DNA of 64,000 nucleotides from Chloroflexota bacterium. GTDB taxonomy: Bacteria > Chloroflexota > Anaerolineae > Promineifilales > Promineifilaceae. The DNA lies in NCBI GenBank assembly GCA_018004935.1, contig JAGNBF010000024.1, positions 1 through 64,000 of the forward strand. The letters are read 5' to 3'. Numbering within the stretch: the stretch's first letter is position 1; each line of letters begins with the position of its first letter. The notes beneath the pieces were generated by a model, which made no database searches, was not told where the DNA came from, and was given only the letters and a program-made list of their open reading frames with translations. Of the stretch, positions 1 through 64,000 are shown in pieces. The translations under genes were made by a program, and so were the position numbers.

Positions 1-424
1 GTTTATCCAAGGCCACCCCCACCCCTAACCCCGCCCCCAGGGGCGGGGAACTATTTTCGGCGCGGTTTGGCGAGCGTCCGCTCGCCAAACCGCGCCGGTA
101 GGTTTCTCCCCCCTTCCCTCTGGGATCGAAGGGGGATGGGTCTTCAGTCCAAACCTACCAATCTGTTGCCGCTAACAAAATGTCACTTTATGACCGTGGT
201 AAGTATATATACGTCCTCGAGGGCTGAGCTTGTCGAAGCCCGGATCCACCTTCGATAAGCTCAGGCAGAGCCGTACCCCTACCTGTATAGATACAAATCC
301 TTGATTCTAAAGATTTTGTAATTATACAGCCCCGCACCCTAACCCTCTCCCCCGGGAGAGGGAACCAGCGCACGACAGGCACAAGGCTACCTGTATAGCT
401 TAACCAGGTTAGGATAACACACCC
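1..424. repeat. Gene-free edge: constant-shell/variable-core palindrome copy plus REP-like palindrome
   Basis: No credible gene. Positions 17-150 hold a copy of the shell repeat (C-rich 'cccctaaccccgcccc' strand, then a GGCGGGGAA block, then a palindrome, then a CCCCTTCCC...GGGGGATGGGTCTTC block). Its core palindrome is 59-96, with two perfect 18-base arms around a 2-base loop. Positions 218-258 hold the GAGCTTGTCGAA-type inverted repeat, and 340-362 another short palindrome built on CTCTCCCCCGGGAGAG. Confidence 0.7.
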
Positions 425-1276
425 TCAGGCTGGTACCAAAATTAGTTCGCTAAGCTCGGGCGGGCAGTTAAAACGGAGGGGGAAATTGGTAAGATAACCA
501 ATGCCCCGAGTGGTATACAGCCGTAGTTGATTGATTTCATAATACCCTTGCACATATTTTTGTCCCAGGATGGGCAAAATCAGGGGGCCGATACCCGGTA
601 CACGGATCTGACCCCCATGGGAATGGCCTGATAGTTGCAGGTGGATTTGGGGATATTGGCTGAGGACATCCGCCACATCTGGTTCGTGTACGAGGGCAAT
701 GGTGGTGGTGTCCGGTTGGATACCATCCAGGGCGACCCGGATTTGGGGCCTTCCCCGGAGCCAATCATCAAGACCGACGAGATTGAGCGCGGCCGCGCCT
801 ACCGGCAATGTCACATTTTCATTCCACAAGACGGTGATGCCCACCGCTTCCAGGCTTCGTTTGACCGATTGCGCTCCCTGGCGATGATCATGGTTGCCTA
901 ACACGGCAAACACACCATAACGGGCATTCAAAGCCGCCAAAGTCTGACTGATCTCGTCCAAACCATCAAGATTGTTATCTATGAAGTCGCCAGTGAGGAC
1001 AATCAGGTCTGGCGGTGAGGAGTTCACCCATTGAATGGCCTGTTCGACCTGGAGCAGGTTTTGATGTTCTGGGTTGTGATGGAAATCGCTGAGGTGGATG
1101 ATGCGAAAACCATCGAGGGCAGGGGGTAGGCCAGGGATGGGAATGTGCCGGGTTTCGTAACGGACAAGAGTGGGTTCGATGAAGGCGGCGTAGGTGTAAG
1201 TTGTCGCGGCCGCGACGCCACCAGCGATGATAATACCACCCGTCAGGCGTAGGAATTGTCGTCGAGTCATTTTCAT
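425..1276 (-). CDS. Tat-exported calcineurin-like metallophosphoesterase
   Basis: A 283-residue YkuE/YaeI-type phosphoesterase predicted to hydrolyse a phosphoester outside the cytoplasmic membrane; the substrate cannot be told from sequence. It begins with a twin-arginine motif (RRQFLRL, residues 5-11) followed by a hydrophobic stretch. All metal-binding blocks of the calcineurin fold are present in order: D64-x-H66, GD at 96-97, GNHDH at 127-131, H197, and GHSHGGQ at 217-223. Relatives such as YaeI act on lipid pyrophosphates or small phosphodiesters (family knowledge). The start lies 3 bases after the stop of the upstream peptidase gene on the same strand, so the two are almost certainly co-transcribed. 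Two GCGGCCGC octamers lie inside it. Confidence 0.88.
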   Translation of the reverse strand: MKMTRRQFLRLTGGIIIAGGVAAATTYTYAAFIEPTLVRYETRHIPIPGLPPALDGFRIIHLSDFHHNPEHQNLLQVEQAIQWVNSSPPDLIVLTGDFIDNNLDGLDEISQTLAALNARYGVFAVLGNHDHRQGAQSVKRSLEAVGITVLWNENVTLPVGAAALNLVGLDDWLRGRPQIRVALDGIQPDTTTIALVHEPDVADVLSQYPQIHLQLSGHSHGGQIRVPGIGPLILPILGQKYVQGYYEINQLRLYTTRGIGYLTNFPLRFNCPPELSELILVPA

Positions 1277-1279
1277 AGG

Positions 1280-2515
1280 TCAGGAGCAGGTACGATTTAG
1301 CCCGGCCAGAAGCCAGCAGGCTGTATTTTGTTCATACCAGGCCAGGGCATTCACCCAGGTTCCGGCGACTAATAAATCCCAATGAAGATGATTGCCTGTA
1401 GAGAGGCCTGTGGTGCCGACGGCTCCAACGGGATCTCCGGGTTGGACTATCTGGCCTACCTGGGCAAATATGTCGGACATGTGGTAAACACCACTATAGA
1501 TACCGAAACCATGATCGATGATAACGGTACCCCCCCGAACATGGAGCAATTCGGCCACGATGACCTGCCCCGCCGCGGCCGCGAGCACTGGTGTGCCGCC
1601 ATACGCTGAAAAATCCACCCCCTCATGGTAAGTTTGATAAGGGCCGCCATTGTAAGCCCGGCGCACACCATAGAGGGCACTAATGTGTAGAAAGTCACTG
1701 ATGGGTAGTTGGAATGGTTTATCCCAATAAAGCAGGGGTGTAGCCTGGTTCCATAAGGCAAAGAGCCGTTCCCGTTCGGCCTTGATTTGTTCGGCGGTGA
1801 TAGCCGCGGCCGTGCCGGTCAGTGTCAATTCCTGATATTCCCAGGAGCCAGGAGCCATGTGCCAGGGTTGGGTCCAGCGGGGTTCTGTACCCGTTTGCAG
1901 GCTAAGAGGCCAATCCCCGGGTAGATAAAACGCGCCTGTGCCGATGACACCGATAAAATGAGGGGTTTCAACCAGAAGGTTGAACGCGGCCGCGTCGTAC
2001 CAGGCAGAAAGGGGAGCATTACTGCTGGTTGTACCCCGTATGCCCAATCCCCAACCGGGCTGGGTGACGATGTGGGAGAGTTCGAGGCTGTTTATTCCTA
2101 CCGGCAGGTCTCGTGGAGGCTGTTCTCCCCCGGCGGCTACCAGTGGGCGGTAGAAGGTTGGCAGGATGGGATCCGTCAGGCCATTGTCGTGGGCCAATTG
2201 ATAAAGGTTTTGCCCGGTTTGTAGGGACAGGTTTAAGGCACTGCCAGCGGTACGCATCATCTGCCCGGGCTGATCAAAGGCTGGTTGGGCAGGCAAGGTG
2301 ATGGTGCTACCGATGGCTGGCTGGCGCAAGGGGTTGGGATAAGGATTGGTGGCCTGAAGCGCGGCCGCGGTCAAACCGTAACGCCAGGCCAATGCATCCC
2401 AGGTGTCACCGGGTAGGACGGTATGTGTGGGCAGGGGTTGCGCGTGCAGAGGGGGCGACGCGGCCGCGGTAAAACTCCATAGAATAACAAAGAAGAGCAG
2501 GTAAAGACGTGACAT
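1280..2515 (-). CDS. Secreted LysM / M23 metallopeptidase
   Basis: A 411-residue cell-wall peptidase. A Sec signal peptide (about 1-25) is followed by a LysM peptidoglycan-binding domain (about 31-76, HTVLPGDTWDALAWRYGL) and a C-terminal M23 (LytM/lysostaphin-type) domain at about 295-385. Zinc ligands are visible: H297 and D301 in HEGVD, and H378 in GNHLHWD. This predicts an endopeptidase that cuts peptide cross-links. The middle part (about 90-290) has no domain I recognise. It is the first gene of a two-gene operon with the downstream phosphoesterase. Five GCGGCCGC octamers fall in the gene, mostly as Ala-Ala-Ala. Confidence 0.9.
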   Translation of the reverse strand: MSRLYLLFFVILWSFTAAASPPLHAQPLPTHTVLPGDTWDALAWRYGLTAAALQATNPYPNPLRQPAIGSTITLPAQPAFDQPGQMMRTAGSALNLSLQTGQNLYQLAHDNGLTDPILPTFYRPLVAAGGEQPPRDLPVGINSLELSHIVTQPGWGLGIRGTTSSNAPLSAWYDAAAFNLLVETPHFIGVIGTGAFYLPGDWPLSLQTGTEPRWTQPWHMAPGSWEYQELTLTGTAAAITAEQIKAERERLFALWNQATPLLYWDKPFQLPISDFLHISALYGVRRAYNGGPYQTYHEGVDFSAYGGTPVLAAAAGQVIVAELLHVRGGTVIIDHGFGIYSGVYHMSDIFAQVGQIVQPGDPVGAVGTTGLSTGNHLHWDLLVAGTWVNALAWYEQNTACWLLAGLNRTCS

Positions 2516-2558
2516 AAGCGTAAACAGTTAAGGGTCAACAGAGGAGTTATGCAATTAC

Positions 2559-2590
2559 TGTGGCCGGTCTCCTGACCGTACCACCCAGTG
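2559..2590. repeat. CCGGTCTCCTGACCG palindrome (family E), representative copy
   Basis: Short palindrome GTGGCCGGTCTCCTGACC with an outer GTGG/CCAC arm. Other copies, in either orientation, are near 3505-3548, 8881-8912, 11710-11745, 35435-35460, 35670-35695, 38150-38180, 44786-44814, 50455-50495 and 56131-56162. Two copies lie inside a gene at 15610-15640 and 15695-15730, where the outer arm is GAGC/GCTC instead. Confidence 0.75.
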
Positions 2591-2739
2591 AATGAACACG
2601 AATGAACGGTTATAGTTTCGGTCACTTGGCGGTTCCTTTAGACCACCCTGGAAACGGGGGCCAAGGGTCTCAACATTAACCCGCTCTGAACCTTTGGGCA
2701 ACTCCATTGACAGGGTGGTTGCCTATTCCGCAGAATGGA

Positions 2740-2875
2740 CCCATCCCCTGTGGCAATTCCTGATTTCGGGAGGGGGGTAATACCAGGCGTGTCGGTTATC
2801 GAGCGCGGCCGCGCTCGATAACCGACACCTGAGAAAGTTCCCCGCCCCTGGGGACGGGGTTAGGGGTGGGAGAAA
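2740..2875. repeat. Shell repeat with 40-bp perfect palindromic core centred on GCGGCCGC
   Basis: The core 2789-2828 is a perfect 40-bp palindrome whose centre is the GCGGCCGC octamer (arm begins GTGTCGGTTATCGAGC). It is flanked on the right by the usual shell GTTCCCCGCCCC...GGGGTTAGGGGTGGG. It lies in the gap between the divergently arranged peptidase and folK genes. Confidence 0.75.
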
Positions 2876-2955
2876 TCCGAATAGGCAATCGCCCTGACCC
2901 CATTGACGGGATTTGGGATAATATGTTACAAACGGCTTGTCGTAAAGGAGTTCCT

Positions 2956-3456
2956 ATGGCACAAATCTGGTTAAGTTTGGGCACCAATGTTGGTGATAAA
3001 GTGCAGAATTTGGAGCGGGCGTTATTGGCCCTACAGGGGGTGGGAACGGTGACAGCGGTGTCACCAGTGTATGAAACGCGGCCCTGGGGGGGAGTGAGCC
3101 AACCGGATTTTTTGAATGTGTGCGCGGCCGCGAGCACTGACCTCGCCCCTCGCCCTCTCCTTACCGCTCTCAAAATTATCGAACGTGAACTGGGGCGCGA
3201 ACCCGGCATACATTGGGGACCACGCCTCATTGATCTAGACATCCTTTTTTACAATGATTTGATTTATCACGACGACGCCCTTACCATTCCCCACCCGCTC
3301 CTTACCGAAAGAGCCTTTGTCCTCGTACCCCTGGCCGATATTGCCTCTGATTTGATTCACCCCCACACCAATCAGATGATCTGCGAACACCTGACACAGG
3401 TAGATACCAGCACCGTTCACCCTTACAACGGCATGTTGACTGTAACGACAGGCTAA
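2956..3456 (+). CDS. folK: 6-hydroxymethyl-7,8-dihydropterin pyrophosphokinase
   Basis: A 166-residue HPPK that transfers pyrophosphate from ATP to 6-hydroxymethyl-dihydropterin, the step before dihydropteroate synthase in folate synthesis (cytoplasmic). Family motifs are present: GTNVGD near the N-terminus (9-14), ETRPWG (40-45) and WGPRLIDLDIL (87-97) with the two Mg-binding aspartates. The ATG at 2956 is chosen because AAAGGAG lies 6 bases upstream and the family begins here; the open frame extends 30 codons further upstream into repeat-like sequence. It stands alone; no folB, folP or folE is adjacent. Confidence 0.93.
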   Translation: MAQIWLSLGTNVGDKVQNLERALLALQGVGTVTAVSPVYETRPWGGVSQPDFLNVCAAASTDLAPRPLLTALKIIERELGREPGIHWGPRLIDLDILFYNDLIYHDDALTIPHPLLTERAFVLVPLADIASDLIHPHTNQMICEHLTQVDTSTVHPYNGMLTVTTG

Positions 3457-3832
3457 AAAACACCCCTAAATTCCCGGAATTCGTAACTACTAAATCATCG
3501 TTCAGAAATAACGTGGGTGGCGCGGTCAGGAGACCGGCCACAGCCAGCCCTGTGTTGCCTTCGACAAGCTCAGGCAACGGCTTAATATACGGCCAAAGGG
3601 CATAATCGGACATTTTCCCGTCGTGTCGCTTTATCGCCGCATTGGGAATATCCGAGGCCACCCCCACCCCTAACCCCGCTCCAGGAGCGGGGAACTTTCT
3701 CTCGTGTCATTTTTGGCGGGCGGACGCCCGCCAAAAATGACACAAATGGGGTTTCCCCTTCCCGCTGGGAATCACCGGGGGGATGGGTCTTTCGTGGTAG
3801 CCATTCTATGCCTGTATTCTTTCGGAAAAACT

Positions 3833-3951
3833 GGCATGGTTCAAAAGTGGGCAAGCTGTGCTTAACATTTTCTAGGGCGCTTGGGTAAATCACCCACTGG
3901 ACGATTCACCCAATTGTCCTATAAATTTGTAAAGTTGATCTGAACCATGCC
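3833..3951. mobile_element. 119-bp miniature inverted-repeat element, diverged copy
   Basis: Begins GGCATGGTTCAAAAG and ends TGAACCATGCC, exactly 119 bp like the other copies, but with many internal substitutions. The flanking 8-mers (GAAAAACT and GGAATAAT) match at only 5 of 8 positions, consistent with an old insertion. Confidence 0.7.
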
Positions 3952-4282
3952 GGAATAATCTTGAATTTGGGACAATTAGACGTTTGTCTCATTGCCGCCC
4001 TGGCATATAATTAAATATCCTGTTGATCAGGCTTGGTCAGGCAAACAGCTTATCGGAAGGTGGCGGAGTTGGGGTTCACCGAAGGGAGCATCAGACCATA
4101 TCCGATTGCCAAAGGTGAAAAACTTCAAGTCCCGATTCCTGCTTTGCCCGGAGCCAATCAAAAGTCCAGTTCTCTTTTTGACCGAAAAACCAGACCGGTT
4201 ATACCACAACCCTGACATCGTACCCTGCTTCCTGGTTACTGGTAATTGCTTATTGTGTATTTTCGTAACTACTAAGCCTGTT

Positions 4283-4330
4283 GCCTGAGCTTGTCGAAGG
4301 CAAACGGGCTTCGACAAGCTCAGCCCTCGA
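4283..4330. repeat. REP-like palindrome (CCTGAGCTTGTCGAAGGC type)
   Basis: Two inverted arms, GAGCTTGTCGAAGGC and GCTTCGACAAGCTCAG. The same motif occurs at 218-258, 3556-3578, 6570-6615, 10990-11025, 12648-12698, 38204-38256, and inside the two GTATCTTCTC elements at about 43010-43036 and 55765-55805. Confidence 0.8.
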
Positions 4331-4384
4331 AAAGGTTAGTCGTTACGTATTTTCCCCTATTCACTTTGACTCAAGGAGATCCTT

Positions 4385-6511
4385 ATGCAAAAGAAACCCG
4401 CTATTGCCTTTTTCATCAGTACGGCCGTTGTTTTTTTGGCGGTACTGGCCCTGGTGTTCTGGCCCAGCCAGAGTACGGTGCCCGTAGCCAGAGGGAAAAG
4501 CCCGGCTACTCCCCTGACGCAGGAACTAACGCCCGAACAGATTCTGGCGCAGGACCTGGCCCTTTCTGATACTCGTGTGCAAAGTTACACACTGGGACGA
4601 CGGGCAGAGGTTATGGGGGTGCAACCGGTAGGCATGCATTTTACGGCCGCGGCCGCGGCCTGTGCCACCGCCAACTGCCAGCAAGTCAACATCTACAACT
4701 ACACCGATAACGCTACCATCACTACCCTGGTCAATGTAGATACCCGGGAAGTGCTTGATGTTCTCTACCAACCTGAAATGCAAGTTGGTATCAACAGCCG
4801 TTTAGAACAAAAAGCCATTGACATCATCTATGCTGATGCCCAGATTCCACAAATGTTGGGCCGTGAAATTTCCCGCGATGAAATTCACCCGATGGATGCC
4901 AGCATGAATGACACCACCTGTGGCTCTACCCATCAATGCGCCGGGGCTACCCTCTTTGCCGCCAATAACCATGACATCCTTTGGGTCATGGTAGATATGA
5001 CCGACGAAGCCATCGTTGGGTACCATTGGACCAACAGCGACCCCAACAGCAGTGAAGAAGCCGCCCCTTATGAACCGATGGGTGGTTGCCCCCCCGCCGG
5101 GTCAGTAACCAACCGCAATGGTTGGACACTGAACTACGAAACCACCGGCTCCGATGCTCTGCGCGTCTATGATGCCTATTACAATGGGCAACTGGTCGTG
5201 AAAAGTACCAAACTGGTGGAATGGCACGCCGATTATGGCTCTTCCGGTTATCGTGACTCCACCGGTTGTGGGGGTGGGGGTGGTTTCCCTATTTACCCCT
5301 ACGGTAACACCGTCGTCAATAATTTGATGGATGGCTCCACTGTTATCGGTTTTGAAGTGGTACAAGATTTCCGTATGAGTAGTTGGGGCAGTTCGTGCAA
5401 TTACCGTTACGAACAGCATGTCCAGTTTTATGCCGATGGCCGGTTCCGCGTGGCCAGTCTGGCCTATGGCAAAGGCTGTGGTACGAACTCCATGTACCGC
5501 CCCGTTGTCCGTATTGACATGGCGATTAATGGGGACAGCAACGACCAATTTGCCTTATGGAATGGTACTGATTGGGTCGATCAAAATACTGAGGTTTATC
5601 GCACCGCTACTGCCGGAACCAACGGCCCCCATGTTTATGACAGCAATGGTGCCATTGCCCGTGTGTATGATACCGTCACCGGTACTGGCTATTATATGGT
5701 TCCTGATGAAGGTCAATTTGGCACCAATAGCCGGGGTGATGATCCTTTTGTCTATGTAAGCCAACATGATCCCGCAGAAGGGGATACCGATCTGACACAG
5801 CCTATTGGTGAATGTTGTCGCGATGATTATCAACAAGGACCTCATCTCTATATGAATAGTGAAGCCATTGATAATCAAAATATCGTTCTCTGGTACATCC
5901 CGCAGATGATGACCGATGTGACACCTGGGAATTACTACTGCTGGACCGTCACCACCAGTAATTATTATCCCTGTTGGGGTGGCCCGATGTTCGTACCTGA
6001 TAACAGTACTAACCCAAATGCAGTGGATGTCACCCCTGGACAGGCCGCCAATCTCACTGTCACCAATGACAATGGCAATAGTACGACGTTTGATTTACCC
6101 GCCGGTGCGGTGAATGTGACGACAACTCTGGTCTATACCCCGGCGCAGACGGTGAATACCGTTCCCGCCAATTGGTTCTTTGGGGAGCATGCGTTTGCAC
6201 TGAATGCTTACCAAAATGATGTGTTGATGCCAGGGTTCGCCTTTAATTTGCCTATGCAGGTGACGATCAACTACACCGACACCTGGACCAGTGAAATTGA
6301 CGAGAGTACTCTGACACTGATGTATTGGGATGGAGCGGCCTGGGTAGATGTAGCGACAACTTGCGCCCCCAACAGCACCTATACCCGTGACACAATCAAC
6401 AACACCATCAGTGTAAATGTTTGTCATCTGACGGAGTTTGCATTGTTTGGTCAGGCACCACCGCCACCGGTAAATTACTACTACTACCCGGACATACGTA
6501 AGGATAGCTAA
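4385..6511 (+). CDS. Secreted copper-amine-oxidase-like protein lacking the copper histidines
   Basis: A 708-residue exported protein (signal/anchor segment about 5-28). Residues about 240-540 follow the layout of a copper amine oxidase catalytic domain. N339-Y340-R341-Y342 sits where the topaquinone motif N-Y-D/E-Y occurs, followed by FYADGRFRV, then RIDMAINGD, then NIVLWY (499-504) and a PMFVPDNSTNPNA segment. However the HxH copper pair, expected just before RIDM, reads Y-R-P, and the third His, expected before the F-x-P-x-GFF-D segment, is missing. The fold assignment is therefore inference and activity is doubtful; it may be a binding pseudoenzyme. The last residues (YYYYPDIRKDS) resemble the C-terminal tail shared by other secreted proteins here. 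RBS AAGGAG lies 6 bases upstream of the ATG. Confidence 0.7.
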   Translation: MQKKPAIAFFISTAVVFLAVLALVFWPSQSTVPVARGKSPATPLTQELTPEQILAQDLALSDTRVQSYTLGRRAEVMGVQPVGMHFTAAAAACATANCQQVNIYNYTDNATITTLVNVDTREVLDVLYQPEMQVGINSRLEQKAIDIIYADAQIPQMLGREISRDEIHPMDASMNDTTCGSTHQCAGATLFAANNHDILWVMVDMTDEAIVGYHWTNSDPNSSEEAAPYEPMGGCPPAGSVTNRNGWTLNYETTGSDALRVYDAYYNGQLVVKSTKLVEWHADYGSSGYRDSTGCGGGGGFPIYPYGNTVVNNLMDGSTVIGFEVVQDFRMSSWGSSCNYRYEQHVQFYADGRFRVASLAYGKGCGTNSMYRPVVRIDMAINGDSNDQFALWNGTDWVDQNTEVYRTATAGTNGPHVYDSNGAIARVYDTVTGTGYYMVPDEGQFGTNSRGDDPFVYVSQHDPAEGDTDLTQPIGECCRDDYQQGPHLYMNSEAIDNQNIVLWYIPQMMTDVTPGNYYCWTVTTSNYYPCWGGPMFVPDNSTNPNAVDVTPGQAANLTVTNDNGNSTTFDLPAGAVNVTTTLVYTPAQTVNTVPANWFFGEHAFALNAYQNDVLMPGFAFNLPMQVTINYTDTWTSEIDESTLTLMYWDGAAWVDVATTCAPNSTYTRDTINNTISVNVCHLTEFALFGQAPPPPVNYYYYPDIRKDS

Positions 6512-6884
6512 CCAGGATTCGGTGAGGGTGGTTTTGTAAATCACCCTCACCAATAAAATTCCAGGAATAACGAGGCCTGAGCTTGTCGCAGGCTGTTGGC
6601 TTCGATAAGCTCACCCACGGGAAACCCAACGGCGTGATTTGGGGGCGAACGCCCCCAAATCACGCCAGAAAAAATTCCCCGCCCCCAGGGGTGGGGAATT
6701 TTCTTAAGTGGGCCAAAGAGAGTGCAAGGCACTCCCTTTGGCCCACTTATTGTTTCCCCTTTTTCGCCGGGAAGGGTAAATACGAGAAGTGCCAGTTTTC
6801 GAGCACGCCGATGCGCTCGAAAACTGGCACTTTAGAAAGGGGTGTGTTTCATTCGGGCGGGGTAACTGAACAGTTACACTACCC
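6512..6884. repeat. Convergent gap filled by three stacked palindromic cores
   Basis: Between two convergent genes. A REP-like palindrome (6570-6615) is followed by three different hairpin cores: 6631-6666 (arm GGCGTGATTTGGGGGC), 6706-6748 (arm AAGTGGGCCAAAG) and 6788-6832 (arm AGTGCCAGTTTTCGAGC). They are separated by shell-like TTCCCCGCCCC and GTTTCCCC blocks. They could serve as transcription barriers for both genes. Confidence 0.7.
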
Positions 6885-8846
6885 TTAATCTTTGGTTATC
6901 AGGGGGTGATAAAGTGGGTTGACCAGTGTAAAGATGGTGGTGGTGATACTGTTGGTGCCGGTGGCACTGGTTTCATCAGAGAGGACGCTATAGGTGTCGT
7001 TAATAATGGTCTGGGTGGCGGTGACAACAAATTGCACCTGTAATTGCCCTTGTACAGCCAATTGTGCCGCATTCCAGGTAACGATGCCGCTGTTGTAATT
7101 GCCGCCGCTGATGTAGCTGGCTCCGGCAGGGACGGTATCGCTGATGATAAGGTTATGGGCAATACCGTTGCCATCGTTATTCACCGTCAGGGTGTAGGTG
7201 ATGAAGTCACCAGGGTTGGCCAGGCCCGGTCCTGCTTTGCTGATGCTGAGAACGGGAACGATGTAAACGGAGTTTACCGCCCCACTGCCATTGGCATTGA
7301 CCTGATCGCTGGTGACGCCAAAGCGGGTGTTCATCAGGCTTTGGCTGGCGGTAACGGTGTATTGAACGCTGGTGCTATTACCGGCGGGCAGGTTGGCAAT
7401 GTTCCAACTAACAACGCCACTATTGTAACTCCCGCCGCTGACATAGGTGGCCCCGGTGGGAACCCAATTGCGGATGGTGAGATTGGTCGCGGCCGCGTTG
7501 CCTGTATTCGTCATTGTCAATGTATATACAATCGGGTCCCCCGTCACAAACGTGTCAGGGCCATCTAGCGTCACAAATAACGCCGGTGACGAGGCCGTTC
7601 CTTCTGCCACCTGCTGTACTGTGCCCGAAGACACATTGGCTACAAATAGATCCCCATTGATGTTTTGCCCAAACGTGGAGCGCCCAAACCCGATCAGATT
7701 ATTGTGTTGGGTACTGGTCCAACCACCCTGACCATCTGGAGCCAGGTCCCAAAAATAACCGGAACAATAATCAGTCATGAGATACCGGCCAAACATGGCC
7801 GGATATTGGCTTCCTCGATAGACATATCCCCCGGTCACGGAGCAACTGGAGCCATGGCTATATTCAAAGACCGGGAAGACATAGTTACCGATGGGGCCAC
7901 AGCCGCTGGTGTTATAGGGGTGATTGCCCTCATAACAGCGCCAGCCATAATTTTCGCCCCCGTCACTATAAACAGGCTGAAAATCAATCTCTTCCCAGGT
8001 TCCCTGTCCCACATCACCAATCCAGAAGTCGCCTGTCCACATATCGAAGGCCGAGCGCCAGGGGTTGCGTAACCCTAAAGCCCAGATTTCATCACAATTG
8101 CCACCGACGCCCGTGATAAATGGATTATCGTTGGGGATGGTGTAATTGCCGGTGCCGGTGCCTTTGCAGTCCGCGGCCGCGCCCGGGCCATTGTCCACAT
8201 CTATCCGGGTGATTTTACCTAACAGGGTTGCCATATTTTGGCCGTTGTTATTTGGGTCGCCACCACTACCCCCATCACCCAGCGGCACATAGAGATACCC
8301 ATCTGGCCCAAAATGAATGCCCCCGGCATTGTGATTGGTGTATGGTTGCACCACGGTGAGCAGAATTTCCTCACTGTTGGGGTCAGCCACATTGGGATTG
8401 CCCGTTACGGTAAAGCGGGAGATACGGGTACGGGAGTCGGAACTGGTGTAGTTGACGTAGAAATACCCATTGGTGGCATAATCCGGGTGGAAAGTCAGCC
8501 CCAACAGCCCCTCTTCACTGCCGGAATCATCTACCCGGGCGGTGATGTCCAGAAAGGGGGTACCGAGAACGGTTCCGTTTGATTGGATGATCTTGATGAT
8601 CCCGGCCTGCTCCACGACAAAGAGACGACTGTCCCCGGCATTGGCCAGACTTACAGGGCTAGAGAGGCCGCTGGCAAAGTTTTGCAGGCTGAGGCTGATG
8701 TTGGCCTGGGGGGCGGCAGAGGGGAGGGTGGGGGTGGATGGTTGCGCGGCCGCGATGAACCAGCTCAATAACAGGCTGAGCCACACCCCGCCCATCAGCA
8801 AGGCCAGTCGTCGGATTGGGGATGAAAAGGTCGGTTGATAGGTCAT
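6885..8846 (-). CDS. Secreted glucose/sorbosone dehydrogenase-like protein with two DUF11 repeats
   Basis: A 653-residue exported protein. A signal peptide (about 1-35) is followed by a PQQ-type glucose/sorbosone dehydrogenase beta-propeller (about 50-410; GLLGLTFHPDY, GDGGSGGDPNNNGQ, EIWALGLRNPWR, GENYGWRCYEG). Two DUF11-type beta-sandwich repeats follow (about 420-520 and 530-630), nearly the same length, each with a YNSG(V/I)V(S/T)WN motif. Propellers of this family oxidise sugars with PQQ in other bacteria; no PQQ synthesis gene is in the window, so the cofactor is inferred. The C-terminus PLYHPLITKD matches the YLP-type tail. It is a paralogue of the next gene on the same strand. Confidence 0.85.
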   Translation of the reverse strand: MTYQPTFSSPIRRLALLMGGVWLSLLLSWFIAAAQPSTPTLPSAAPQANISLSLQNFASGLSSPVSLANAGDSRLFVVEQAGIIKIIQSNGTVLGTPFLDITARVDDSGSEEGLLGLTFHPDYATNGYFYVNYTSSDSRTRISRFTVTGNPNVADPNSEEILLTVVQPYTNHNAGGIHFGPDGYLYVPLGDGGSGGDPNNNGQNMATLLGKITRIDVDNGPGAAADCKGTGTGNYTIPNDNPFITGVGGNCDEIWALGLRNPWRSAFDMWTGDFWIGDVGQGTWEEIDFQPVYSDGGENYGWRCYEGNHPYNTSGCGPIGNYVFPVFEYSHGSSCSVTGGYVYRGSQYPAMFGRYLMTDYCSGYFWDLAPDGQGGWTSTQHNNLIGFGRSTFGQNINGDLFVANVSSGTVQQVAEGTASSPALFVTLDGPDTFVTGDPIVYTLTMTNTGNAAATNLTIRNWVPTGATYVSGGSYNSGVVSWNIANLPAGNSTSVQYTVTASQSLMNTRFGVTSDQVNANGSGAVNSVYIVPVLSISKAGPGLANPGDFITYTLTVNNDGNGIAHNLIISDTVPAGASYISGGNYNSGIVTWNAAQLAVQGQLQVQFVVTATQTIINDTYSVLSDETSATGTNSITTTIFTLVNPLYHPLITKD

Positions 8847-8880
8847 TCTTTAGCTCCTTTGGGTTCGCTCAAGATTAAGT

Positions 8881-8912
8881 TGGGTGGCGCGGTCAGGAGA
8901 CCGGCCACAGCA
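8881..8912. repeat. Family E palindrome between the two dehydrogenase-like genes
   Basis: GTGGCGCGGTCAGGAGACCGGCCAC-type palindrome in the 167-bp gap. The surrounding bases (GGGTTC-CTCAAGATTAAGTT... to ...CAGCAAACTCAA) are repeated almost exactly at 56110-56170, so the mobile unit is larger than the palindrome. Confidence 0.7.
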
Positions 8913-9013
8913 AACTCAAGAGTTATTTGCAAGCGCACCCTTTGACAATATGACAGGATAACAGGGTAAACGGTTACACAATAGGGGCAAATCTTGGTTC
9001 TGGCTCGTCCAGG

Positions 9014-10285
9014 TTAGGGTTTACTCAGCAAGGGTAAAAAGGTAAGCTGGCGCACGGTGATACGATACAACGAACGTGGCTCGGTGTTGTCATAGACAAT
9101 GACATACAATTCGCCATTATTATCCTCTGCAAAACTGCTAGGGCTGGAGAAAGCGGGCAGAATTTTACCTTGTAGGGTGCTTTGCCAGCCATCCGTGGGG
9201 TTGCCGTTGATGGTCCAAAAGTTGCCACTACAGAAGTCAGCAAAAACATAAGTCCCTTGTAACGTGGGCCAGGCCGTGCCCCGGTAGACAAACCCTCCGG
9301 TGACGGCGCATCCGTTGCTCCCATGCGCATAGTCAAAAATGGGACTGGTATAATCACCACTGGGGCCACAACCCGTTGTAATAGGGCCGGGTTGGGTGCC
9401 CTCCCAACAGCGCCAGCCATAATTTTCACCACCGCTACCGGCCGAGGCAAAATTGATCTCCTCACGGGTAAATTCGCCTACATCACCAATGTAGATGTCA
9501 CCAGTGGTGCGGTCAAAGCTAAACCGCCAGGGATTCCGCAAACCTGTGGCCCAGATTTCATCACAAGCCCCACCTGCGCCATCGGCCAGGGGGTTGTTGG
9601 CGGGAATAGTGTATTGCCCCCCGGCATCACATTCGGGCGCGTTGCCTCCACCATGAACATCCAGGCGCAGAATTTTGCCGAGCAGGGTATCGGTGCGTTG
9701 GCCGTTATCGTTGGGGTCGCCAAAGTCGCCGCCATCGCCAACACTCAGGTAAAGATAGTTATCGGGGGCAAAGTTGATGTCGCCGCCATTGTTATCGCCA
9801 AAAGGCTGGGTGAGGGTGAGCAGGATGAGTTCGCTGGTGGGATCTGCTACATTGGGATTGGCCGTAACGGTGAAACGGGAGAGGCGGGTATAAAGCTGGC
9901 TTCCTCCATCTATATAGGTGTAGTAGACGTAGAAATAATCATTGGTGGTGTAGTCGGGATCAAAGGCCAGGCTGAGAAGCCCCTGCTGAAAACCGGTAGC
10001 AACACGGTCAGTGATGTCGAGGAAAGGGGTTGCTAACACGGTTCCATCGTTTTGCACGATTTTGATGAGTCCGGCTTCTTCGGTGACAAAGAGGCGGGTA
10101 TCACCAGCGTTGGCTACATCGGTGGCGGATTGGAAGCCGGTAGCGACCGCGGCCGCACCCAGGGCCACGGTTGGTAGGCTTCCTTGAACCAGGGCTGAGG
10201 GGGAAGGGGTGGCCAGGATAGGGGTCGCGGCCGCAAGGCAAAGGCCCAGCCAGACCATAAGGCGTACAAAGAGGTTGCGGGTCAT
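9014..10285 (-). CDS. Secreted glucose/sorbosone dehydrogenase-like protein
   Basis: A 423-residue exported protein consisting of a signal peptide (about 1-25), one PQQ-type dehydrogenase propeller (about 45-405; SLAFDPDYTTNDYFYV, SVGDGGDFGDPNDNGQ, EIWATGLRNPWR, GENYGWRCWEG) and the C-terminal tail LTFLPLLSKP. It lacks the DUF11 repeats of its neighbour, so the pair arose by duplication followed by domain gain or loss. It starts 33 bases after the acetyltransferase gene on the same strand, with AAGGAGT upstream of its ATG. Confidence 0.86.
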   Translation of the reverse strand: MTRNLFVRLMVWLGLCLAAATPILATPSPSALVQGSLPTVALGAAAVATGFQSATDVANAGDTRLFVTEEAGLIKIVQNDGTVLATPFLDITDRVATGFQQGLLSLAFDPDYTTNDYFYVYYTYIDGGSQLYTRLSRFTVTANPNVADPTSELILLTLTQPFGDNNGGDINFAPDNYLYLSVGDGGDFGDPNDNGQRTDTLLGKILRLDVHGGGNAPECDAGGQYTIPANNPLADGAGGACDEIWATGLRNPWRFSFDRTTGDIYIGDVGEFTREEINFASAGSGGENYGWRCWEGTQPGPITTGCGPSGDYTSPIFDYAHGSNGCAVTGGFVYRGTAWPTLQGTYVFADFCSGNFWTINGNPTDGWQSTLQGKILPAFSSPSSFAEDNNGELYVIVYDNTEPRSLYRITVRQLTFLPLLSKP

Positions 10286-10318
10286 GGGAAAACTCCTTAT
10301 TTGCTGTTTACTTCTCCC

Positions 10319-10837
10319 CTATACCTGAGCAAAGGCGTGGTGGTAATGAACCACACCCCGGATACCCTGGCAGGCTCCCGGTTGCAGTTCAGCCAGCATA
10401 AAGACCCCATCGGGGAGGGGAGATGAATAGGTGATGTGATGGTTTGCGGCCGCGACAAAGCCAAAGCGTGGGTAGTAGGTTCGGTGCCCCAATACGATGA
10501 CCAGGCCATGACCGGCCTGTCGGCATTCGGCCAGCCCTTGGCGAACGAGCTGGCCCCCAATGCCCTGGTTTTGGTAAACCGGGAGTACAGCCAGCGGCCC
10601 CAACCCCAGTGCGGTGTGAATGGCTCCGGCTTCATCCACAATAGTTAGCGGAGTGAAGAGGATATGGCCTACCAACTGATTATCCTGTTCGGCGACGAGG
10701 GAGAGAGTGAACGCGGCCGCGGCCCGTAAAGCCTCCACTAACTGGGCTTCATTCGGTCGGCCAAAGGCCAATTCATTTATTTCAGAGATAGCCGTTTGAT
10801 CGGTGGGGTTTTCTGGACGGATAATTCGCATAGACAA
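10319..10837 (-). CDS. GNAT-family N-acetyltransferase (YhbS-like)
   Basis: About 170 residues with a complete GNAT fold. The acetyl-CoA loop is VYQNQGIGGQLV (Q-x-x-G-x-G), followed by VLGHRTYYPRFGF, typical of the COG3153/YhbS group. The acceptor is unknown. The first two codons use TTG; the ATG two codons in (start 10831) is the more likely initiator. Upstream of a dehydrogenase-like gene on the same strand, it could be the first gene of that transcript. It carries two GCGGCCGC octamers. Confidence 0.85.
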   Translation of the reverse strand: MSMRIIRPENPTDQTAISEINELAFGRPNEAQLVEALRAAAAFTLSLVAEQDNQLVGHILFTPLTIVDEAGAIHTALGLGPLAVLPVYQNQGIGGQLVRQGLAECRQAGHGLVIVLGHRTYYPRFGFVAAANHHITYSSPLPDGVFMLAELQPGACQGIRGVVHYHHAFAQV

Positions 10838-10857
10838 ATAGATAGAGATTCATTTAT

Positions 10858-10958
10858 GAGTCCACTGAAAAAAGGTCAAAACAGTTAAAAGCCCGGTTTC
10901 TTTTTCTCTGGAAGCGACGGTTAAATTAGTCAGAAACCGGGCTTTTTGCAGTAGACTC
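10858..10958. mobile_element. 101-bp palindromic element, GAGTC-ACTG ends, 6-bp target duplication
   Basis: Ends are GAGTCCACTGAAAAA and (reverse complement) GAGTCTACTGCAAAAA. The inner arms carry AGCCCGGTTTCT and AGAAACCGGGCT. It is flanked by ATTTAT at 10852-10857 and 10959-10964. A second member is at 45554-45673. Confidence 0.75.
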
Positions 10959-10964
10959 ATTTAT

Positions 10965-11861
10965 AGACAAAAAAGGTAACTACGAAGTCGTAGCCTGAGT
11001 TTGTCGAAGGCCGTTGGGTTCGACAGATATCCAAAAAGGGCATCAAGATTATACCTGTTTTAATTTCACCGTTGGAATTACTCACTTGAGTTTAGCATTC
11101 AGAGCCAGAGCTAGAAGGTTTTCCAGAGTAATTTCCTCTCGCTCTCTCCTCTCGCTCTAAACTCCAGTACTCATACGTATTAGCCGCAATTCTCAATTTA
11201 ACCAACGGTTATTGAGATTTGCCGAAATAATACAGGCATAGAATGTAACCGTTCAGCCTTGCGCAGGTTTGTACCACTAGTCAACATCTACACAGAAACC
11301 CTCGCAAGGTTCATTTTCTCAGGGAACTGAACGCTTACCATAGAATGGCAACCACGAAAGATCCAGCCCTTACGCTCCCAGCGGGAAGGGGAAACCCCAT
11401 TCGTGTCATTTTTCGCGGGCAGACGCCCGCGAAAAATGACACGAGAACAAATTCCCCGCCCCTGGGGGGCGGGGTGAGGGTGGGGGAAGCTCTATACCGA
11501 TATTAATTTGTTAAATCTCAAAAACCGTGGGACGCCAAAAACACGCTCGAAAAATGGCCCCAGCCGTAGAAATAGCCTTTCAGGCTGTTCCCCCGCTCAA
11601 GAAAACAAAAACGGCTTATTACATTTGGTTTGCCTGACTATTGACAAGTAACATATGACAACGTTCTCTCCCTTGTTACACTAGTACAGCTTAGTCATCG
11701 TTCAGAAATAACGTGGGTGGCGCGGTCAGGAGACCGGCCACAGCAAATCGCTAAGTTAAAAACGAACGATTAGCCATTGTGACAATTGAGAATGGCTGTT
11801 ATTCAACTCATTTGAAACACACCCTTTACCAAATCGCCCTACATTTTTGTAGGAGACTGCC
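10965..11861. repeat. Gene-free gap with assorted repeats
   Basis: Contains a REP-like palindrome (about 10990-11025), a shell repeat (11340-11495; core 11402-11443 with 19-base arms CGTGTCATTTTTCGCGGGC), a family E palindrome (11710-11745) and, at about 11787-11838, one end of the 155-bp element in reverse orientation followed by TTTACCAAATCGCCC. I see no gene or structured RNA in 11030-11340. Confidence 0.6.
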
Positions 11862-12571
11862 ATGAGCAAAGAAGATCGCCCCCTAAATGCCGCCAAAGTC
11901 CGTAAACCGATGCGCCACGCCTCACGCGGCCTTATAACGCAGGGTGTCAACGTCATCAAAGAAACGTTTAACCGGTTCTTTGGTCTGCCGGACGCCATTG
12001 GCCTGCTGGTTGGTTATATGCCGGTCAAAAAAATACGGATTCGGGTGGTGATTTTGCGGGACGAACAGGGTGTGCCGTTAGCTGAACCACATGAGGTAGA
12101 TCGTTGCTGGCAGGCGATGGAAGAGGTTTTTAGGCGTGAAGCCAGAGTACAGGTCATTCCCCTGGAACCACGCATTATCACTTTGCCGAAAGCAGCCCCT
12201 ACAGAAGCCCTCGACGTGCATTGTACGGATGGAGCATGGCAGGAAGATTGCGACATCGCCGGGAACTACTTCCGCCCGCACACAGCGCATACCCCCTGGA
12301 GCAAGTTTACAGGGTATGCCTCACCGGTAACGGTGTTTGTCGTGCGTACCGTTTCGACGATTGGGGGATGCTCATTAGGGCCACTTACGGAATATGTCAC
12401 CCTCAAGGCGAAGATGTTTCGGGTGAAAAACCCCGCGTCATGGCGCATGAAGTGGGTCATGCCTGTTTCCTCACTCATACCACCGATACCAGTCGCCTCA
12501 TGTATCCCAAAGGGCCAGGGGATACATTGACTTTTTTGAGAAACTGGTCATGCGAAATTCGCGGCATGTGA
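11862..12571 (+). pseudogene. Metzincin-type zinc metalloprotease, split by a frameshift
   Basis: The first part reads in one frame from ATG 11862 (RBS AGGAG nearby) through ...GGCSLGPLTEYVT. The catalytic part continues in another frame as PQGEDVSGEKPRVMAHEVGHACFLTH...LMYP and stops at 12571. HEVGHACFLTH matches the HExxHxxxxxH zinc site and LMYP is a Met-turn as in matrixins. Adding one C to the CCC run at 12400-12402 would fuse the frames into a single protein of about 235 residues. The N-terminal part (about 1-110) is unrecognised and I see no signal peptide. It is either a real single-base loss or a homopolymer sequencing error. The usual Gly of HExxHxxGxxH is Phe here. Confidence 0.75.
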
Positions 12572-12647
12572 CGTATTGGTAATGACCAAAATTTTGTACC
12601 AACAACGGCCTAAATCATAAAAAGATGGTAACCACTAACCCTCTCGA

Positions 12648-12698
12648 GGGCTGAGCTTGTCGAAGCCCGTTTTGCCTTCGACAAGCTCAGGCAACGGG
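12648..12698. repeat. REP-like palindrome
   Basis: Full GAGCTTGTCGAAGCC / CTTCGACAAGCTCAGG inverted pair between the broken protease and the broken membrane protein gene. Confidence 0.75.
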
Positions 12699-12732
12699 CT
12701 TAGTATAGCTGTTAAGAAAAAGATTTTGGCTG

Positions 12733-12826
12733 TACGGGCAACTCTTGTGGTTGCCCTCTTTTGCCAGGGCAGGCACAAGGCCAGCCCCTACCCAAAATCA
12801 TTATCTCAAAGTCTATAGTTACAAAA
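12733..12826. repeat. Dispersed repeat (TACGGGCAAC...GTTGCCCT family)
   Basis: Short stem TACGGGCAACTCTTG/TGGTTGCCC followed by GGGCAGGCACAAGGCCAGCCC and CAAAATCATTATCT. A close copy is at about 56203-56280, and an inverted copy of the first part at about 51911-51980. The most upstream start codon of the following open frame (12761) lies inside this repeat, so it is not a credible start. Confidence 0.65.
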
Positions 12827-14284
12827 GATGATGAAACGTTTTCTCCAATGGCCTGCCTATGCGTGGCTGGTTATTTTGTACGGCATGGTTCAGGTCAGCT
12901 TTACAAATTTGTAGGACGATTTGGTAAATCGTCTCGTGGGCGATTTACCAAATCGCCCTACAAAGTGTTAAGCACCGTTTGCCGACTTTTGAACCACGCC
13001 GTTATTTTGTACTTACTCCTGTTTGTTCCCCTATTTCGCCCGATTGTTGCCCCTATTGATCCCGTTGGTTATTATGCCTGGGCACGCTCTATCCTGATTG
13101 ATGGGGACCTGGATGTTCGTAATGAGTTTGCTGACCTGGAGATGCCGCCGGGCGCACCCACTACCCCCACCGGTTATCTGCACAATCAATGGTCGGCAGG
13201 TAGTGCGCTCATCTGGTTGCCGGGTATGGCCCTGGTGCATGGGGTCCTGTTAATCGGCAACGGGCTGGGATTGACCATTCCGGCCGATGGGTATAGCTGG
13301 CCTTATATGTTCGCGGCCGCGTTTACATCCAGTCTGACCGGGTTGTTAGCTTTGGGGTTGTCGTACCGTTTATCCCGAGAGCTATTTGGTCAATTTGCCG
13401 CCCTGTTAGCCACCATCACCGTCTGGCTGGCGACGCCCTTTGTCTTTTTCCAGTACCATCAGCCTTTCATGTCTCATGCCCATGATGCCTGCACCAATGC
13501 GTTGTTTCTGGTGCTCTGGTGGCGCACCCGGCGGGAACCGCATCGCCGCCAACTCTGGTTTTGCCTGGGAGTTGTGATTGGCCTGGCGATCTGGATCAGG
13601 CCGCAGAATGGCATCCTGGGGTTAGCGGTGGGGGTGTTGTGGTTAGTGGATGGGATCAAAGAAGGGGTGTGGGGATTGCGGCCGCGGCTTCTCACCCAAC
13701 TTTTCCCCTTAGCCGCCGGACTGCTCCTGCTTATCGTCCCCCTCTTGTTTTTCTGGCGCGAACTGTACGGAGCCTGGGTTGTCAATACCTACACCGCTTC
13801 CGGCGGCGGGGCTTTTGATTTTTCGGCTCCCCATTGGTTAGAGGTGTTGTTTTCATCTGACCGTGGCCTGTTTACCTGGACACCTATCACCATATTTTGC
13901 CTGGTGGGTTTACGCTGGGTATGGCCGAAGCACCGCCACCTGGCTTTGTTGATCACCCTTTTACTTGTGGCGCACTGGTACGTTATCAGTTGTTGGTCTT
14001 TCTGGGCCGGGGGCGACACACCGGGGCCACGTTTCTGGCTGGCCTTGACCCCGGTGTTTGTTTTGGGGTTGAGTGCCTTCGTCGAGCGGATCAGAGCCAT
14101 CCCGCGCCCCTGGCTTGTCCTGGCGGGAACCGCTTTTATCGGTTGGAACCTGCTCTTACTTCTGCAATATTCACTGGGCCTGGTGGCTCCGGCGGGCGAA
14201 GTTGATCTATGGTTGATGGTCAAGAACCAGTTTGTTGTCCTGCCAGAGATTTTTTCTCGCGTTGTAGGCCGTCTGGTTCGCTGA
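12761..14284 (+). CDS. Polytopic membrane protein (GT-C-like), 5' end interrupted by a 119-bp element
   Basis: From 13001 onward the frame encodes about 425 residues of an integral membrane protein with roughly 9-10 hydrophobic segments. An early loop carries PIDPVGYYAWARSILIDGDL, resembling GT-C glycosyltransferases of the PMT/ArnT type (weak similarity, inference). The original N-terminus is readable from ATG 12831 as MKRFLQWPAYAWLVILY and is cut at 12881 by the 119-bp element. GTTATTTTGTAC (V-I-L-Y) is repeated at 12870-12881 and 13001-13012. Removing 131 bp restores ...WLVILYLLLFVPLF. The insertion shifts the frame. The frame through the element happens to be open back to 12761, so a hybrid protein or a start at GTG 12965 is possible, but the gene may be dead. 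Confidence 0.75.
   Translation: MPGQAQGQPLPKIIISKSIVTKDDETFSPMACLCVAGYFVRHGSGQLYKFVGRFGKSSRGRFTKSPYKVLSTVCRLLNHAVILYLLLFVPLFRPIVAPIDPVGYYAWARSILIDGDLDVRNEFADLEMPPGAPTTPTGYLHNQWSAGSALIWLPGMALVHGVLLIGNGLGLTIPADGYSWPYMFAAAFTSSLTGLLALGLSYRLSRELFGQFAALLATITVWLATPFVFFQYHQPFMSHAHDACTNALFLVLWWRTRREPHRRQLWFCLGVVIGLAIWIRPQNGILGLAVGVLWLVDGIKEGVWGLRPRLLTQLFPLAAGLLLLIVPLLFFWRELYGAWVVNTYTASGGGAFDFSAPHWLEVLFSSDRGLFTWTPITIFCLVGLRWVWPKHRHLALLITLLLVAHWYVISCWSFWAGGDTPGPRFWLALTPVFVLGLSAFVERIRAIPRPWLVLAGTAFIGWNLLLLLQYSLGLVAPAGEVDLWLMVKNQFVVLPEIFSRVVGRLVR
12882..13000. mobile_element. 119-bp miniature element inserted in a gene, 12-bp target duplication
   Basis: Starts GGCATGGTTCAGGTC, ends GAACCACGCC. The internal hairpin arms are GGACGATTTGGTAAATCG and GGCGATTTACCAAATCGCCC. 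Flanked by GTTATTTTGTAC on both sides. Near-identical to the copy at 38300-38418. Confidence 0.88.
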
Positions 14285-14402
14285 ACTGTAAATATTTGCT
14301 TCATCCATCCATTCTGCACTTTGCCCGCCTGCTTCACATGGCCGTCTGGACGTTGCGAGCGGTTTGACTTCCCGTGTGTATTGTGTGTATGATTGAAAGC
14401 CT

Positions 14403-14591
14403 ATGACCAGCCGCGACGTTATCACGCGACTAAAAAAAGATGGCTGGGAACTTATACATGTTCGCGGCAGTCATCACCAATTCGTACACCCTGCCAAACC
14501 AGGTCGAGTCACCGTACCACATCCCAAGCGGGACTTACCTATGGGAACATTGCGGAGCATTTTCAAACAGGCTGGTTGGAACTGGCCGTAA
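14403..14591 (+). CDS. hicA: HicA-type mRNA interferase toxin
   Basis: A 62-residue YcfA/HicA protein with the double-stranded-RNA-binding-like fold. The conserved catalytic His is in RGSHHQF (about residue 24), followed by VTVPHPKRDLPMGTLRSIFKQAGW. Such toxins cleave mRNA and are held inactive by the HicB partner. The partner begins 8 bases after the HicA stop, so the order hicA-hicB and tight coupling fit the classic module. No GCGGCCGC octamer. Confidence 0.92.
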   Translation: MTSRDVITRLKKDGWELIHVRGSHHQFVHPAKPGRVTVPHPKRDLPMGTLRSIFKQAGWNWP

Positions 14592-14599
14592 GGAAAAAT

Positions 14600-15004
14600 A
14601 TGCGTTATCCAGTTGTCATCCACAAAGACGAAGCTAGTGATTACGGTGTGACTGTACCGGACTTACCGGGCTGTTTTTCTGCGGGGGCAACATTGGATGA
14701 AGCCTTGACCGAAGTTGTTGAGGCCATCGAATGTCATCTGGAAGGGATGTTGCAGGATGGAGAGCCAATCCCAACCCCGGATACGTTGGAACACCATCAG
14801 GCGAATCCCAATTTTGCCGACGGGATATGGGCATTTGTCACCGTTGATCTGTCGAAGTTGTCAGGAAAGTCACGACGGGTCAATGTTACCGTGCCGGAGC
14901 GGTTGTTGACGTTGATGGATCAGTACGCCAGCCAGCACGGTGAAACGCGCTCCGGTTTGATTGCCCAGGCTACGATGGAGTTTCTCGCCTCACGCGCCAA
15001 TTAG
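14600..15004 (+). CDS. hicB: HicB-type antitoxin with C-terminal DNA-binding helix
   Basis: A 134-residue antitoxin. The N-terminal partial RNase H fold reads YPVVIHKDEASDYGVTVPDLPGCFSAG (about 3-30). The C-terminus (about 88-134) has VNVTVPERLLTLMDQYASQHGETRS, a ribbon-helix-helix/CopG-like DNA-binding segment that would autoregulate the pair. The ATG at 14600 is chosen over the longer frame because AAGGA lies just upstream and the HicB family starts at this sequence; the upstream extension overlaps hicA in another frame. It runs into the convergent gene, overlapping it by 4 bases. Confidence 0.9.
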   Translation: MRYPVVIHKDEASDYGVTVPDLPGCFSAGATLDEALTEVVEAIECHLEGMLQDGEPIPTPDTLEHHQANPNFADGIWAFVTVDLSKLSGKSRRVNVTVPERLLTLMDQYASQHGETRSGLIAQATMEFLASRAN

Positions 15005-15984
15005 GCCGGATATGTCACTTGATGAAACAGGCGAATACTTTGTTTCACCCCGGCGATGGGATTGCCAGCTCCTTGAAACTCAATCGTGACATCCCCCTGG
15101 TAGTGGGCGGCGTGGAGTAGGGCCAGGATGTGGTCGTGGGGCAGGTGGGGATCGCGGCCGCACCCGTCAAACCCCGTCGTCTTAAAATGAAAATGGTTCG
15201 CGGCCGCACTCAACCCCCGCCACCACCGCTCCCGTTCCCCCTCCGGCATATTGCCCGGATCAAAACAACACCCCAACCGCTCCTGTAAACCTTCCGGCAA
15301 GCGGCTTTTGGCTTGGGCTACCAGCCACAAATGCCGCTCGATGTCCGTACTGATACCCCAATGATTTTCGACGGTCAGGGTTAGACCCGGTATACGCTGT
15401 TGGCTTTGCCGGACAAAGGCCACCAGCCGGGTGATGAGCCGTTCGTCCTGAGCCGTTGGTGTGTCTGGTTGGCCGCCCAGGTTGAGGCGGAGCAGAGGGG
15501 TGTGGAGATGAGATGCGGCCGCGAGTCCCCGTCGTAAATAAACCTGTTGCAGAGGCCAGGCCCAGTGTGGCACGGTGAAGTCACTGTTGATGGTCCAACA
15601 GAGGGTGGAGATCGAGCCGGTCTCCCGACCGCGCTCGTCATAATTGCGTGTGCGGTGGCTCGGTGGGGACACCGGCCACAGCGGGAGAAAACCCTGGCTC
15701 GAGCCAGTCTCCCGACCGTGCTCGCCGTCTCCCATTGCCCGATGTTTCAACTGTGCCAGACTACCCCGACTGTACCGCCACAACTCCGGTGGTGCGCCAG
15801 GCAAAAGGGCCAACAACGGCCTGCGGATACGGCTAAAGCGGGGTGGGGGTAGCATAAAATCATTGGCCTCGATGCGTGCCAACCCCACCTGCCGTGCCCC
15901 CTCCGGCAAATCCCGTAGCGACCACCGCCCCGCATAATACGCCTCATGCCACGACCAGGAACTGACTGCGAGTTGCCATGTCAT
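15001..15984 (-). CDS. Xylose-isomerase-like TIM-barrel protein with repeat-derived insert
   Basis: A 327-residue protein resembling AP-endonuclease-2/sugar-phosphate isomerase barrels: LTVENHWG (metal Glu), CFDPGN, FHFKTTGF and VTIEFQGAGNP in order. The reaction is unknown. Residues about 85-130 look foreign: they contain two similar pieces, EHGRETGSS and ERGRETGSI, encoded by family E palindromes at 15610-15640 and 15695-15730. The reading frame is kept, so the palindromes appear to have been tolerated as an extra loop between barrel elements. The gene has three GCGGCCGC octamers. Confidence 0.75.
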   Translation of the reverse strand: MTWQLAVSSWSWHEAYYAGRWSLRDLPEGARQVGLARIEANDFMLPPPRFSRIRRPLLALLPGAPPELWRYSRGSLAQLKHRAMGDGEHGRETGSSQGFLPLWPVSPPSHRTRNYDERGRETGSISTLCWTINSDFTVPHWAWPLQQVYLRRGLAAASHLHTPLLRLNLGGQPDTPTAQDERLITRLVAFVRQSQQRIPGLTLTVENHWGISTDIERHLWLVAQAKSRLPEGLQERLGCCFDPGNMPEGERERWWRGLSAAANHFHFKTTGFDGCGRDPHLPHDHILALLHAAHYQGDVTIEFQGAGNPIAGVKQSIRLFHQVTYPA

Positions 15985-16007
15985 GGGGAGATTATACGGG
16001 AACGCGT

Positions 16008-16100
16008 AGGACTTGTAGGAACTCGTAGGAACGCGTAGGAACTTGTAGGAACTTGTAGGAACTCGTGGGAACTCGTAGGAACTCGTAGGAACTCAGGGAA
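16008..16100. repeat. 11-bp tandem repeat (GTAGGAACTC)
   Basis: About eight imperfect copies of an 11-base unit GGAACTCGTAG, just upstream of the TIM-barrel gene's start. A further run of the 8-base unit TCTCAATC lies at 16228-16276, just before the tryptophanase leader. Confidence 0.85.
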
Positions 16101-16333
16101 CTCCTGCACAGCCACACACCCTTGCCCCCATATTACATTTGAGTCGCCTGACTATTGACAATCAACACATGACACTCCTGCCCCGCCTGTTACACTATCT
16201 CCACCCACTCGTGTGGCGGTCATGCGGACACAATCTCTCAATCTCTCAATCTCTCAGTCTCTCAATCTCTCAATCCCAAAACCGCCACCACCCAATAACC
16301 AATAACCAATACACCCATAACCAGGAGACCCCC

Positions 16334-17719
16334 ATGCGCGAATTCCATTCCCACACCATTATCGAACCATTCCGGGTACGTTCGGTCGAGCCGATCCGTT
16401 TTACCACGATGGCCGAACGAGAAAAAGCTTTGATTCGGGCCGGGTACAACCCGTTCCTGCTCCACGCCGAGGATGTCCTGATTGATTTGCTCACCGACAG
16501 CGGCACGGGGGCGATGTCGTCCCGCCAATGGGCAGGCATGATCGCCAGCGATGAGTCTTACGCCGGAGCCACTTCGTTCTACAAATTCGAGGCCGCCGTA
16601 CAGAACATCACTGGCTTCAAACACGTCATCCCCACCCATCAGGGACGCGCCGCCGAACATATCCTCTTCACGACCATTGGCCGACCGGGGCATGTCATCC
16701 CCAGCAACACCCATTTCGACACCACCCGCGCCCATGTCGAACACAGCGGCGCCGAAGCGCGTGATCTGGTCATCGAAGAAGGGCATCACCCCCGGCTCAT
16801 CCATCCCTTCAAGGGGAACATGGACATTGACGCCCTGCGCCACACGCTGGAAACGGTGGGGCGGGACAACATTCCGGTGATTATGCTGACTGTAACCAAT
16901 AATTCGGGCGGTGGTCAGCCGGTGAGCATGGCGAATGTGAAGGCGGTCAGCCAATTGGCGCGGCAGTACGGCATTCCCTTTTTCATTGATGCCTGCCGCT
17001 TTGCCGAAAACGCCTGGTTCATCAAAACCCGCGAGGAAGGGTACGCCGACAAAGAACCGATAGACATCGCCCGCGAGATGTTCAGTTATGCCGATGGCTG
17101 TACCATGAGTGCCAAGAAGGATGGCATGGCGAACATCGGCGGCTTTTTGGCGGTGAATGATGACGCGTTGGCGGCGCAATGCCGTAACCTGGAAATTTTG
17201 ACCGAAGGGTTCCCGACATACGGGGGCATGGCCGGGTATGACCTGGAAGCAATTGCGCTGGGGCTGTATGAAGCCCTTGATCCCCATTATTTGCGTTATC
17301 GGATTCGTTCGATTGCTTATTTGGGGGACAAACTGACGGCGGCGGGTGTGCCGATGGTGTTACCGACCGGCGGTCATGCGGTATACCTGGATGCGCGGGA
17401 GATGTTGCCCCACATTCCGCCCCTGCAATATCCGGGCTGGTCGCTGGGGAATGCGTTGTACCTGCTGGGTGGGATTCGGGGGGTGGAGATTGGCACGGTG
17501 ATGTTTGGCTTGCACCCGGATGGCACGGAGAGCGCGGCCGCGATGGACCTTGTCCGTTTAGCTTTCCCGCGTCGGGTCTACACCCAGAGCCACGTAGATT
17601 ACCTGGCCGAAATTATCATTGAGGTTTACAACCAGCGCGAAGCCCTGCCCGGTTATCGCATCGTCTCCCAATCGCCCATCCTGCGCCATTTCACCGCCCG
17701 CCTGGAACCGATTCGGTGA
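16334..17719 (+). CDS. tnaA: Tryptophanase / tyrosine phenol-lyase family beta-eliminating lyase
   Basis: A 461-residue PLP enzyme that cleaves an aromatic amino acid (Trp to indole, or Tyr to phenol) plus pyruvate and ammonia. DGCTMSAKKDGMANIGGF carries the PLP lysine (K261/K262), and the N-terminal RSVEPIRFT and C-terminal RLAFPRRVYTQSH match the family over its full length. I favour tryptophanase because SAKKD is the TnaA form and TPL has SGKKD, but substrate choice is uncertain. The start at 16334 has AGGAG 6 bases upstream; the longer frame would translate the TCTCAATC microrepeats. No tna leader peptide or permease gene was seen beside it. Confidence 0.88.
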   Translation: MREFHSHTIIEPFRVRSVEPIRFTTMAEREKALIRAGYNPFLLHAEDVLIDLLTDSGTGAMSSRQWAGMIASDESYAGATSFYKFEAAVQNITGFKHVIPTHQGRAAEHILFTTIGRPGHVIPSNTHFDTTRAHVEHSGAEARDLVIEEGHHPRLIHPFKGNMDIDALRHTLETVGRDNIPVIMLTVTNNSGGGQPVSMANVKAVSQLARQYGIPFFIDACRFAENAWFIKTREEGYADKEPIDIAREMFSYADGCTMSAKKDGMANIGGFLAVNDDALAAQCRNLEILTEGFPTYGGMAGYDLEAIALGLYEALDPHYLRYRIRSIAYLGDKLTAAGVPMVLPTGGHAVYLDAREMLPHIPPLQYPGWSLGNALYLLGGIRGVEIGTVMFGLHPDGTESAAAMDLVRLAFPRRVYTQSHVDYLAEIIIEVYNQREALPGYRIVSQSPILRHFTARLEPIR

Positions 17720-17917
17720 GGTACTGCGTGAAGCGTGATGCATGATGAATGAGGCGTGGCGTGTGGCGTTCACCCTGTCTCCTTGCCACCCTGTCACCTT
17801 GTCAGGTATCCAAAGCCTATACGCACCTTATCGCCTGTGGATTACAATTTTACTGTTTTGTTACCGCTATTGCCTTGCAACTTGCTTGTAACGTTTAACT
17901 GTTTCTACCCTCATCCC

Positions 17918-17990
17918 CGACCCTTCTCCCCACCGGGAGAAGGGAGCAATTCCCTCGCCCCTTTGGGGAGAGGGCCAGGGTGAGGGGTAT
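17918..17990. repeat. Two stacked GC-rich palindromes just upstream of the giant secreted protein
   Basis: CTTCTCCCCACCGGGAGAAG and CCCTCGCCCCTTTGGGGAGAGGG-type hairpins lie within 75 bases of the start codon and directly before the RBS. Related to the common CCCTCACCCT/GGGTGAGGG intergenic repeats; they would sit in the 5' leader of the mRNA. Confidence 0.6.
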
Positions 17991-18005
17991 TAAAGGAGTT
18001 CTACG

Positions 18006-21000
18006 ATGACGCAAAAATTACGAGCGTTGGCCCTGGTGCTGGGGCCGGTTTGTTTGGTGTTTGTGAGTTTGTGGGTGGGGTTGGGGCGTAACGCGGCCGC
18101 CGCCCCTTCCCCCTTTGACACCCCACCGCAAGGGGCTGAGATTATTCTGGATCAAGCTGGCCTGGGCCGCGTGGCCTTTGAGCAGGAGATGGTCTTTGGG
18201 CCACAATGTATAACTGCCAGTGGCGACCCCTTCTCACCCATGAGCAGTACCCTCAGACCACCCGGTTACTACACCAATCCCCAATATTCCAGCGATTTTT
18301 ACACCTACCGCTACCGCATAGACGTTCCCGCTGATTATGCTTATGACGTAGTGCGGGTGGAACTGTTTGATCCTGATACCTACAACCACTCGCCGGGCCT
18401 TGTCAACGTATATACCGGTAACTATGTCATCTCCCATACCCTCCAGGCTATTGCGGCTGGTTTCCCCGCTACGGAAACGCGCAACTGTAACTTTGGTACC
18501 GACTTTGCATACCGTTATCAGCCCTGTGTTCTTGGTACACACGAGGACGAGGTCTTGAACCCCTACTGGTTGGTGAAGATAGATGAGATACGGGCAGGCA
18601 ATGGCACCAGTTGTGGTGCTCCTGCGGGCAATGATTACAACAACGGCCAGCCCACCCAAACGGCTTTTGACCTGTATTACTATGGCCAGAGCATCACGGG
18701 CACAACGCAGATGAACCCGTTAGCCAATTACATGGGGCGGACGGACAACATATACGATACGGATTTGCGTTGGGTGTCGCCGGGTGGGGCACAATCGTAT
18801 GATCAACCCACCTTTGTCCCGGCTGACAGCGGTTCGTTTGAGGTGGACTTAACGGCCATTCCCAATATTCTGGTGGATCCGGCGACGGGTGTCCGTTCCC
18901 TTTACCTGGATGTCACCACTCTGGCGGGTGCATCCGAAAATGGGTTTGAGATATGGGCCGGGCCGCCTGTGTACACCGGAGCGCAAGGAACATCGAGTGG
19001 TCATTGTACGACCAGCGTACCGGGGCAGATGGCTGGTGTGCCCAGTCAGGTCAACAAACGTAATTTGTTTATGACGAACTGCGGCCGCGGCTCCCATGCC
19101 TCTCAGGGTGTCACCATCTACGCCCTCGATTATGCCCCCACCAACGTCAATACGAATAACCCCGTCAATATCCCTGTCACCTACATTGGCCCGGAGTATG
19201 CCGGGCAATCTATCTATGTGACGCTGTTTGATATTGATTCTGGTTCAACAGGCCCCCTTGTTTTTTACTTTGACACGCTGGCGTTCCATCTGCTGAACCC
19301 GGTTCCTAACGCACCTGCCAACCCCGTCAACCCCACCCTGACCGACTTTTACCGTGCCTTTTCTGTCAACAACAATCAAGACAACGACCCTGACCTGATC
19401 CCCCCCCAGACACGGAATTGTCGTATCGGTAACTGCAATAATATGTGGATAACACCATCTTACCGTATTGACATTCCAACCCTGTCACCAGATTGTGTGG
19501 ATGTGCAAACAACGCCGCTGCTCTGTACGCCGTTTTATGGGGGTACATTGATGGCTCGCCTGATAGCCGGGATGCTAGACAATTACGTCTGGCATGCCGA
19601 ACTGCCAGAACTCCCCCTACCAGACATCACCCAGAGCTGCACAGGTGTTTTCCCAGTGGCCGGACATGAAGATTTGCGTTCGGTAGACTCCTCGATTTAC
19701 AACCAATATGTTATTAATGGCGGCGCCAATTACCCTGCGACTGTACCGACCTATGCCCAACTCATTGAGGCTGGACATATTCCCAATCGGTCTCTACGCA
19801 GTCAAGCGCAACCGGGAGATACTTTTCTGTTCATAGGACAGGGAACAGATTGGTATGAATTTAGCTGGTTGCGTTGGGGCAGTGTGAGCCAGCCGGATGA
19901 TGTCACTACTTTAGCCAACAGCCTGACCTGGCCTGGGGATAGTTTTTTGTTTGAAGAAGCCGGTGATCCGAGTGATGTGACAATTCACGAATGGGATTGG
20001 GTGGCGTTGAATAGCAGTTCGGTCTACGGCACGGCGGCGGAAACACAATTGAAGGCGCATATTGATCGCGGCCGCACCCTGCGTGTTGTTCTTTTCTCCG
20101 GGACCAACCCCGACGGAACCCAAATTGAACAATTGGCAAACATGCGCGTCTTGGGCTACCGCCTTAGTCCCAGCAGCCCCAGTCAGCGTTGGTTGTTGCT
20201 GCAATTTGTCAGTTATGCTGAGCAATGTGGAGAAATCGCCCCCGCTACGATTAACATCACCGCGCAGGTTTCAGTTTCCGAAACCACCAGTTTGGTTGAA
20301 CTTCCGGTCAATCTGGGTCAGGCGCACCCCCTTACGGTTACGGTAGAGTATGCGACCATTCCTGGCACTGCCCTACCGGACACAGATTATCAGCCGGTTA
20401 CTGGCACGCTCACTTTTGCCCCAGGCGAGATCAGCCATCTTGTTTCCGTGCCCATTCTGGACGATGCTACCTACGAGTTTGACGAAACCTTCCACGTTCT
20501 ACTCATCAACCCGGCGAATGGTACAGTTCTTAACGATGAGGCAGTGGTGACCATTTTGAACGATGACGCACCACCGGAACTGTCGTTCGCGGCCGCGGCC
20601 CCCACCGTCAGCGAAAATGTCAGTATCGGCGTCCTTTCCGTCACTGTGCAACTGGCTCCCACCTCTGGCCTCACCGCAACCGTCGCCTACTCGACCACCG
20701 ACGGCACAGCCATTGCCGGGGTAGATTACCAGCCTGTGCAAGGGGTCATCACCTTCACCGCCGGAATCACCAGCGCCGTTATCCCCATTCCCATCCTCAA
20801 CGACACCCTGGCCGAAGGCAACGAATGGTTCCATCTCATCCTGATTGATCCGGTCAACGGCGTCATCACTGGCACGAATCCGGCCCCAATCTTCATCGTG
20901 GACGATGAATGCCTGTACAACCTGTACACCGTGCCGGGGCGGGTCGAGGCGGAGAACTTCACCTGTGGCGGCGAAGGGGTGGCCTATCACGACAGCACCC

Positions 21001-21410
21001 CCACCAATGAAGGGGACTCGGCTTATCGCCTGCTGGAAGGTGTGGATGTGTGGGATGACGCGGCCGCGTCCCAAACCCATTATGTTGGTAGTACAGAAGA
21101 TGGGGAGTGGCTGGTCTACACGGTCGAAATCACGGCCACGGGGCGCTACGATTTGTGGGTCGCGGCCGCATCTGTCCAATCTGGTAGCTGTTTCTGGATG
21201 GAAATAGATGGGGTGGATGTGACGGGGCAGGTGGCTGTGCCGGTGACGGGTGGGGAGTTTGGGGAGGTTGCGGCCGCGGAGCACATCACCCTCACCGCCG
21301 GAACCCACCAGCTACGCCTCGCCATCCCCTGCGGCGGGGCTAACTTTGATTACCTGGCCCTGACGATCACCCCGCCGGATGAACTGTATCTGCCGTTTAT
21401 GCGGAAATAA
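18006..21410 (+). CDS. Large secreted protein with two Calx-beta domains and a CBM6/35-like domain
   Basis: An 1134-residue exported protein. Signal peptide about 1-35. Residues about 40-740 are rich in Asn/Tyr/Pro with several Cys and show no family I recognise. Two Calx-beta domains follow (about 755-860 and 865-970; YATIPGTALPDTDYQPVTGT and YSTTDGTAIAGVDYQPVQGV). Next comes a CBM6/35-type carbohydrate-binding domain (about 985-1120), recognisable from GRVEAENF, EWLVYTVEITATGRYDLWV and FDYLALTI. The C-terminus PDELYLPFMRK has the YLP-type tail. A calcium-dependent, polysaccharide-binding surface protein is likely (inference). AAGGAG precedes the ATG by 7 bases. Seven GCGGCCGC octamers, denser toward the 3' end. 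Confidence 0.8.
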   Translation: MTQKLRALALVLGPVCLVFVSLWVGLGRNAAAAPSPFDTPPQGAEIILDQAGLGRVAFEQEMVFGPQCITASGDPFSPMSSTLRPPGYYTNPQYSSDFYTYRYRIDVPADYAYDVVRVELFDPDTYNHSPGLVNVYTGNYVISHTLQAIAAGFPATETRNCNFGTDFAYRYQPCVLGTHEDEVLNPYWLVKIDEIRAGNGTSCGAPAGNDYNNGQPTQTAFDLYYYGQSITGTTQMNPLANYMGRTDNIYDTDLRWVSPGGAQSYDQPTFVPADSGSFEVDLTAIPNILVDPATGVRSLYLDVTTLAGASENGFEIWAGPPVYTGAQGTSSGHCTTSVPGQMAGVPSQVNKRNLFMTNCGRGSHASQGVTIYALDYAPTNVNTNNPVNIPVTYIGPEYAGQSIYVTLFDIDSGSTGPLVFYFDTLAFHLLNPVPNAPANPVNPTLTDFYRAFSVNNNQDNDPDLIPPQTRNCRIGNCNNMWITPSYRIDIPTLSPDCVDVQTTPLLCTPFYGGTLMARLIAGMLDNYVWHAELPELPLPDITQSCTGVFPVAGHEDLRSVDSSIYNQYVINGGANYPATVPTYAQLIEAGHIPNRSLRSQAQPGDTFLFIGQGTDWYEFSWLRWGSVSQPDDVTTLANSLTWPGDSFLFEEAGDPSDVTIHEWDWVALNSSSVYGTAAETQLKAHIDRGRTLRVVLFSGTNPDGTQIEQLANMRVLGYRLSPSSPSQRWLLLQFVSYAEQCGEIAPATINITAQVSVSETTSLVELPVNLGQAHPLTVTVEYATIPGTALPDTDYQPVTGTLTFAPGEISHLVSVPILDDATYEFDETFHVLLINPANGTVLNDEAVVTILNDDAPPELSFAAAAPTVSENVSIGVLSVTVQLAPTSGLTATVAYSTTDGTAIAGVDYQPVQGVITFTAGITSAVIPIPILNDTLAEGNEWFHLILIDPVNGVITGTNPAPIFIVDDECLYNLYTVPGRVEAENFTCGGEGVAYHDSTPTNEGDSAYRLLEGVDVWDDAAASQTHYVGSTEDGEWLVYTVEITATGRYDLWVAAASVQSGSCFWMEIDGVDVTGQVAVPVTGGEFGEVAAAEHITLTAGTHQLRLAIPCGGANFDYLALTITPPDELYLPFMRK

Positions 21411-21418
21411 CTTTGAGT

Positions 21419-21488
21419 TACATCAACGGATTGAACAAAGGGGTGGATTAGTATGAATCCGTTCCTTTCTTAATCCGTTGATGTAATT
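21419..21488. repeat. Long inverted repeat downstream of the large secreted protein
   Basis: Perfect 15-base arms TTACATCAACGGATT / AATCCGTTGATGTAA enclose about 40 bases with a second small stem (AAAGG/CCTTT). It may act as a terminator or be a remnant of a miniature element. Confidence 0.65.
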
Positions 21489-21578
21489 TGCAGTCTGCGG
21501 CCGCGTTTTCTTTTCCCCCCTCAATTGTTTATACTAATCGGGTAAGCAAGATAAATCTATCACAGGGAGAGGGTCAAA

Positions 21579-21776
21579 ATGACATGGACTGAACTATTGA
21601 CCGACCTCAAACAACTAGATCGTGCCGACAAATTACGGGTGATGCAGTTTCTCTTGTTAGAAATTGCTACCGATGAAGGCGCACTTATGAAATCCGGTTT
21701 AACTTATCCGGTCTGGTCCCCCTACGATTCCCACAAAGCCGCCCAAGAGATGTTTGCTCTCTTGCAAACAGATTGA
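21579..21776 (+). CDS. Small conserved protein (DKLRVMQFLLLE type)
   Basis: 65 residues, beginning MTWTELLTDLKQLDRADKLR and ending with YPVWSPYDSHKAAQEMF. I recognise this as a small conserved protein seen in cyanobacteria and Chloroflexota near toxin-antitoxin genes, but no function is established that I know of. AGGGAGAGGG precedes the ATG. The next gene, 40 bases on, is an antitoxin-like gene. Confidence 0.65.
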   Translation: MTWTELLTDLKQLDRADKLRVMQFLLLEIATDEGALMKSGLTYPVWSPYDSHKAAQEMFALLQTD

Positions 21777-21815
21777 TGTAGGCCAAACAAATCTGGCATC
21801 AGGTAGTTAATTGAA

Positions 21816-22100
21816 ATGACAATACCAGAGGTGATGAGGATGAATAGTGTTACTTACACACAGGTTCAAGAATTGGTAGCCCATTTGCCAGTCACAAAAT
21901 TGCCGAGAGCTTTTGCCATGTTAAAAAGCCTGGCGAATGAAGATGTAATTGCCCCTTCCATACAAATTAAAACATTGAATTTGCCTCTGGCTGAACGTCG
22001 CCGAATGTTGGCTAAGCAGGCCGAAGAAATGCTGGTTCATTACGAAGAAACTTCTACAGAGCGTGAAGAGTGGCAGGGGGGAGACTTTGGAGATTATTAA
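21816..22100 (+). CDS. Putative MazE-like antitoxin
   Basis: Up to 94 residues; the likely start is one of the in-frame ATGs at 21831 or 21837, preceded by AGAGGTGATGAGG. The product (VTYTQVQELVAHLPVTKLPRAF ... EEWQGGDFGDY) is helical and acidic at its end, as typical of antitoxins that wrap a MazF dimer. Its 3' end overlaps the toxin gene. Assignment rests mainly on position and composition. Confidence 0.7.
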   Translation: MTIPEVMRMNSVTYTQVQELVAHLPVTKLPRAFAMLKSLANEDVIAPSIQIKTLNLPLAERRRMLAKQAEEMLVHYEETSTEREEWQGGDFGDY

Positions 22101-22437
22101 ACGAGGCGAAATATGGTTGGTCAATCTTGATCCCACCATAGGTGCCGAAATTCGTAAAACCCGTCCGGTTGTTGTGATTAGCTCAGATGCGTTGGGAAAA
22201 TTGCCCATCAAACTGGTTGCTCCACTAACGGAATGGAAAGATTTTCTGGCAGAAAACATTTGGCATGTGAAGATAGTTCCTGATAAGGCCAATGGTTTAG
22301 CCAAACAGTCTTCCGTAGATACCTTACAGTTGCGAGGTGTAGATACCCAGCGTTTTGTCCGCAAGTTAGGCAAAGTGTCAACCGCAATGATGGCAAACAT
22401 CGCGGCCGCAATCGTAACCGTTATCGAATATGAATAA
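22063..22437 (+). CDS. MazF/PemK-type endoribonuclease toxin
   Basis: About 116-124 residues with the complete PemK-like fold: KRGEIWLVNLDPTIGAEIRKTRPVVVIS at the start, KIVPDKANGLAKQSSVDTLQLR in the middle. It should cleave mRNA at a short recognition sequence. Start options are GTG 22063 and TTG 22087, both inside the antitoxin gene, which implies translational coupling. The last codons contain a GCGGCCGC octamer (Ala-Ala-Ala). Confidence 0.9.
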   Translation: MKSGRGETLEIIKRGEIWLVNLDPTIGAEIRKTRPVVVISSDALGKLPIKLVAPLTEWKDFLAENIWHVKIVPDKANGLAKQSSVDTLQLRGVDTQRFVRKLGKVSTAMMANIAAAIVTVIEYE

Positions 22438-22476
22438 AAAAACGCGGCCGCAAACTCAGTTTGCGGCCGCGTTTCC
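22438..22476. terminator. Bidirectional hairpin terminator built from two GCGGCCGC octamers
   Basis: Between the convergent mazF-like gene and the amylopullulanase gene. Perfect 16-base arms AAACGCGGCCGCAAAC and GTTTGCGGCCGCGTTT around a 3-base loop; A-run before and T-run after on both strands. Each arm holds one octamer. Confidence 0.88.
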
Positions 22477-22500
22477 CCAATTACTCACTCTCTCAGTCTC

Positions 22501-25500
22501 TTAATCTCCGCTCTCCACTCTCCTCCGGTACACCCACACCCCTCCCAACAACCCAATCAACATCATCGCCACCACCGGTAGCCATAAGCTAACCGGCTGA
22601 CCGCTGAATGCTGACAGGCTAACCGAAGTGGGGATAAACACCGAGAAGATAGACACCGCCGGAACCTGTTGTACATCATTGTTCACATCCACCACCCCGG
22701 CAATCGTGACCGTGTAGGTCGCGCCTTGCGTGAGCGGGGCGGACGGTGTGAACACATGGGTAAAGGTGGTGCTGTCATAACCAAACGTGCCACTCACCAC
22801 CCCATCCGGCCCCATCACCTGGAAACCACTGTTGGGCGTCGCGGGCATCGCCTGATTCCACACCGCCGTAATCACCGTATTCGGTAACACATTGGCCGAC
22901 CCATTGGCCGGGGTCAGGCTGGTCACGATGGGATCGCGCCAATTTTGCACCGTAATCTGCACCAACTGCGTCCCATTCGTACCAAAATCTACCGTCAGAC
23001 TGCGGTTGGGAATTTCCGTGTTGCCGTCCGCTTCCTTTTCTACGGTGTCCCAACTGCCCCGTGCCACCTTGTACTCAAACAACGTGCCATCCAAAATGGT
23101 CAACGTCTTGGTGAAGGTGGTGCTGTTGGCCCGTGTCATCGCCGTGCCGCCCGGATTCCACAGGTTCAACGTGCCATCCGGGTTGACGGTGAAGGAGAGA
23201 TAAGCCGTACCAGGAGTGTAGGCCGGAACCGTCACTTCAAAGGTGACATCTACCAGCCGCGCTTCGGCGGTGGCTGTCACCACATTGGATTGGGGTGAGC
23301 GGTTGAAGCTGGTGTCGAAGGCCACGACGTAATAATCGTAGGTGACATTTGTCACGACCGCCTCGTCCACATAGTTTGTGACTGGCCCCCAAACGGTGTC
23401 AATCTGGCTGTAACCACCCGCCGGATTCACCTGCCGGTATATCTCATACCCGGCCAGGTCCGGTTCGCTGTTGAGCGTCCAACTGAGCAGGATACTGCTG
23501 GGGGTTGTGCCGTCCATGACCAGGACGGTGGCCGCCGGGGCGGTCGTGTCAGGGCTGGCGACCACATGTAGTAGGCCGCGATCATTGTTGTCGCCGGGGC
23601 CGCTCAAGTCGGACAGATACCACGTCTGCCCGCCATCACTGCTCCAGCGAGTCACGTATTCGTAATCGCCGAGGGTATCCGGCAGGAGCTTGCCGAAATA
23701 TTCATCGTTGTTGCCCGCGGCCGCGCCGTAAACCATATCTACCCAGGTCCAACTGGCATTGGGGGTCGAACCCACCGCCCCAAAACCAATCTGCCCCCAG
23801 ATACCCGTCGCTGGCCCATTGCTCCCCGTCGCCCCGGTAATCCGCAACTGCCCGGAGATGTTGACCGTCGCCGTGATGGTGCTGATGGTGTGGGTAATTT
23901 CGGCCGGAGCTTGCAGGTTGTACCAGGCCGTCGTCAGGTCGTGGTGCGGTGTGCCGCTGGCCTCATTGGAGGGGGCACTGACCAGCCCGGTGGTGTCATC
24001 ACGGGCGATGACGGTGTAGTAGTAGGTGGTGGCATTAACCAGACCGGCGTCGGTGTGGGTTGTGCCCACCGTCGTGGTGATGTATTGATAACCACCGCCA
24101 CTGACCACACTGCGGTACAGGTCGTAGCTATCGGCTCCGGCGGAAGCGTTCCAGGACAGGTCTAACTCTTCGCTCCGTTCGGCGGTGACAGCCAGACCGG
24201 TGGGGGCAGAAGGAGCCTGGGGTAGAACGCTGGTCACGATGAGCAGTGCGCCGCTCATGGGCGAAAGGGTCACGGTGATGTCCCCATTCCCGTCTACGGT
24301 GTAGCTCTGGTTGTCCAACACGTTGAGCAACTGCGCTCCAATGGGCAGGTAGCCGCTGACATTGACGACGACGTTTTGCCCGCCGGTGGCCCGGTTGAAC
24401 ATCACCACCGCCGCATCAGAATTGTCAGCCATCTTGCGGCCATAGGCGTAGGTGTTGGCGGCATTATCTACCAACAGGGTGTCAAAGCTACCCGTCCGCA
24501 GAGCCGGATGGGCATTGCGGGCGGTGGTCAACACGGTGTAATAGTCGCGTAATTGATCTTGCCCGCCCTGGGTTTGCAGATGGGTGTAGAACGGCGTGCC
24601 GCTCTGATCCAACCAGGGGTATGGGATGCGGTTGTACGGGTCGTCTTGCCAGGTCGAACCATCATAGGTGACGGGGCCAACCAGACCCACTTCGTCGCCG
24701 TAGTAAATCGTCGGTGCGCCAGGCAGGGTCATCTGCAACAGCACCACGCCGCGCAGACGGGTCATGGCGTCTGACCAGTCGTAGGCCGGGTTCTGGTAAA
24801 TGGTGGCGTCGTTCAGGTCGGTGTTGTGATCCAGCATGAACAGGGCACGATTGGTGTCGTGACTGCCCAACAGGTTCATCATGGCGTAGAACGCTTCCGG
24901 GGGATAACGCTCTTCCAGGTTATGCAAACGCTCATCCAGTTGTTGTGGGGTAAGCGGGGTCAGGATACCGGCGGAACTGCCGCTGTTGTGGTCGTTGTCC
25001 ACAAACGGCTCGTCGCGCCAGAAGCTCATGATCGCCGAGCCGAACTGGTAGTTCATGGTGGCGTCCCACTCGTTGCCCAATGTCCAGCTTGTCGCCACAT
25101 TCCATTCCTCACCCACGATGTAGGCGTCGGGGTTGGTCTGGTGGACGGCGGTGCGGAACCCTTCCCAATAATTATTGGTGGGGTCGTTGGTTGTGCCGGG
25201 GTCAACGTCGCCGCCCACGTCGAGACGCCAGCCATCGGCCCATTGCATCCAGTAGCGGGCAATGGCGTTGGCCCCACCGGCCCAGATGTAGTCGCGGACT
25301 TCCTGGTTGCTGGAATCCAGTTTGGGCAGGCTGTCGAAGCCGAACCAACTGGTGTAGGTACTCCCGCCGGGTGTGCCATCATCACCGACACAAGGACCAG
25401 AGCCGGGAATGGGCGCGGCCGCGAAGTAATACCAATCCCGGTACTGGCTCAACTGATCTTCACAGGCCCCCGTGGGTGCGGGGTAACGGTTGTATCGGTC

Positions 25501-27858
25501 AAAGTAAATGCTGTCCGACGACGAATGATTAAACACACCATCCAGAATGATGTTGATCCCCAGCGCATTGGCCTGTGCCACCAACGACTGGAACTGCGCC
25601 AACGTGCCAAAGTTGTCATCAATGACGCCAAAGTTGGTGGCGTCATATTTGTGGTTAGACGGGGCCTCGAAGATGGGGTTGAAATAAATTGCCGTGACCC
25701 CCAGGCTGTCCAGGTAAGCCAACTGACTTAACAACCCTTCCAGGTCGCCGCCGTAGAAGTTTTGGCTGTAGACGCCGGGGCAGGGGGATGTGGCATCACG
25801 CGGATCGCAGATGGGCGTGTTCCAATTCGTGCCGTTAGAACGGACGATGGTCGGGGTTTCGTTGTAGAAGAAGGTTCCTGCCGGGGTGTTGTTGGCGGCA
25901 TTGCCATCACGGAACCGGTCGGGGAATACCTGGTAGATGATACCATTTTGTACCCAATCCGGGGTTTGGAAGGTGGGATCGTACATCGTCAACTGCCAGC
26001 TATTGTCAACACTGCTGGCGAAAGTCTGCCCCCAACCACCGGTACGGGCCGCGTCATCTTCGTAGTAAGCGGTCGCCGTGCCATCCAGGGCAATGAAGCG
26101 ATACCAGTAAACGGTCGGGTCGGCACTGACGGGTAGAACCGCTTCCCACCAATCATACTGGGCATCGTTGGCGATTTTAGTCAGGTTGATCAGTTGTTGC
26201 GTGTTGGTGCGGTCGTTGTAGACACGCACCCGGGCCGCGCTCAGGTCATCGCAGGCGGAACGGAAGCGCAGGGTGACGGCGGTTCCCGTCGGCACGGCCC
26301 CACCGGGGGTGCGGAACAGGGTGTCCCGGCTGTTGTGCCCCAGATCATTCCACCAGATGTTATTGTCGTTGGCGGCCCCACTGGCACAGGCTCCCGTGCC
26401 GCCACCACCGCCGCCGCTCAGGTTGGGGATGGTGTAGGTCGCCAGGAACCGTTGCGTCGTGGCATCGTCCCAGCCGTTCGATTGATCGTCGCTGGGCACG
26501 GTGTCATACGCCCCCTTCGAGCCACCCCCCTGCGTGCCGAAGAATTGCAGGTTGATGGTGTCACCACCAGCTACGGCGATGTCGGTCAGCGGGATACGCA
26601 GGCGCAGGCCATCGCCATTGCTCCAGGCTATTTTGGAGCCGGGTAGAGACGGTTGGCCGGAGTTGCCAATGCCACCCCAGTCCACGCCGCCGCCCGTATT
26701 CCAGTCGGAGCCGTTCCAGGTGCGGAATTCCGTCCAGCCATTGTCGCTGGGGCCGAAGATGTTGCCGCGGATCAGGTAATCGGGTTGGGTGAGGGGAACG
26801 GTGACGGGGGTCGAACCGAGATTCTGGTGGGTGGCGGTGTAGGCGTAGGTGACAGCATTGCCCCAGGGATCGCCACTGCCACCGCCGGGGAGACCCGTAT
26901 CAATCGCCAGCCCCAATTGCCCGACGGAGACGGTGGTGGTGTAAGCCATCGGCACAAAGAGGTGCAAATCCTGGCTGTCGGCCCAGATGTGCAGGCGGGT
27001 GGTGTCCGTCCAGGCCACGCCGTTCCAGTTGGCGGGGCCAGGATTGGCTAAATCGCCTTGTGCATCCACGGCGACGGGCACGGTGACGAGGTTATGTTGG
27101 GTGGTGGGATCGTCCCAACCGGTAGATTGATCGTCGCTGGGTACGGTGTCATACGCCCCTTTGCCGCCGCCGCTCTGGGTGGCAAAGAATTGCAGTTTGA
27201 CATGGGCCGGGTCGGGGTTGCCGATGTCGGCCAGGGGGATGGCGAATTCGATGCCGTTGCCGTAGCTGTAGGCGATGTGCGTACCGATATCGCCGCTGGT
27301 GATGCCTCCCCAGTTGACGCCCGCGCCGGTATCCCAGTTGCCGTTCCAGGCCCGGAATTCTGTCCAACCGCCTTCCCGGCTGACGTTGCCGCGAATGAGG
27401 TAGTCGGGCAGGAGCGGTTGGGCGGAAGGGACACCGTCAATGTTATCGAAACTGAAGGTGATGGCGTTGCCCCAGGCGTCGGTCGTGCCGCCGGAGTTGG
27501 GGACGCTGTTGGTATCAATGGCCAGACCAATCTGGCCGGAAGAGTCCACATTGTTGTAGGCGGGGCTGGGGATGTAGAGGTAGAGGGTGGTGGCGGTTGC
27601 GGCCGCGTACATCCCCCGCATATCCGTCCAGGCTACACCCGACCAGTCACCGGGGCCGGGGCTGGCGAGATCACCCGCCGGGTCTTCGGCAATCTGCACA
27701 TAGTCTGCATCCCGCAGACCATCTAAGGTGATTGTGCTTTCATCAAAAGAGGGAACGGCTTGCACGGGGCGAGCCACAAGGGGAGAAAAAAGAGATGTCA
27801 GCATAGCCACAGCCATGATGACCTGGACAAAACGCTGGTGCGACGGGCGAATACGCAT
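22501..27858 (-). CDS. Cell-surface amylopullulanase-type glycoside hydrolase (GH13)
   Basis: 1785 residues. Signal peptide about 1-35; two homologous beta-sandwich domains (about 40-260 and 265-480, each ending in YDTVPSDDQS-GWDD-TTQ) like those of amylopullulanases; a starch-binding/CBM48-like domain (about 500-620); a GH13 alpha/beta barrel (about 635-1090) with region I DGVFNHSS, region II GWRLDVGGD (nucleophile Asp about 880), region III IVGEEWN (acid Glu about 915), region IV GSHDTNR (Asp about 1000); a C-terminal amylase domain; two fibronectin III domains; a CBM20-like domain; an Ig-like Big_5 domain; and a final transmembrane helix followed by RRRVESGD. This predicts a membrane-anchored enzyme cutting alpha-1,4 and probably alpha-1,6 links in starch or glycogen outside the cell. 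CAGGAG precedes the ATG. Two LacI-type operators lie upstream. Confidence 0.9.
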   Translation of the reverse strand: MRIRPSHQRFVQVIMAVAMLTSLFSPLVARPVQAVPSFDESTITLDGLRDADYVQIAEDPAGDLASPGPGDWSGVAWTDMRGMYAAATATTLYLYIPSPAYNNVDSSGQIGLAIDTNSVPNSGGTTDAWGNAITFSFDNIDGVPSAQPLLPDYLIRGNVSREGGWTEFRAWNGNWDTGAGVNWGGITSGDIGTHIAYSYGNGIEFAIPLADIGNPDPAHVKLQFFATQSGGGKGAYDTVPSDDQSTGWDDPTTQHNLVTVPVAVDAQGDLANPGPANWNGVAWTDTTRLHIWADSQDLHLFVPMAYTTTVSVGQLGLAIDTGLPGGGSGDPWGNAVTYAYTATHQNLGSTPVTVPLTQPDYLIRGNIFGPSDNGWTEFRTWNGSDWNTGGGVDWGGIGNSGQPSLPGSKIAWSNGDGLRLRIPLTDIAVAGGDTINLQFFGTQGGGSKGAYDTVPSDDQSNGWDDATTQRFLATYTIPNLSGGGGGGTGACASGAANDNNIWWNDLGHNSRDTLFRTPGGAVPTGTAVTLRFRSACDDLSAARVRVYNDRTNTQQLINLTKIANDAQYDWWEAVLPVSADPTVYWYRFIALDGTATAYYEDDAARTGGWGQTFASSVDNSWQLTMYDPTFQTPDWVQNGIIYQVFPDRFRDGNAANNTPAGTFFYNETPTIVRSNGTNWNTPICDPRDATSPCPGVYSQNFYGGDLEGLLSQLAYLDSLGVTAIYFNPIFEAPSNHKYDATNFGVIDDNFGTLAQFQSLVAQANALGINIILDGVFNHSSSDSIYFDRYNRYPAPTGACEDQLSQYRDWYYFAAAPIPGSGPCVGDDGTPGGSTYTSWFGFDSLPKLDSSNQEVRDYIWAGGANAIARYWMQWADGWRLDVGGDVDPGTTNDPTNNYWEGFRTAVHQTNPDAYIVGEEWNVATSWTLGNEWDATMNYQFGSAIMSFWRDEPFVDNDHNSGSSAGILTPLTPQQLDERLHNLEERYPPEAFYAMMNLLGSHDTNRALFMLDHNTDLNDATIYQNPAYDWSDAMTRLRGVVLLQMTLPGAPTIYYGDEVGLVGPVTYDGSTWQDDPYNRIPYPWLDQSGTPFYTHLQTQGGQDQLRDYYTVLTTARNAHPALRTGSFDTLLVDNAANTYAYGRKMADNSDAAVVMFNRATGGQNVVVNVSGYLPIGAQLLNVLDNQSYTVDGNGDITVTLSPMSGALLIVTSVLPQAPSAPTGLAVTAERSEELDLSWNASAGADSYDLYRSVVSGGGYQYITTTVGTTHTDAGLVNATTYYYTVIARDDTTGLVSAPSNEASGTPHHDLTTAWYNLQAPAEITHTISTITATVNISGQLRITGATGSNGPATGIWGQIGFGAVGSTPNASWTWVDMVYGAAAGNNDEYFGKLLPDTLGDYEYVTRWSSDGGQTWYLSDLSGPGDNNDRGLLHVVASPDTTAPAATVLVMDGTTPSSILLSWTLNSEPDLAGYEIYRQVNPAGGYSQIDTVWGPVTNYVDEAVVTNVTYDYYVVAFDTSFNRSPQSNVVTATAEARLVDVTFEVTVPAYTPGTAYLSFTVNPDGTLNLWNPGGTAMTRANSTTFTKTLTILDGTLFEYKVARGSWDTVEKEADGNTEIPNRSLTVDFGTNGTQLVQITVQNWRDPIVTSLTPANGSANVLPNTVITAVWNQAMPATPNSGFQVMGPDGVVSGTFGYDSTTFTHVFTPSAPLTQGATYTVTIAGVVDVNNDVQQVPAVSIFSVFIPTSVSLSAFSGQPVSLWLPVVAMMLIGLLGGVWVYRRRVESGD

Positions 27859-27879
27859 GTGACACTCCTGGGAGAGCGG

Positions 27880-27970
27880 TCAGCGGGTCAGCTAGTCAGC
27901 TAGTCAGCTTGTCAGCTAAGAAGCTAGTCAGCTAAGAAGCTGAAATGCTGAAATGCTGAAATGCTGATGG
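27880..27970. repeat. Tandem repeat (GTCAGCTA / GAAATGCT units)
   Basis: About seven copies of a degenerate 8-12-base unit GTCAGCTA(AGAA), followed by three copies of TGAAATGC. It lies immediately upstream of the amylopullulanase start, within its leader or promoter region. Confidence 0.8.
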
Positions 27971-28026
27971 CTAAACGCTCTGTATGCGATTGTTACGACT
28001 CAAGGGACGTTGTGGGCAACAACGTT

Positions 28027-28046
28027 TTGTGCAACCGTTTGCACAA
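28027..28046. promoter_or_regulatory. LacI-family operator 1
   Basis: Near-perfect palindrome TTGTGCAACCGTTTGCACAA with the central CG typical of LacI/MalR/CcpA-type operators. It lies about 170 bases upstream of the amylopullulanase start on the minus strand and 155 bases upstream of the DUF3644 gene on the plus strand. The first is the more likely target, because maltose regulators of this family control amylases. Confidence 0.7.
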
Positions 28047-28064
28047 AGATGAGAGAATTATAAG

Positions 28065-28078
28065 TGCAACCGGTTGCA
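28065..28078. promoter_or_regulatory. LacI-family operator 2
   Basis: Perfect 14-bp palindrome TGCAACCGGTTGCA, centre-to-centre 35 bases from operator 1, compatible with cooperative binding or looping by the same regulator. No lacI-type gene is in the window. Confidence 0.72.
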
Positions 28079-28201
28079 TTTGTCAAACGGAAAACTTGAA
28101 TCAAATTTGGTTTGAGCGTTTTGTATTCGGCCTTTGTAAAAGTAAAATTTATTACTATTTATTGTTAGTTAATAATTCTTCCTTTTCGCTTCGAGGTAAA
28201 A

Positions 28202-29188
28202 ATGGCATATAGAAGGGTATGGTCAATCAAGCAAGAGTTAGTTGTTAAGGCTCGGGAAGCTGCTTTCTCGGCAATTCGTGCGTATAATGATCCTTTGATA
28301 ACTTTCAAGTCTGAAACGTTTATTGTCTTAATGATAATTGCTTGGACATATATGCTCCATGCATATTTCCGAAGTGAAGGTATTGACTATCGTTACTTTC
28401 GGTGGCAAAAGAGTCGTCGGATATTTGATCGAACTAAAACTGGTGCTTTCAAGTATTGGGAACTGGAAAGGTGCCTCAACGAGAGTACCTGCCCTATTGA
28501 TAAAGATACAGCAAATAACTTGCGTTTCTTGATAAAACTACGTCATGAAATAGAACATCAAATGACGCTTTCGTTAGATGGCTATCTTAGTGGGCGTTAT
28601 CAAGCGTGTGCGATCAACTTCAACCATTACTTGAAGCAACTATTTGGGCCATCTCAAGGGTTGGATCAACATCTCACATACAGTATTCAACTTGCTCAGA
28701 TTACTCGGGATCAATTTAAGACCGCAGACACTCCTATTTCAGGGCGGTTAAAGGCGTTCATCACAGAATTTGATCAATCATTATCAGGTGATGAGCTGAA
28801 TAGTAGCCGCTTTAGCATTCGCCTGTTGTTTACAAAGCGAACAGCGAATAGACCTGGTCAAGCAGATTCGGTAGTTGAGTTCCTGGATCCAAAATCGGCA
28901 CTTGCCCAATCCATCGACAAGGAGTATTGGGTTCTTAAACCTGTAGAAAAACCCAAGTTTCGAGCAAAAGATGTTGTAGCTCGCGTTAGGTCCGAAGGGT
29001 TTACCAAATTTCGTATATCCCCAGAACATACTGAACTGTGGAAAGCAGAAAATGCCAAAGACCCATCAAAAGGATATGGTGTTGATGTGCAAGGAACTTG
29101 GTATTGGTACCAAAACTGGATTGATTATTGTATAAAAAGCTGTACTGCTAATCCCGAGAAATATGAAGCTAATGAGATTACCAAATAG
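28202..29188 (+). CDS. DUF3644-family HEPN-like protein
   Basis: 328 residues. The N-terminal half is the DUF3644 signature (AIRAYNDPLITFKSETFIVLMIIAWTYMLHA... in the 20-60 region). LRHEIEHQ at about 110-117 fits the HEPN catalytic pattern R-x4-6-H, with the polar residue right after Arg. HEPN proteins are often RNA-cutting toxins or defence effectors (family knowledge); a role here is inference. The C-terminal part (about 220-328), rich in Lys and aromatic residues, may be a nucleic-acid-binding or helix-turn-helix-like domain. The gene is clearly AT-richer than its neighbours and has no GCGGCCGC octamer, suggesting recent acquisition. It stands alone, with operators upstream that probably belong to the divergent gene. 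Confidence 0.8.
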   Translation: MAYRRVWSIKQELVVKAREAAFSAIRAYNDPLITFKSETFIVLMIIAWTYMLHAYFRSEGIDYRYFRWQKSRRIFDRTKTGAFKYWELERCLNESTCPIDKDTANNLRFLIKLRHEIEHQMTLSLDGYLSGRYQACAINFNHYLKQLFGPSQGLDQHLTYSIQLAQITRDQFKTADTPISGRLKAFITEFDQSLSGDELNSSRFSIRLLFTKRTANRPGQADSVVEFLDPKSALAQSIDKEYWVLKPVEKPKFRAKDVVARVRSEGFTKFRISPEHTELWKAENAKDPSKGYGVDVQGTWYWYQNWIDYCIKSCTANPEKYEANEITK

Positions 29189-29561
29189 AATGGGCAACCT
29201 GAAGTTCAAAAGAGAAATTTCAGGTTTGGGTTAGACTCAATTACAGTGGCTTTGGTCAATCCTAAAGTGCCCCAAGGGTGCGGCACACTTTTTTGCAAGG
29301 GGCTAACAAGCTCCATTTTCAGTAGCAATCAGGCATGAAATTGCAAACAAAACAAGTATCAGGACAATGAAAAACCGCTTTCATAAGGCAATTCGGGACT
29401 GCTTTCACCGTTGCCACATGTCTGAATTTCACCTGATATGACCTTCTGCAAAAATCTGTGCCGCACCTTTGTTTTAGTTTCCCTGTGGCAGAGTGACTTT
29501 CAAATAGCTATACTGCAATAACCTCAAGTTTATTTTCTTTTTGAACTGGAAAACAGCGAAA
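29189..29561. other. Gap between DUF3644 and HEPN genes
   Basis: A weak hairpin AACCTGAA...TTCAGGTT at about 29200-29232 could end the DUF3644 transcript. The rest is AT-rich with no octamer, no dispersed repeat and no convincing gene. The block 29260-29480 shows no obvious hairpin. Confidence 0.5.
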
Positions 29562-30233
29562 ATGATGCAACAACGTCTTATAAACCGGGTAGAAGAATTA
29601 CTTCAACAAGGTAACAATGTAATGACTACTAAACGGTTATCCCGTGATGGTTATAGTGAAGTAATCGATTACAGTAAAATGCTTGGCTTTCGAGTGGCTG
29701 TTCTTTCCTTTATTGAACGAGTATATGGTGTTTCCCATACACATTACCAGGAATTTTTAAAACACATCAACGGGGATCATGTATCTTCTCCTCAAATAGC
29801 AATGTCAATACTTCAGACCATTCATGATGAAATTGCTGGTGATTGGCTATTTTCAGTCAAAGGACTGGTTACTGCTGAGGTTTTTTCAGATTTCATTGAT
29901 ATGGCAAATTATTTGGTAGCCCAAGAGTACAAAGATGCGGCCGCCGTTATTGCTGGTAGTGTTTTAGAGGAACACATCCGTCAATTATGCCAAAGCAATG
30001 GCATAGACCTTGAGGTTTCAACCGCAAACGGAACCAAACCTAAAAAAGCAGATCAGATGAATGCTGATCTTGCGGGTGCAAGTGTCTATTCAAAATTAGA
30101 TCAAAAAGCCGTAACGATGTGGTTTGATTTACGCAACAAAGCTGCTCACGGCAAATATAGTGAATACAACCAAGTGCAAGTCGAGAACATGATCGCAGGA
30201 ATTACAGAGTTTATGGCACGTAACTCAGCATAA
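29562..30233 (+). CDS. HEPN-domain protein (LRNKAAH motif)
   Basis: 223 residues from ATG 29562 (an in-frame TTG at 29541 would add seven). The C-terminal half is an all-helical HEPN/abortive-infection-type domain. KDAAAVIAGSVLEEHIRQLC is the first helix pair, and WFDLRNKAAHGKY carries R-N-x3-H, the RNase-like HEPN motif, at about residues 195-203. The N-terminal half (about 1-110) is helical and unrecognised. One GCGGCCGC octamer encodes the Ala-Ala-Ala at the start of the HEPN helix, although the gene is otherwise AT-rich. With the DUF3644 gene upstream, it forms a two-HEPN island. Confidence 0.78.
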   Translation: MMQQRLINRVEELLQQGNNVMTTKRLSRDGYSEVIDYSKMLGFRVAVLSFIERVYGVSHTHYQEFLKHINGDHVSSPQIAMSILQTIHDEIAGDWLFSVKGLVTAEVFSDFIDMANYLVAQEYKDAAAVIAGSVLEEHIRQLCQSNGIDLEVSTANGTKPKKADQMNADLAGASVYSKLDQKAVTMWFDLRNKAAHGKYSEYNQVQVENMIAGITEFMARNSA

Positions 30234-30295
30234 ATGGACTTTCTTTGAACTTAGTAGAATAGGGAAAGAGGCAACCATTCTATTAGTCGGTGGTA

Positions 30296-30403
30296 GAGGG
30301 TTTGGGGTGAGCGCGGCCGCATCCCCCTCAACACCTCTCCCTTTCCCTAGCTGGCACGAGTACACAGATGAAATTGATAGGGAGTGGGGGTCGCGGCCGC
30401 GCT
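30296..30403. repeat. About 108-bp dispersed repeat containing GCGGCCGC octamers (copy 1)
   Basis: Shared with 32966-33082: CCCCTCAACACCTCTCCCT...GGCTGGCACGAGTACACAGATGAA.TTGATAGGGAGTGGGGGTCGCGGCCGCGCTTC. Copy 1 has two octamers, copy 2 one (the first reads GGAGCCGCA there). The two copies bracket the toxin-antitoxin genes in direct orientation, so recombination between them would delete the block. Confidence 0.8.
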
Positions 30404-30571
30404 TCTACCCCTCTTTCCGTCTGACACTTGACCCCGTTTGGGTTGGTGATGAATAATGTGGTTGAGTCACATATGCTCACCCTCAGATGCACCCCAAAGT
30501 CGCCCAAGAACTGAGTGTCTCCCTGGCATCATGAATTCCACAAGTATCGCCAGGCCATAAGGATAAGAATC

Positions 30572-30826
30572 ATGGAACCCAATTTGATACTAAAAGCCAC
30601 GACTTTAGAGATTGTCGAGAATCAATTGCGCGATAACTCACCCCCGGAAACCAAAGTGACCTACGATAGATTGCTTGCCAAAGGTTATTCTGATCAAGAA
30701 GCCCGCGAACTAATGGGGGCAGCTGTCAGCGTTGAAATCTATGATGTCCTCAAGAGCAATAAGCCGTTTGATGAAGCGCGATATATCAAGGCACTGCGTC
30801 GTTTACCCAAACTGCCCTGGGAATAG
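30572..30826 (+). CDS. Conserved small protein, unknown function
   Basis: 84 residues from ATG 30572; the longer upstream frame is not preferred because the conserved part begins MEPNLILKATTLEIVENQL. It has a helical middle (YDRLLAKGYSDQEARELMGAAVSVEIYDVL) and a proline-rich end (RRLPKLPWE). I recognise the shape as a family common in Chloroflexota and cyanobacteria but can name no function. Located between HEPN and MazF genes. Confidence 0.65.
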   Translation: MEPNLILKATTLEIVENQLRDNSPPETKVTYDRLLAKGYSDQEARELMGAAVSVEIYDVLKSNKPFDEARYIKALRRLPKLPWE

Positions 30827-30902
30827 TCGTGAAACGTGGCATTATAGAAGTGTTGTCAGAGTTGTGAGAGGAAGAATGGCGAAGAGTGGGGTTGCGGCCG
30901 CG

Positions 30903-31229
30903 TTACAGTCCCAACCACATCTTTACGGCATTTTCAACGGGGAGTAATTGGGTGGCCGCTAAACTACCCAGTTTACGTATCAGCTTTGCTTCCGGGATCG
31001 TAACCAAATTTTGGGTGTCAAAAACCCCAACATGAAGAAATCGAACCTTAACGTCTACTTCAAAACGTGATCCACGAACGCTGGTTGTATGGGGAACAAT
31101 CGTTACCAGAGCACGATCTTGATTAGATGCCGGGATGCTCAAAACCAGGCAAGGGCGCACTTTAGCCGCCATGCCCAGGTCAATCATCCATACTTCACCT
31201 CGTTGCGGCTTGTTCATCGTTGGCCTCAC
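30903..31229 (-). CDS. MazF/PemK-type endoribonuclease toxin
   Basis: About 104-108 residues; the likely start is the second Met (31217), giving MNKPQRGEVWMIDLG. The PemK fold is complete: RGEVW, KVRPCLVLS, VTIVPHTTS and the final helix. Its start overlaps the end of the upstream antitoxin gene, the usual arrangement. A GCGGCCGC octamer straddles its 3' end. It is convergent with the small gene at 30572. Confidence 0.9.
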   Translation of the reverse strand: MRPTMNKPQRGEVWMIDLGMAAKVRPCLVLSIPASNQDRALVTIVPHTTSVRGSRFEVDVKVRFLHVGVFDTQNLVTIPEAKLIRKLGSLAATQLLPVENAVKMWLGL

Positions 31230-31401
31230 GGTTATCTAATTCAAGAAATAGGGCGTCTGCCGCGAATACAAGTTCGTCATCAGTGAGTAGAGGGAACTCA
31301 AACGATTTCGTGCGTTTGATGATCTCTGAGGCTACCTGCCATTTTTTCAGCGGGGGCAACTTATCAAATGAATCCAGAAAGGCTTGTACGGTAACATTCA
31401 T
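31195..31401 (-). CDS. Putative antitoxin partner of the downstream MazF-like toxin
   Basis: 68 residues from ATG 31401, chosen because GGAG lies 8 bases upstream and the extension further upstream has no support. Helical, ending in a very acidic tail (LTDDELVFAADALFLELDNREANDEQ), typical of MazF-binding antitoxins of the DUF2281-like or addiction-module component type. It overlaps the toxin start by about 20 bases. Confidence 0.75.
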   Translation of the reverse strand: MNVTVQAFLDSFDKLPPLKKWQVASEIIKRTKSFEFPLLTDDELVFAADALFLELDNREANDEQAATR

Positions 31402-31549
31402 CGTAGTAACTCCGTTCGTGAGGGGGCACGGTTGAAGGCCATTATAGTTGAGCCAATGAGCTAATTCAAGGCAGGGCGCTGCCGCGTCCCTTACTCGGAT
31501 AAGAACTAAAAACTGCGTTATCAAACCTTCCCTGTGCTATACTTTAACC

Positions 31550-31864
31550 ATGAGCCGTGACGTTCTGGTACGCATCAAAAGGGCTATCCTGGTCGGAAAC
31601 TATGTTTTTAGTGAAAAGGCCAGTTTGGAGTTAGAAGCCGATGGGTTGACCGAACTCGACGCCGTTGAATCCATCGTCAATGCTGTCGCTATCTACAAAA
31701 CAATCCGCTCTCAAAGCCCTTATCGTCAACAAATAAGAGAATATTTGCACATCATCCAAAGTACCAACCTCGAAGGATTGATGGTGTATACAAAGGGCAA
31801 ATTGGTACAAGAGGCCGGAATCGAAACGTACTACTTTCTGATTTCGTCAAAAAAGGCAATATAA
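31550..31864 (+). CDS. DUF4258-type putative toxin
   Basis: 104 residues. FSEKASLELEADGLTELDAVESIV and VYTKGKLVQEAGIETYYFLISSK match the small DUF4258 proteins, usually found next to YgiT-type zinc-finger antitoxins, as here (the next gene starts 2 bases after the stop). Presumed RelE/MqsR-like mRNA interferase; that role is inference. Confidence 0.8.
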   Translation: MSRDVLVRIKRAILVGNYVFSEKASLELEADGLTELDAVESIVNAVAIYKTIRSQSPYRQQIREYLHIIQSTNLEGLMVYTKGKLVQEAGIETYYFLISSKKAI

Positions 31865-31866
31865 CG

Positions 31867-32097
31867 ATGAACAGAAAACTCCAGATCAAACATTGCCCAA
31901 ACTGTGGCAGTGAGTTAATCCAACTCGTTACCCGTGATCTAACCCGCCAATACAAAGGGCAATCCTATACGGTTCCAGCCGTCATGTTTTATGATTGCCC
32001 CAATTGCGGGGAAAAAGTTTATGACCGGGTGGCAATGCAAAAAATTCAGCAATATTCACCAGCTTATCATCATAGTGAGGCAATGGTAACGGTATAA
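31867..32097 (+). CDS. YgiT-type zinc-finger antitoxin
   Basis: 76 residues with two CxxC zinc knuckles, CPNCGSEL (about 10-17) and CPNCGEKV (about 45-52), as in the N-terminal half of MqsA. No C-terminal helix-turn-helix is present, so this is the short form that pairs with DUF4258 toxins. Confidence 0.85.
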   Translation: MNRKLQIKHCPNCGSELIQLVTRDLTRQYKGQSYTVPAVMFYDCPNCGEKVYDRVAMQKIQQYSPAYHHSEAMVTV

Positions 32098-32110
32098 GGG
32101 CAGATTATCC

Positions 32111-32347
32111 ATGAAAACCAAGCTTTCTCTCCCCCATCCCCTTACCGAAGCCGCCGAACAACTGGCGCAAAAACTGGGTATATCCTTGAGTGCGTTGTCC
32201 GCGGCCGCGCTTTCTGCCTATATCACCGCCCATCGCCAAAACAATGTCACTGAACTCCTCGATCAGGTTTACAGTACCGAAGCCTCAACGCTTGAACCCA
32301 TGTTGATGCAACTACAGGTTGCGTCATTAGGTAACGAAGCATGGTAA
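32111..32347 (+). CDS. Ribbon-helix-helix-type antitoxin (MazE-like), toxin lost
   Basis: 78 residues starting MKTKLSLPHPLTEAAEQLAQ, with a short strand then helices (LGISLSALSAAALSAYITAH) as in RHH antitoxins; the acidic tail ends at GNEAW. The following toxin gene is only a remnant. A GCGGCCGC octamer encodes Ala-Ala-Ala in the second helix. Confidence 0.75.
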   Translation: MKTKLSLPHPLTEAAEQLAQKLGISLSALSAAALSAYITAHRQNNVTELLDQVYSTEASTLEPMLMQLQVASLGNEAW

Positions 32348-32427
32348 TCCGTCATGGCGAAATTACGGCTAGTATTGGCTTTGTAGCAGACACAACTGAC
32401 CCCCAAACTGGGTATATCCTTGAGTGA
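32341..32427 (+). pseudogene. Remnant of a MazF-type toxin fused to a duplicated antitoxin fragment
   Basis: Starts ATG inside the last codons of the antitoxin with MVIRHGEI, the usual MazF beginning, then loses similarity and stops after 28 codons. The bases at about 32405-32440 (AACTGGGTATATCCTTGAGTG then a GCGGCCGC octamer) repeat the antitoxin's own sequence at about 32171-32208. A duplication or deletion event thus replaced the toxin body. Confidence 0.7.
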
Positions 32428-32457
32428 GTTGGTCGCGGCCGCAACCCACCCTACAAT

Positions 32458-32820
32458 TTGCGGTATAATCTGCCTAACGCAAAGGGGCAGGCAGATGAAC
32501 CACCCCCTAGAAAAGACGAACTCCTACAAAGAATAAAAACGGCTGTCCAGGCCCTGGCTCCTACCGCTGAGATCATCCTTTACGGTTCACGCGCCAGAGG
32601 TACGGCCAGGGCTGACTCCGATTGGGATTTCCTCATCCTTCTGCCTTCACCCAGAGATAAAATCCTGGAAGCACGAATTAAAGATCGCCTGTACGACGTG
32701 GAACTAGAAACGGACACCGTTTTAACCAGTATCATTCGCGGTCAACAAGAGTGGCAGTCGCCCCGTTACGCCGTTCTCCCCTTGCGGCAACAGATTGAAA
32801 AAGATGGAGTTCCTTTATGA
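32458..32820 (+). CDS. MNT-family minimal nucleotidyltransferase
   Basis: Up to 120 residues; the true start may be internal, since the first residues come from degraded sequence. ILYGSRARGTARADSDWDFLIL carries the GSxAR...DSDxD polymerase-beta motif with metal-binding aspartates. In HEPN/MNT modules such enzymes neutralise the HEPN toxin by adding nucleotides to it. The partner gene overlaps the stop codon (ATGA) but is short. Confidence 0.85.
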   Translation: MRYNLPNAKGQADEPPPRKDELLQRIKTAVQALAPTAEIILYGSRARGTARADSDWDFLILLPSPRDKILEARIKDRLYDVELETDTVLTSIIRGQQEWQSPRYAVLPLRQQIEKDGVPL

Positions 32821-32960
32821 AAGATGGGGAACTGCAAGCGTTAATGGCTTATTGTTTACAAAGTACTGCCGAGACAGTTGAACCTCTAGTTGAAGAGATG
32901 GCTGAATTTATTGACGCCTTAGAAACGCTGATTGCCCAATCTACAGCAACTGAATTTTGA
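32817..32960 (+). CDS. Short HEPN-partner-like protein, probably truncated
   Basis: 47 residues (MKDGELQALMAYCLQSTAET...), overlapping the MNT stop by 4 bases. The start resembles the first helix of HEPN partners of MNT proteins, but the usual 110-140 residues and the RxxxxH motif are absent. Likely a truncated toxin, leaving the MNT gene without its target. The 108-bp repeat begins right after. Confidence 0.6.
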   Translation: MKDGELQALMAYCLQSTAETVEPLVEEMAEFIDALETLIAQSTATEF

Positions 32961-32965
32961 ATAAT

Positions 32966-33082
32966 GGCAAAAGGTGTTGAGGTGAGTCGGAGCCGCACGC
33001 CCCTCAACACCTCTCCCTCTCCAGGCTGGCACGAGTACACAGATGAAGTTGATAGGGAGTGGGGGTCGCGGCCGCGCTTCTT
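32966..33082. repeat. Dispersed repeat containing GCGGCCGC (copy 2)
   Basis: Second copy of the repeat at 30296-30403, same orientation, about 90 percent identical by eye in the shared core. Begins right after the truncated HEPN-like gene and may mark where it was cut. Confidence 0.75.
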
Positions 33083-33167
33083 TTCTTCATTCCCTACGGC
33101 AAAGATTACGGCTCTGTACAAGCCAATGGAGTAAGGTTACTTTTGTTCCACCAGGGGGAAGAGCCAG

Positions 33168-33575
33168 TTACTCTGAGGGCATATGCCGTATTGTTTCTGG
33201 TTCAGGGAGTCCATAAGCCCCAGCCTTCAGTACTTTGAGGGAAAGTAAGGCACATTTCACACGGGCCATACTTAGTGGAACCCCAATGAGTTCCAGCAAC
33301 CGCTCTTTGGGGAAGGCGCGGACTTCGGCCAGCGTCATGCCCTTGATCTCTTCGCTCAACAACGAAGCTGAGGCCTGACTGATGGCGCACCCATCACCCC
33401 CCCAGGCTACCGCGGCAACACGACCTTGCTCATCCAGGCGCACATCCATGCGAATAACATCTCCACAAAGAGGGTTATCTTCTTCATAAGAAAAGGTAGG
33501 TTGTTCAAGCGAGCCATGATTTAGCGGATGCTGATATAGATCAATAATTTGCTCGCGGTACATGTCGTCGCTCAT
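33168..33575 (-). CDS. sufU: SufU/IscU-type iron-sulfur scaffold or sulfur-transfer protein
   Basis: 135 residues with the three conserved cysteines of the family: C37 in NPLCGD, C63 in GDGCAISQASASL, C108 in RVKCALLSLKVL. GCAISQAS is the SufU form. SufU takes sulfur from SufS and passes it to SufBCD. Last gene of the minus-strand SUF group; the hexosaminidase gene separates it from sufS. Confidence 0.92.
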   Translation of the reverse strand: MSDDMYREQIIDLYQHPLNHGSLEQPTFSYEEDNPLCGDVIRMDVRLDEQGRVAAVAWGGDGCAISQASASLLSEEIKGMTLAEVRAFPKERLLELIGVPLSMARVKCALLSLKVLKAGAYGLPEPETIRHMPSE

Positions 33576-33628
33576 AAAAGCACCTGTTTATTGGGGAGTA
33601 ATGGCAGGAACAGTGGATAATGTGTTTC

Positions 33629-35080
33629 TTATAGCCAGGGAACCTGGGACGAACGGTAGAAATTCACGCCCATAGCAGTAAGACGCCGCCCATGTTGGCC
33701 CAGGCGACTTTTATACTCGTCCCAGTCGCGGCCGCGTTGTGGCGACCAGCCAATTTCCGCATAACCGGGCAGGCGGGGAAACACCAGATATTCAATGTCT
33801 GCCATTGTTTGCACCGTTTCTGTCCACAGCGGAGCTTCGATACCTAAAATAGCTGTTTCAGAGATAGAGGCAATCTGGGTGGCAGGATCCCAGGCATATG
33901 CATCTTCCACTTCGATATAGGCGGCCCAACTTAACCCTAACGGCGTGCCCTCGTGGTATTTCATATCCAGGTACATTCGGGTAGCGGGAGACATGATGAG
34001 GTTGACGTTTTGTTGTGCGGCCGCGGCCGCCATCTGGTGATGCCATATTTGCACCACCGAATCATCACGTAAATTTACCTGAGACACCTCTTCCCAACCG
34101 ATCATCTGTTTGCCGTATGACTGAACAATCCATTGGACTCGTTCAATAAAACGGCGGTAATCTGCTGGTTTGGTGGCCATAGCCTCATCCCCGCCGATAT
34201 GAATATAGGGGCCAGGTGTCAAAGCCGCCAGTTCACGAATCACATCATCTACAAAGGTGTCGGTGGTTTCGTTCTCGATAGCCAGAGAACTAAAACCCAC
34301 ATTGATGCCGGTAAATAGCTCCGGCGCTACCCCATCCGCATTGAGTTCGGGATAGGATGCCAGCGCCGCGTTGGTATGGCCAGGCAGATCGATCTCGGGA
34401 ATAACCATGATGTAGCGTGCCTGAGCATAAGCCACTATTTCTGCATAATCGGCCTGAGTGTAATACCCACCCGTGCCGCCCCCGACGGCGGTACTGCCCC
34501 CATGCGTCGCTAAGTTGGGCCAACTGTTGATCATAAGCCGCCACCCCTGATCATCGGTCAGGTGCAGGTGCAGGCGATTTAATTTGTAGGTCGCACAAAA
34601 ATCTATGACCCGTTTGACCGCAGAGACATCAAAAAAATGCCGGGCTACATCTAGCATCAGGCCACGCCAGCCAAAGCGGGGGTAATCCCGAATTGTGCCG
34701 GTGGGGATAGACCAAGGCCCCGGTTGTGGGGTGTTCGCTTCTATTGTCTCGGGGAGCAATTGCCGTACAGTTTGCCCACCCCAAAATAGCCCGGCGGGTT
34801 GAGTGGCAACAAGGGTCACGGCGTCAGGGGTGATGGTCAGGGTGTACCCTTCCGGCCCCGAAGTGGGATCGCTTCCCTCTGTGGTGAGGTGGAGGGGACC
34901 GTGGCCTGGTTGTACGGGTAGGGCGTATCCGGTAGCCGGACGCAGAGTGTTGGCCAGGTAAGAAGCTATAGCCCGTAGTTCGGGGGTGTTGGGGGAAAAA
35001 GTGACAGGCATCGCGGCCGCGAGCGTAAAGCGTTCACCGGTAGCTGTTACTGAGACAGGTTGAGGAATAAGATGATCCAT
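33629..35080 (-). CDS. Beta-N-acetylhexosaminidase (GH20)
   Basis: 483 residues. An N-terminal GH20b domain (about 1-130) is followed by the catalytic barrel. RLHLHLTDDQGWR and YIHIGGDEAM are diagnostic; the D-E pair near residue 296 acts in substrate-assisted hydrolysis of terminal GlcNAc or GalNAc. No signal peptide is visible, so it probably works on imported oligosaccharides or recycled cell-wall sugars. Its position inside the SUF group has no obvious functional reason. Four GCGGCCGC octamers, two overlapping at 34017-34030. Confidence 0.92.
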   Translation of the reverse strand: MDHLIPQPVSVTATGERFTLAAAMPVTFSPNTPELRAIASYLANTLRPATGYALPVQPGHGPLHLTTEGSDPTSGPEGYTLTITPDAVTLVATQPAGLFWGGQTVRQLLPETIEANTPQPGPWSIPTGTIRDYPRFGWRGLMLDVARHFFDVSAVKRVIDFCATYKLNRLHLHLTDDQGWRLMINSWPNLATHGGSTAVGGGTGGYYTQADYAEIVAYAQARYIMVIPEIDLPGHTNAALASYPELNADGVAPELFTGINVGFSSLAIENETTDTFVDDVIRELAALTPGPYIHIGGDEAMATKPADYRRFIERVQWIVQSYGKQMIGWEEVSQVNLRDDSVVQIWHHQMAAAAAQQNVNLIMSPATRMYLDMKYHEGTPLGLSWAAYIEVEDAYAWDPATQIASISETAILGIEAPLWTETVQTMADIEYLVFPRLPGYAEIGWSPQRGRDWDEYKSRLGQHGRRLTAMGVNFYRSSQVPWL

Positions 35081-35249
35081 AGAATTGTTGTGGTTGGCCT
35101 CCTGCCACTACCACTTCGTAGCCACGAAAGTGACACGTACCCCAAAATGTGTTTTCTCGGATGGGGGTAGAGCGAACAACCGATTATATCTATAGCCTTT
35201 ATACCTGGCGATTTTATGGGAGCAGGTTGTAGGGCGATTGCAGACTCGG

Positions 35250-35717
35250 AATTCCCCCACCCCTAACCCCGCCCCCAGGGGCGGGGAACTTTTCTGGACG
35301 CGGTTTTTCGGGGCGAAGGCCCCGAAAAACCGCGCTATTACGCTCCCCCTTCCCCTCGGGAAGGGGGCAGGGGGGATGGGTCTTCCGACTACACTGGCTA
35401 AGGCTTTATTCGTCAATAACTTTGGAGTTTGTAGTGACCGGTCTTCTGACCAAACCACCCCACCTGATTGTGAGTGAACCCTTTTTTTGTCGCCGGAAAC
35501 CCCCGCCCCCAGGGGCGGGGAACTTTTCTGGACGCGGTTTTTCGGGGCGAAGGCCCCGAAAAACCGCGCTATTACGCTCCCCCTTCCCCTCGGGAAGGGG
35601 GCAGGGGGGATGGGTCTTCTGACTACACTGGCTAAGGCTTTATTCGTCAATAACTTTGGAATTTGTAGTGACCGGTCTTCTGACCAAACCACCCCACCTG
35701 ATTGTGAGTGAACCCTT
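35250..35717. repeat. 234-bp tandem duplication of a shell repeat
   Basis: Two nearly identical units in direct orientation, offset 234 bases; their cores are 35299-35334 and 35533-35568 (arm CGCGGTTTTTCGGGG). Each unit runs from the GCCCCCAGGGGCGGGG shell through GGGGGATGGGTCTTC to a GTGACCGGTCTTCTGACC family E palindrome. The remaining gap (35081-35249) shows no gene. Confidence 0.88.
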
Positions 35718-35767
35718 CGTCTCTCTAAAAGGGTTTAAGACGTTTAAGTGAAAGTGTACGGATTCAC

Positions 35768-37003
35768 TCAAGAACCGTCAACGCGAAACAGTTGCCGGAC
35801 TTTGTGCAGGCTGGTGACAAGCTGGTCAATCTCTTGGGTGGTGGAGTAGAGGTAGAAGCTGGCGCGGGCGGTAGCGTTGATGTTAAGTTTGTGGTGTAGG
35901 GGCATGGCACAATGATGCCCGGCCCGCACGGCTACCCCATCCCGGTCTAACAATTGGGCAATGTCGTGGGGATGCGCTCCCTGTAGGGTAAAGGTCGCCA
36001 CCCCCCCTTTTTCGCTGGCGGGTGGGCCGTAGAGGGTCAGGCCGGGAATTTCGCTTAACGCTTCCAGGGCGTAATGGGTGAGGAATTGCTCATAGGCGTG
36101 GATGGCGTCCATGCCCACACCGTTCAGGTAATCCACTGCCGCCCCCAGGCCGATGGCTTCGGCAATGGCGGGGGTTCCGGCCTCAAATTTGTGGGGCAGG
36201 TCAGCCCAGGTGGAGCCTTCTAGCCGCACCCGCCGGATCATGTCGCCGCCGCCCATGAAGGGGGGCATGGCTTCCAGCAAGTGTTGTTTGCCGTAGAGGA
36301 TGCCGATACCGGTGGGGCCAACCATTTTATGCCCGGAGAACACCAGGAAATCACAATCGAGGTCTTGTACGTCTACGCTGAGGTGGGGCACGCTTTGGGC
36401 GGCGTCTACGAGGGCCAGGGCGCCAACCCGGTGCGCGGCCGCGACCAGTTCCTTTGTCGGGTTCACCGTGCCAAACACATTGGACATGGCCGTAAAGGCA
36501 AAAATCTTCGTCCGTTCCGTCAGGTAGTCGTCTATTTGCGTCAAATCCAGCCGCCCTTCTGGGGTGAAGGGGAGAAAACGGAGCGTCGCCCCGGTCATGG
36601 CGGCGATCATTTGCCAGGGGACGATGTTGGCGTGATGTTCCATCTCGGTGCTGAGGATTTCGTCGCCCGGTTTGAGGTTGGTTCGGCCCCAGGTGTAGGC
36701 TACCAGGTTGATGGCCTCGGTGGCGTTGCGAACGTAGATGATTTCGGCGGCCGCGGCCGCGTTGACAAATTTCTGCACCTTCTCCCGCGCCCCTTCGTAG
36801 GCCGCCGTCGCCACCTCACTCAGCCGGTGAATGCCCCGGTGCACATTGGCGTTGTCGTGGCGGTAATACCAATCCATCGCCTCAATCACCGCCCAGGGTT
36901 TCTGCGAAGAGGCCGTACTATCCAGATACACCAGCGGCACACCCGGATGGGCTTCCGTCGCCAGAATAGGAAAGTCGGCACGAATTTTTTGTACATCTAA
37001 CAT
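35768..37003 (-). CDS. sufS: SufS-type cysteine desulfurase
   Basis: 411 residues from ATG 37003, where MLDVQKIRADFP begins as in other SufS; an open extension upstream to 37132 is repeat-like. PLP lysine in FSGHKMVGPTG (about K227), persulfide cysteine in RAGHHCAMPLH (about C364), and the RNATEAINLVA motif. It converts cysteine to alanine and gives sulfur to SufU. An overlapping GCGGCCGCGGCCGC lies at 36749. Upstream GGAACTC microrepeats lie at 37020-37060. Confidence 0.95.
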   Translation of the reverse strand: MLDVQKIRADFPILATEAHPGVPLVYLDSTASSQKPWAVIEAMDWYYRHDNANVHRGIHRLSEVATAAYEGAREKVQKFVNAAAAAEIIYVRNATEAINLVAYTWGRTNLKPGDEILSTEMEHHANIVPWQMIAAMTGATLRFLPFTPEGRLDLTQIDDYLTERTKIFAFTAMSNVFGTVNPTKELVAAAHRVGALALVDAAQSVPHLSVDVQDLDCDFLVFSGHKMVGPTGIGILYGKQHLLEAMPPFMGGGDMIRRVRLEGSTWADLPHKFEAGTPAIAEAIGLGAAVDYLNGVGMDAIHAYEQFLTHYALEALSEIPGLTLYGPPASEKGGVATFTLQGAHPHDIAQLLDRDGVAVRAGHHCAMPLHHKLNINATARASFYLYSTTQEIDQLVTSLHKVRQLFRVDGS

Positions 37004-37200
37004 GAAAAAATCCTTTTGGGGACGGAACTCATCGGAACTCAGGGGAACTCTGGGAACTCGACTAAACCCCATGTGTTGATCATAACAGGCTATCCAAGAA
37101 ACAAAAAGGGGCTTATTGGCTATACTCACCAATAAACCCCTTCTCAGTCAAGCAATGAACACAGTTGCGGGGCTTTTCACCTTGTCACCCTGTCAGACCA

Positions 37201-38079
37201 TCACGCGGCCGCTTTCGATGGATTCTCAATCGGTACACCCACCAGATTACCCCACTCCGTCCAGGAACCATCATAATTGCGCACTGAGGGATAACCCAAC
37301 AGGTACGTCAACACAAACCAGGTGTGGGAACTGCGCTCACCGATGCGGCAGTAGGCGATGACGTTATTCTTGGCATTTAGCCCCTGCTCGGTTTCGTAAA
37401 TGGCCCGGAGTTCGTCGGCAGTTTTGAAGGAGCCATCATCAGCCACGGCACGGCTCCAGGGCACACTTTTGGCCCCTTTGATGTGACCGCCGCGCAACGC
37501 TCCTTCTTGGGGCGAACCGGGCATGTGGAGCAGTTCGCCCCGGAATTCCTGCGGGCTACGCACATCCACCAGGGGCTGACCCGCTTTGACATGCTCCAAC
37601 ACCTGATCGCGGAAGGCGCGGATTTTGTAGTCGGTACGGGCCTGGGGGGTGTAGGCTCCGGCGGGGAAGGCTGGGACTTCTTTGGTGAGGTCGCGCCCTT
37701 CGTCCAGCCATTTTTTGCGGCCGCCATCCATCACCCGTGTGTCTTCATGCCCAAACAGCTTAAAAACCCACAGGGCATAACAGGCCCACCAATTATTTTT
37801 GTCGCCATAAAAAATGACCGTTGTGTCATTGCTGATGCCATTTCTTTCTAACAAGGCCCTGAACTGATTTTCATCTAGATAATCGCGGCGAATGGCGTCA
37901 TTCAAATCGTTCTGCCAGTCAATATGAACGGCATTACGGATATGACCCGTGCTATACAAGAGTAAATCTTCGTTTGATTCCACCAGACGGATTTTGTCGG
38001 TGTGATGCAAATTGTCGGCGACCCAATCGGTACTTACCAAAACTTCGGCATGGACATAGCCTTTGTGATGTGCGGTCAT
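37201..38079 (-). CDS. Thiosulfate/3-mercaptopyruvate sulfurtransferase (tandem rhodanese)
   Basis: 292 residues with two rhodanese domains. The first (about 10-125) lacks an active cysteine; the second ends in the loop CRIGERS with C244 as the catalytic residue, typical of thiosulfate sulfurtransferases. It moves sulfane sulfur from thiosulfate (or mercaptopyruvate) to cyanide or protein thiols. Sitting between sufD and sufS on the same strand, it may supply or buffer sulfur for cluster assembly (inference). AAGGAGAGTTAC precedes the ATG. Confidence 0.9.
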
Positions 38080-38149
38080 GTAACTCTCCTTGTGCGTATT
38101 TTTTGTAACGACTAAGTAATCGTTCGTTTTTCACTTAGCGATTTGCTGT

Positions 38150-38256
38150 AGCCGGTCTCCTGACCGTGCCACCCACGTTATTTCTGAACGATGACTAAGC
38201 CTGTTGCCTGAGCTTGTCGAAGGCAAACGGGCTTCGACAAGTTCAGCCCTCGAGAG
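38150..38256. repeat. Family E palindrome followed by REP-like palindrome
   Basis: GTAGCCGGTCTCCTGACCG...CCACCCACGTTATTTCTGAACGATGACTAAG, then the GAGCTTGTCGAAGGC/GCTTCGACAAG pair (38204-38256). The sequence between them (ACGTTATTTCTGAACGATGA) also accompanies family E copies at about 3490 and 11700, so it belongs to that repeat. Confidence 0.7.
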
Positions 38257-38299
38257 GGCTAGGCGTTACCAAATTTTTGTTATTTAAAGGACGATTTAC

Positions 38300-38418
38300 G
38301 GCATGGTTCAGGTCAGCTTTACAAATTTGTAGGACGATTTGGTAAATCGTCTCGTGGGCGATTTACCAAATCGCCCTACAAACTGTTAAGCACCGTTTGC
38401 CGACTTTTGAACCACGCC
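38300..38418. mobile_element. 119-bp miniature element, 8-bp target duplication
   Basis: GGCATGGTTCAGG... to ...GAACCACGCC, flanked by CGATTTAC at 38292-38299 and 38419-38426. Almost identical to the copy that breaks the membrane-protein gene at 12882. Confidence 0.88.
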
Positions 38419-38430
38419 CGATTTACCAAA

Positions 38431-38585
38431 GGGTGTGTTTCAAATGAGTTGAATAATTAATTGTTGAACTGTTGAATTGTTGAATGGTTAATGAAGCGGT
38501 AGACGCTTCCCCCGTTAATCATTCAACAATTCACAAATTCACCGATTGATTATTATCTTCCTCTCAACCGAAATGAAGCAAACCC
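38431..38585. mobile_element. 155-bp miniature element, 9-bp target duplication
   Basis: Ends GGGTGTGTTTCA and TGAAGCAAACCC; flanked by TTTACCAAA at 38422-38430 and 38586-38594. Internally TTGTTGAACTGTTGAATTG...GCGGTAGACGCTTCC...CAATTCACAAATTCACCG. Same length and same relation to target as the copy at 53990-54144. No gene inside. Confidence 0.85.
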
Positions 38586-38772
38586 TTTACCAAATCGCCC
38601 TACAAAGGGGGGGATTACAGCAGAAACCAGGATGGGGTTGTGGACAGGGTGGGGACAGCGAGGGTAGTCAGCGGCCGCATCAGCCCGTCTCTACTCCAGG
38701 CCAATCTCCGCTCACGCCCTCGCTAAATACAGATGCACAAGTGGAAAAGCATATTTGCGTTTAAACAAAAAG

Positions 38773-38984
38773 GGTATGGTTCAGATCAGCTTTACAAATT
38801 TGTAGGACGATTTTGTAAATCGTCTCGTGGGCGATTTACAAAATCGCCCCACAAACTGTTAAGGGCCTGTAAAAGATTAAGTTCCGTCAAGACCTGACAG
38901 GTTTTCGGAAACCTGTCAGGTCTAAACCGGGAAGTTATATTTTTACGAACCCTAAGCACCATTTACCGACTTTTGAACCACGCC
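38773..38984. mobile_element. 119-bp family element carrying a nested second palindromic insertion
   Basis: Outer element flanked by ACAAAAAG at 38765-38772 and 38985-38992. After ...ACAAACTGTTAAG its sequence is broken by about 90 bases (starts GGCCTGTAAAAGATTAAG, ends TTTTTACGAACCC, with a strong stem AGACCTGACAGGTTTTC/GAAACCTGTCAGGTCT), then resumes with TAAGCACC. TAAG appears duplicated at the junction. Confidence 0.82.
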
Positions 38985-38997
38985 ACAAAAAGGTACA

Positions 38998-39034
38998 TGG
39001 ATGAGTCTTCAGTAGTTTCATCCATGTACAAAAA
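38998..39034 (-). terminator. Terminator of the sufCBD transcript
   Basis: Just after the sufD stop on the minus strand: perfect 12-base arms GTACATGGATGA/TCATCCATGTAC, followed on the minus strand by CTTTTTG. It may also have been imported with a repeat. Confidence 0.65.
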
Positions 39035-40327
39035 TTAACCCACTTTCTCCAGGATGCGATTGGCGATGCGGTCGCGCAGACGCTCAAACGGGATACGTTG
39101 CATGATGGGGTCAAAGAACCCTTGTACCACCATACGGGTAGCCATCTGCCGGTCAATGCCCCGGCTCATCAGGTAGAAAATCTCTTCGTCGTCCAGTTTG
39201 CCGACAGTAGAGGCATGAGTACAACGCACATCATCGGCTTCGATTTCCAGGCCAGGGATAGAGTCGGCGCGGGAATCTTTGTCCAGCATGAGGTTGCGGT
39301 TGGCCTGGAAGCCGTCAATTTTCTGGGCATTGGGTAACGCTTTGATCATCCCTTGCCAGACGGAGCGGGATTTGTCACGCAAGGCCCCTTTGTACAGCAA
39401 GTCGCTGGTGGTGTTGGGCGCATTGTGGTTTTGCTGGGTGTCCAGGTCAAAATGTTGTCGCCCCTGGGTGAAGAAGATGCCGGACATGCGTGCCCAGCCC
39501 CCTTGTTTGTCCAGTTCGACGGTTTGGAATGCTTTGGTGAAGCGGGTTCCCATGGCACTCGTTACCCAGTCTAATTTGGCATCACGACCCACGCGGCCGC
39601 GTTCGTGATTCATCTGCCACACATTCGTGCCAAAATCTTGCAGACTGGCATAAACCAGACTGGCGATGTCCCCCACCAGGAGTTCCACCGCCCCATTGTG
39701 CAGGCCCGGCTTCTCCCCGGTGGCCGAGGCGTACTCATCCATGAAGATGGCTTCGGCCCCGGTGTCGAGGACGACAAGGGTGTGGGTAAAGGTTTTGCCG
39801 GTGGTAGACCAGAGAACGGAATGCAAGGGCGCGGCCGCGACGACATTTTTCGGCACATAGAGAAACGTCCCCCCGCGCCAGAAAGCCCCGTGCAAAGCCG
39901 CAAACTTCCCTTCATCCGCCTTCACCGCCTGGGTCATAAAATATTTCTTGACCAGATCACCATGTTCGGCCACCGCTGTGTGCATATCGCAAAAAATGAC
40001 CCCTTGCGCCTTCAGTTCATCACTCAATTCATACTTCGTCGTGACCCCATCCACCTGCACCAACGTCCCCCCGACCACTTCTTCGGTCAGTTGTTCGCCC
40101 AGGTAAGCCGGAACCGCTTCACCCGTGCCATGTCCATTCAAGGATGGGCCAATCTCATTGAGTTTAAAGCGACGCAAATCACTGCGCCGCCAGGCTTCAT
40201 CATTTGTTGTGGGCATGGGCAAACTTTCGTACATCGCCCACGCCTGCAAGCGCAACTCGCGCATCCAATCCGGCTCGTTAAACTTCGCCGATAGTTCTAA
40301 AACAGCTTCGCGTGAAAACATCGTCAT
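39035..40327 (-). CDS. sufD: Fe-S cluster assembly protein SufD
   Basis: 430 residues; the SufB/SufD beta-helix domain occupies about 100-410 and includes DLDTQQNHNAPNTTSDLLYKG and RADSIPGLEIEADDVRCTHAST near the C-terminus. SufD lacks the sulfur-accepting cysteine network of SufB and completes the SufBC2D scaffold. The start could be the first or third codon (MTMF). It lies downstream of sufB, separated by an 83-base run of CTCTCAAT/GACTGAGA microrepeats (40335-40410) that can fold on itself. Confidence 0.94.
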   Translation of the reverse strand: MTMFSREAVLELSAKFNEPDWMRELRLQAWAMYESLPMPTTNDEAWRRSDLRRFKLNEIGPSLNGHGTGEAVPAYLGEQLTEEVVGGTLVQVDGVTTKYELSDELKAQGVIFCDMHTAVAEHGDLVKKYFMTQAVKADEGKFAALHGAFWRGGTFLYVPKNVVAAAPLHSVLWSTTGKTFTHTLVVLDTGAEAIFMDEYASATGEKPGLHNGAVELLVGDIASLVYASLQDFGTNVWQMNHERGRVGRDAKLDWVTSAMGTRFTKAFQTVELDKQGGWARMSGIFFTQGRQHFDLDTQQNHNAPNTTSDLLYKGALRDKSRSVWQGMIKALPNAQKIDGFQANRNLMLDKDSRADSIPGLEIEADDVRCTHASTVGKLDDEEIFYLMSRGIDRQMATRMVVQGFFDPIMQRIPFERLRDRIANRILEKVG

Positions 40328-40410
40328 ACCTTAAAGAAGAGAGACTGAGTAACTGAGAGACTGAGAGACTACCAATAGTCTCTCAATCTCTCAATCTCTT
40401 AGTCTCTTAA

Positions 40411-41853
40411 TTACCCAATCGATCCTTCCATCTGCAATTGAATCAGCCGGTTCATTTCGATGGCGTATTCCATCGGTAACTCTTTCACCAGCGGTTCGAT
40501 GAAACCATTCACGATGAGCGTATTAGCCATTTCCTCACTGATACCCCGGCTCATCAGGTAGAACAGTTGCTCCTCACCCACCTTACTCACCGAAGCCTCA
40601 TGGCCGACATTGACATCTTGTTCGTCAATTTCGATATAGGGGTAAGTGTCGGAACGGCTGGCTTCATCTAGCAGAAGGGCGTCACAGACCACGTTGGATT
40701 TGGTGTGGTGCGCCCCTTCGTCAATTTTGAGCAGACCACGATACGAAGCGCGGCCGCCACCCTTGCTGATGGATTTGGAGATGATGCGGCTGGTGGTATG
40801 GGGTGCATGATGCACCACTTTACCCCCAGCATCCTGATGCTGACCCTTTCCGGCAAAGGCGATGGAGAGGATTTCGCCGTGTGCGCCTTCTTCCATCAGG
40901 TGAACCGCCGGGTATTTCATCGTCAGTTTGGAACCCAGGTTGCCATCCACCCACTCCATCGTAGCATTGCGATAAGCTACGGCCCGCTTCGTCACCAGAT
41001 TATAGACGTTGTTGGACCAGTTCTGGATGGTGGTGTAACGACAGCGGCCGCCTGCCTTAACGATGATTTCCACGACGGCCGAATGGAGCGAGTCGCTGGA
41101 ATAAATCGGGGCCGTACACCCTTCGACGTAGTGAACATATGCCCCTTCGTCAATGATGATCAGCGTGCGCTCAAACTGGCCCACGTTTTTGGCGTTGATG
41201 CGGAAATAGGCCTGCAACGGCATCTCCACATGCACACCCTTCGGTACGTAGATGAAGCTCCCGCCCGACCAGATGGCCGTATTCAGGGCGGCGAATTTGT
41301 TGTCGTTGTAGGGAATAATGGTGGTGAAATATTCTTTCACCAGGTCAGGATATTGGGCCAACCCATCATCCATCCCCAGAAAAATAACCCCTTTCTCTTC
41401 CAATTCCTTTTTGATGCTGTGATACACCACTTCGGATTCGTACTGGGCGGCGACACCGGAGAGGAATTTCTGTTCGGCCTGGGGAATACCCAATTTGTCG
41501 AAGGTGTCTTTGATGTAACTGGGCACATCTTCCCAATCATCTTCCTGCCGATCCGATGGTTTAATGTAGTAGTAGATATTCTCGAAATCAATCCCGGACA
41601 GGTCGCCACCCCAGGTGGGCATGGGGCGCTCCAGGAAATGTTGGTACGCCTTGAGGCGAATGTCAAGCATCCAGGCTGGCTCATTCTTACGGCCTGACAT
41701 GTCGCGGATGACTTGTTCTGTCAGCCCCTTTTCCGCTTTGAAGACGTAATCTTCTTTGTCCGCAAAGCCATACTTGGCGGCATAATCTTCGTTAAAACCA
41801 CGGATCGTATCTTCTTCACTGATCGTTACGGGTTCGGCTACAAAACTTGACAT
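40411..41853 (-). CDS. sufB: Fe-S cluster assembly scaffold SufB
   Basis: 480 residues, full length for the family. [21 protein letters not shown] and [19 protein letters not shown] are diagnostic, as is [22 protein letters not shown] near the end. It receives sulfur and builds the nascent cluster with SufC and SufD. Its ATG overlaps the sufC stop by one base (TAATG), indicating translational coupling. Two GCGGCCGC octamers. Confidence 0.96.
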
Positions 41854-42638
41854 TATGACGCCTCCGCCACCAGGCCGTGCTTTTCACGGACCCAATCATA
41901 ACCACGTTCTTCCAGGTCTAGGGCCAGTTCGGGGCCACCACTCTCGACGATGCGGCCATCGAGTAAAATGTGAACGTAGTCGGGTTTGATATAGTTGAGA
42001 ATGCGTTGGTAATGGGTAATGACGATGACGCCCATACCCAGGGATTCGCGCAGGGCATTGGCTCCTTCGGAGACAATCCGCAGGGCGTCAATGTCCAGGC
42101 CGGAGTCGGTTTCGTCCATGATGGCGATTTTGGGTTCCAGGCAGGCCATTTGCAGAATTTCGTTCCGCTTTTTCTCACCGCCGGAGAAACCTTCGTTGAG
42201 ATAACGCCCGGCGAATTTGGGGTCCATGCCCAGCATGTCCATTTTGGCTTTCAGCACGCGGCGAAATTCGGGAATGGAGATGCCATCGCTTTTGGGATCC
42301 ACAGCCTGACGGCGGGAGGTGATAGCCTGGCGCAAGAATTTAGCTACGGTCACACCGGGCACGACCACAGGGTATTGGAAGGCCAGGAATAAACCGGCGC
42401 GAGACCGTTCATCGGCTTCCATTTCTAACAGATCATCACCGTCGAAGATGACTTGACCGGCGGTGGTGGTATAGGCGGGATGCCCGGCCAGGGTGTAGGC
42501 CAGGGTGCTTTTGCCAGAGCCGTTTGGCCCCATAATGGCATGGATTTCGCCTTGCTTCACCAGGAGGTTAATGCCTTTGAGGATGGGTTGATCGGCGACG
42601 CTGGCGTGAAGGTTGCGGATTTCGAGTGCGACGGACAT
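41853..42638 (-). CDS. sufC: Fe-S cluster assembly ATPase SufC
   Basis: 261 residues, ABC-type ATPase. Walker [10 protein letters not shown] (about 37-45), signature [17 protein letters not shown], Walker [14 protein letters not shown]. It powers cluster assembly on SufB-SufD and is not a transporter. AAGGAGTTAC precedes the ATG. First gene of the SUF operon, driven by the promoter at 42835-42863. Confidence 0.96.
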
Positions 42639-42834
42639 GGGTAATGTAACTCCTTCGGTTCAGTTATTCGTTATGGATTATTGGGTGATAACGAATAATG
42701 TTTTTGCGGCCGCAACTCCCACACAAGTTAAATGATAGTCACATATAGACTGGGGGACGCGGCCGCGACAGTTCTCAGTTTTTCATTGGGTGTATTGATT
42801 GTTAAGTGGCTCCCACAGCCTTGAATCAGGCAGG

Positions 42835-42863
42835 AGTATAACACAGCCACTGAGAAGCGTCAA
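42835..42863 (-). promoter_or_regulatory. sigma70-type promoter of sufC
   Basis: Read on the minus strand: -35 TTGACG (complement of 42858-42863), 17-base spacer, -10 TATACT (complement of 42835-42840). Leader to sufC about 190 bases, containing two GCGGCCGC octamers (42705 and 42760). Confidence 0.78.
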
Positions 42864-42886
42864 TATTTATGATAAATATGATAAAA
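42864..42886. promoter_or_regulatory. Candidate SufR operator between the divergent suf promoters
   Basis: Perfect 15-base palindrome TATTTATGATAAATA at 42864-42878 and a direct repeat of ATGATAAA (42869 and 42878). It directly abuts the sufC -35 element and ends about 11 bases before the sufR -35. It is well placed for one regulator to control both directions. Confidence 0.55.
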
Positions 42887-42896
42887 ATAGCGAGAA

Positions 42897-42925
42897 TTGA
42901 CTTGGCTTGGGAAACACACTATAAT
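42897..42925 (+). promoter_or_regulatory. sigma70-type promoter of sufR
   Basis: -35 TTGACT at 42897-42902, 17-base spacer, -10 TATAAT at 42920-42925. The mRNA leader to the sufR start is about 180 bases, mostly because a 100-bp element sits in it at 42968-43067. Confidence 0.8.
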
Positions 42926-42967
42926 TTGAGGCGTATTGCGTGGTGCGTCATGGTTGATGCATCTGGC

Positions 42968-43067
42968 GTATCTTCTCAATAATGCGCGGTGACGTTGGTT
43001 GTGCCTGTCGAAACCAATGTCCTTCGACAAACTCAGATCACATTTCCCCAAAACATTGAGAAGATAC
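42968..43067. mobile_element. 100-bp GTATCTTCTC element in the sufR leader
   Basis: Ends GTATCTTCTCAA and TTGAGAAGATAC, interior GCGGTGACGTTGGTTG..CCTGTCGAAACC and a REP-like half site. Flanks CATCTGGC / TATCTGTC match at 6 of 8 positions. Sister copy at 55732-55832. Confidence 0.78.
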
Positions 43068-43114
43068 TATCTGTCATCTCATGACCCAACATCAGGCAAC
43101 ACGGAGATTATAAC

Positions 43115-43750
43115 TTGGTAACAATAAGCGACAACGACAAACAGCAAACACGGGATGTTATCCTTCATGCTATCAAAGAGACGAATGAAGCCACTGTCGA
43201 AGATTTGGCGACAGCCGCTGGGGTTTCTCCGGTTACTGTACGCCATCATCTCAACTCTTTACAAGCGGAAGCCTTGCTCACAGCCCGGAGTGTGCGTCGC
43301 AAAGTAGGTCGCCCTTACTATGTTTATAGTCTCACCGAAAAAGGGCACGAACTTTTCCCCCATAAATACGCCCGCCTCAGTACTCGTTTACTGGACGAAC
43401 TGAAAGCCCGCTTCCCCAAAGAAGTCGTTAATGACATCTTCATTGGGGTGGTGCGGCGCATTGTGAAGGATCAACAATCTAGTTTTGAAAGCATGCCCTT
43501 TGAACAAAAACTGGATTATCTGATCGAACTATTGGGGCGTGAAGGGTTTTTGGCCCGTTGGGAAAAACAAGGTAATGCTTATCAGGTTATTGAGTATAGT
43601 TGCCCCTATACCGCCGTAGGCCAGGAGCATCGTGAAGTGTGTAATCTGGATACAAACCTGATCATCGCTATTCTGGGCGATAACGTAAAACAACATAGCT
43701 GTATGCTGGCGGGAGATAGCTGTTGTCAGTTTACAGTAACCCAAAATTGA
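43115..43750 (+). CDS. sufR: SufR-type Fe-S-sensing transcriptional regulator
   Basis: 211 residues. N-terminal winged helix-turn-helix (about 10-75; TVEDLATAAGVSPVTVRHHLNSL), and C-terminal region with cysteines C163, C176, C196, C203 and C204, suited to bind an Fe-S cluster as in cyanobacterial SufR. Divergent from sufCBD, so probably a repressor that senses cluster supply. It uses TTG as start, with GGAG upstream. sufT follows, so the two form a short operon. Confidence 0.88.
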   Translation: MVTISDNDKQQTRDVILHAIKETNEATVEDLATAAGVSPVTVRHHLNSLQAEALLTARSVRRKVGRPYYVYSLTEKGHELFPHKYARLSTRLLDELKARFPKEVVNDIFIGVVRRIVKDQQSSFESMPFEQKLDYLIELLGREGFLARWEKQGNAYQVIEYSCPYTAVGQEHREVCNLDTNLIIAILGDNVKQHSCMLAGDSCCQFTVTQN

Positions 43751-43823
43751 GACCTGGGACTAGAGACGTTATCTTATCTCCAATCTCTAGTTATAAGTCT
43801 CCCCAACACCAACAAGGGACATT

Positions 43824-44126
43824 ATGATTGCTACAAAAGAAGAAGAAGTTCGGGAATCACTCCGGGCTGTCATTGACCCGGAAATTGGCTTAAATGTCGT
43901 TGAACTCGGTCTGATCCGTGAAGTTCAATTAAACGACGATAACACAGGCAAGATCACGATGATCATGACTACACCCTTTTGCCCTTATGGCCCGCAACTG
44001 GTTGATCAGGTACGGCGTGTAGGAACCCAGGCATTGGGTGGATCTGTTACCGTCGAAATTGGCCGCGAATTGTGGGATCCGTCCATGATGGAAGAAGGCG
44101 CGGGTGGAGATTGGGGTCTGTTCTAA
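43824..44126 (+). CDS. sufT: MIP18/DUF59-family Fe-S maturation protein (SufT-like)
   Basis: 100 residues: VIDPEIGLNVVELGLIREV and MTTPFCPYGPQLVDQV are the DUF59 signatures, with the conserved cysteine in TPFCPYGP. Members help deliver or mature Fe-S clusters. It lies after sufR with a 73-base gap and ends before a strong terminator. Confidence 0.88.
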   Translation: MIATKEEEVRESLRAVIDPEIGLNVVELGLIREVQLNDDNTGKITMIMTTPFCPYGPQLVDQVRRVGTQALGGSVTVEIGRELWDPSMMEEGAGGDWGLF

Positions 44127-44176
44127 CTTAACATTGAAATTGCCTCAGCCGTATAGACGGCGGCAATCGGCAAACA

Positions 44177-44216
44177 AAAAGCCTTTCGTAACCCTAGTTA
44201 CGAAGGGCTTTTTTGT
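44177..44216 (+). terminator. Rho-independent terminator after sufT
   Basis: AAAAAGCCTTTCGTAAC-CCTA-GTTACGAAGGGCTTTTTT hairpin with one mismatch and a terminal T-run. Confidence 0.9.
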
Positions 44217-44339
44217 TTGCCGCCAGCAATTCTTATTTTGAACGATGACCGTTCCGTTAGTCCGCCCGGCGGTCAAATCGCCGGGTGGTGCTTACCACGG
44301 TCATAAAATAACATTTTGTTGGCGGCAACTGCTGGGTAA

Positions 44340-44620
44340 GTCTGGGCAGAAGACCCATCCCCCCGAGAAAACCAATGGTGCAGTTTGGCGTTCGGCCACC
44401 AAACCGCACCAGAAATAGTTCCCCGCCCTGTTGTCGTTTAAAAAATTAATCAGGTAATGGAACCCCCCCACCCCTAACCCCGCCCCCAGGGGCGGGGAAC
44501 TTTTCTAAGGGGCATTTTTCGGGGCGAATGCCCCGAAAAATGCCCCATGGGAATTCCCCCCTTCCCACGGGAATCGGCAGGGGGGATGGGGTCAATGAAT
44601 GCGTTACCCGATTAAAAATA
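44340..44620. repeat. Two shell repeats; second is an about 170-bp unit repeated inverted at 53.4 kb
   Basis: Cores 44370-44403 (imperfect, GGTGCAGTTTGG/CCAAACCGCACC) and 44509-44546 (perfect arms GGGGCATTTTTCGGGGC). The second unit runs from GTCGTTTAAAAAATTAATC through to TTACCCGATTAAAAAT and reappears in reverse at about 53440-53620 with the same core. Confidence 0.82.
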
Positions 44621-44622
44621 TG

Positions 44623-44741
44623 GGCATGGTTCAAAAGTCCGCAAACTGTGCTTAACAGTTTGTAGGGCGATTTGGTAAATCGCCCACGAGACGATTTACC
44701 AAATCGTCCTACAAATTTGTAAAGCTGACCTGAACCATGCC
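44623..44741. mobile_element. 119-bp miniature element (reverse orientation)
   Basis: GGCATGGTTCAAAAG... to ...TGAACCATGCC, 119 bp. No clear target duplication (ATTAAAAATATG / CTGCTTTATTGG). It sits directly after the shell repeat. A family E palindrome follows at 44786-44814. Confidence 0.82.
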
Positions 44742-44859
44742 CTGCTTTATTGGGTGTGCGTTAAATCTGTGGATGACCAGAGAATTGCTGTGGCCGGTCT
44801 CCCGACCGTGCCACTCTGTTTCCACAAATAATGATGCGCACCCTTTTTATTTTCCTGGC

Positions 44860-44902
44860 TTGACATGGTACAAAAACGGCATTATCATAAGTTACTAGTA
44901 AC
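44860..44902 (+). promoter_or_regulatory. Promoter and palindromic operator of the PadR gene
   Basis: -35 TTGACA (44860-44865), 17-base spacer, -10 TATCAT (44883-44888), followed by the perfect palindrome GTTACTAGTAAC (44891-44902), which spans the likely transcription start. This fits autorepression by the PadR protein. Confidence 0.7.
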
Positions 44903-44949
44903 CTATATACACTTTATCTTTCACTCTACAACGACAAGGGCTTCGCGTT

Positions 44950-45510
44950 ATGTCAATTAAATATGCCATTCTCGGTTTTCTCAGTTGGACACCCATGACC
45001 GGCTACGATCTCAAAAAACAGTTTGAGGAATCGGGCACGTTTTATTGGTCGGGTAATAACAATCAGATTTACAAGGCGTTGGTGGAGTTGCATGAGGCCG
45101 GGTTAGTAACAAAGCAAATCCAGCACCAGGAAAGTCTGCCCTCACGCAAGATCTATACGGTGACAGAGGCAGGGCTGGCCGAATTGCGCCAATGGCTGTT
45201 GACGCCCCCGGAATTGCCACAACGCCGCCATTCTTTTCTGGTCCAACTTGCCTGGGCTGATTTGTTGACTCCGGCAGAACTGGATGGGCTGTTGGCCCAG
45301 TACGAGGATGAAGTCCACACCAAATGGTTGATGGTACGGGAACAACGGCAACGGGTGGTTGATGGGCCGCAGAGAACGGCGCGGGAACGACGGTTGTGGC
45401 TGAAGATGGGAGAGAATGAGCTGGCTTTTTATGCCGGGGAGTTGGCGTGGGTGAGAGAGGTGAGGCAGGGGGAGCTTGTAGGAAGTCAGGGGAACTCAGG
45501 GGAACTCTAG
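44950..45510 (+). CDS. PadR-family transcriptional regulator
   Basis: 186 residues. N-terminal winged helix (IKYAILGFLSWTPMTGYDLKK ... GNNNQIYKALVELHEAGLV) and the long C-terminal dimer helices of PadR-s1/VirR type. The last residues (GELVGSQGNSGEL) are encoded by the GGAACTCAGG microrepeat, so the 3' end has been rewritten by repeat sequence. Its target may be itself (palindrome at 44891) and the hydrolase downstream. Confidence 0.88.
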   Translation: MSIKYAILGFLSWTPMTGYDLKKQFEESGTFYWSGNNNQIYKALVELHEAGLVTKQIQHQESLPSRKIYTVTEAGLAELRQWLLTPPELPQRRHSFLVQLAWADLLTPAELDGLLAQYEDEVHTKWLMVREQRQRVVDGPQRTARERRLWLKMGENELAFYAGELAWVREVRQGELVGSQGNSGEL

Positions 45511-45553
45511 CAGACTATCGGAGAAAGAAATTTGGACACGGATATTCACGGAT

Positions 45554-45673
45554 GAGTCTACTGAAAAAAGGAACCGCCAAGACGCTGAGAACGCCAAGAA
45601 CGGAAGAAGTCCAGAGAAAATCTTCGCGATCTTTGCGTCTTTGCGGTGAAAAATCTTCTTTTTCAGCGAACTC
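45554..45673. mobile_element. 120-bp element with GAGTCTACTG ends, 6-bp target duplication
   Basis: Ends GAGTCTACTGAAAAA and CTTTTTCAGCGAACTC; flanked by ACGGAT at 45548-45553 and 45674-45679. Interior AACCGCCAAGACGC...CTTTGCGTCTTTGCGGTG palindrome. Target lies in a CACGGAT-rich palindromic region (45530-45745). Confidence 0.72.
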
Positions 45674-45804
45674 ACGGATAAACACGGATTTGGGTATGTG
45701 TCGAAGTCAAAAATCCGTGTAATCCGTGTGAATCCGTGTCCTAAAACAAAAAAAGAGTTTTCCGGCAACCTGCTAGGAACAGGTTTGACTGTAAAGTAAG
45801 GTGG

Positions 45805-46659
45805 ATGATGAACAGGGAAGAACTTTATTATTCGCCCGCGGCCGCGGCCGCTGTTATGTCTCTTTATGATTCACTTCTCGCCAACTGGGCCACACCCCAT
45901 AAAACGGTGATGGTTCCCACCCGGCATGGCGAGACCTTCGCCATCATCAGTGGCGACCCACTCGCCCCCCCGATGGTGCTGTTACATGGTTCCGGCAGTA
46001 ACGCCACCATCTGGTTGCACGACATTACCCAATATCGGGAGCATTACCATGTTGTGGCCCTGGATATGCCGGGGGATCCCGGCAAGAGTGCCCCTCATCG
46101 CCTGCCCTGGTCTGGCCCCGCTTATACTGAGTGGCTGGCAGATGTGTTGGCCGAATTGAGCCTGGAGAAAGTCGTGCTAGTCGGGATGTCACTGGGGAGT
46201 TGGGCCGCCGCCCGCTTCGCTTCGGCCTGCCCGGAACGTGTCGAACGGCTGGTGTTGATGTGTCCGGGGGGGATTGCGACAACTCATGCCTCGTTTATGC
46301 CCCGTGCCATTCTGCTAACACTGTTGGGTCAGTGGGGGATGAGACGTTTGGTGCAGGCTTTGTTTGCCGATCAGCCGATTCCGCCGGGCACGGTTGAGGC
46401 GGTGGTGTTGGTTAGCCGGAGTTTCCGCGCCCGGATGGAGACATTGCCCCTGATCCCGGATGAGGAGTTGGCCCGGTTGACAATGCCAACGTTGCTTTTG
46501 GGCGGAACGAAGGACATTTTGTGCGATATGGAGAAGACGGCGGAACGTCTGCGGCCGCGACTCCCCCAACTCACCATCACCTTCATCCCCGGTGCGGGGC
46601 ACGCTCTGCTCAACACCATGCCGCATGTGATCGGTTTTCTGAATGCGGAGAAGGCATAA
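45805..46659 (+). CDS. Alpha/beta-hydrolase
   Basis: 284 residues. Oxyanion block LLHGSGSNATIWLHD, nucleophile elbow GMSLGS (Ser about 134), acid Asp in GGTKDI, and His in GAGHAL: a complete catalytic triad. The substrate is unknown; esterase or lactonase activity is likely. It begins 294 bases after the PadR gene on the same strand, with a palindromic element in between. The start codons carry an overlapping GCGGCCGCGGCCGC encoding a run of alanines. Confidence 0.86.
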   Translation: MMNREELYYSPAAAAAVMSLYDSLLANWATPHKTVMVPTRHGETFAIISGDPLAPPMVLLHGSGSNATIWLHDITQYREHYHVVALDMPGDPGKSAPHRLPWSGPAYTEWLADVLAELSLEKVVLVGMSLGSWAAARFASACPERVERLVLMCPGGIATTHASFMPRAILLTLLGQWGMRRLVQALFADQPIPPGTVEAVVLVSRSFRARMETLPLIPDEELARLTMPTLLLGGTKDILCDMEKTAERLRPRLPQLTITFIPGAGHALLNTMPHVIGFLNAEKA

Positions 46660-46730
46660 CATTTACGATTGACGATTTTAGATTTACGATTGGGAACGCT
46701 CTGGATAACGTCTCGTAAAACCCAAAATCT

Positions 46731-46849
46731 GGCGTGGTTCAAAAGTTGGCAAACGGTGCTTAACAGTTTGTAGGGCGATTTGGTAAATCGCCCACGAGAC
46801 GATTTACCAAATCGTCTTACAAATTTGTAAAGCTGACCTGAACCATGCC
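46731..46849. mobile_element. 119-bp miniature element, 8-bp target duplication
   Basis: GGCGTGGTTCAAAAG... to ...TGAACCATGCC, flanked by CAAAATCT at 46723-46730 and 46850-46857. A further palindrome AGCCCGGCGGTTTGACCGCCGGGC sits at about 46980-47006; the rest of the gap has no gene. Confidence 0.88.
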
Positions 46850-47063
46850 CAAAATCTTTATCTTGAAGTAAGCGTTCAGTCCTATATATTCATCGGCCAG
46901 ACCCGCCTGGTTGTAAACGACCGGGCTACTTTTACAAAGGCCGCTGGCCTGGGCTTTTAGCTCGCAAAGCTCCGTAGGTTTAGCCCGGCGGTTTGACCGC
47001 CGGGCGGGGTAACTGAACGCTTACCAATTAACGGATTCACCAATTAATTATTTTTTGCACACC

Positions 47064-47807
47064 ATGAACAACCTACATTTACACTGGCAGGCCATTCCTG
47101 CCGGACAGGTCATCTTAAAAGAAGGGGGTTATCTCACCCAGGCTACCCCCTTTGCTGTGCCTGCTTTCGCGCTGGGTCGGTTTCCGGTAACCACTGAAGC
47201 CTATGGGGCGTTTGTCGCGGCCGCGGGCTACACCACTCGCGCCTGGTGGTGTGATCTCGGTTGGGCCAGCAAAGAAAAAGGGGGGTGGACAGGGCCACAA
47301 CACGAACACAATCGGGAATGGAACCAGCCCCATCACCCTGTTGTTGGTGTTTCCTGGTACGAGGCGATGGCCTACTGCCGCTGGCTGAGTGCCATCACCG
47401 GTCAAACCATCACCCTGCCCACCGAACAACAATGGCAACATGCCGCCGAGGGTGATGACGCCAACCATTACCCCTGGGGCCAGGCCGATCCCAATACCCA
47501 CCTGTGTAACTGGAATCGTCAGGTAGATGAGACCACCCCGGTGGGCCATTATCCGGCGGGAGCCAGCCCATATGGGGTGATGGATATGTGCGGTAATGTG
47601 TGGGAGTGGTGTCTGACCAGTTGGGAAAGCGGCCAGACGGAGCCAGTGGCTGGGGAGCATCGGTTGTTGCGCGGCGGGTGCTGGAGCAGTGACAGCCTGA
47701 TGAGTCTACGCGCCGCCAATCGCTCCCCCCGTGACCCCAACACCCGCCTGTTACCCACAGACCGCCACCATGTGACGGTAGGGTTTCGTTGTGTGAGCCT
47801 GGTATGA
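47064..47807 (+). CDS. SUMF1/FGE-domain protein (formylglycine-enzyme-like, catalytic Cys pair missing)
   Basis: 247 residues from ATG 47064. FALGRFPVTTEAYGAFV, PVVGVSWYEAMAYCRWLS, LPTEQQWQHAAEGDD, YGVMDMCGNVWEW and RGGCWSSD follow the SUMF1 fold from start to end. The catalytic C-x4-C of true formylglycine-generating enzymes is absent (the loop reads RGGCWSSDSLMSLRAANR), so it is unlikely to modify sulfatases. It may be a C-type-lectin-like binding or ergothioneine-type protein. No sulfatase gene is in the window. No clear RBS. Confidence 0.8.
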   Translation: MNNLHLHWQAIPAGQVILKEGGYLTQATPFAVPAFALGRFPVTTEAYGAFVAAAGYTTRAWWCDLGWASKEKGGWTGPQHEHNREWNQPHHPVVGVSWYEAMAYCRWLSAITGQTITLPTEQQWQHAAEGDDANHYPWGQADPNTHLCNWNRQVDETTPVGHYPAGASPYGVMDMCGNVWEWCLTSWESGQTEPVAGEHRLLRGGCWSSDSLMSLRAANRSPRDPNTRLLPTDRHHVTVGFRCVSLV

Positions 47808-48046
47808 GTGGCGTGCGGCCGCTCGCTCAAAGCCGCTTGTTAATAACGGCTGTGTGTCACTTTTGGGGCGACTGGTGGCATGGTCGGGAGAGTGATCATA
47901 GCGATTCTCTGGTCAGGCACCGAGTTGACGCCACCTGCTAACAACATTCCAATTTTCATCAGAGCGACTTTCCGGTAATATTTCTTCAGGCAGGTACGTC
48001 TATACACTGCTTTTTGTTCTACCACAAACTCAACCGGAGAGATGCT

Positions 48047-49072
48047 TTGAACGCTGAAACCATTGCCCTGACAACAACTATCGTCTGCGGCCGCGATGCC
48101 TTTACCCAATTTGCCCCTGACTGGGATGCCCTGGCTCATGCGGGTATGACTGCTACCCCCTTCCAGTTTTTGTCTTATCAACGTGCCTGGTGGACGCATC
48201 TCGGCCCCGGTGAACTGTATACCATTGCCGTTCACGATGAAGCCGGTGATCTGATAGCCCTGGCTCCCTTCTATAATTTGGAAGGCGTTTTGTATTTCAA
48301 TGGTTGTACCCAGGAAACCGATTATCTGGATTTGATTGTACGCCCGGAACATGCCGAAGCCGCCTGGTTAGCCGTCTTAGACTGCTTATGTACCAGCGTG
48401 GCAGGATGGCACGCCCTTGACCTGTGTAACATTCCCGCCGTTTCCCCTTCACGTACCATTCTGCCCCGTCTGGCCGCCAGTCGGGGCTTTTCTTTTGTTG
48501 AGAGCATCCACGAAGTTTGTCCCGTTATCCCGTTGCCTGGTAGCTTTGAAACCTATCTGGAAACCCAACTGGACAAAAAACAACGGCATGAGATTCGGCG
48601 TAAACTACGCCGGGCGGAAGGGGCCGATGCCAGATTGGTTGTCATTGGTGCGGCTGATGACATCCAAGAAGCCGTAGATGCTTTTCTCGTGCTTTTGCAG
48701 AAAAGTACGATGGAAAAACAGGCCTGGCTTAACGAGGGGCGACGAGCCGTGTTTTATGAAACCGCGGCCGCGGCCCAGGCCGATGGGACTTTACAGCTTA
48801 TGTTTATGGAAGTAGATGGGCAAAAAGCGGCCGCGCTCTTCAATTTCGAGTATGCGGGGCGAGTATGGGTCTACAACTCCGGCCTCGATCCCGCCAGTTT
48901 TGGCCATTTAAGTCTGGGGGTCGTTCTGACCGCCCGCGCCATCGAAACCGCCATTGCTCATGGCAACCATACTTTCGATTTCCTACGCGGTAACGAAGAG
49001 TACAAATATCGGTTTGGGGCGCAAAATACGACGGTACACCGGCTGGAGATGCACCGCCAGGCAGGAAGTTAA
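48047..49072 (+). CDS. BioF2/CelD-like GNAT acetyltransferase
   Basis: 341 residues starting at TTG 48047, with GGAGA upstream. The C-terminal half is a GNAT domain of the BioF2-like/Acetyltransf_6 type, seen in exopolysaccharide and cell-surface gene sets: QRHEIRRKLRRAE, LFNFEYAGRVWVYNSGLD and GNHTFDFLRGNEEYKYRFG. Immediately followed (3 bases) by a glycosyltransferase gene, so the pair probably works on the same surface glycan or glycolipid. Three octamers inside. Confidence 0.85.
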   Translation: MNAETIALTTTIVCGRDAFTQFAPDWDALAHAGMTATPFQFLSYQRAWWTHLGPGELYTIAVHDEAGDLIALAPFYNLEGVLYFNGCTQETDYLDLIVRPEHAEAAWLAVLDCLCTSVAGWHALDLCNIPAVSPSRTILPRLAASRGFSFVESIHEVCPVIPLPGSFETYLETQLDKKQRHEIRRKLRRAEGADARLVVIGAADDIQEAVDAFLVLLQKSTMEKQAWLNEGRRAVFYETAAAAQADGTLQLMFMEVDGQKAAALFNFEYAGRVWVYNSGLDPASFGHLSLGVVLTARAIETAIAHGNHTFDFLRGNEEYKYRFGAQNTTVHRLEMHRQAGS

Positions 49073-49075
49073 ACC

Positions 49076-50449
49076 ATGAAGTTACCAGGGAATGAACCCC
49101 TTCGTATTGCCATGCTCTCTGTTCACACCTGTCCCCTGGCCATGCTGGGGGGCAAGAAAACAGGAGGCATGAATGTTTATGTGCGCGATCTGAGCCGGGC
49201 GTTAGGCCGCCTGGGTATTCAGGTAGATGTTTTTACCCGCTCCCAGGATGATTGTGTGCCCTATGTCAACCACGATTTGGGATTTGGCGGCCGCGTTATC
49301 CACATTCCCGCCGGTCCCGAAAAACCCATCCCCGTGGCCGAAGTCGGCCAATATACGGCTGAATTCATTCAGGGGATGGTAAATTTTGCCCGGGCAGAGG
49401 GTCTCCATTACGACCTCATTCACAGCCATTACTGGCTTTCTGGATTGGTCGCGGAAGGCTTACGTGCGGCCTGGGGGGCACACATCCCCATTGTGCAGAT
49501 GTTTCATACTCTGGGGCACATGAAAAACCGCATTGCTACCCTCTCAAGTGAACGCGCTCCCCAAGACCGGTTAAACGGTGAAAATTACCTTATTCACCAT
49601 GTTGCTGACTGTGTAGTGGCCGCCACCCCAGCCGAGCAGGCCCAACTCCGCTGGCTGTATCAGGCTGACCTGGACAAAGTGGTCATTATTCCCCCGGGGG
49701 TAGACCTGGAACGGTTTAAACCACTCCCCCAGGCGGAGGCTAAGGCCCATTTGGGCATTCCCATCTCTGACAAGAATATTGTCTTTGCCGGGCGCATTGA
49801 GCCACTCAAAGGGATTGATACCCTGCTGTTAGCCATCTCTTTGTTGCGGGAGCGGTTCCCGGAAGAAACGCGCAACCTGTGTGTGGCCATTATTGGGGGG
49901 GATCCCTGGGCTGATACACCTGATGCGGAAATGACTCGTTTGCAGGATTTACGGCATGATCTGGACATCCATGATTTTGTCACCTTTTTGGGATCGAAGG
50001 ATCAGAATGAGTTACCTTATTACTACGCGGCCGCGGACGCTGTTGTGATGCCTTCTCATTATGAAAGTTTTGGCCTGGTGGCTCTGGAAGCCATGGCTAT
50101 GGGCACACCGGTGATCGCTTCTGAGGTGGGCGGGCTGGCTTTTTTGGTCAAAGATGGGGAGACGGGATTCCATATTCCTGCCCGCGACCATGAAGCCTTA
50201 GCCGCCCGTCTTTTTGACATTCTGAGTAATAGTGACTGTCGTAATTTGTTAGGGCGGCAGGCCCAGGAGTATGCCCGACAATATGATTGGAACCGCATTG
50301 TGCGCCGGATGGTGGAGTTGTATCAGGAACTGATTTGTACGCCCGCTGGGGAACCAACGGCCTATGAACAGGGTGCTCTTCTGGGGGCAAAACGGTCTTT
50401 CCGGGCGGTTCAGCCGCTGGTAAGTGCAAATAGTGCTCGTGCGGAATAA
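49076..50449 (+). CDS. GT4-family glycosyltransferase
   Basis: 457 residues with the two-domain GT-B fold. GGMNVYVRDLSRALGRLGI near the N-terminus, FAGRIEPLKGIDTLL for the nucleotide-sugar lobe, and the E-x7-E motif in HYESFGLVALEAMAMGTPV. Close in layout to MshA/sucrose-phosphate-type enzymes, so it transfers a sugar from UDP- or ADP-sugar in the cytoplasm. Co-transcribed with the preceding acetyltransferase. Confidence 0.9.
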   Translation: MKLPGNEPLRIAMLSVHTCPLAMLGGKKTGGMNVYVRDLSRALGRLGIQVDVFTRSQDDCVPYVNHDLGFGGRVIHIPAGPEKPIPVAEVGQYTAEFIQGMVNFARAEGLHYDLIHSHYWLSGLVAEGLRAAWGAHIPIVQMFHTLGHMKNRIATLSSERAPQDRLNGENYLIHHVADCVVAATPAEQAQLRWLYQADLDKVVIIPPGVDLERFKPLPQAEAKAHLGIPISDKNIVFAGRIEPLKGIDTLLLAISLLRERFPEETRNLCVAIIGGDPWADTPDAEMTRLQDLRHDLDIHDFVTFLGSKDQNELPYYYAAADAVVMPSHYESFGLVALEAMAMGTPVIASEVGGLAFLVKDGETGFHIPARDHEALAARLFDILSNSDCRNLLGRQAQEYARQYDWNRIVRRMVELYQELICTPAGEPTAYEQGALLGAKRSFRAVQPLVSANSARAE

Positions 50450-50501
50450 TAGAGTTGCCCGGTCAGGAGATCTTTGCTGTGGCGGTCTCCTGACTGCTCA
50501 G

Positions 50502-51896
50502 ATGGTTATGGCGGACACACAAATTTTGCTTCGGCAGTTACCCAGTGTAGATAAATTGTTGCGGCTGGCCGCGGCCGCGCCCCTCGTCGCCACTTATACC
50601 CGCCCCCTTGTCACGGAGGCCATCCGTGCCGTTCTCGCAGAAACACGCCTGCGGCTCAGCCAGGGACACCCGACTTTACCTGCGGATGAAACCATTCTGG
50701 ATGAAAGTGCCACCTGGTTAGACCTGTTGGCCCGGCCTACCTTGCGCCCGGTCATCAACGCTACGGGGGTTATCGTGCATACCAATTTAGGCCGTGCGCC
50801 TCTTAGCGCGGCCGCGATTCAAGCCATGCAGAGTGTGGCCGAGGGTTATTCCACCCTGGAGTATGACCTGGACGCTGGACAGCGGGGTTCCCGCACCGTG
50901 CACGCGGAGAAGTTGCTCACCCGGCTGACCGGGGCAGAAGCGGCATTCGTGGTGAATAACAACGCGGCCGCGGTTCTGCTTATGCTTACTGGTTTATGCC
51001 AGGGGCGAGAAGTCATCATTAGCCGGGGACAACTGGTAGAAATTGGGGGTGGTTTTCGGGTGCCGGATGTGATGGCTCAATCTGGGGCCAAACTGGTGGA
51101 AGTGGGTACAACTAACCGCACTCATCGGCGTGATTATGCTAACGCTATCACGGCTAACACCGCCGCCATTCTTGTTGCCCATCATTCCAACTTCAAAATT
51201 ATCGGCTTCACCACCGAACCACCGCTGGCTGAATTGGCCGAATTGGCCCATGAACATGGTTTATCTTTGCTTTATGACCAGGGGAGTGGGGCGCTGTTAG
51301 ACAGCTCGGTTTATGGTCTTGACCCTGAACCTACTGTCTTGGCCGGGTTACAGGCGGGGGCGGATGTTGTCGCTTTTAGTGGGGATAAATTGTTGGGTGG
51401 GCCGCAGGCGGGTATCCTGGTAGGGCGAGCTGACCTTATTGCCCACCTGAAAAAGCACCCGTTAGCGCGGGCTGTCCGGGCCGATAAACTGGGTCTGGCA
51501 GGTTTGACGGCTACATTAACCCATTATTTGCGAGGGGAAGCCACGCGCCACATTCCCGTCTGGCAGATGATCGCCCTGCCCCTGGTGGAACTGGAACGGC
51601 GTGCGGCCGCGTGGGTGGCCCATCTCGTCGCGCATAACATTCCTGCTGAGGTGATTGCCGGTGAATCTACGGTGGGTGGGGGGAGTTTGCCGGGGGCGAT
51701 GTTGGCTACCCGGTTGGTGGCGTTAAAGGTGGCGAAGGTGGATGAGTTCGCGGCCGCGCTTCGTCACGCCCCTCTGCCTATCATTGGCCGCATCACCGCC
51801 GATCAATTCTTGCTTGACCCCCGTACCGTTTTGCCCGAACAAGAGACTCATCTTATGGCCAGCCTTATTGAGTTCTTGGGGAATTCAGGGGGTTGA
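50502..51896 (+). CDS. selA: L-seryl-tRNA(Sec) selenium transferase
   Basis: 464 residues from ATG 50502 (or 50508). RPVINATGVIVHTNLGRAPL, IEIGG-type LVEIGGGFRVPDVM and FSGDKLLGGPQAGILVG (PLP lysine about K296) identify SelA. It converts seryl-tRNA(Sec) to selenocysteyl-tRNA(Sec). selB, selD and the Sec tRNA are not in this window. The start is placed after a family E palindrome (50455-50495), which occupies the RBS zone. Rich in the octamer (five copies), all encoding alanine runs. Confidence 0.93.
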   Translation: MVMADTQILLRQLPSVDKLLRLAAAAPLVATYTRPLVTEAIRAVLAETRLRLSQGHPTLPADETILDESATWLDLLARPTLRPVINATGVIVHTNLGRAPLSAAAIQAMQSVAEGYSTLEYDLDAGQRGSRTVHAEKLLTRLTGAEAAFVVNNNAAAVLLMLTGLCQGREVIISRGQLVEIGGGFRVPDVMAQSGAKLVEVGTTNRTHRRDYANAITANTAAILVAHHSNFKIIGFTTEPPLAELAELAHEHGLSLLYDQGSGALLDSSVYGLDPEPTVLAGLQAGADVVAFSGDKLLGGPQAGILVGRADLIAHLKKHPLARAVRADKLGLAGLTATLTHYLRGEATRHIPVWQMIALPLVELERRAAAWVAHLVAHNIPAEVIAGESTVGGGSLPGAMLATRLVALKVAKVDEFAAALRHAPLPIIGRITADQFLLDPRTVLPEQETHLMASLIEFLGNSGG

Positions 51897-52332
51897 CATC
51901 AGATGTTGGGACTGGTCTTGTGCCTGCCCCGTGTGGAGCAACCACACGGGTTGCCCGTACCCTACGAAACCCCAAAGAACCCTTTATTGCTTTACGCAAT
52001 CTGTCAATCTCCGTATAATGCCTGCAAGGCGTTAGGGCGTGAGGGGTATGGCTTTATCAGCAATTCTCAATTTGAACCGGGTGTGGGTTTTGCCAGCGGT
52101 AATTGCGATTGAACAAATTAATACCGGTATAGGGCTTCCTCCACCCCTAACCCCGCCTGTAGGGGCAGGGAATTTTTTCTTGGGTCATTTTTTGCGGGTA
52201 GACGCCCACGAAAAATGACCCAAGAAGATTTGGCAATCTTCTTGTACTCCTGAGTGAGCAGTTGACATAAACCTTCGGAAGGTTATTACCGATAAACGCT
52301 AATACACCAATTATTAATACACTGATAACCCT
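51897..52332. repeat. Gap with dispersed repeat and shell repeat
   Basis: 51911-51980 is an inverted copy of the TACGGGCAAC family (also 12733 and 56203). 52126-52235 is a shell repeat with core 52178-52225 (arm TCTTGGGTCATTTTTTGCGGG, slightly mismatched). No gene supported. Confidence 0.65.
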
Positions 52333-53340
52333 ATGACCCATCCCGTTACCCGCATTTTAGGCATTGAAACATCTTGTGATGAGACCGCGGCCGCAGTCGT
52401 AGAAAATGGTACGACCATCCTCAGTAACGTCATTGCCAGCCAGACCGACCTGCACGCCCAATATGGTGGCGTCTTCCCGGAAGTTGCCTCGCGCAAACAT
52501 ATTGAGGTGATTTATTCCGTTATCCAGCAAGCGATGGCCCAGGCTCACCTGGGTTATGATGATCTGGATGCTATTGCCGTGACTAAGGGGCCGGGGCTGG
52601 TGGGATCGCTTTTGGTAGGGGTGAATGCCGCTAAAGGGATTGCCCTGGCCCGTAACAAACCGCTCATTGGGGTTAACCATATTGAAGGGCACGTTTATTC
52701 ATTGTGGCTGACGCCTGCGGCCGCGACGATTGAGTTTCCCATTCTGACGCTGGTTGTCAGTGGGGGGCATACTGAACTATATCTGATGAGAGGTCATGGC
52801 CAGTACGAACACCTGGGGGGAACGCTAGATGATGCGGCGGGGGAAGCGTTTGACAAGGTGGGGCGGTTATTGGGGTTGCCTTTCCCTGGAGGGCCAGCCA
52901 TTGATCAGGCCGCCCGTGATGGCAATCCGGCGGCCTTTGCCTTTCCCCGTGCCGTGATGACCGATGGGTTTAACTTTAGTTTTAGTGGGTTAAAAACAGC
53001 GGTGTTACGGGAGGTGCAAAAGTATGGCGCGGGCCGTTTGCCTGTGGCCGATATGGCGGCCAGTTTCCAGGCGGCAGTGGTAGATGCTCTGGTGACAAAG
53101 ACGAACGCGGCCGCGAAAGCTCATCAGGTTACGGCTGTGCACCTGGCGGGGGGTGTTTCTGCAAACCGGGGCCTGCGCCAGGTGATGTCGGAACGATTGG
53201 CTATGCCGGTGCATTACCCACCACCTATTTTGTGTACGGATAATGCGGCCATGATTGCGGCCGCGGGCCATTTTTATTTCTTGCGAGGAGCTTTTTCTTC
53301 TCTCCATTTTGATGTGGTGCCTAGCTTGCAACTCCAATAG
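52333..53340 (+). CDS. tsaD: tRNA N6-adenosine threonylcarbamoyltransferase TsaD
   Basis: 335 residues: ILGIETSCDETAAAVV at the start, the metal-binding NHIEGH motif, VSGGHTELYLM, and SADNAAMIAAAG-type CTDNAAMIAAAG at the end. It transfers threonylcarbamoyl to A37 of tRNAs reading ANN codons. Full length. Four octamers inside. Confidence 0.95.
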   Translation: MTHPVTRILGIETSCDETAAAVVENGTTILSNVIASQTDLHAQYGGVFPEVASRKHIEVIYSVIQQAMAQAHLGYDDLDAIAVTKGPGLVGSLLVGVNAAKGIALARNKPLIGVNHIEGHVYSLWLTPAAATIEFPILTLVVSGGHTELYLMRGHGQYEHLGGTLDDAAGEAFDKVGRLLGLPFPGGPAIDQAARDGNPAAFAFPRAVMTDGFNFSFSGLKTAVLREVQKYGAGRLPVADMAASFQAAVVDALVTKTNAAAKAHQVTAVHLAGGVSANRGLRQVMSERLAMPVHYPPPILCTDNAAMIAAAGHFYFLRGAFSSLHFDVVPSLQLQ

Positions 53341-53389
53341 CCACCCTATTGGTGTTGCCATGAGCATGATGGCAATGGTTGGGATAGGT

Positions 53390-53725
53390 TGAAGCCGAAG
53401 ACCCATCCCCTGCCCCTTCCCAGTTGTTCATTAAATTTTTAATCGGGTAACGACTTCATTGACCCCATCCCCCCTGCCGATTCCCGAGGGAAGGGGGAAA
53501 TTCCAATGGGGCATTTTTCGGGGCATTCGCCCCGAAAAATGCCCCTTAGAAAAGTTCCCCGCCCTAGGTTAGGGGTGGGGGGGATTCCATTACCTGATTA
53601 ATTTTTTAAACGACAAGGGGGAAGGGGAGAAACCCAAGGGCGCGGTTTGGGGGGCGACCCCCAAACCGCGCCGAGAAAAGTTCCCCGCCCCTGGGGGCGG
53701 GGTTAGAGGTGGGGTAGCCTCGGAA
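53390..53725. repeat. Two shell repeats in tandem, different cores
   Basis: Core 53508-53545 (identical, inverted, to the core at 44509-44546) and core 53639-53672 (arm GGCGCGGTTTGGGGG). Between and around them the same GTTCCCCGCCC and GGGGTTAG.GGTGGGG shells. A hairpin GTAGGACGATTTTGTAAATCG/CGATTTACAAAATCATCCTAC follows at 53869-53920, related to the interior of the 119-bp element. Confidence 0.82.
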
Positions 53726-53989
53726 AAACTGATGCGGAGATGGGGCACAAACCCATGGCCTCATTCCCGCCATAATGGCTGGAACAGATCGAGGCCGAAA
53801 ACCCATCCCCTGCCTTTTCGCAGGAGTTTCCCATGTACCTTTGGCACACCAAGAGGGATGAAAATCTGTAGGACGATTTTGTAAATCGTCCACCGGGCGA
53901 TTTACAAAATCATCCTACATTTTCGTAGGAGTTCCCCATGAGCGGGCGCTCACCAAATGGAATAAAAATTTGTAGGGCGATTTGGTAAA

Positions 53990-54144
53990 GGGCGTGTTTC
54001 AAATGAGTTGAATAATTAATTGTTGAACAGTTGAATGGTTGAATGGTTAATGAAGCGGTAGACGCTTCCCTCGTTAATCATTCAACAATTCACAAATTCA
54101 CCGATTCATTATTTTCTTCCTCTCAACCGAAATGAAACCCACCC
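53990..54144. mobile_element. 155-bp miniature element, 9-bp target duplication
   Basis: Ends GGGCGTGTTTCA and TGAAACCCACCC; flanked by TTTGGTAAA at 53981-53989 and 54145-54153. The target is the TTTGGTAAA/TTTACCAAA core of the hairpin repeats, the same kind of site as for the copy at 38431. Confidence 0.86.
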
Positions 54145-54202
54145 TTTGGTAAATCGCCCGGACGATTTACCCAATCGTCCTACATTTTCGCAGGAGTTAA
54201 AG

Positions 54203-55624
54203 ATGTCAAAAAAAATATTTCGACTTTGTCAATATACAGTTTCGCTGGAGAAACCGGGTTTTTGCTTAGGCCAACTCATGCCCTACAACAGAAAAACCCG
54301 GTTTCTGACGTGTATAGTAACTCGACTTTTATTGTTATTTTTGGTGATGGGTCTGAGCCAATCACCCATAACCGCTCAAGAAAATATCGGACAATCGGCC
54401 GATAATCAACAACTGATATACATTTGGGCGGGCCAAAGTGACAGAATCGTGCCTTATGTTCCCTCGCCTTTCGAACTGATTCCCCAGACACCAACAGCCA
54501 ATATCACAGTCAACTATATTGGTAGTTGGAACTCCCAGGCCCAGGCGGCATTTGAATATGCCGTCTCCATCTGGGAAGGTTTACTTGTTTCTACGGTTAC
54601 TGTAGAAGTAGACGCGGAATGGAGTTCCAGTTTGCCCCCAGGCGCATTGGGTGGTGCTGGGCCATATACTTTCTGGCGTGATTTTACCAATGCCCCCCAG
54701 GCCAATACCTGGTATCCTGCGGCCATTGCCAATGAACGCGCTGGCTCTGATTTGAATGGGACGGATCCTGAGATTGACGCCGCCTTTAGCAGTACATTTT
54801 CTGATTGGTATTTTGGCACCGATGGCAACCCCCCAGATAGTGATTACGATTTTGTCAGTGTCGTTCTCCATGAACTGGGGCACGGTTTGGGTTTTGTTGG
54901 TTCGATGCGCGTGGCTTCGGGGGTAGGTTATTGGGGTTCGGGAACGGCTTATCCGTTTATCTATGATCGTTTTACGGAAAATGGTGGGGGGACCCCTCTC
55001 TTAAATTACGCCAACTATTCTGTCGCCCTGGCAGGGCAACTAACCAGCGGTACTGTCTATTTTGATGCCCCGCAGGCGAACGCCGCTAATGGTGGAAGTC
55101 GGCCGCATCTATATGCCCCTGGCATCTGGCAACAAGGTTCCAGTTATTCCCACCTGGACGAAAGCACATTTGTCGGGGGAACGAGCAACGCCTTGATGAC
55201 ACCTATCATCTATAACGGCGAAGCTAACCATAATCCTGGCCCGATTACCTTGGGAATGTTTCAAGACATGGGTTGGATTTTAGCGAATCAAAATACCGCC
55301 CCCACGATGAACACCTTACCGGGGCAACTTTTGCTCCAGGGCACTACCCGTAATAATGCCATTGATCTTTGGGCTTATGCCTCGGATGCCCAATCGGCAG
55401 ATACAGCGTTGATTTTTACGATTGCTAATAGTCCCAATTCAGGAGCGGGTGTCAGTATAGAGGGCAACCGTTACATTGACATTTTCCCCGATCCTGTCTG
55501 GACAGGTGTTACTCAGGTTACGGTGAGCGTGACGGATCCGGGTAGTTTACAAACCGAGCAGACCTTTGTGGTGGCGGTTTTGGATCAGATCATGAATGTT
55601 TATCTCCCTTTAACCTCTCGGTAA
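54203..55624 (+). CDS. Secreted zinc metalloprotease with element-derived insert in the signal region
   Basis: 473 residues from ATG 54203 (AGGAG upstream). Zinc site VVLHELGHGLGFVGS (HExxHxxGF) at about 225-235 (counted from this start), and a downstream YSHLDESTF/NALMTP segment that may supply a third ligand and Met-turn. A beta-sandwich domain follows (about 375-460), then the tail IMNVYLPLTSR. The N-terminus is unusual: residues about 9-42 are encoded by a 95-bp palindromic element plus a 7-bp duplication. Removing these 102 bases in frame gives MSKKIFRLLLLFLVMGLSQS, a normal signal peptide. A second hydrophobic stretch survives at 43-58. No octamer in this gene. Confidence 0.82.
   Translation: MSKKIFRLCQYTVSLEKPGFCLGQLMPYNRKTRFLTCIVTRLLLLFLVMGLSQSPITAQENIGQSADNQQLIYIWAGQSDRIVPYVPSPFELIPQTPTANITVNYIGSWNSQAQAAFEYAVSIWEGLLVSTVTVEVDAEWSSSLPPGALGGAGPYTFWRDFTNAPQANTWYPAAIANERAGSDLNGTDPEIDAAFSSTFSDWYFGTDGNPPDSDYDFVSVVLHELGHGLGFVGSMRVASGVGYWGSGTAYPFIYDRFTENGGGTPLLNYANYSVALAGQLTSGTVYFDAPQANAANGGSRPHLYAPGIWQQGSSYSHLDESTFVGGTSNALMTPIIYNGEANHNPGPITLGMFQDMGWILANQNTAPTMNTLPGQLLLQGTTRNNAIDLWAYASDAQSADTALIFTIANSPNSGAGVSIEGNRYIDIFPDPVWTGVTQVTVSVTDPGSLQTEQTFVVAVLDQIMNVYLPLTSR
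54228..54322. mobile_element. 95-bp palindromic element inserted in frame in a signal-peptide region
   Basis: Flanked by CGACTTT at 54221-54227 and 54323-54329 (offset 102 bases = 34 codons). Inner arms GAGAAACCGGGTTTTTGC and GAAAAACCCGGTTTCTG; outer ends GTCAATATACAG and, inverted, GTTACTATACACG. Related GAAACC.GGTTTTT palindromes at 10885-10945 and 55640-55700. Confidence 0.8.
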
Positions 55625-55731
55625 TTATTCAGTGGCTCTGGAGAAACCAGGTTTTTAGCGTATCTAGTGTGAATATCAGCCTGTGAAAACCCTGGTTTGT
55701 GTTCTGAACGGTTACACTTCTCGTTAAGGAA

Positions 55732-55832
55732 GTATCTCCTCAATAAAGCGCGGTGACGTGGGTTGAGCCTGTCGAAACCAACAGCCTTCGACAAGCTCAG
55801 GCCTCGTTGCCCCCGAAATTTCGAGAAGATAC
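55732..55832. mobile_element. 101-bp GTATC element, 8-bp target duplication
   Basis: Ends GTATCTCCTCAA and, inverted, GTATCTTCTCGAA. Flanked by TTAAGGAA at 55724-55731 and 55833-55840. The duplicated bases include the AAGGA that serves as RBS of the yggT-like gene 6 bases downstream. Confidence 0.88.
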
Positions 55833-55846
55833 TTAAGGAATTGGAA

Positions 55847-56101
55847 ATGCGACAAATTGTTTCTTTACTGTTTACCATTTTCTACATCATTTTGCTGGCG
55901 CGTGTTTTGTTGTCTTGGGTACGGGTCAGTCCGTATGATCCGACCTGGGGGCCGATCATACGCTTCATTCATCAAATCACTGAACCGCTTTTAGCGCCTA
56001 TTCGCCGTTTACTTCCGGCGACGGGTGGCCTTGATTTCAGCCCTATCATCGCCTTCTTCCTCATTAGCTTGTTAGAGCGTCTCATTATTAGCCTGCTTTA
56101 G
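55847..56101 (+). CDS. YggT-family membrane protein
   Basis: 84 residues, two membrane helices (about 4-24 and 60-82). SWVRVSPYDPTWGPIIRFIHQITEPLLAPIRRLLP is the YggT signature. The family is linked with cell division and Ycf19-like functions; the exact role is unknown. Start at 55847: the conserved part begins here and the frame upstream is repeat sequence. Confidence 0.88.
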   Translation: MRQIVSLLFTIFYIILLARVLLSWVRVSPYDPTWGPIIRFIHQITEPLLAPIRRLLPATGGLDFSPIIAFFLISLLERLIISLL

Positions 56102-56384
56102 TAACTTAGGGTTCACTCAAGATTAAGTTGGGTGGCGCGGTCAGGAGACCAGCCACAGCAAACTCAAAAGTGGTTCTTTGGGGTTTCGTGGGGTACGGGC
56201 AACCCTTGTGGTTGCCCTACACGGGGCAGGCATAAGGCCAGCCCATACCCAAAATCATTATCTTAAGCTCTATCGTTACCGGCTCTAACAAAATCCCCCC
56301 AAGTCACCCGGCATTTTCCTGGCGACTTGGGGGAATTATCTACTGGTGCCGGACATAATCCGGCAGTTGGGATGCGGTTGTTTT
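56102..56384. repeat. Family E palindrome, dispersed repeat, and terminator-like hairpin
   Basis: 56110-56170 family E unit; 56171-56280 TACGGGCAAC family; 56287-56340 CCCCCCAAGTCACC..GGCGACTTGGGGG stem between convergent genes, likely a terminator. Confidence 0.65.
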
Positions 56385-57548
56385 TTAGCGCAGGCCGGTG
56401 AGCTGGCGGGCGATGACCATACGTTGGATTTCGCTGGTGCCTTCGTAAATTTCGGTGATTTTGGCGTCACGGTAGTAACGTTCCAGGGGCATCTCTTTGC
56501 TGTACCCCATGCCGCCGTGAATCTGCACCGCCTGATGGGTGACGAAGACGGCTGTTTCGCTGGCGTAAAGTTTGGCCATGCTGGCTTCTAAGGAATAACG
56601 ACCTTTGTTTGTCGCGGCCGCTTTCTTGGCCAGACACGCCTGATAAATCAACAACCGGCTCGCCTCAACCCGGCATTTCATATCCGCCAACTTCTGCTGG
56701 ATCATCTGGAATTCGCCGATCTTTTGTCCAAATGCCTCGCGTTCCTTCGCGTAGCTAATGCTGGCTTCCAGAGCCGCCTCAGCGATGCCCAACGCCTGTG
56801 AGGCAATGCCGATGCGCCCCGCATCCAGTACCGTCATGGCGATTTTGAACCCTTCACCCTCTTTACCTAACCGATTTTCCACCGGGCATTCGTAATTATC
56901 GAAGATAATTTCGCTGGTAGCACTGGCCCGAATGCCCATCTTCGGCTCCTTTTTACCCCGCTCAAAACCCGCTTTGTCTGTCTCAATCATAAAGGCACTG
57001 ATGCCCTGATGCTTTTTCTCCGGCTGGGTCATAGTGAACAGGACAATGAAATCGGCATACGGCGCAGAAGTGACCCATGATTTGCGCCCGTTGATAACGT
57101 AATGGGTTCCCGCTTCGTTAAGGACGGCGCGGCTTTTCATCGTTCCGGCATCACTGCCGCTCATCGGCTCGGTCAGACTATACGCGCCGATTTTGTCGCC
57201 CGAGGCCACTGGCACGAGGTATTTTTGCCGCTGTTCTTCAGTGCCGTATTTCATCAGGCCATGACAGAAGAGGGAGTTGTTGACGGACATGATCGTGCCG
57301 TGGCTGGCGTCGGCTTTGCAGATTTCGGTGAGGGCGAGGGCATAGGCCAGGGTGTCCATACCTGCACCGCCGTACTCTTCGGGCACTTCGATGCCCATGA
57401 AGCCCAGTTTGCCCATCTTGCGGATGGTGTTGATGGGGAATTCGCCGCTTTCGTCGTGTTCGGCGGCGATGGGGGCGATTTCGTTTTGGGCGAACTCACG
57501 GGCCGCCTGTTGGATCATTTTGTGTTCATCGGTGATGAAGTCGAACAT
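56385..57548 (-). CDS. Acyl-CoA dehydrogenase (short-chain type)
   Basis: 387 residues, FAD-dependent, making trans-2-enoyl-CoA from acyl-CoA. GAYSLTEPMSGSDAGTM and GRKSWVTSAPYADFIVLF flank the FAD site; catalytic base E369 in IYEGTSEIQR is in the butyryl/short-chain position; VQIHGGMGYSKEMPLERYYRDAKI is intact. First step of the beta-oxidation set that follows on the same strand. One octamer. Confidence 0.94.
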   Translation of the reverse strand: MFDFITDEHKMIQQAAREFAQNEIAPIAAEHDESGEFPINTIRKMGKLGFMGIEVPEEYGGAGMDTLAYALALTEICKADASHGTIMSVNNSLFCHGLMKYGTEEQRQKYLVPVASGDKIGAYSLTEPMSGSDAGTMKSRAVLNEAGTHYVINGRKSWVTSAPYADFIVLFTMTQPEKKHQGISAFMIETDKAGFERGKKEPKMGIRASATSEIIFDNYECPVENRLGKEGEGFKIAMTVLDAGRIGIASQALGIAEAALEASISYAKEREAFGQKIGEFQMIQQKLADMKCRVEASRLLIYQACLAKKAAATNKGRYSLEASMAKLYASETAVFVTHQAVQIHGGMGYSKEMPLERYYRDAKITEIYEGTSEIQRMVIARQLTGLR

Positions 57549-57754
57549 GGAAAAACTCCTTTGGAGATGGGAACTCAGGGGGACTCAGAGGAACACCTGG
57601 GAAGTTGTGAGAATGGGGGAATTATACGTCAGGAATGGGCAGGGTGACAGGGGGTGGGATGATGAATGGTCAATGGTTAATTGACAATTGTCAATGAATT
57701 ATGAATTATGAATTGTGAATTGTGCTTCACTGCTCACTGTTTACTGTTTACTGC

Positions 57755-58147
57755 TTACTGCTGTTCACTGCTCCCTTCCAAATCCTGCACGAACACCAAC
57801 GCCTCACCGGTGCAGACGATTTCCCCCTGACTGGTGCAGGTGGTTTGCAGGTTGACGAGGTTTTTGTCGGGGCGCAGGCGGGTGATGGTGACGGTGGCGG
57901 TGATGGGTTCGTCCAGGTGGGCGGGGTGGGGGAAGGTGAGGGATTGTTTGAGCCAGTTCGTGCCGCGGCCGGGGAGTTGGGTTCCCAGCAGACAGGAGAA
58001 AAGACCGGCTAACAAAGGGCCGGGCACTGCGGTAGGGTCGGGGCCGAATAAGCCCTGGTCGCCGGAGAGGGAACGGTACGCGGCCGCGTCCTCAGCCGCA
58101 AACGTTCGTGTCAGAGTGGCGTGTTGCCCAACGGTGAGACCTTTCAT
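57755..58147 (-). CDS. MaoC-like hotdog protein lacking the hydratase motif
   Basis: 130 residues with the single hotdog fold of MaoC-type proteins: FAAEDAAAYRSLSGDQ, VPGPLLAGLFSCLLG and LDEPITATVTITRLRPDKN. The usual catalytic GD-x-NPIH is GDQGLFGPD here, so the histidine is missing and it may be a thioesterase-like or inactive homologue. An intact paralogue is at 59855. 3' of it lie CACTGCTTACT microrepeats (57725-57775). Confidence 0.78.
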   Translation of the reverse strand: MKGLTVGQHATLTRTFAAEDAAAYRSLSGDQGLFGPDPTAVPGPLLAGLFSCLLGTQLPGRGTNWLKQSLTFPHPAHLDEPITATVTITRLRPDKNLVNLQTTCTSQGEIVCTGEALVFVQDLEGSSEQQ

Positions 58148-58164
58148 GGATTAATCCTCAGTGG

Positions 58165-58285
58165 GTGGTGTATTGGTGTATTGGTGTATTGGTGTATTGG
58201 TGTATTGGTGTATTGGTGTATTGGTGTATTGGTGTATTGGTGTATTGGTGTATTGGTGTATTGGTGTATTGGTGTATTGGTTCAC
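58165..58285. repeat. 8-bp tandem repeat GTATTGGT, about 14 copies
   Basis: Perfect head-to-tail array in the gap between the hotdog and crotonase genes, followed by ATACTAATATACTAATATACCAGTATACCAAT-like degenerate units. Both neighbours are on the minus strand, so it lies between genes of one likely transcript. Confidence 0.95.
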
Positions 58286-58330
58286 CGCGATCAATATACT
58301 AATATACTAATATACCAGTATACCAATAAC

Positions 58331-59086
58331 TCACTCCCCCAAAAACCGCTTCATCCCCGCCAGTGCCTCTGGCGTCAGGATTTGTTGCACGAAATGCGCC
58401 CGTTCGGCTTCCAGGCGGGCGGCGATGGTGGGCAGATTGCCCCGGAGCAGTTGGCGGGTGTGGCGCATACTGCCGGGCTGGTGGTGAATGAGGGTGTCCG
58501 CGGCTGCGAGCGCCACATCCATCAGCTTCTCTCGCGCCACCACCTGCCCGGCCAACCCCCAGGCCACCGCCTGCTCCGCCGTGATGCTCAAATTACGCAA
58601 CAAAATATCGGCCACGCGCCGCGCCCCGATGATCTGGGGTAGGATGGCCGTCCAACCCCCGTCGGGGCTGAAGCCCACGACGTTGTAGTAGGGGGTGATC
58701 GTCGTCTCCGGGGTGATGAAGGTGATGTCTGAGGCCAGGAGTAGCCCCAGTGACCCGCCGGTGATGATGCCGGGCGCGGCCGCGATGACCGGCATGGGCA
58801 TTTCCAGCAGGGCCAGAATGGTTTGGTTGAGCAAGCCCACCAGATGATGCGCGTAACTTTCGAGGTTGGCCTGGTGCTCGTAGAACGCCCGCACATCGCC
58901 GCCGGTGGAGAAGTTGCGGCCGCGGGCTGTCAGCACCATCACCCGGCACGTCTCTGACCGGGCTACCTCCGCCAGCCCCGCCAACAGCTCTTCCAGCAAC
59001 GCCGCAACCAGGCTGTTGTGCCGCTCCGGGCGGTTCAACGTCACCACCGCCACCTGTTCACGAAATTCAGTCAAAATAAGGGCCAT
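58331..59086 (-). CDS. Enoyl-CoA hydratase/isomerase (crotonase)
   Basis: 251 residues. Oxyanion-hole glycines in STGGDVRAF and APGIITGGSLGLLLASD; YNVVGFSPDGGWTAILPQIIG in the second catalytic segment, where one of the two catalytic glutamates of true hydratases is Asp and the other Gly. It may therefore be an isomerase or other crotonase rather than a hydratase. It lies within the acyl-CoA gene set. Confidence 0.88.
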   Translation of the reverse strand: MALILTEFREQVAVVTLNRPERHNSLVAALLEELLAGLAEVARSETCRVMVLTARGRNFSTGGDVRAFYEHQANLESYAHHLVGLLNQTILALLEMPMPVIAAAPGIITGGSLGLLLASDITFITPETTITPYYNVVGFSPDGGWTAILPQIIGARRVADILLRNLSITAEQAVAWGLAGQVVAREKLMDVALAAADTLIHHQPGSMRHTRQLLRGNLPTIAARLEAERAHFVQQILTPEALAGMKRFLGE

Positions 59087-59285
59087 AAGTTAGTTTTTCG
59101 GAAGGAACTCTAGGAACTCAGGGGCACTTGCCCTCTCGCCCCTCTTGCTCAGGGTGGGTATGTTTTCGAGGCTTAATCCTTTGGACCAACTATATCTGTG
59201 TGATAAAAATATAGTGGTTTTTTCGGACTGTTAAACACAATTGGCTGACTTTGGCACCACACCCAAAAGACAAAGTGAGGCTATC

Positions 59286-59840
59286 ATGAAAGCGCAATGG
59301 CTTTTCCTATCAAAAATTCCCCCCATCGTATGGTTTTGCCTGTACTTTTTTTTCAACTTCTTTGTGACGGTGATGTGGAAACCATTATTTGTGAGTGGCA
59401 ACGCCGGTGGTATCTTCTGGCTCTTCGTTTTTTGTGACTTGACCATGCTCTTACTACCGATTCTTTGCCTCATCATCCCCATTTTCCTGGTGCTACGCTG
59501 GATTATGTATGGCTCCTTTAACTGGACAGACCTGGGTATAGGTATTGTGTTGATAGTCCTGTGCCTGGCACTTGTCGTGTTGTTGGGGCCACAGATCAAC
59601 AGAATTGTTCCCCTGGTGCAAAGTTACTATGTGGCAGAGCATTTAGAAGCAACACCGGGCTTACTTAACAAACTTACCGGGTACTATGGCTCTGATGGGG
59701 AACGCGGCCGCGTCTATCACCGTATCACCTACGCCCCAAACTACCAATATGAGGAACCTACCATCGTCGTTTTTCAATGTGACATCTTCGGCCTTTGGTG
59801 TCATCAATTTGAAACCGAGAACCTACCACCATCACCTTGA
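59286..59840 (+). CDS. Predicted membrane protein, unknown
   Basis: 184 residues from ATG 59286. Three to four hydrophobic helices (about 10-30, 42-68, 76-98) and a polar C-terminal domain (about 105-184) with CDIFGLWCHQFET. No family recognised. Only plus-strand gene among the acyl-CoA genes; its 3' end is 14 bases from the convergent MaoC gene. One octamer (Glu-Arg-Gly-Arg). Confidence 0.72.
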   Translation: MKAQWLFLSKIPPIVWFCLYFFFNFFVTVMWKPLFVSGNAGGIFWLFVFCDLTMLLLPILCLIIPIFLVLRWIMYGSFNWTDLGIGIVLIVLCLALVVLLGPQINRIVPLVQSYYVAEHLEATPGLLNKLTGYYGSDGERGRVYHRITYAPNYQYEEPTIVVFQCDIFGLWCHQFETENLPPSP

Positions 59841-59854
59841 TTTATTCCGAACAT

Positions 59855-60238
59855 TTACTTGATGTAATTCGTGAGCATCATGACCACCGTCTCCCCCTCC
59901 ACCGTCACCGTGCCATCCAGCCGCGCCATCACTACCCCCAGCCGCACCTGATTCTCCGGCAGATGTTCCAGCACCGTCAATTGCAAGGTGCTCGGTTCGT
60001 CGGCGTAGGTGGGAGCGCGGAAGGTGAATGATTGGCTCACCTGCACCGCCCCGGGGAACTGCTGGTTGAGGAAGCCGCACAACACGCTATACAACAACAT
60101 GCCGTGACTGACCGTGCGGCCAAAACGCGTCCGCGCCGCAAATGCCGGGTCCACATGAATCGGGTTGTCATCCCCGCTCAACCGCGCAAACGCATCAAAA
60201 TCGGCCTGGGTGAGGGTGAAGGTGGTGGAGTGGGTCAT
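59855..60238 (-). CDS. MaoC-type (R)-specific enoyl-CoA hydratase
   Basis: 127 residues from ATG 60238; the longer frame upstream would translate GAATGGT microrepeats. FDAFARLSGDDNPIHVDPAFA carries the catalytic D-x4-H and is followed by VSHGMLLYSVLCGFL. It hydrates 2-enoyl-CoA to (R)-3-hydroxyacyl-CoA, as PhaJ does. Microrepeats lie upstream at 60245-60350. Confidence 0.9.
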   Translation of the reverse strand: MTHSTTFTLTQADFDAFARLSGDDNPIHVDPAFAARTRFGRTVSHGMLLYSVLCGFLNQQFPGAVQVSQSFTFRAPTYADEPSTLQLTVLEHLPENQVRLGVVMARLDGTVTVEGETVVMMLTNYIK

Positions 60239-60341
60239 GGGGAGACTAAGAAATTGTGAATGGTGAATGGTGAATGGTGAATGGTGAACGGAAGACTGCT
60301 CACTGCTCACTGTTTACTGTTCACTGCTTACTGTTCACTGC

Positions 60342-61838
60342 TCACTGCCCAAACTTTTCCCGCAATTCCGTCTTCACTACCTTCCCCGCCGGGGTGCGGG
60401 GGAGTTTGTCGGTGAAGGCGACGGCTTTGGGGATTTTGTAGCGGGCCAGTTGGCCCTGGCAGAAGGCGAGCAGTTCTTCCGGGGTGGCGGTCTGGTCAGC
60501 CTTCAAAACGGCGATGGCTTTGCCCACTTCGCCCCATTTCTCATCCGGCACCCCGATGACGGCGACTTCGGCGATGGCGGGATGGGCGAAGAGCACGTTT
60601 TCGACTTCGGCGGGGTACACATTTTCGCCGCCGGAGATGAACATATCCTTCCAGCGATCCACGATATAGTAGTACCCCTCGTCATCACAGCGGGCCACAT
60701 CGCCGGAATGGAGCCAGCCATTGACGATGGATTGGGCGGTGATGTCCGGTTTTTGCCAGTAGCCGGGGGTCACGCCGGGGCCTTTGATCAACAATTCCCC
60801 CATTTCACCCGGCGGTACATCGTTCCCCTCCCGGTCGGCGATACGCACCTCGACAAAAAGCTGGGGTTTGCCTACCGAACCGGCTTTGCTAAGGGCGTGC
60901 TCTTTGTCCACCAGGAACACCGTCGGGCCGGTTTCCGTCATGCCAAACCCTTGCTGGATGATGATGCCCCGCTCGGCGTACTGTTGGAGCAGGCTGACGG
61001 GCATAGACGAACCGCCACAGGCCCAGGAGCGCAGGCGGGAGAAATCCGTTTTGGCGAAATCGGGGTGTTGGCTGAGGAACAGGTAGACCGCCGGAACCCC
61101 AAAAAAGGTGGTCGTTTCGGTAGCCAGCAGGCGGAACGTTTCGGCGGGGTCGAAGGTGCGCTGGATGATGGCCGTGCCGCCAAACATGAAGGTGGGGATG
61201 GTGTACAGGTTGAGGCCGCCAGTGTGGAAAAACGGGAGCAGGTTCAGGGTGGTGTCGTTTTCGCTCAGGCCGGTGGGCAGGCCGATGTTGAGGGCGTTGT
61301 AGTGGGCCATGCCGTGCGTCTGGATCACTCCTTTGGGCCGCCCGGTTGTGCCAGAGGTGTAGAGGATGTACCAGGGGGTATCGAGCGGGGTGGGGGGCAT
61401 GACGAGGGGTTGGTCGGATGCGTGGGCGAGGGCGGCTTCGTACTGTGGGCCGAGGGGTAGACGGTGGGCGAGAGTGGGGTGGGAGAGCGCGGCCGCGTTC
61501 TCCGCAAACGCCTCATCATAAATCAACGCCACCGGGGCCGAGTCCTGGATGATGTAGGCCAGTTCCGGCACGGCCAACCGCCAGTTCAGGCAGACCAGCA
61601 ACGCCCCAATCTTGCCACAGCCATACAAAATTTCCATGTAATCAGAAGAGTTATGCGCCAGCAGAGCCACCCGGTCTCCCGGTTGGATATGCCACTCATC
61701 ACGCAAAAACTCCGCCACCCGGCTGGCCCGCAGATGAAACTCAGGGTAAGTAAAGCGGCGGTTCGCGGCCGCGTCCACCAGCGCAGTTTTGTGGGGGTGT
61801 AACTCAGCTTGTTTGGCTAACCAGTCAAAGGTGAACAT
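60342..61838 (-). CDS. Acyl-CoA synthetase (AMP-binding, FadD-like)
   Basis: 498 residues: ATP-binding P-loop YTSGTTGRPKGVIQTHG, FGMTETGP, the hinge YYYIVDRWKDMFISGGENVYPAEVE, and the final lysine in RTPAGKVVKTEL. It activates a carboxylic acid with ATP and CoA; the chain length is unknown. It is the 5'-most gene of the minus-strand acyl-CoA group, so it probably opens the pathway. Two octamers. Confidence 0.93.
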   Translation of the reverse strand: MFTFDWLAKQAELHPHKTALVDAAANRRFTYPEFHLRASRVAEFLRDEWHIQPGDRVALLAHNSSDYMEILYGCGKIGALLVCLNWRLAVPELAYIIQDSAPVALIYDEAFAENAAALSHPTLAHRLPLGPQYEAALAHASDQPLVMPPTPLDTPWYILYTSGTTGRPKGVIQTHGMAHYNALNIGLPTGLSENDTTLNLLPFFHTGGLNLYTIPTFMFGGTAIIQRTFDPAETFRLLATETTTFFGVPAVYLFLSQHPDFAKTDFSRLRSWACGGSSMPVSLLQQYAERGIIIQQGFGMTETGPTVFLVDKEHALSKAGSVGKPQLFVEVRIADREGNDVPPGEMGELLIKGPGVTPGYWQKPDITAQSIVNGWLHSGDVARCDDEGYYYIVDRWKDMFISGGENVYPAEVENVLFAHPAIAEVAVIGVPDEKWGEVGKAIAVLKADQTATPEELLAFCQGQLARYKIPKAVAFTDKLPRTPAGKVVKTELREKFGQ

Positions 61839-62120
61839 GGGAAACCTCTGGGAAGGATGAATTATGAATTATGAAGGATGAAAAGGTGGGTGAGGCCAGG
61901 GATGGTTGCTCAGGGTGAACTGTATCCCCGGCGGTTACAGGGGAGTTACAAGGAATGCCCTTTGTTTACTAGGATAAATTTGATAGACGTGCATAAGTTT
62001 ACACACCAAAGCGGGCGTGATAACATTCCCAACAACAGCGTATCATGCAGAAATGGCTTGGTAATGCAATTTGCTTTTTTTATTGTTTTGCACCGGATAC
62101 TCTTTTAAAGCATAAACCTC
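61839..62120. other. Intergenic region upstream of the reverse transcriptase
   Basis: Composition turns AT-rich at about 61960, marking the edge of the foreign-looking block. A short hairpin GTATCCCCGGCGGTTACAGGGG is at about 61920. No clear -10/-35 pair, no repeat family member and no convincing structured RNA were seen. The frame 61878-62108 is not supported. Confidence 0.5.
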
Positions 62121-64000
62121 ATGGGCAACGGCGACAAAAACCTCGGGTATTTTTTGACTTACGAAATTTGGCAAGATGCATTAAGATTGCTCAATGCTCA
62201 AGTTGAAGGTCAAGAAAGCAATAAGCACTTCAAGACCCTAAGCATGATCTATTATAAGAAGTTAGGGAGTTCTGTTAAGCAGTTAGAAACAATAGACTTT
62301 TTTGAAAGCTATGTAACCAATAATTTGTTTTATGGATTGGAAAGTGAATTTGCTATTTATTCGTATGTTATACCCAAGTCAGGGCTAGGATTACGAAACT
62401 ACAAATTCTTCACTTATCCAATGCGGGCAATTTATGATTCTATCGGATTGTACTTGCTCAAACTGTCTGATGAATTCCTGATAAATTACTATCGCAAGAA
62501 CTCAAATATTCGATCCTTCTACGGTGGCGGTATACATTTTGAAAATGATAGGCTTGTTATCACCAAGAACAACATTTACTTTTCATCATATTACCGCAAG
62601 TTTCGTAATGAGATCAGGAAAGAGCTAAAAGCTGATGAAGATAACAGGGTAATCATCAGAATTGACATCCAGAATTATTACGACGAAATATCTATCCCGA
62701 TTTTGTTGGAGCAGTTTCGACAAAATTATAAAGATAGTGAAAAAGCAAGGCTAAATTTTGATACTACCACAGAGGAACAGATAGCGTTTTTCTTTCGGTT
62801 TTTAGCGAATGCTAGTAGGGGAATCCCTCAGTCAGACAACAGCATCATTTCTAGCATTATTGGCCACTTGTATTTGGTCTTTGGAGATTTAGTGATTGAC
62901 AGTGAACTTAGAAAAGATGCTGACATTCTTGAACGCTACAAGATTATTAGGTATGTGGATGATGTTTTTGTGTCACTAAAGTTTAAAAACAGTGTAACAA
63001 ATAGCGAGCAAAAGGAATACATCGAATCGATTGGGGCAAGAATTTCTGATTTACTCTTTTATAAATTGGGGTTGAGATTGAACCCAAAGACCCGGTTTTT
63101 CTGGCTTGATAATCCCAAGCATTTAGAAGATTTGAAAACATCTCTAAAGAAAGTATCACCACAGTATTATTCAGGCTTAGACGAGATTGACGACGAGACT
63201 TTGGAAAACAAAGTACACAATATATTTGACGAGTTAAGAAAGCTCAAAAAGTCCAACTTGGAGCCAGAAACTTTTGAGCATGAATTGGCCGATGAGATAC
63301 TAAAGGAGATTTTTGACAAACGCGTGGCACAAGTGTTAGAAAAAGCGGAAAACAAAAAACGAATTCGCGAAATTTTCAGAAATTTTGATTTTAACAGAGT
63401 CAAAGAGTACCCGTTGCCGATGATTATCGTTATTTTGAAGGATAAAACGGTGGAAGATGCTTTCCGAGCGTATCTACTAAACCGAAAAAACATTACATCT
63501 AAAGATGTGGATTTAATGTTGACTTATCTTTGTCAAAACGATTTCACAGACAACAGTGTCCTTAGATTAATGGAAAAGTACCTTCCAATGAGCAAGATTA
63601 TCTCAAAGATTACAAGTTGTGATTTGGCCCATTTGCAACCTGGCTACTATGGTTTGCATAGTGGTCAAGTGCAGCGATTATGTTCAATGACTGATGTAAT
63701 AGAACAAATACGTCACAGAGTATTTAATGAAAGAATTGGCTCGTATTCAGTGGCTTTGAATCATTTGCTAAACGAATTGCACGGCATTTGCTATCAAATT
63801 GATGATATTGGGAAAAAGAGTAAAGAATATGATGCTAATCAGGTTGTTCAGTTTCTCCAAACACAAGGCATCTCACATCATGTGTGTATTGGTGTCCGAA
63901 GACTTTTTGACCGAAGGAACACAAATCAAGTTTCACATCCAGGATCGGCTAATTTTCTTGCATGGAGTGTTTCTCAATTAGAGTACTTGCAGTATCAACA
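62121..64000 (+). CDS. AbiA-like reverse transcriptase with C-terminal HEPN motif (runs off the window)
   Basis: 626 codons are visible with no stop; the 3' end lies beyond the window. The reverse-transcriptase palm is seen as RIDIQNYYDEI (D182), RGIPQSD (233-239) and RYVDDVFVS (Y278-D281). Residues about 400-560 are helical without known signature. Near the end, RRLFDRRNTNQVSHPG contains R599-N600...H606, the Rx6H HEPN RNase motif with a polar residue after Arg. RT plus helical repeats plus HEPN is the layout of AbiA-type abortive-infection proteins (family knowledge), which polymerise DNA without being retrons or group II introns. AT-rich, no GCGGCCGC octamer, hence probably acquired. Anti-phage function is inference. 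A weak GGATACTC-like leader precedes the ATG; no RBS is obvious. Confidence 0.85.
   Translation, partial: MGNGDKNLGYFLTYEIWQDALRLLNAQVEGQESNKHFKTLSMIYYKKLGSSVKQLETIDFFESYVTNNLFYGLESEFAIYSYVIPKSGLGLRNYKFFTYPMRAIYDSIGLYLLKLSDEFLINYYRKNSNIRSFYGGGIHFENDRLVITKNNIYFSSYYRKFRNEIRKELKADEDNRVIIRIDIQNYYDEISIPILLEQFRQNYKDSEKARLNFDTTTEEQIAFFFRFLANASRGIPQSDNSIISSIIGHLYLVFGDLVIDSELRKDADILERYKIIRYVDDVFVSLKFKNSVTNSEQKEYIESIGARISDLLFYKLGLRLNPKTRFFWLDNPKHLEDLKTSLKKVSPQYYSGLDEIDDETLENKVHNIFDELRKLKKSNLEPETFEHELADEILKEIFDKRVAQVLEKAENKKRIREIFRNFDFNRVKEYPLPMIIVILKDKTVEDAFRAYLLNRKNITSKDVDLMLTYLCQNDFTDNSVLRLMEKYLPMSKIISKITSCDLAHLQPGYYGLHSGQVQRLCSMTDVIEQIRHRVFNERIGSYSVALNHLLNELHGICYQIDDIGKKSKEYDANQVVQFLQTQGISHHVCIGVRRLFDRRNTNQVSHPGSANFLAWSVSQLEYLQYQ

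Follow-up and report, generated by a model that had tools for sequence, protein, structure and literature searches.

An apparently intact AbiA-family gene, predicted to encode an abortive-infection polymerase, on a Chloroflexota contig

The reading frame at the end of the analysed DNA is an apparently intact member of the AbiA family, a known group of bacterial anti-phage proteins in which a reverse-transcriptase-like DNA polymerase is fused to a HEPN domain, and not a new kind of system. Its product is very probably a single-gene abortive-infection polymerase acting by the mechanism proposed from Lactococcus lactis AbiA, the mechanism itself being carried over by analogy. This analysis establishes family and fold, the order of the domains, the catalytic motifs and purifying selection, and found no conserved partner, whereas protein priming, untemplated synthesis, dimerisation and phage protection are taken by inference from the literature. 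The gene is sparse in its class, intact and, as predicted, probably functional, and it lies far from the only characterised AbiA. It is an unremarkable member of an established defence family, which the preliminary description of this DNA had correctly recognised.

Gene and family assignment

The window, meaning the whole stretch of DNA analysed, covers positions 1 to 64,000 of a contig that is 76,776 bases long and belongs to a genome of 7.98 Mb. The reading frame begins with an ATG at position 62121 of the forward strand and, as described earlier, is truncated by the window end. The stop lies beyond it, at contig position 64043, and with these 43 further bases the complete product comprises 640 residues (Table 1).

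The window-truncated frame matched the NCBIfam model TIGR04499 (AbiA family abortive infection protein; cut-off 250 bits) with 374.8 bits (E-value 9e-112, model positions 1–607 of 615), and the whole gene matched it with 378.7 bits (positions 1–615). In PADLOC, AbiA was the top of 12 matches (5.8e-81), and all 11 aligned sequences matched this model; Pfam gave only a weak RVT_1 match. Neither the protein nor an 11-row profile of its relatives retrieved AbiA from the PDB by sequence, because the L. lactis protein is too distant at that level; a fold search recovered it.

Table 1. Features of the abiA-family gene and its product.
Feature	Position	Strand	Basis
abiA-family gene, 640 aa	62121..64000, stop ends at contig 64043	+	TIGR04499 374.8 bits, PADLOC AbiA 5.8e-81
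RT-like fingers/palm, ~residues 1–346, boundary approximate	62121..63158	+	alignment, model, aligned range
RT-like region motifs DIQNYYDE (182–189), GIPQ (234–237), RYVDD (277–281)	within 62121..63158	+	
RYVDD catalytic motif, residues 277–281	62949..62963	+	sequence and alignment
Y349–Y350, loop between RT and helical domain	63165..63170	+	alignment; low-confidence loop of model
Alpha-helical domain, ~residues 361–500, boundary approximate	63201..63620	+	model secondary structure
C-terminal HEPN domain, ~residues 501–640	63621..64000, plus 43 bases past window including stop	+	HEPN-only fold comparison
HEPN R-x6-H motif RNTNQVSH, residues 599–606	63915..63938	+	sequence, alignment of relatives

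Predicted structure

An AlphaFold2 model was built on an alignment of 11 sequences and reached a mean pLDDT of 83 and a pTM of 0.86. The four best matches in a fold search of the PDB were chains of 8OZ7, the structure of L. lactis AbiA (TM 0.69/0.75, E-value 4e-14). VIA-align 2 superposed 548 residues of the model (range 6–640) on 8OZ7 with a Z-score of 27.6 and 14% identity; the next entry was a group II reverse transcriptase (RT), which matched the RT part only (Z 17.8, 270 residues). Helices follow residue 361 in the model and, taken with the full-length match to 8OZ7, indicate that a helical domain replaces the thumb. The last 140 residues, folded alone, formed a helical bundle (pLDDT 84), for which VIA-align 2 returned residues 472–624 of 8OZ7 as the best match (Z 12.0), followed by HEPN proteins (Z 8–10). 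HEPN proteins also ranked first in Foldseek, with E-values that were not significant.

The full-length superposition and the HEPN-only matches together confirm the order RT, alpha-helical, HEPN that the preliminary description had put forward for structure prediction. It had named the absence of a HEPN fold from the C-terminal part as evidence against its reading; such a fold is present. Its central claim, an AbiA-like protein joining a reverse transcriptase to a HEPN domain, is thus upheld by the family models, the superposition on 8OZ7 and the HEPN-only comparison.

The likeness to L. lactis AbiA (8OZ7; PMC11077055) comprises the RT-like, helical and HEPN order over the full length, RYVDD, a tyrosine in the RT–helical loop, the single-gene arrangement and the spacing of R-x6-H (RNSNPVSH there, RNTNQVSH here). 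In contrast, the two proteins share few residues over the superposed length, and the present gene lies on a chromosomal-type contig, whereas that of L. lactis is on a lactococcal plasmid. AbiK and Abi-P2, likewise Abi polymerases, also have an RT-like and a helical domain and were found as structural matches (Z 14–15), but they lack the HEPN domain and form trimers or hexamers (PMC11077055).

Conserved motifs and selection

The palm carries its two catalytic aspartates, D280 and D281, in RYVDD (R277–D281), and R599 and H606 lie in RNTNQVSH, all four where the earlier reading had placed them. All ten relatives in the alignment of the HEPN region retain R599, N600 and H606, in a motif of the type RNxNxxSH. 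Y349 is conserved in all nine full-length aligned sequences and sits in a low-confidence loop of the model. By its place in this loop and its conservation, rather than by residue-level alignment, it is a candidate priming tyrosine and the putative counterpart of L. lactis Y298.

The nearest relatives are L031, from a metagenome-assembled genome (MAG) labelled Candidatus Cloacimonadales, and L037, from a Caldilineaceae MAG, where the gene is cut by the contig end; both are 75–76% identical over the aligned length. Against these two, dN was 0.14 and dS 1.3–1.8. The resulting dN/dS of near 0.1 and the intact reading frame suggest that the gene is likely working. In the comparison with L031, the HEPN segment was the best conserved, at 82% versus 77% and 68% for the other parts.

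Genomic neighbourhood

The ordinary acyl-CoA genes noted in the preliminary description adjoin abiA upstream; they lie on the opposite strand. Its suggestion that partner genes may follow was not borne out: beyond the gene lie a HigB-like toxin and an HTH (HigA-like) antitoxin, then a methyltransferase and other unrelated single genes. A flank comparison with the relatives 75–76% identical yielded no dedicated or conserved partner gene. The flanking DNA of L031 and L037 is unrelated to that of this locus; similarity to both starts with the start codon, and that to L031 stops with the stop codon. Because similarity does not extend beyond the coding sequence, abiA is, as judged from these alignments, a single unit that persists or moves by itself, with no conserved partner or upstream RNA.

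Elsewhere, abiA has among its neighbours toxin-antitoxin pairs in L031 (upstream of the gene), a type I-like methylase together with an Mrr-type endonuclease in L035, and a cytosine methylase in L036, consistent with variable, defence-rich sites. The 18 kb around the present gene contain no tRNA, and none of the neighbours scanned is an integrase; there is thus no integration signal.

The toxin-antitoxin pair 3' of abiA lies shortly beyond the window end, at L002:6371-7212 (contig 64370-65211). As listed, its toxin frame has a long N-terminal extension ahead of the HigB match, and its start is probably wrong. Short, near-identical intergenic repeats of the CAATTCACCATTCACAATT type occur at L002:6060-6117, 8369-8410 and 2252-2292, one of them directly 3' of abiA. 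A short tandem run lies between two acyl-CoA-type genes, in the first part of window positions 58121-58642; one of its frames reads repeated CIGVLVYW. In L031, a group II intron RNA match (RF02012; L031:7993-8072) begins 70 bases after the stop of its abiA and is truncated where the contig ends.

Proposed mechanism and alternative readings

L. lactis AbiA is a dimer through its HEPN domains and synthesises DNA without a template, with the protein itself as primer through Tyr298/Tyr303 of the loop that follows the RT domain; D240N, as well as Y298F/Y303F, abolished both activity and protection (PMC11077055). By analogy, the present protein would dimerise via its HEPN domains, and Y349, in the RT–helical loop, would accept the first nucleotide. 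The RYVDD site would then extend untemplated single-stranded DNA that remains attached to the protein, and this protein-linked synthesis would stop the propagation of certain phages. Nucleotide preference, priming residue and HEPN role could differ from L. lactis AbiA, since the identity over the structural alignment is low and the profile of relatives did not reach that protein by sequence in the PDB.

The HEPN domain might instead be an active RNase, with the polymerase part sensing or answering infection and HEPN cleaving RNA to halt the cell. This idea has been put forward for the C-terminal domain of AbiA (PMC3710099) and would fit both the intact, invariant R599, N600 and H606 and the high conservation of the HEPN segment relative to L031. 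We nevertheless consider it unlikely, as L. lactis AbiA, which shares the R-x6-H motif, left every RNA that it was tested on uncut, and its R581A, H588A and double mutants retained phage protection, the double mutant in full (PMC11077055). Slightly less likely again is that this deeply diverged branch, unlike the L. lactis report, keeps its invariant R-x6-H because HEPN is a working RNase acting with the polymerase. Because the HEPN arginine and histidine are dispensable in L. lactis AbiA, mutation of R599/H606 may well leave protection unchanged here too. These residues are invariant in this branch yet dispensable in the sole AbiA tested, that of L. lactis; a distant second protein could therefore probe the purpose of the AbiA HEPN site.

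Other bacterial defence RTs use non-coding RNA, and the RT-like fold, with DRT9, DRT2 and DRT6 among the structural matches, would also suit an RNA-templated enzyme of the DRT2 or DRT9 kind using an unrecognised RNA adjoining the gene. This is very improbable: the 300 bases upstream had no similarity above shuffles to those of L031 and L037, nor did the short downstream stretch compared; Rfam gave no RNA match at the locus, and L. lactis AbiA polymerises without a template (PMC11077055). A diverged RNA might lie elsewhere, beyond the stretches compared. The chance that a group II intron or retron RT was misread as AbiA is close to nil. Weak RVT_1 and group_II_RT_mat matches point that way, as does the fit of the RT part alone to group II RTs (Z about 17), but the NCBIfam scores fell far below their cut-offs (group_II_RT_mat 32.4 bits versus 300; retron St85 19 versus 235), Rfam returned no intron or retron RNA, and AbiA was the only full-length structural match. 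We therefore rejected this assignment; the placement with group II intron or retron RTs that the preliminary description had named as evidence against its reading did not occur.

Relatives, distribution and origin

AbiA proteins of cyanobacteria, Nitrospirota and Chloroflexota (L004, L032–L036, L038–L042) are about 43–50% identical to the present one, carry the same motifs and, where scanned, match the same PADLOC model. In some, YVDD is replaced by YTDD, FVDD or FMDD, and the loop with the candidate priming tyrosine carries additional residues. The tree places the window protein with the Caldilineaceae MAG and the Cloacimonadales-labelled MAG (100/100), and other Chloroflexota sequences elsewhere, with Nitrospirota. 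Counting the genome of the window itself, TIGR04499 exceeded its cut-off in 2 of 298 genomes of the class. This grouping and the scattered presence support horizontal transfer, with MAG binning errors possible. Phage records and IMG/VR viral contigs contained no relative, the sole match among plasmid records was one of 28% to the RT domain, adjoining a SLATT gene, and the literature searched included no paper on AbiA in Chloroflexi.

In an Anaerolineae abiA (L041:6001-9323; identical with the gene of L005/L028 in G094), roughly 1.4 kb of inserted DNA with a DDE transposase match interrupts the frame immediately ahead of the RYVDD codons. The 3' part of this gene has further stops, indicating a decayed copy.

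The AT-rich block noted earlier was confirmed. The GC content of abiA is 36.5% versus 54.7% in the flanks, its third-position GC is 39% versus 69–82% in three neighbouring genes, and in 1.88-kb stretches the AT content of the window peaks over the gene. The claim of recent acquisition, inferred from composition only, is partly supported: the GC contrast speaks for it, but this AbiA branch is AT-rich in nearly all hosts (27–40% GC, with one exception at 53.5%), no close donor is known, and a dS above 1 does not point to a recent one. The block indeed lacks the octamer GCGGCCGC, as had been pointed out. However, five gaps in the window are longer than the octamer-free one over abiA (61765 to 64061, 2296 bp), which ranks sixth; the absence of the octamer is thus uninformative and was dropped as evidence of foreign origin.

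Along window positions 1-64000, GCGGCCGC itself occurs 85 times versus 1.8 expected from dinucleotide shuffles, an approximately 47-fold excess that is distributed over the whole length and resembles the cyanobacterial HIP1 octamer. A second AT-rich block, with a GC content of about 40%, lies at window positions 28001-30000.
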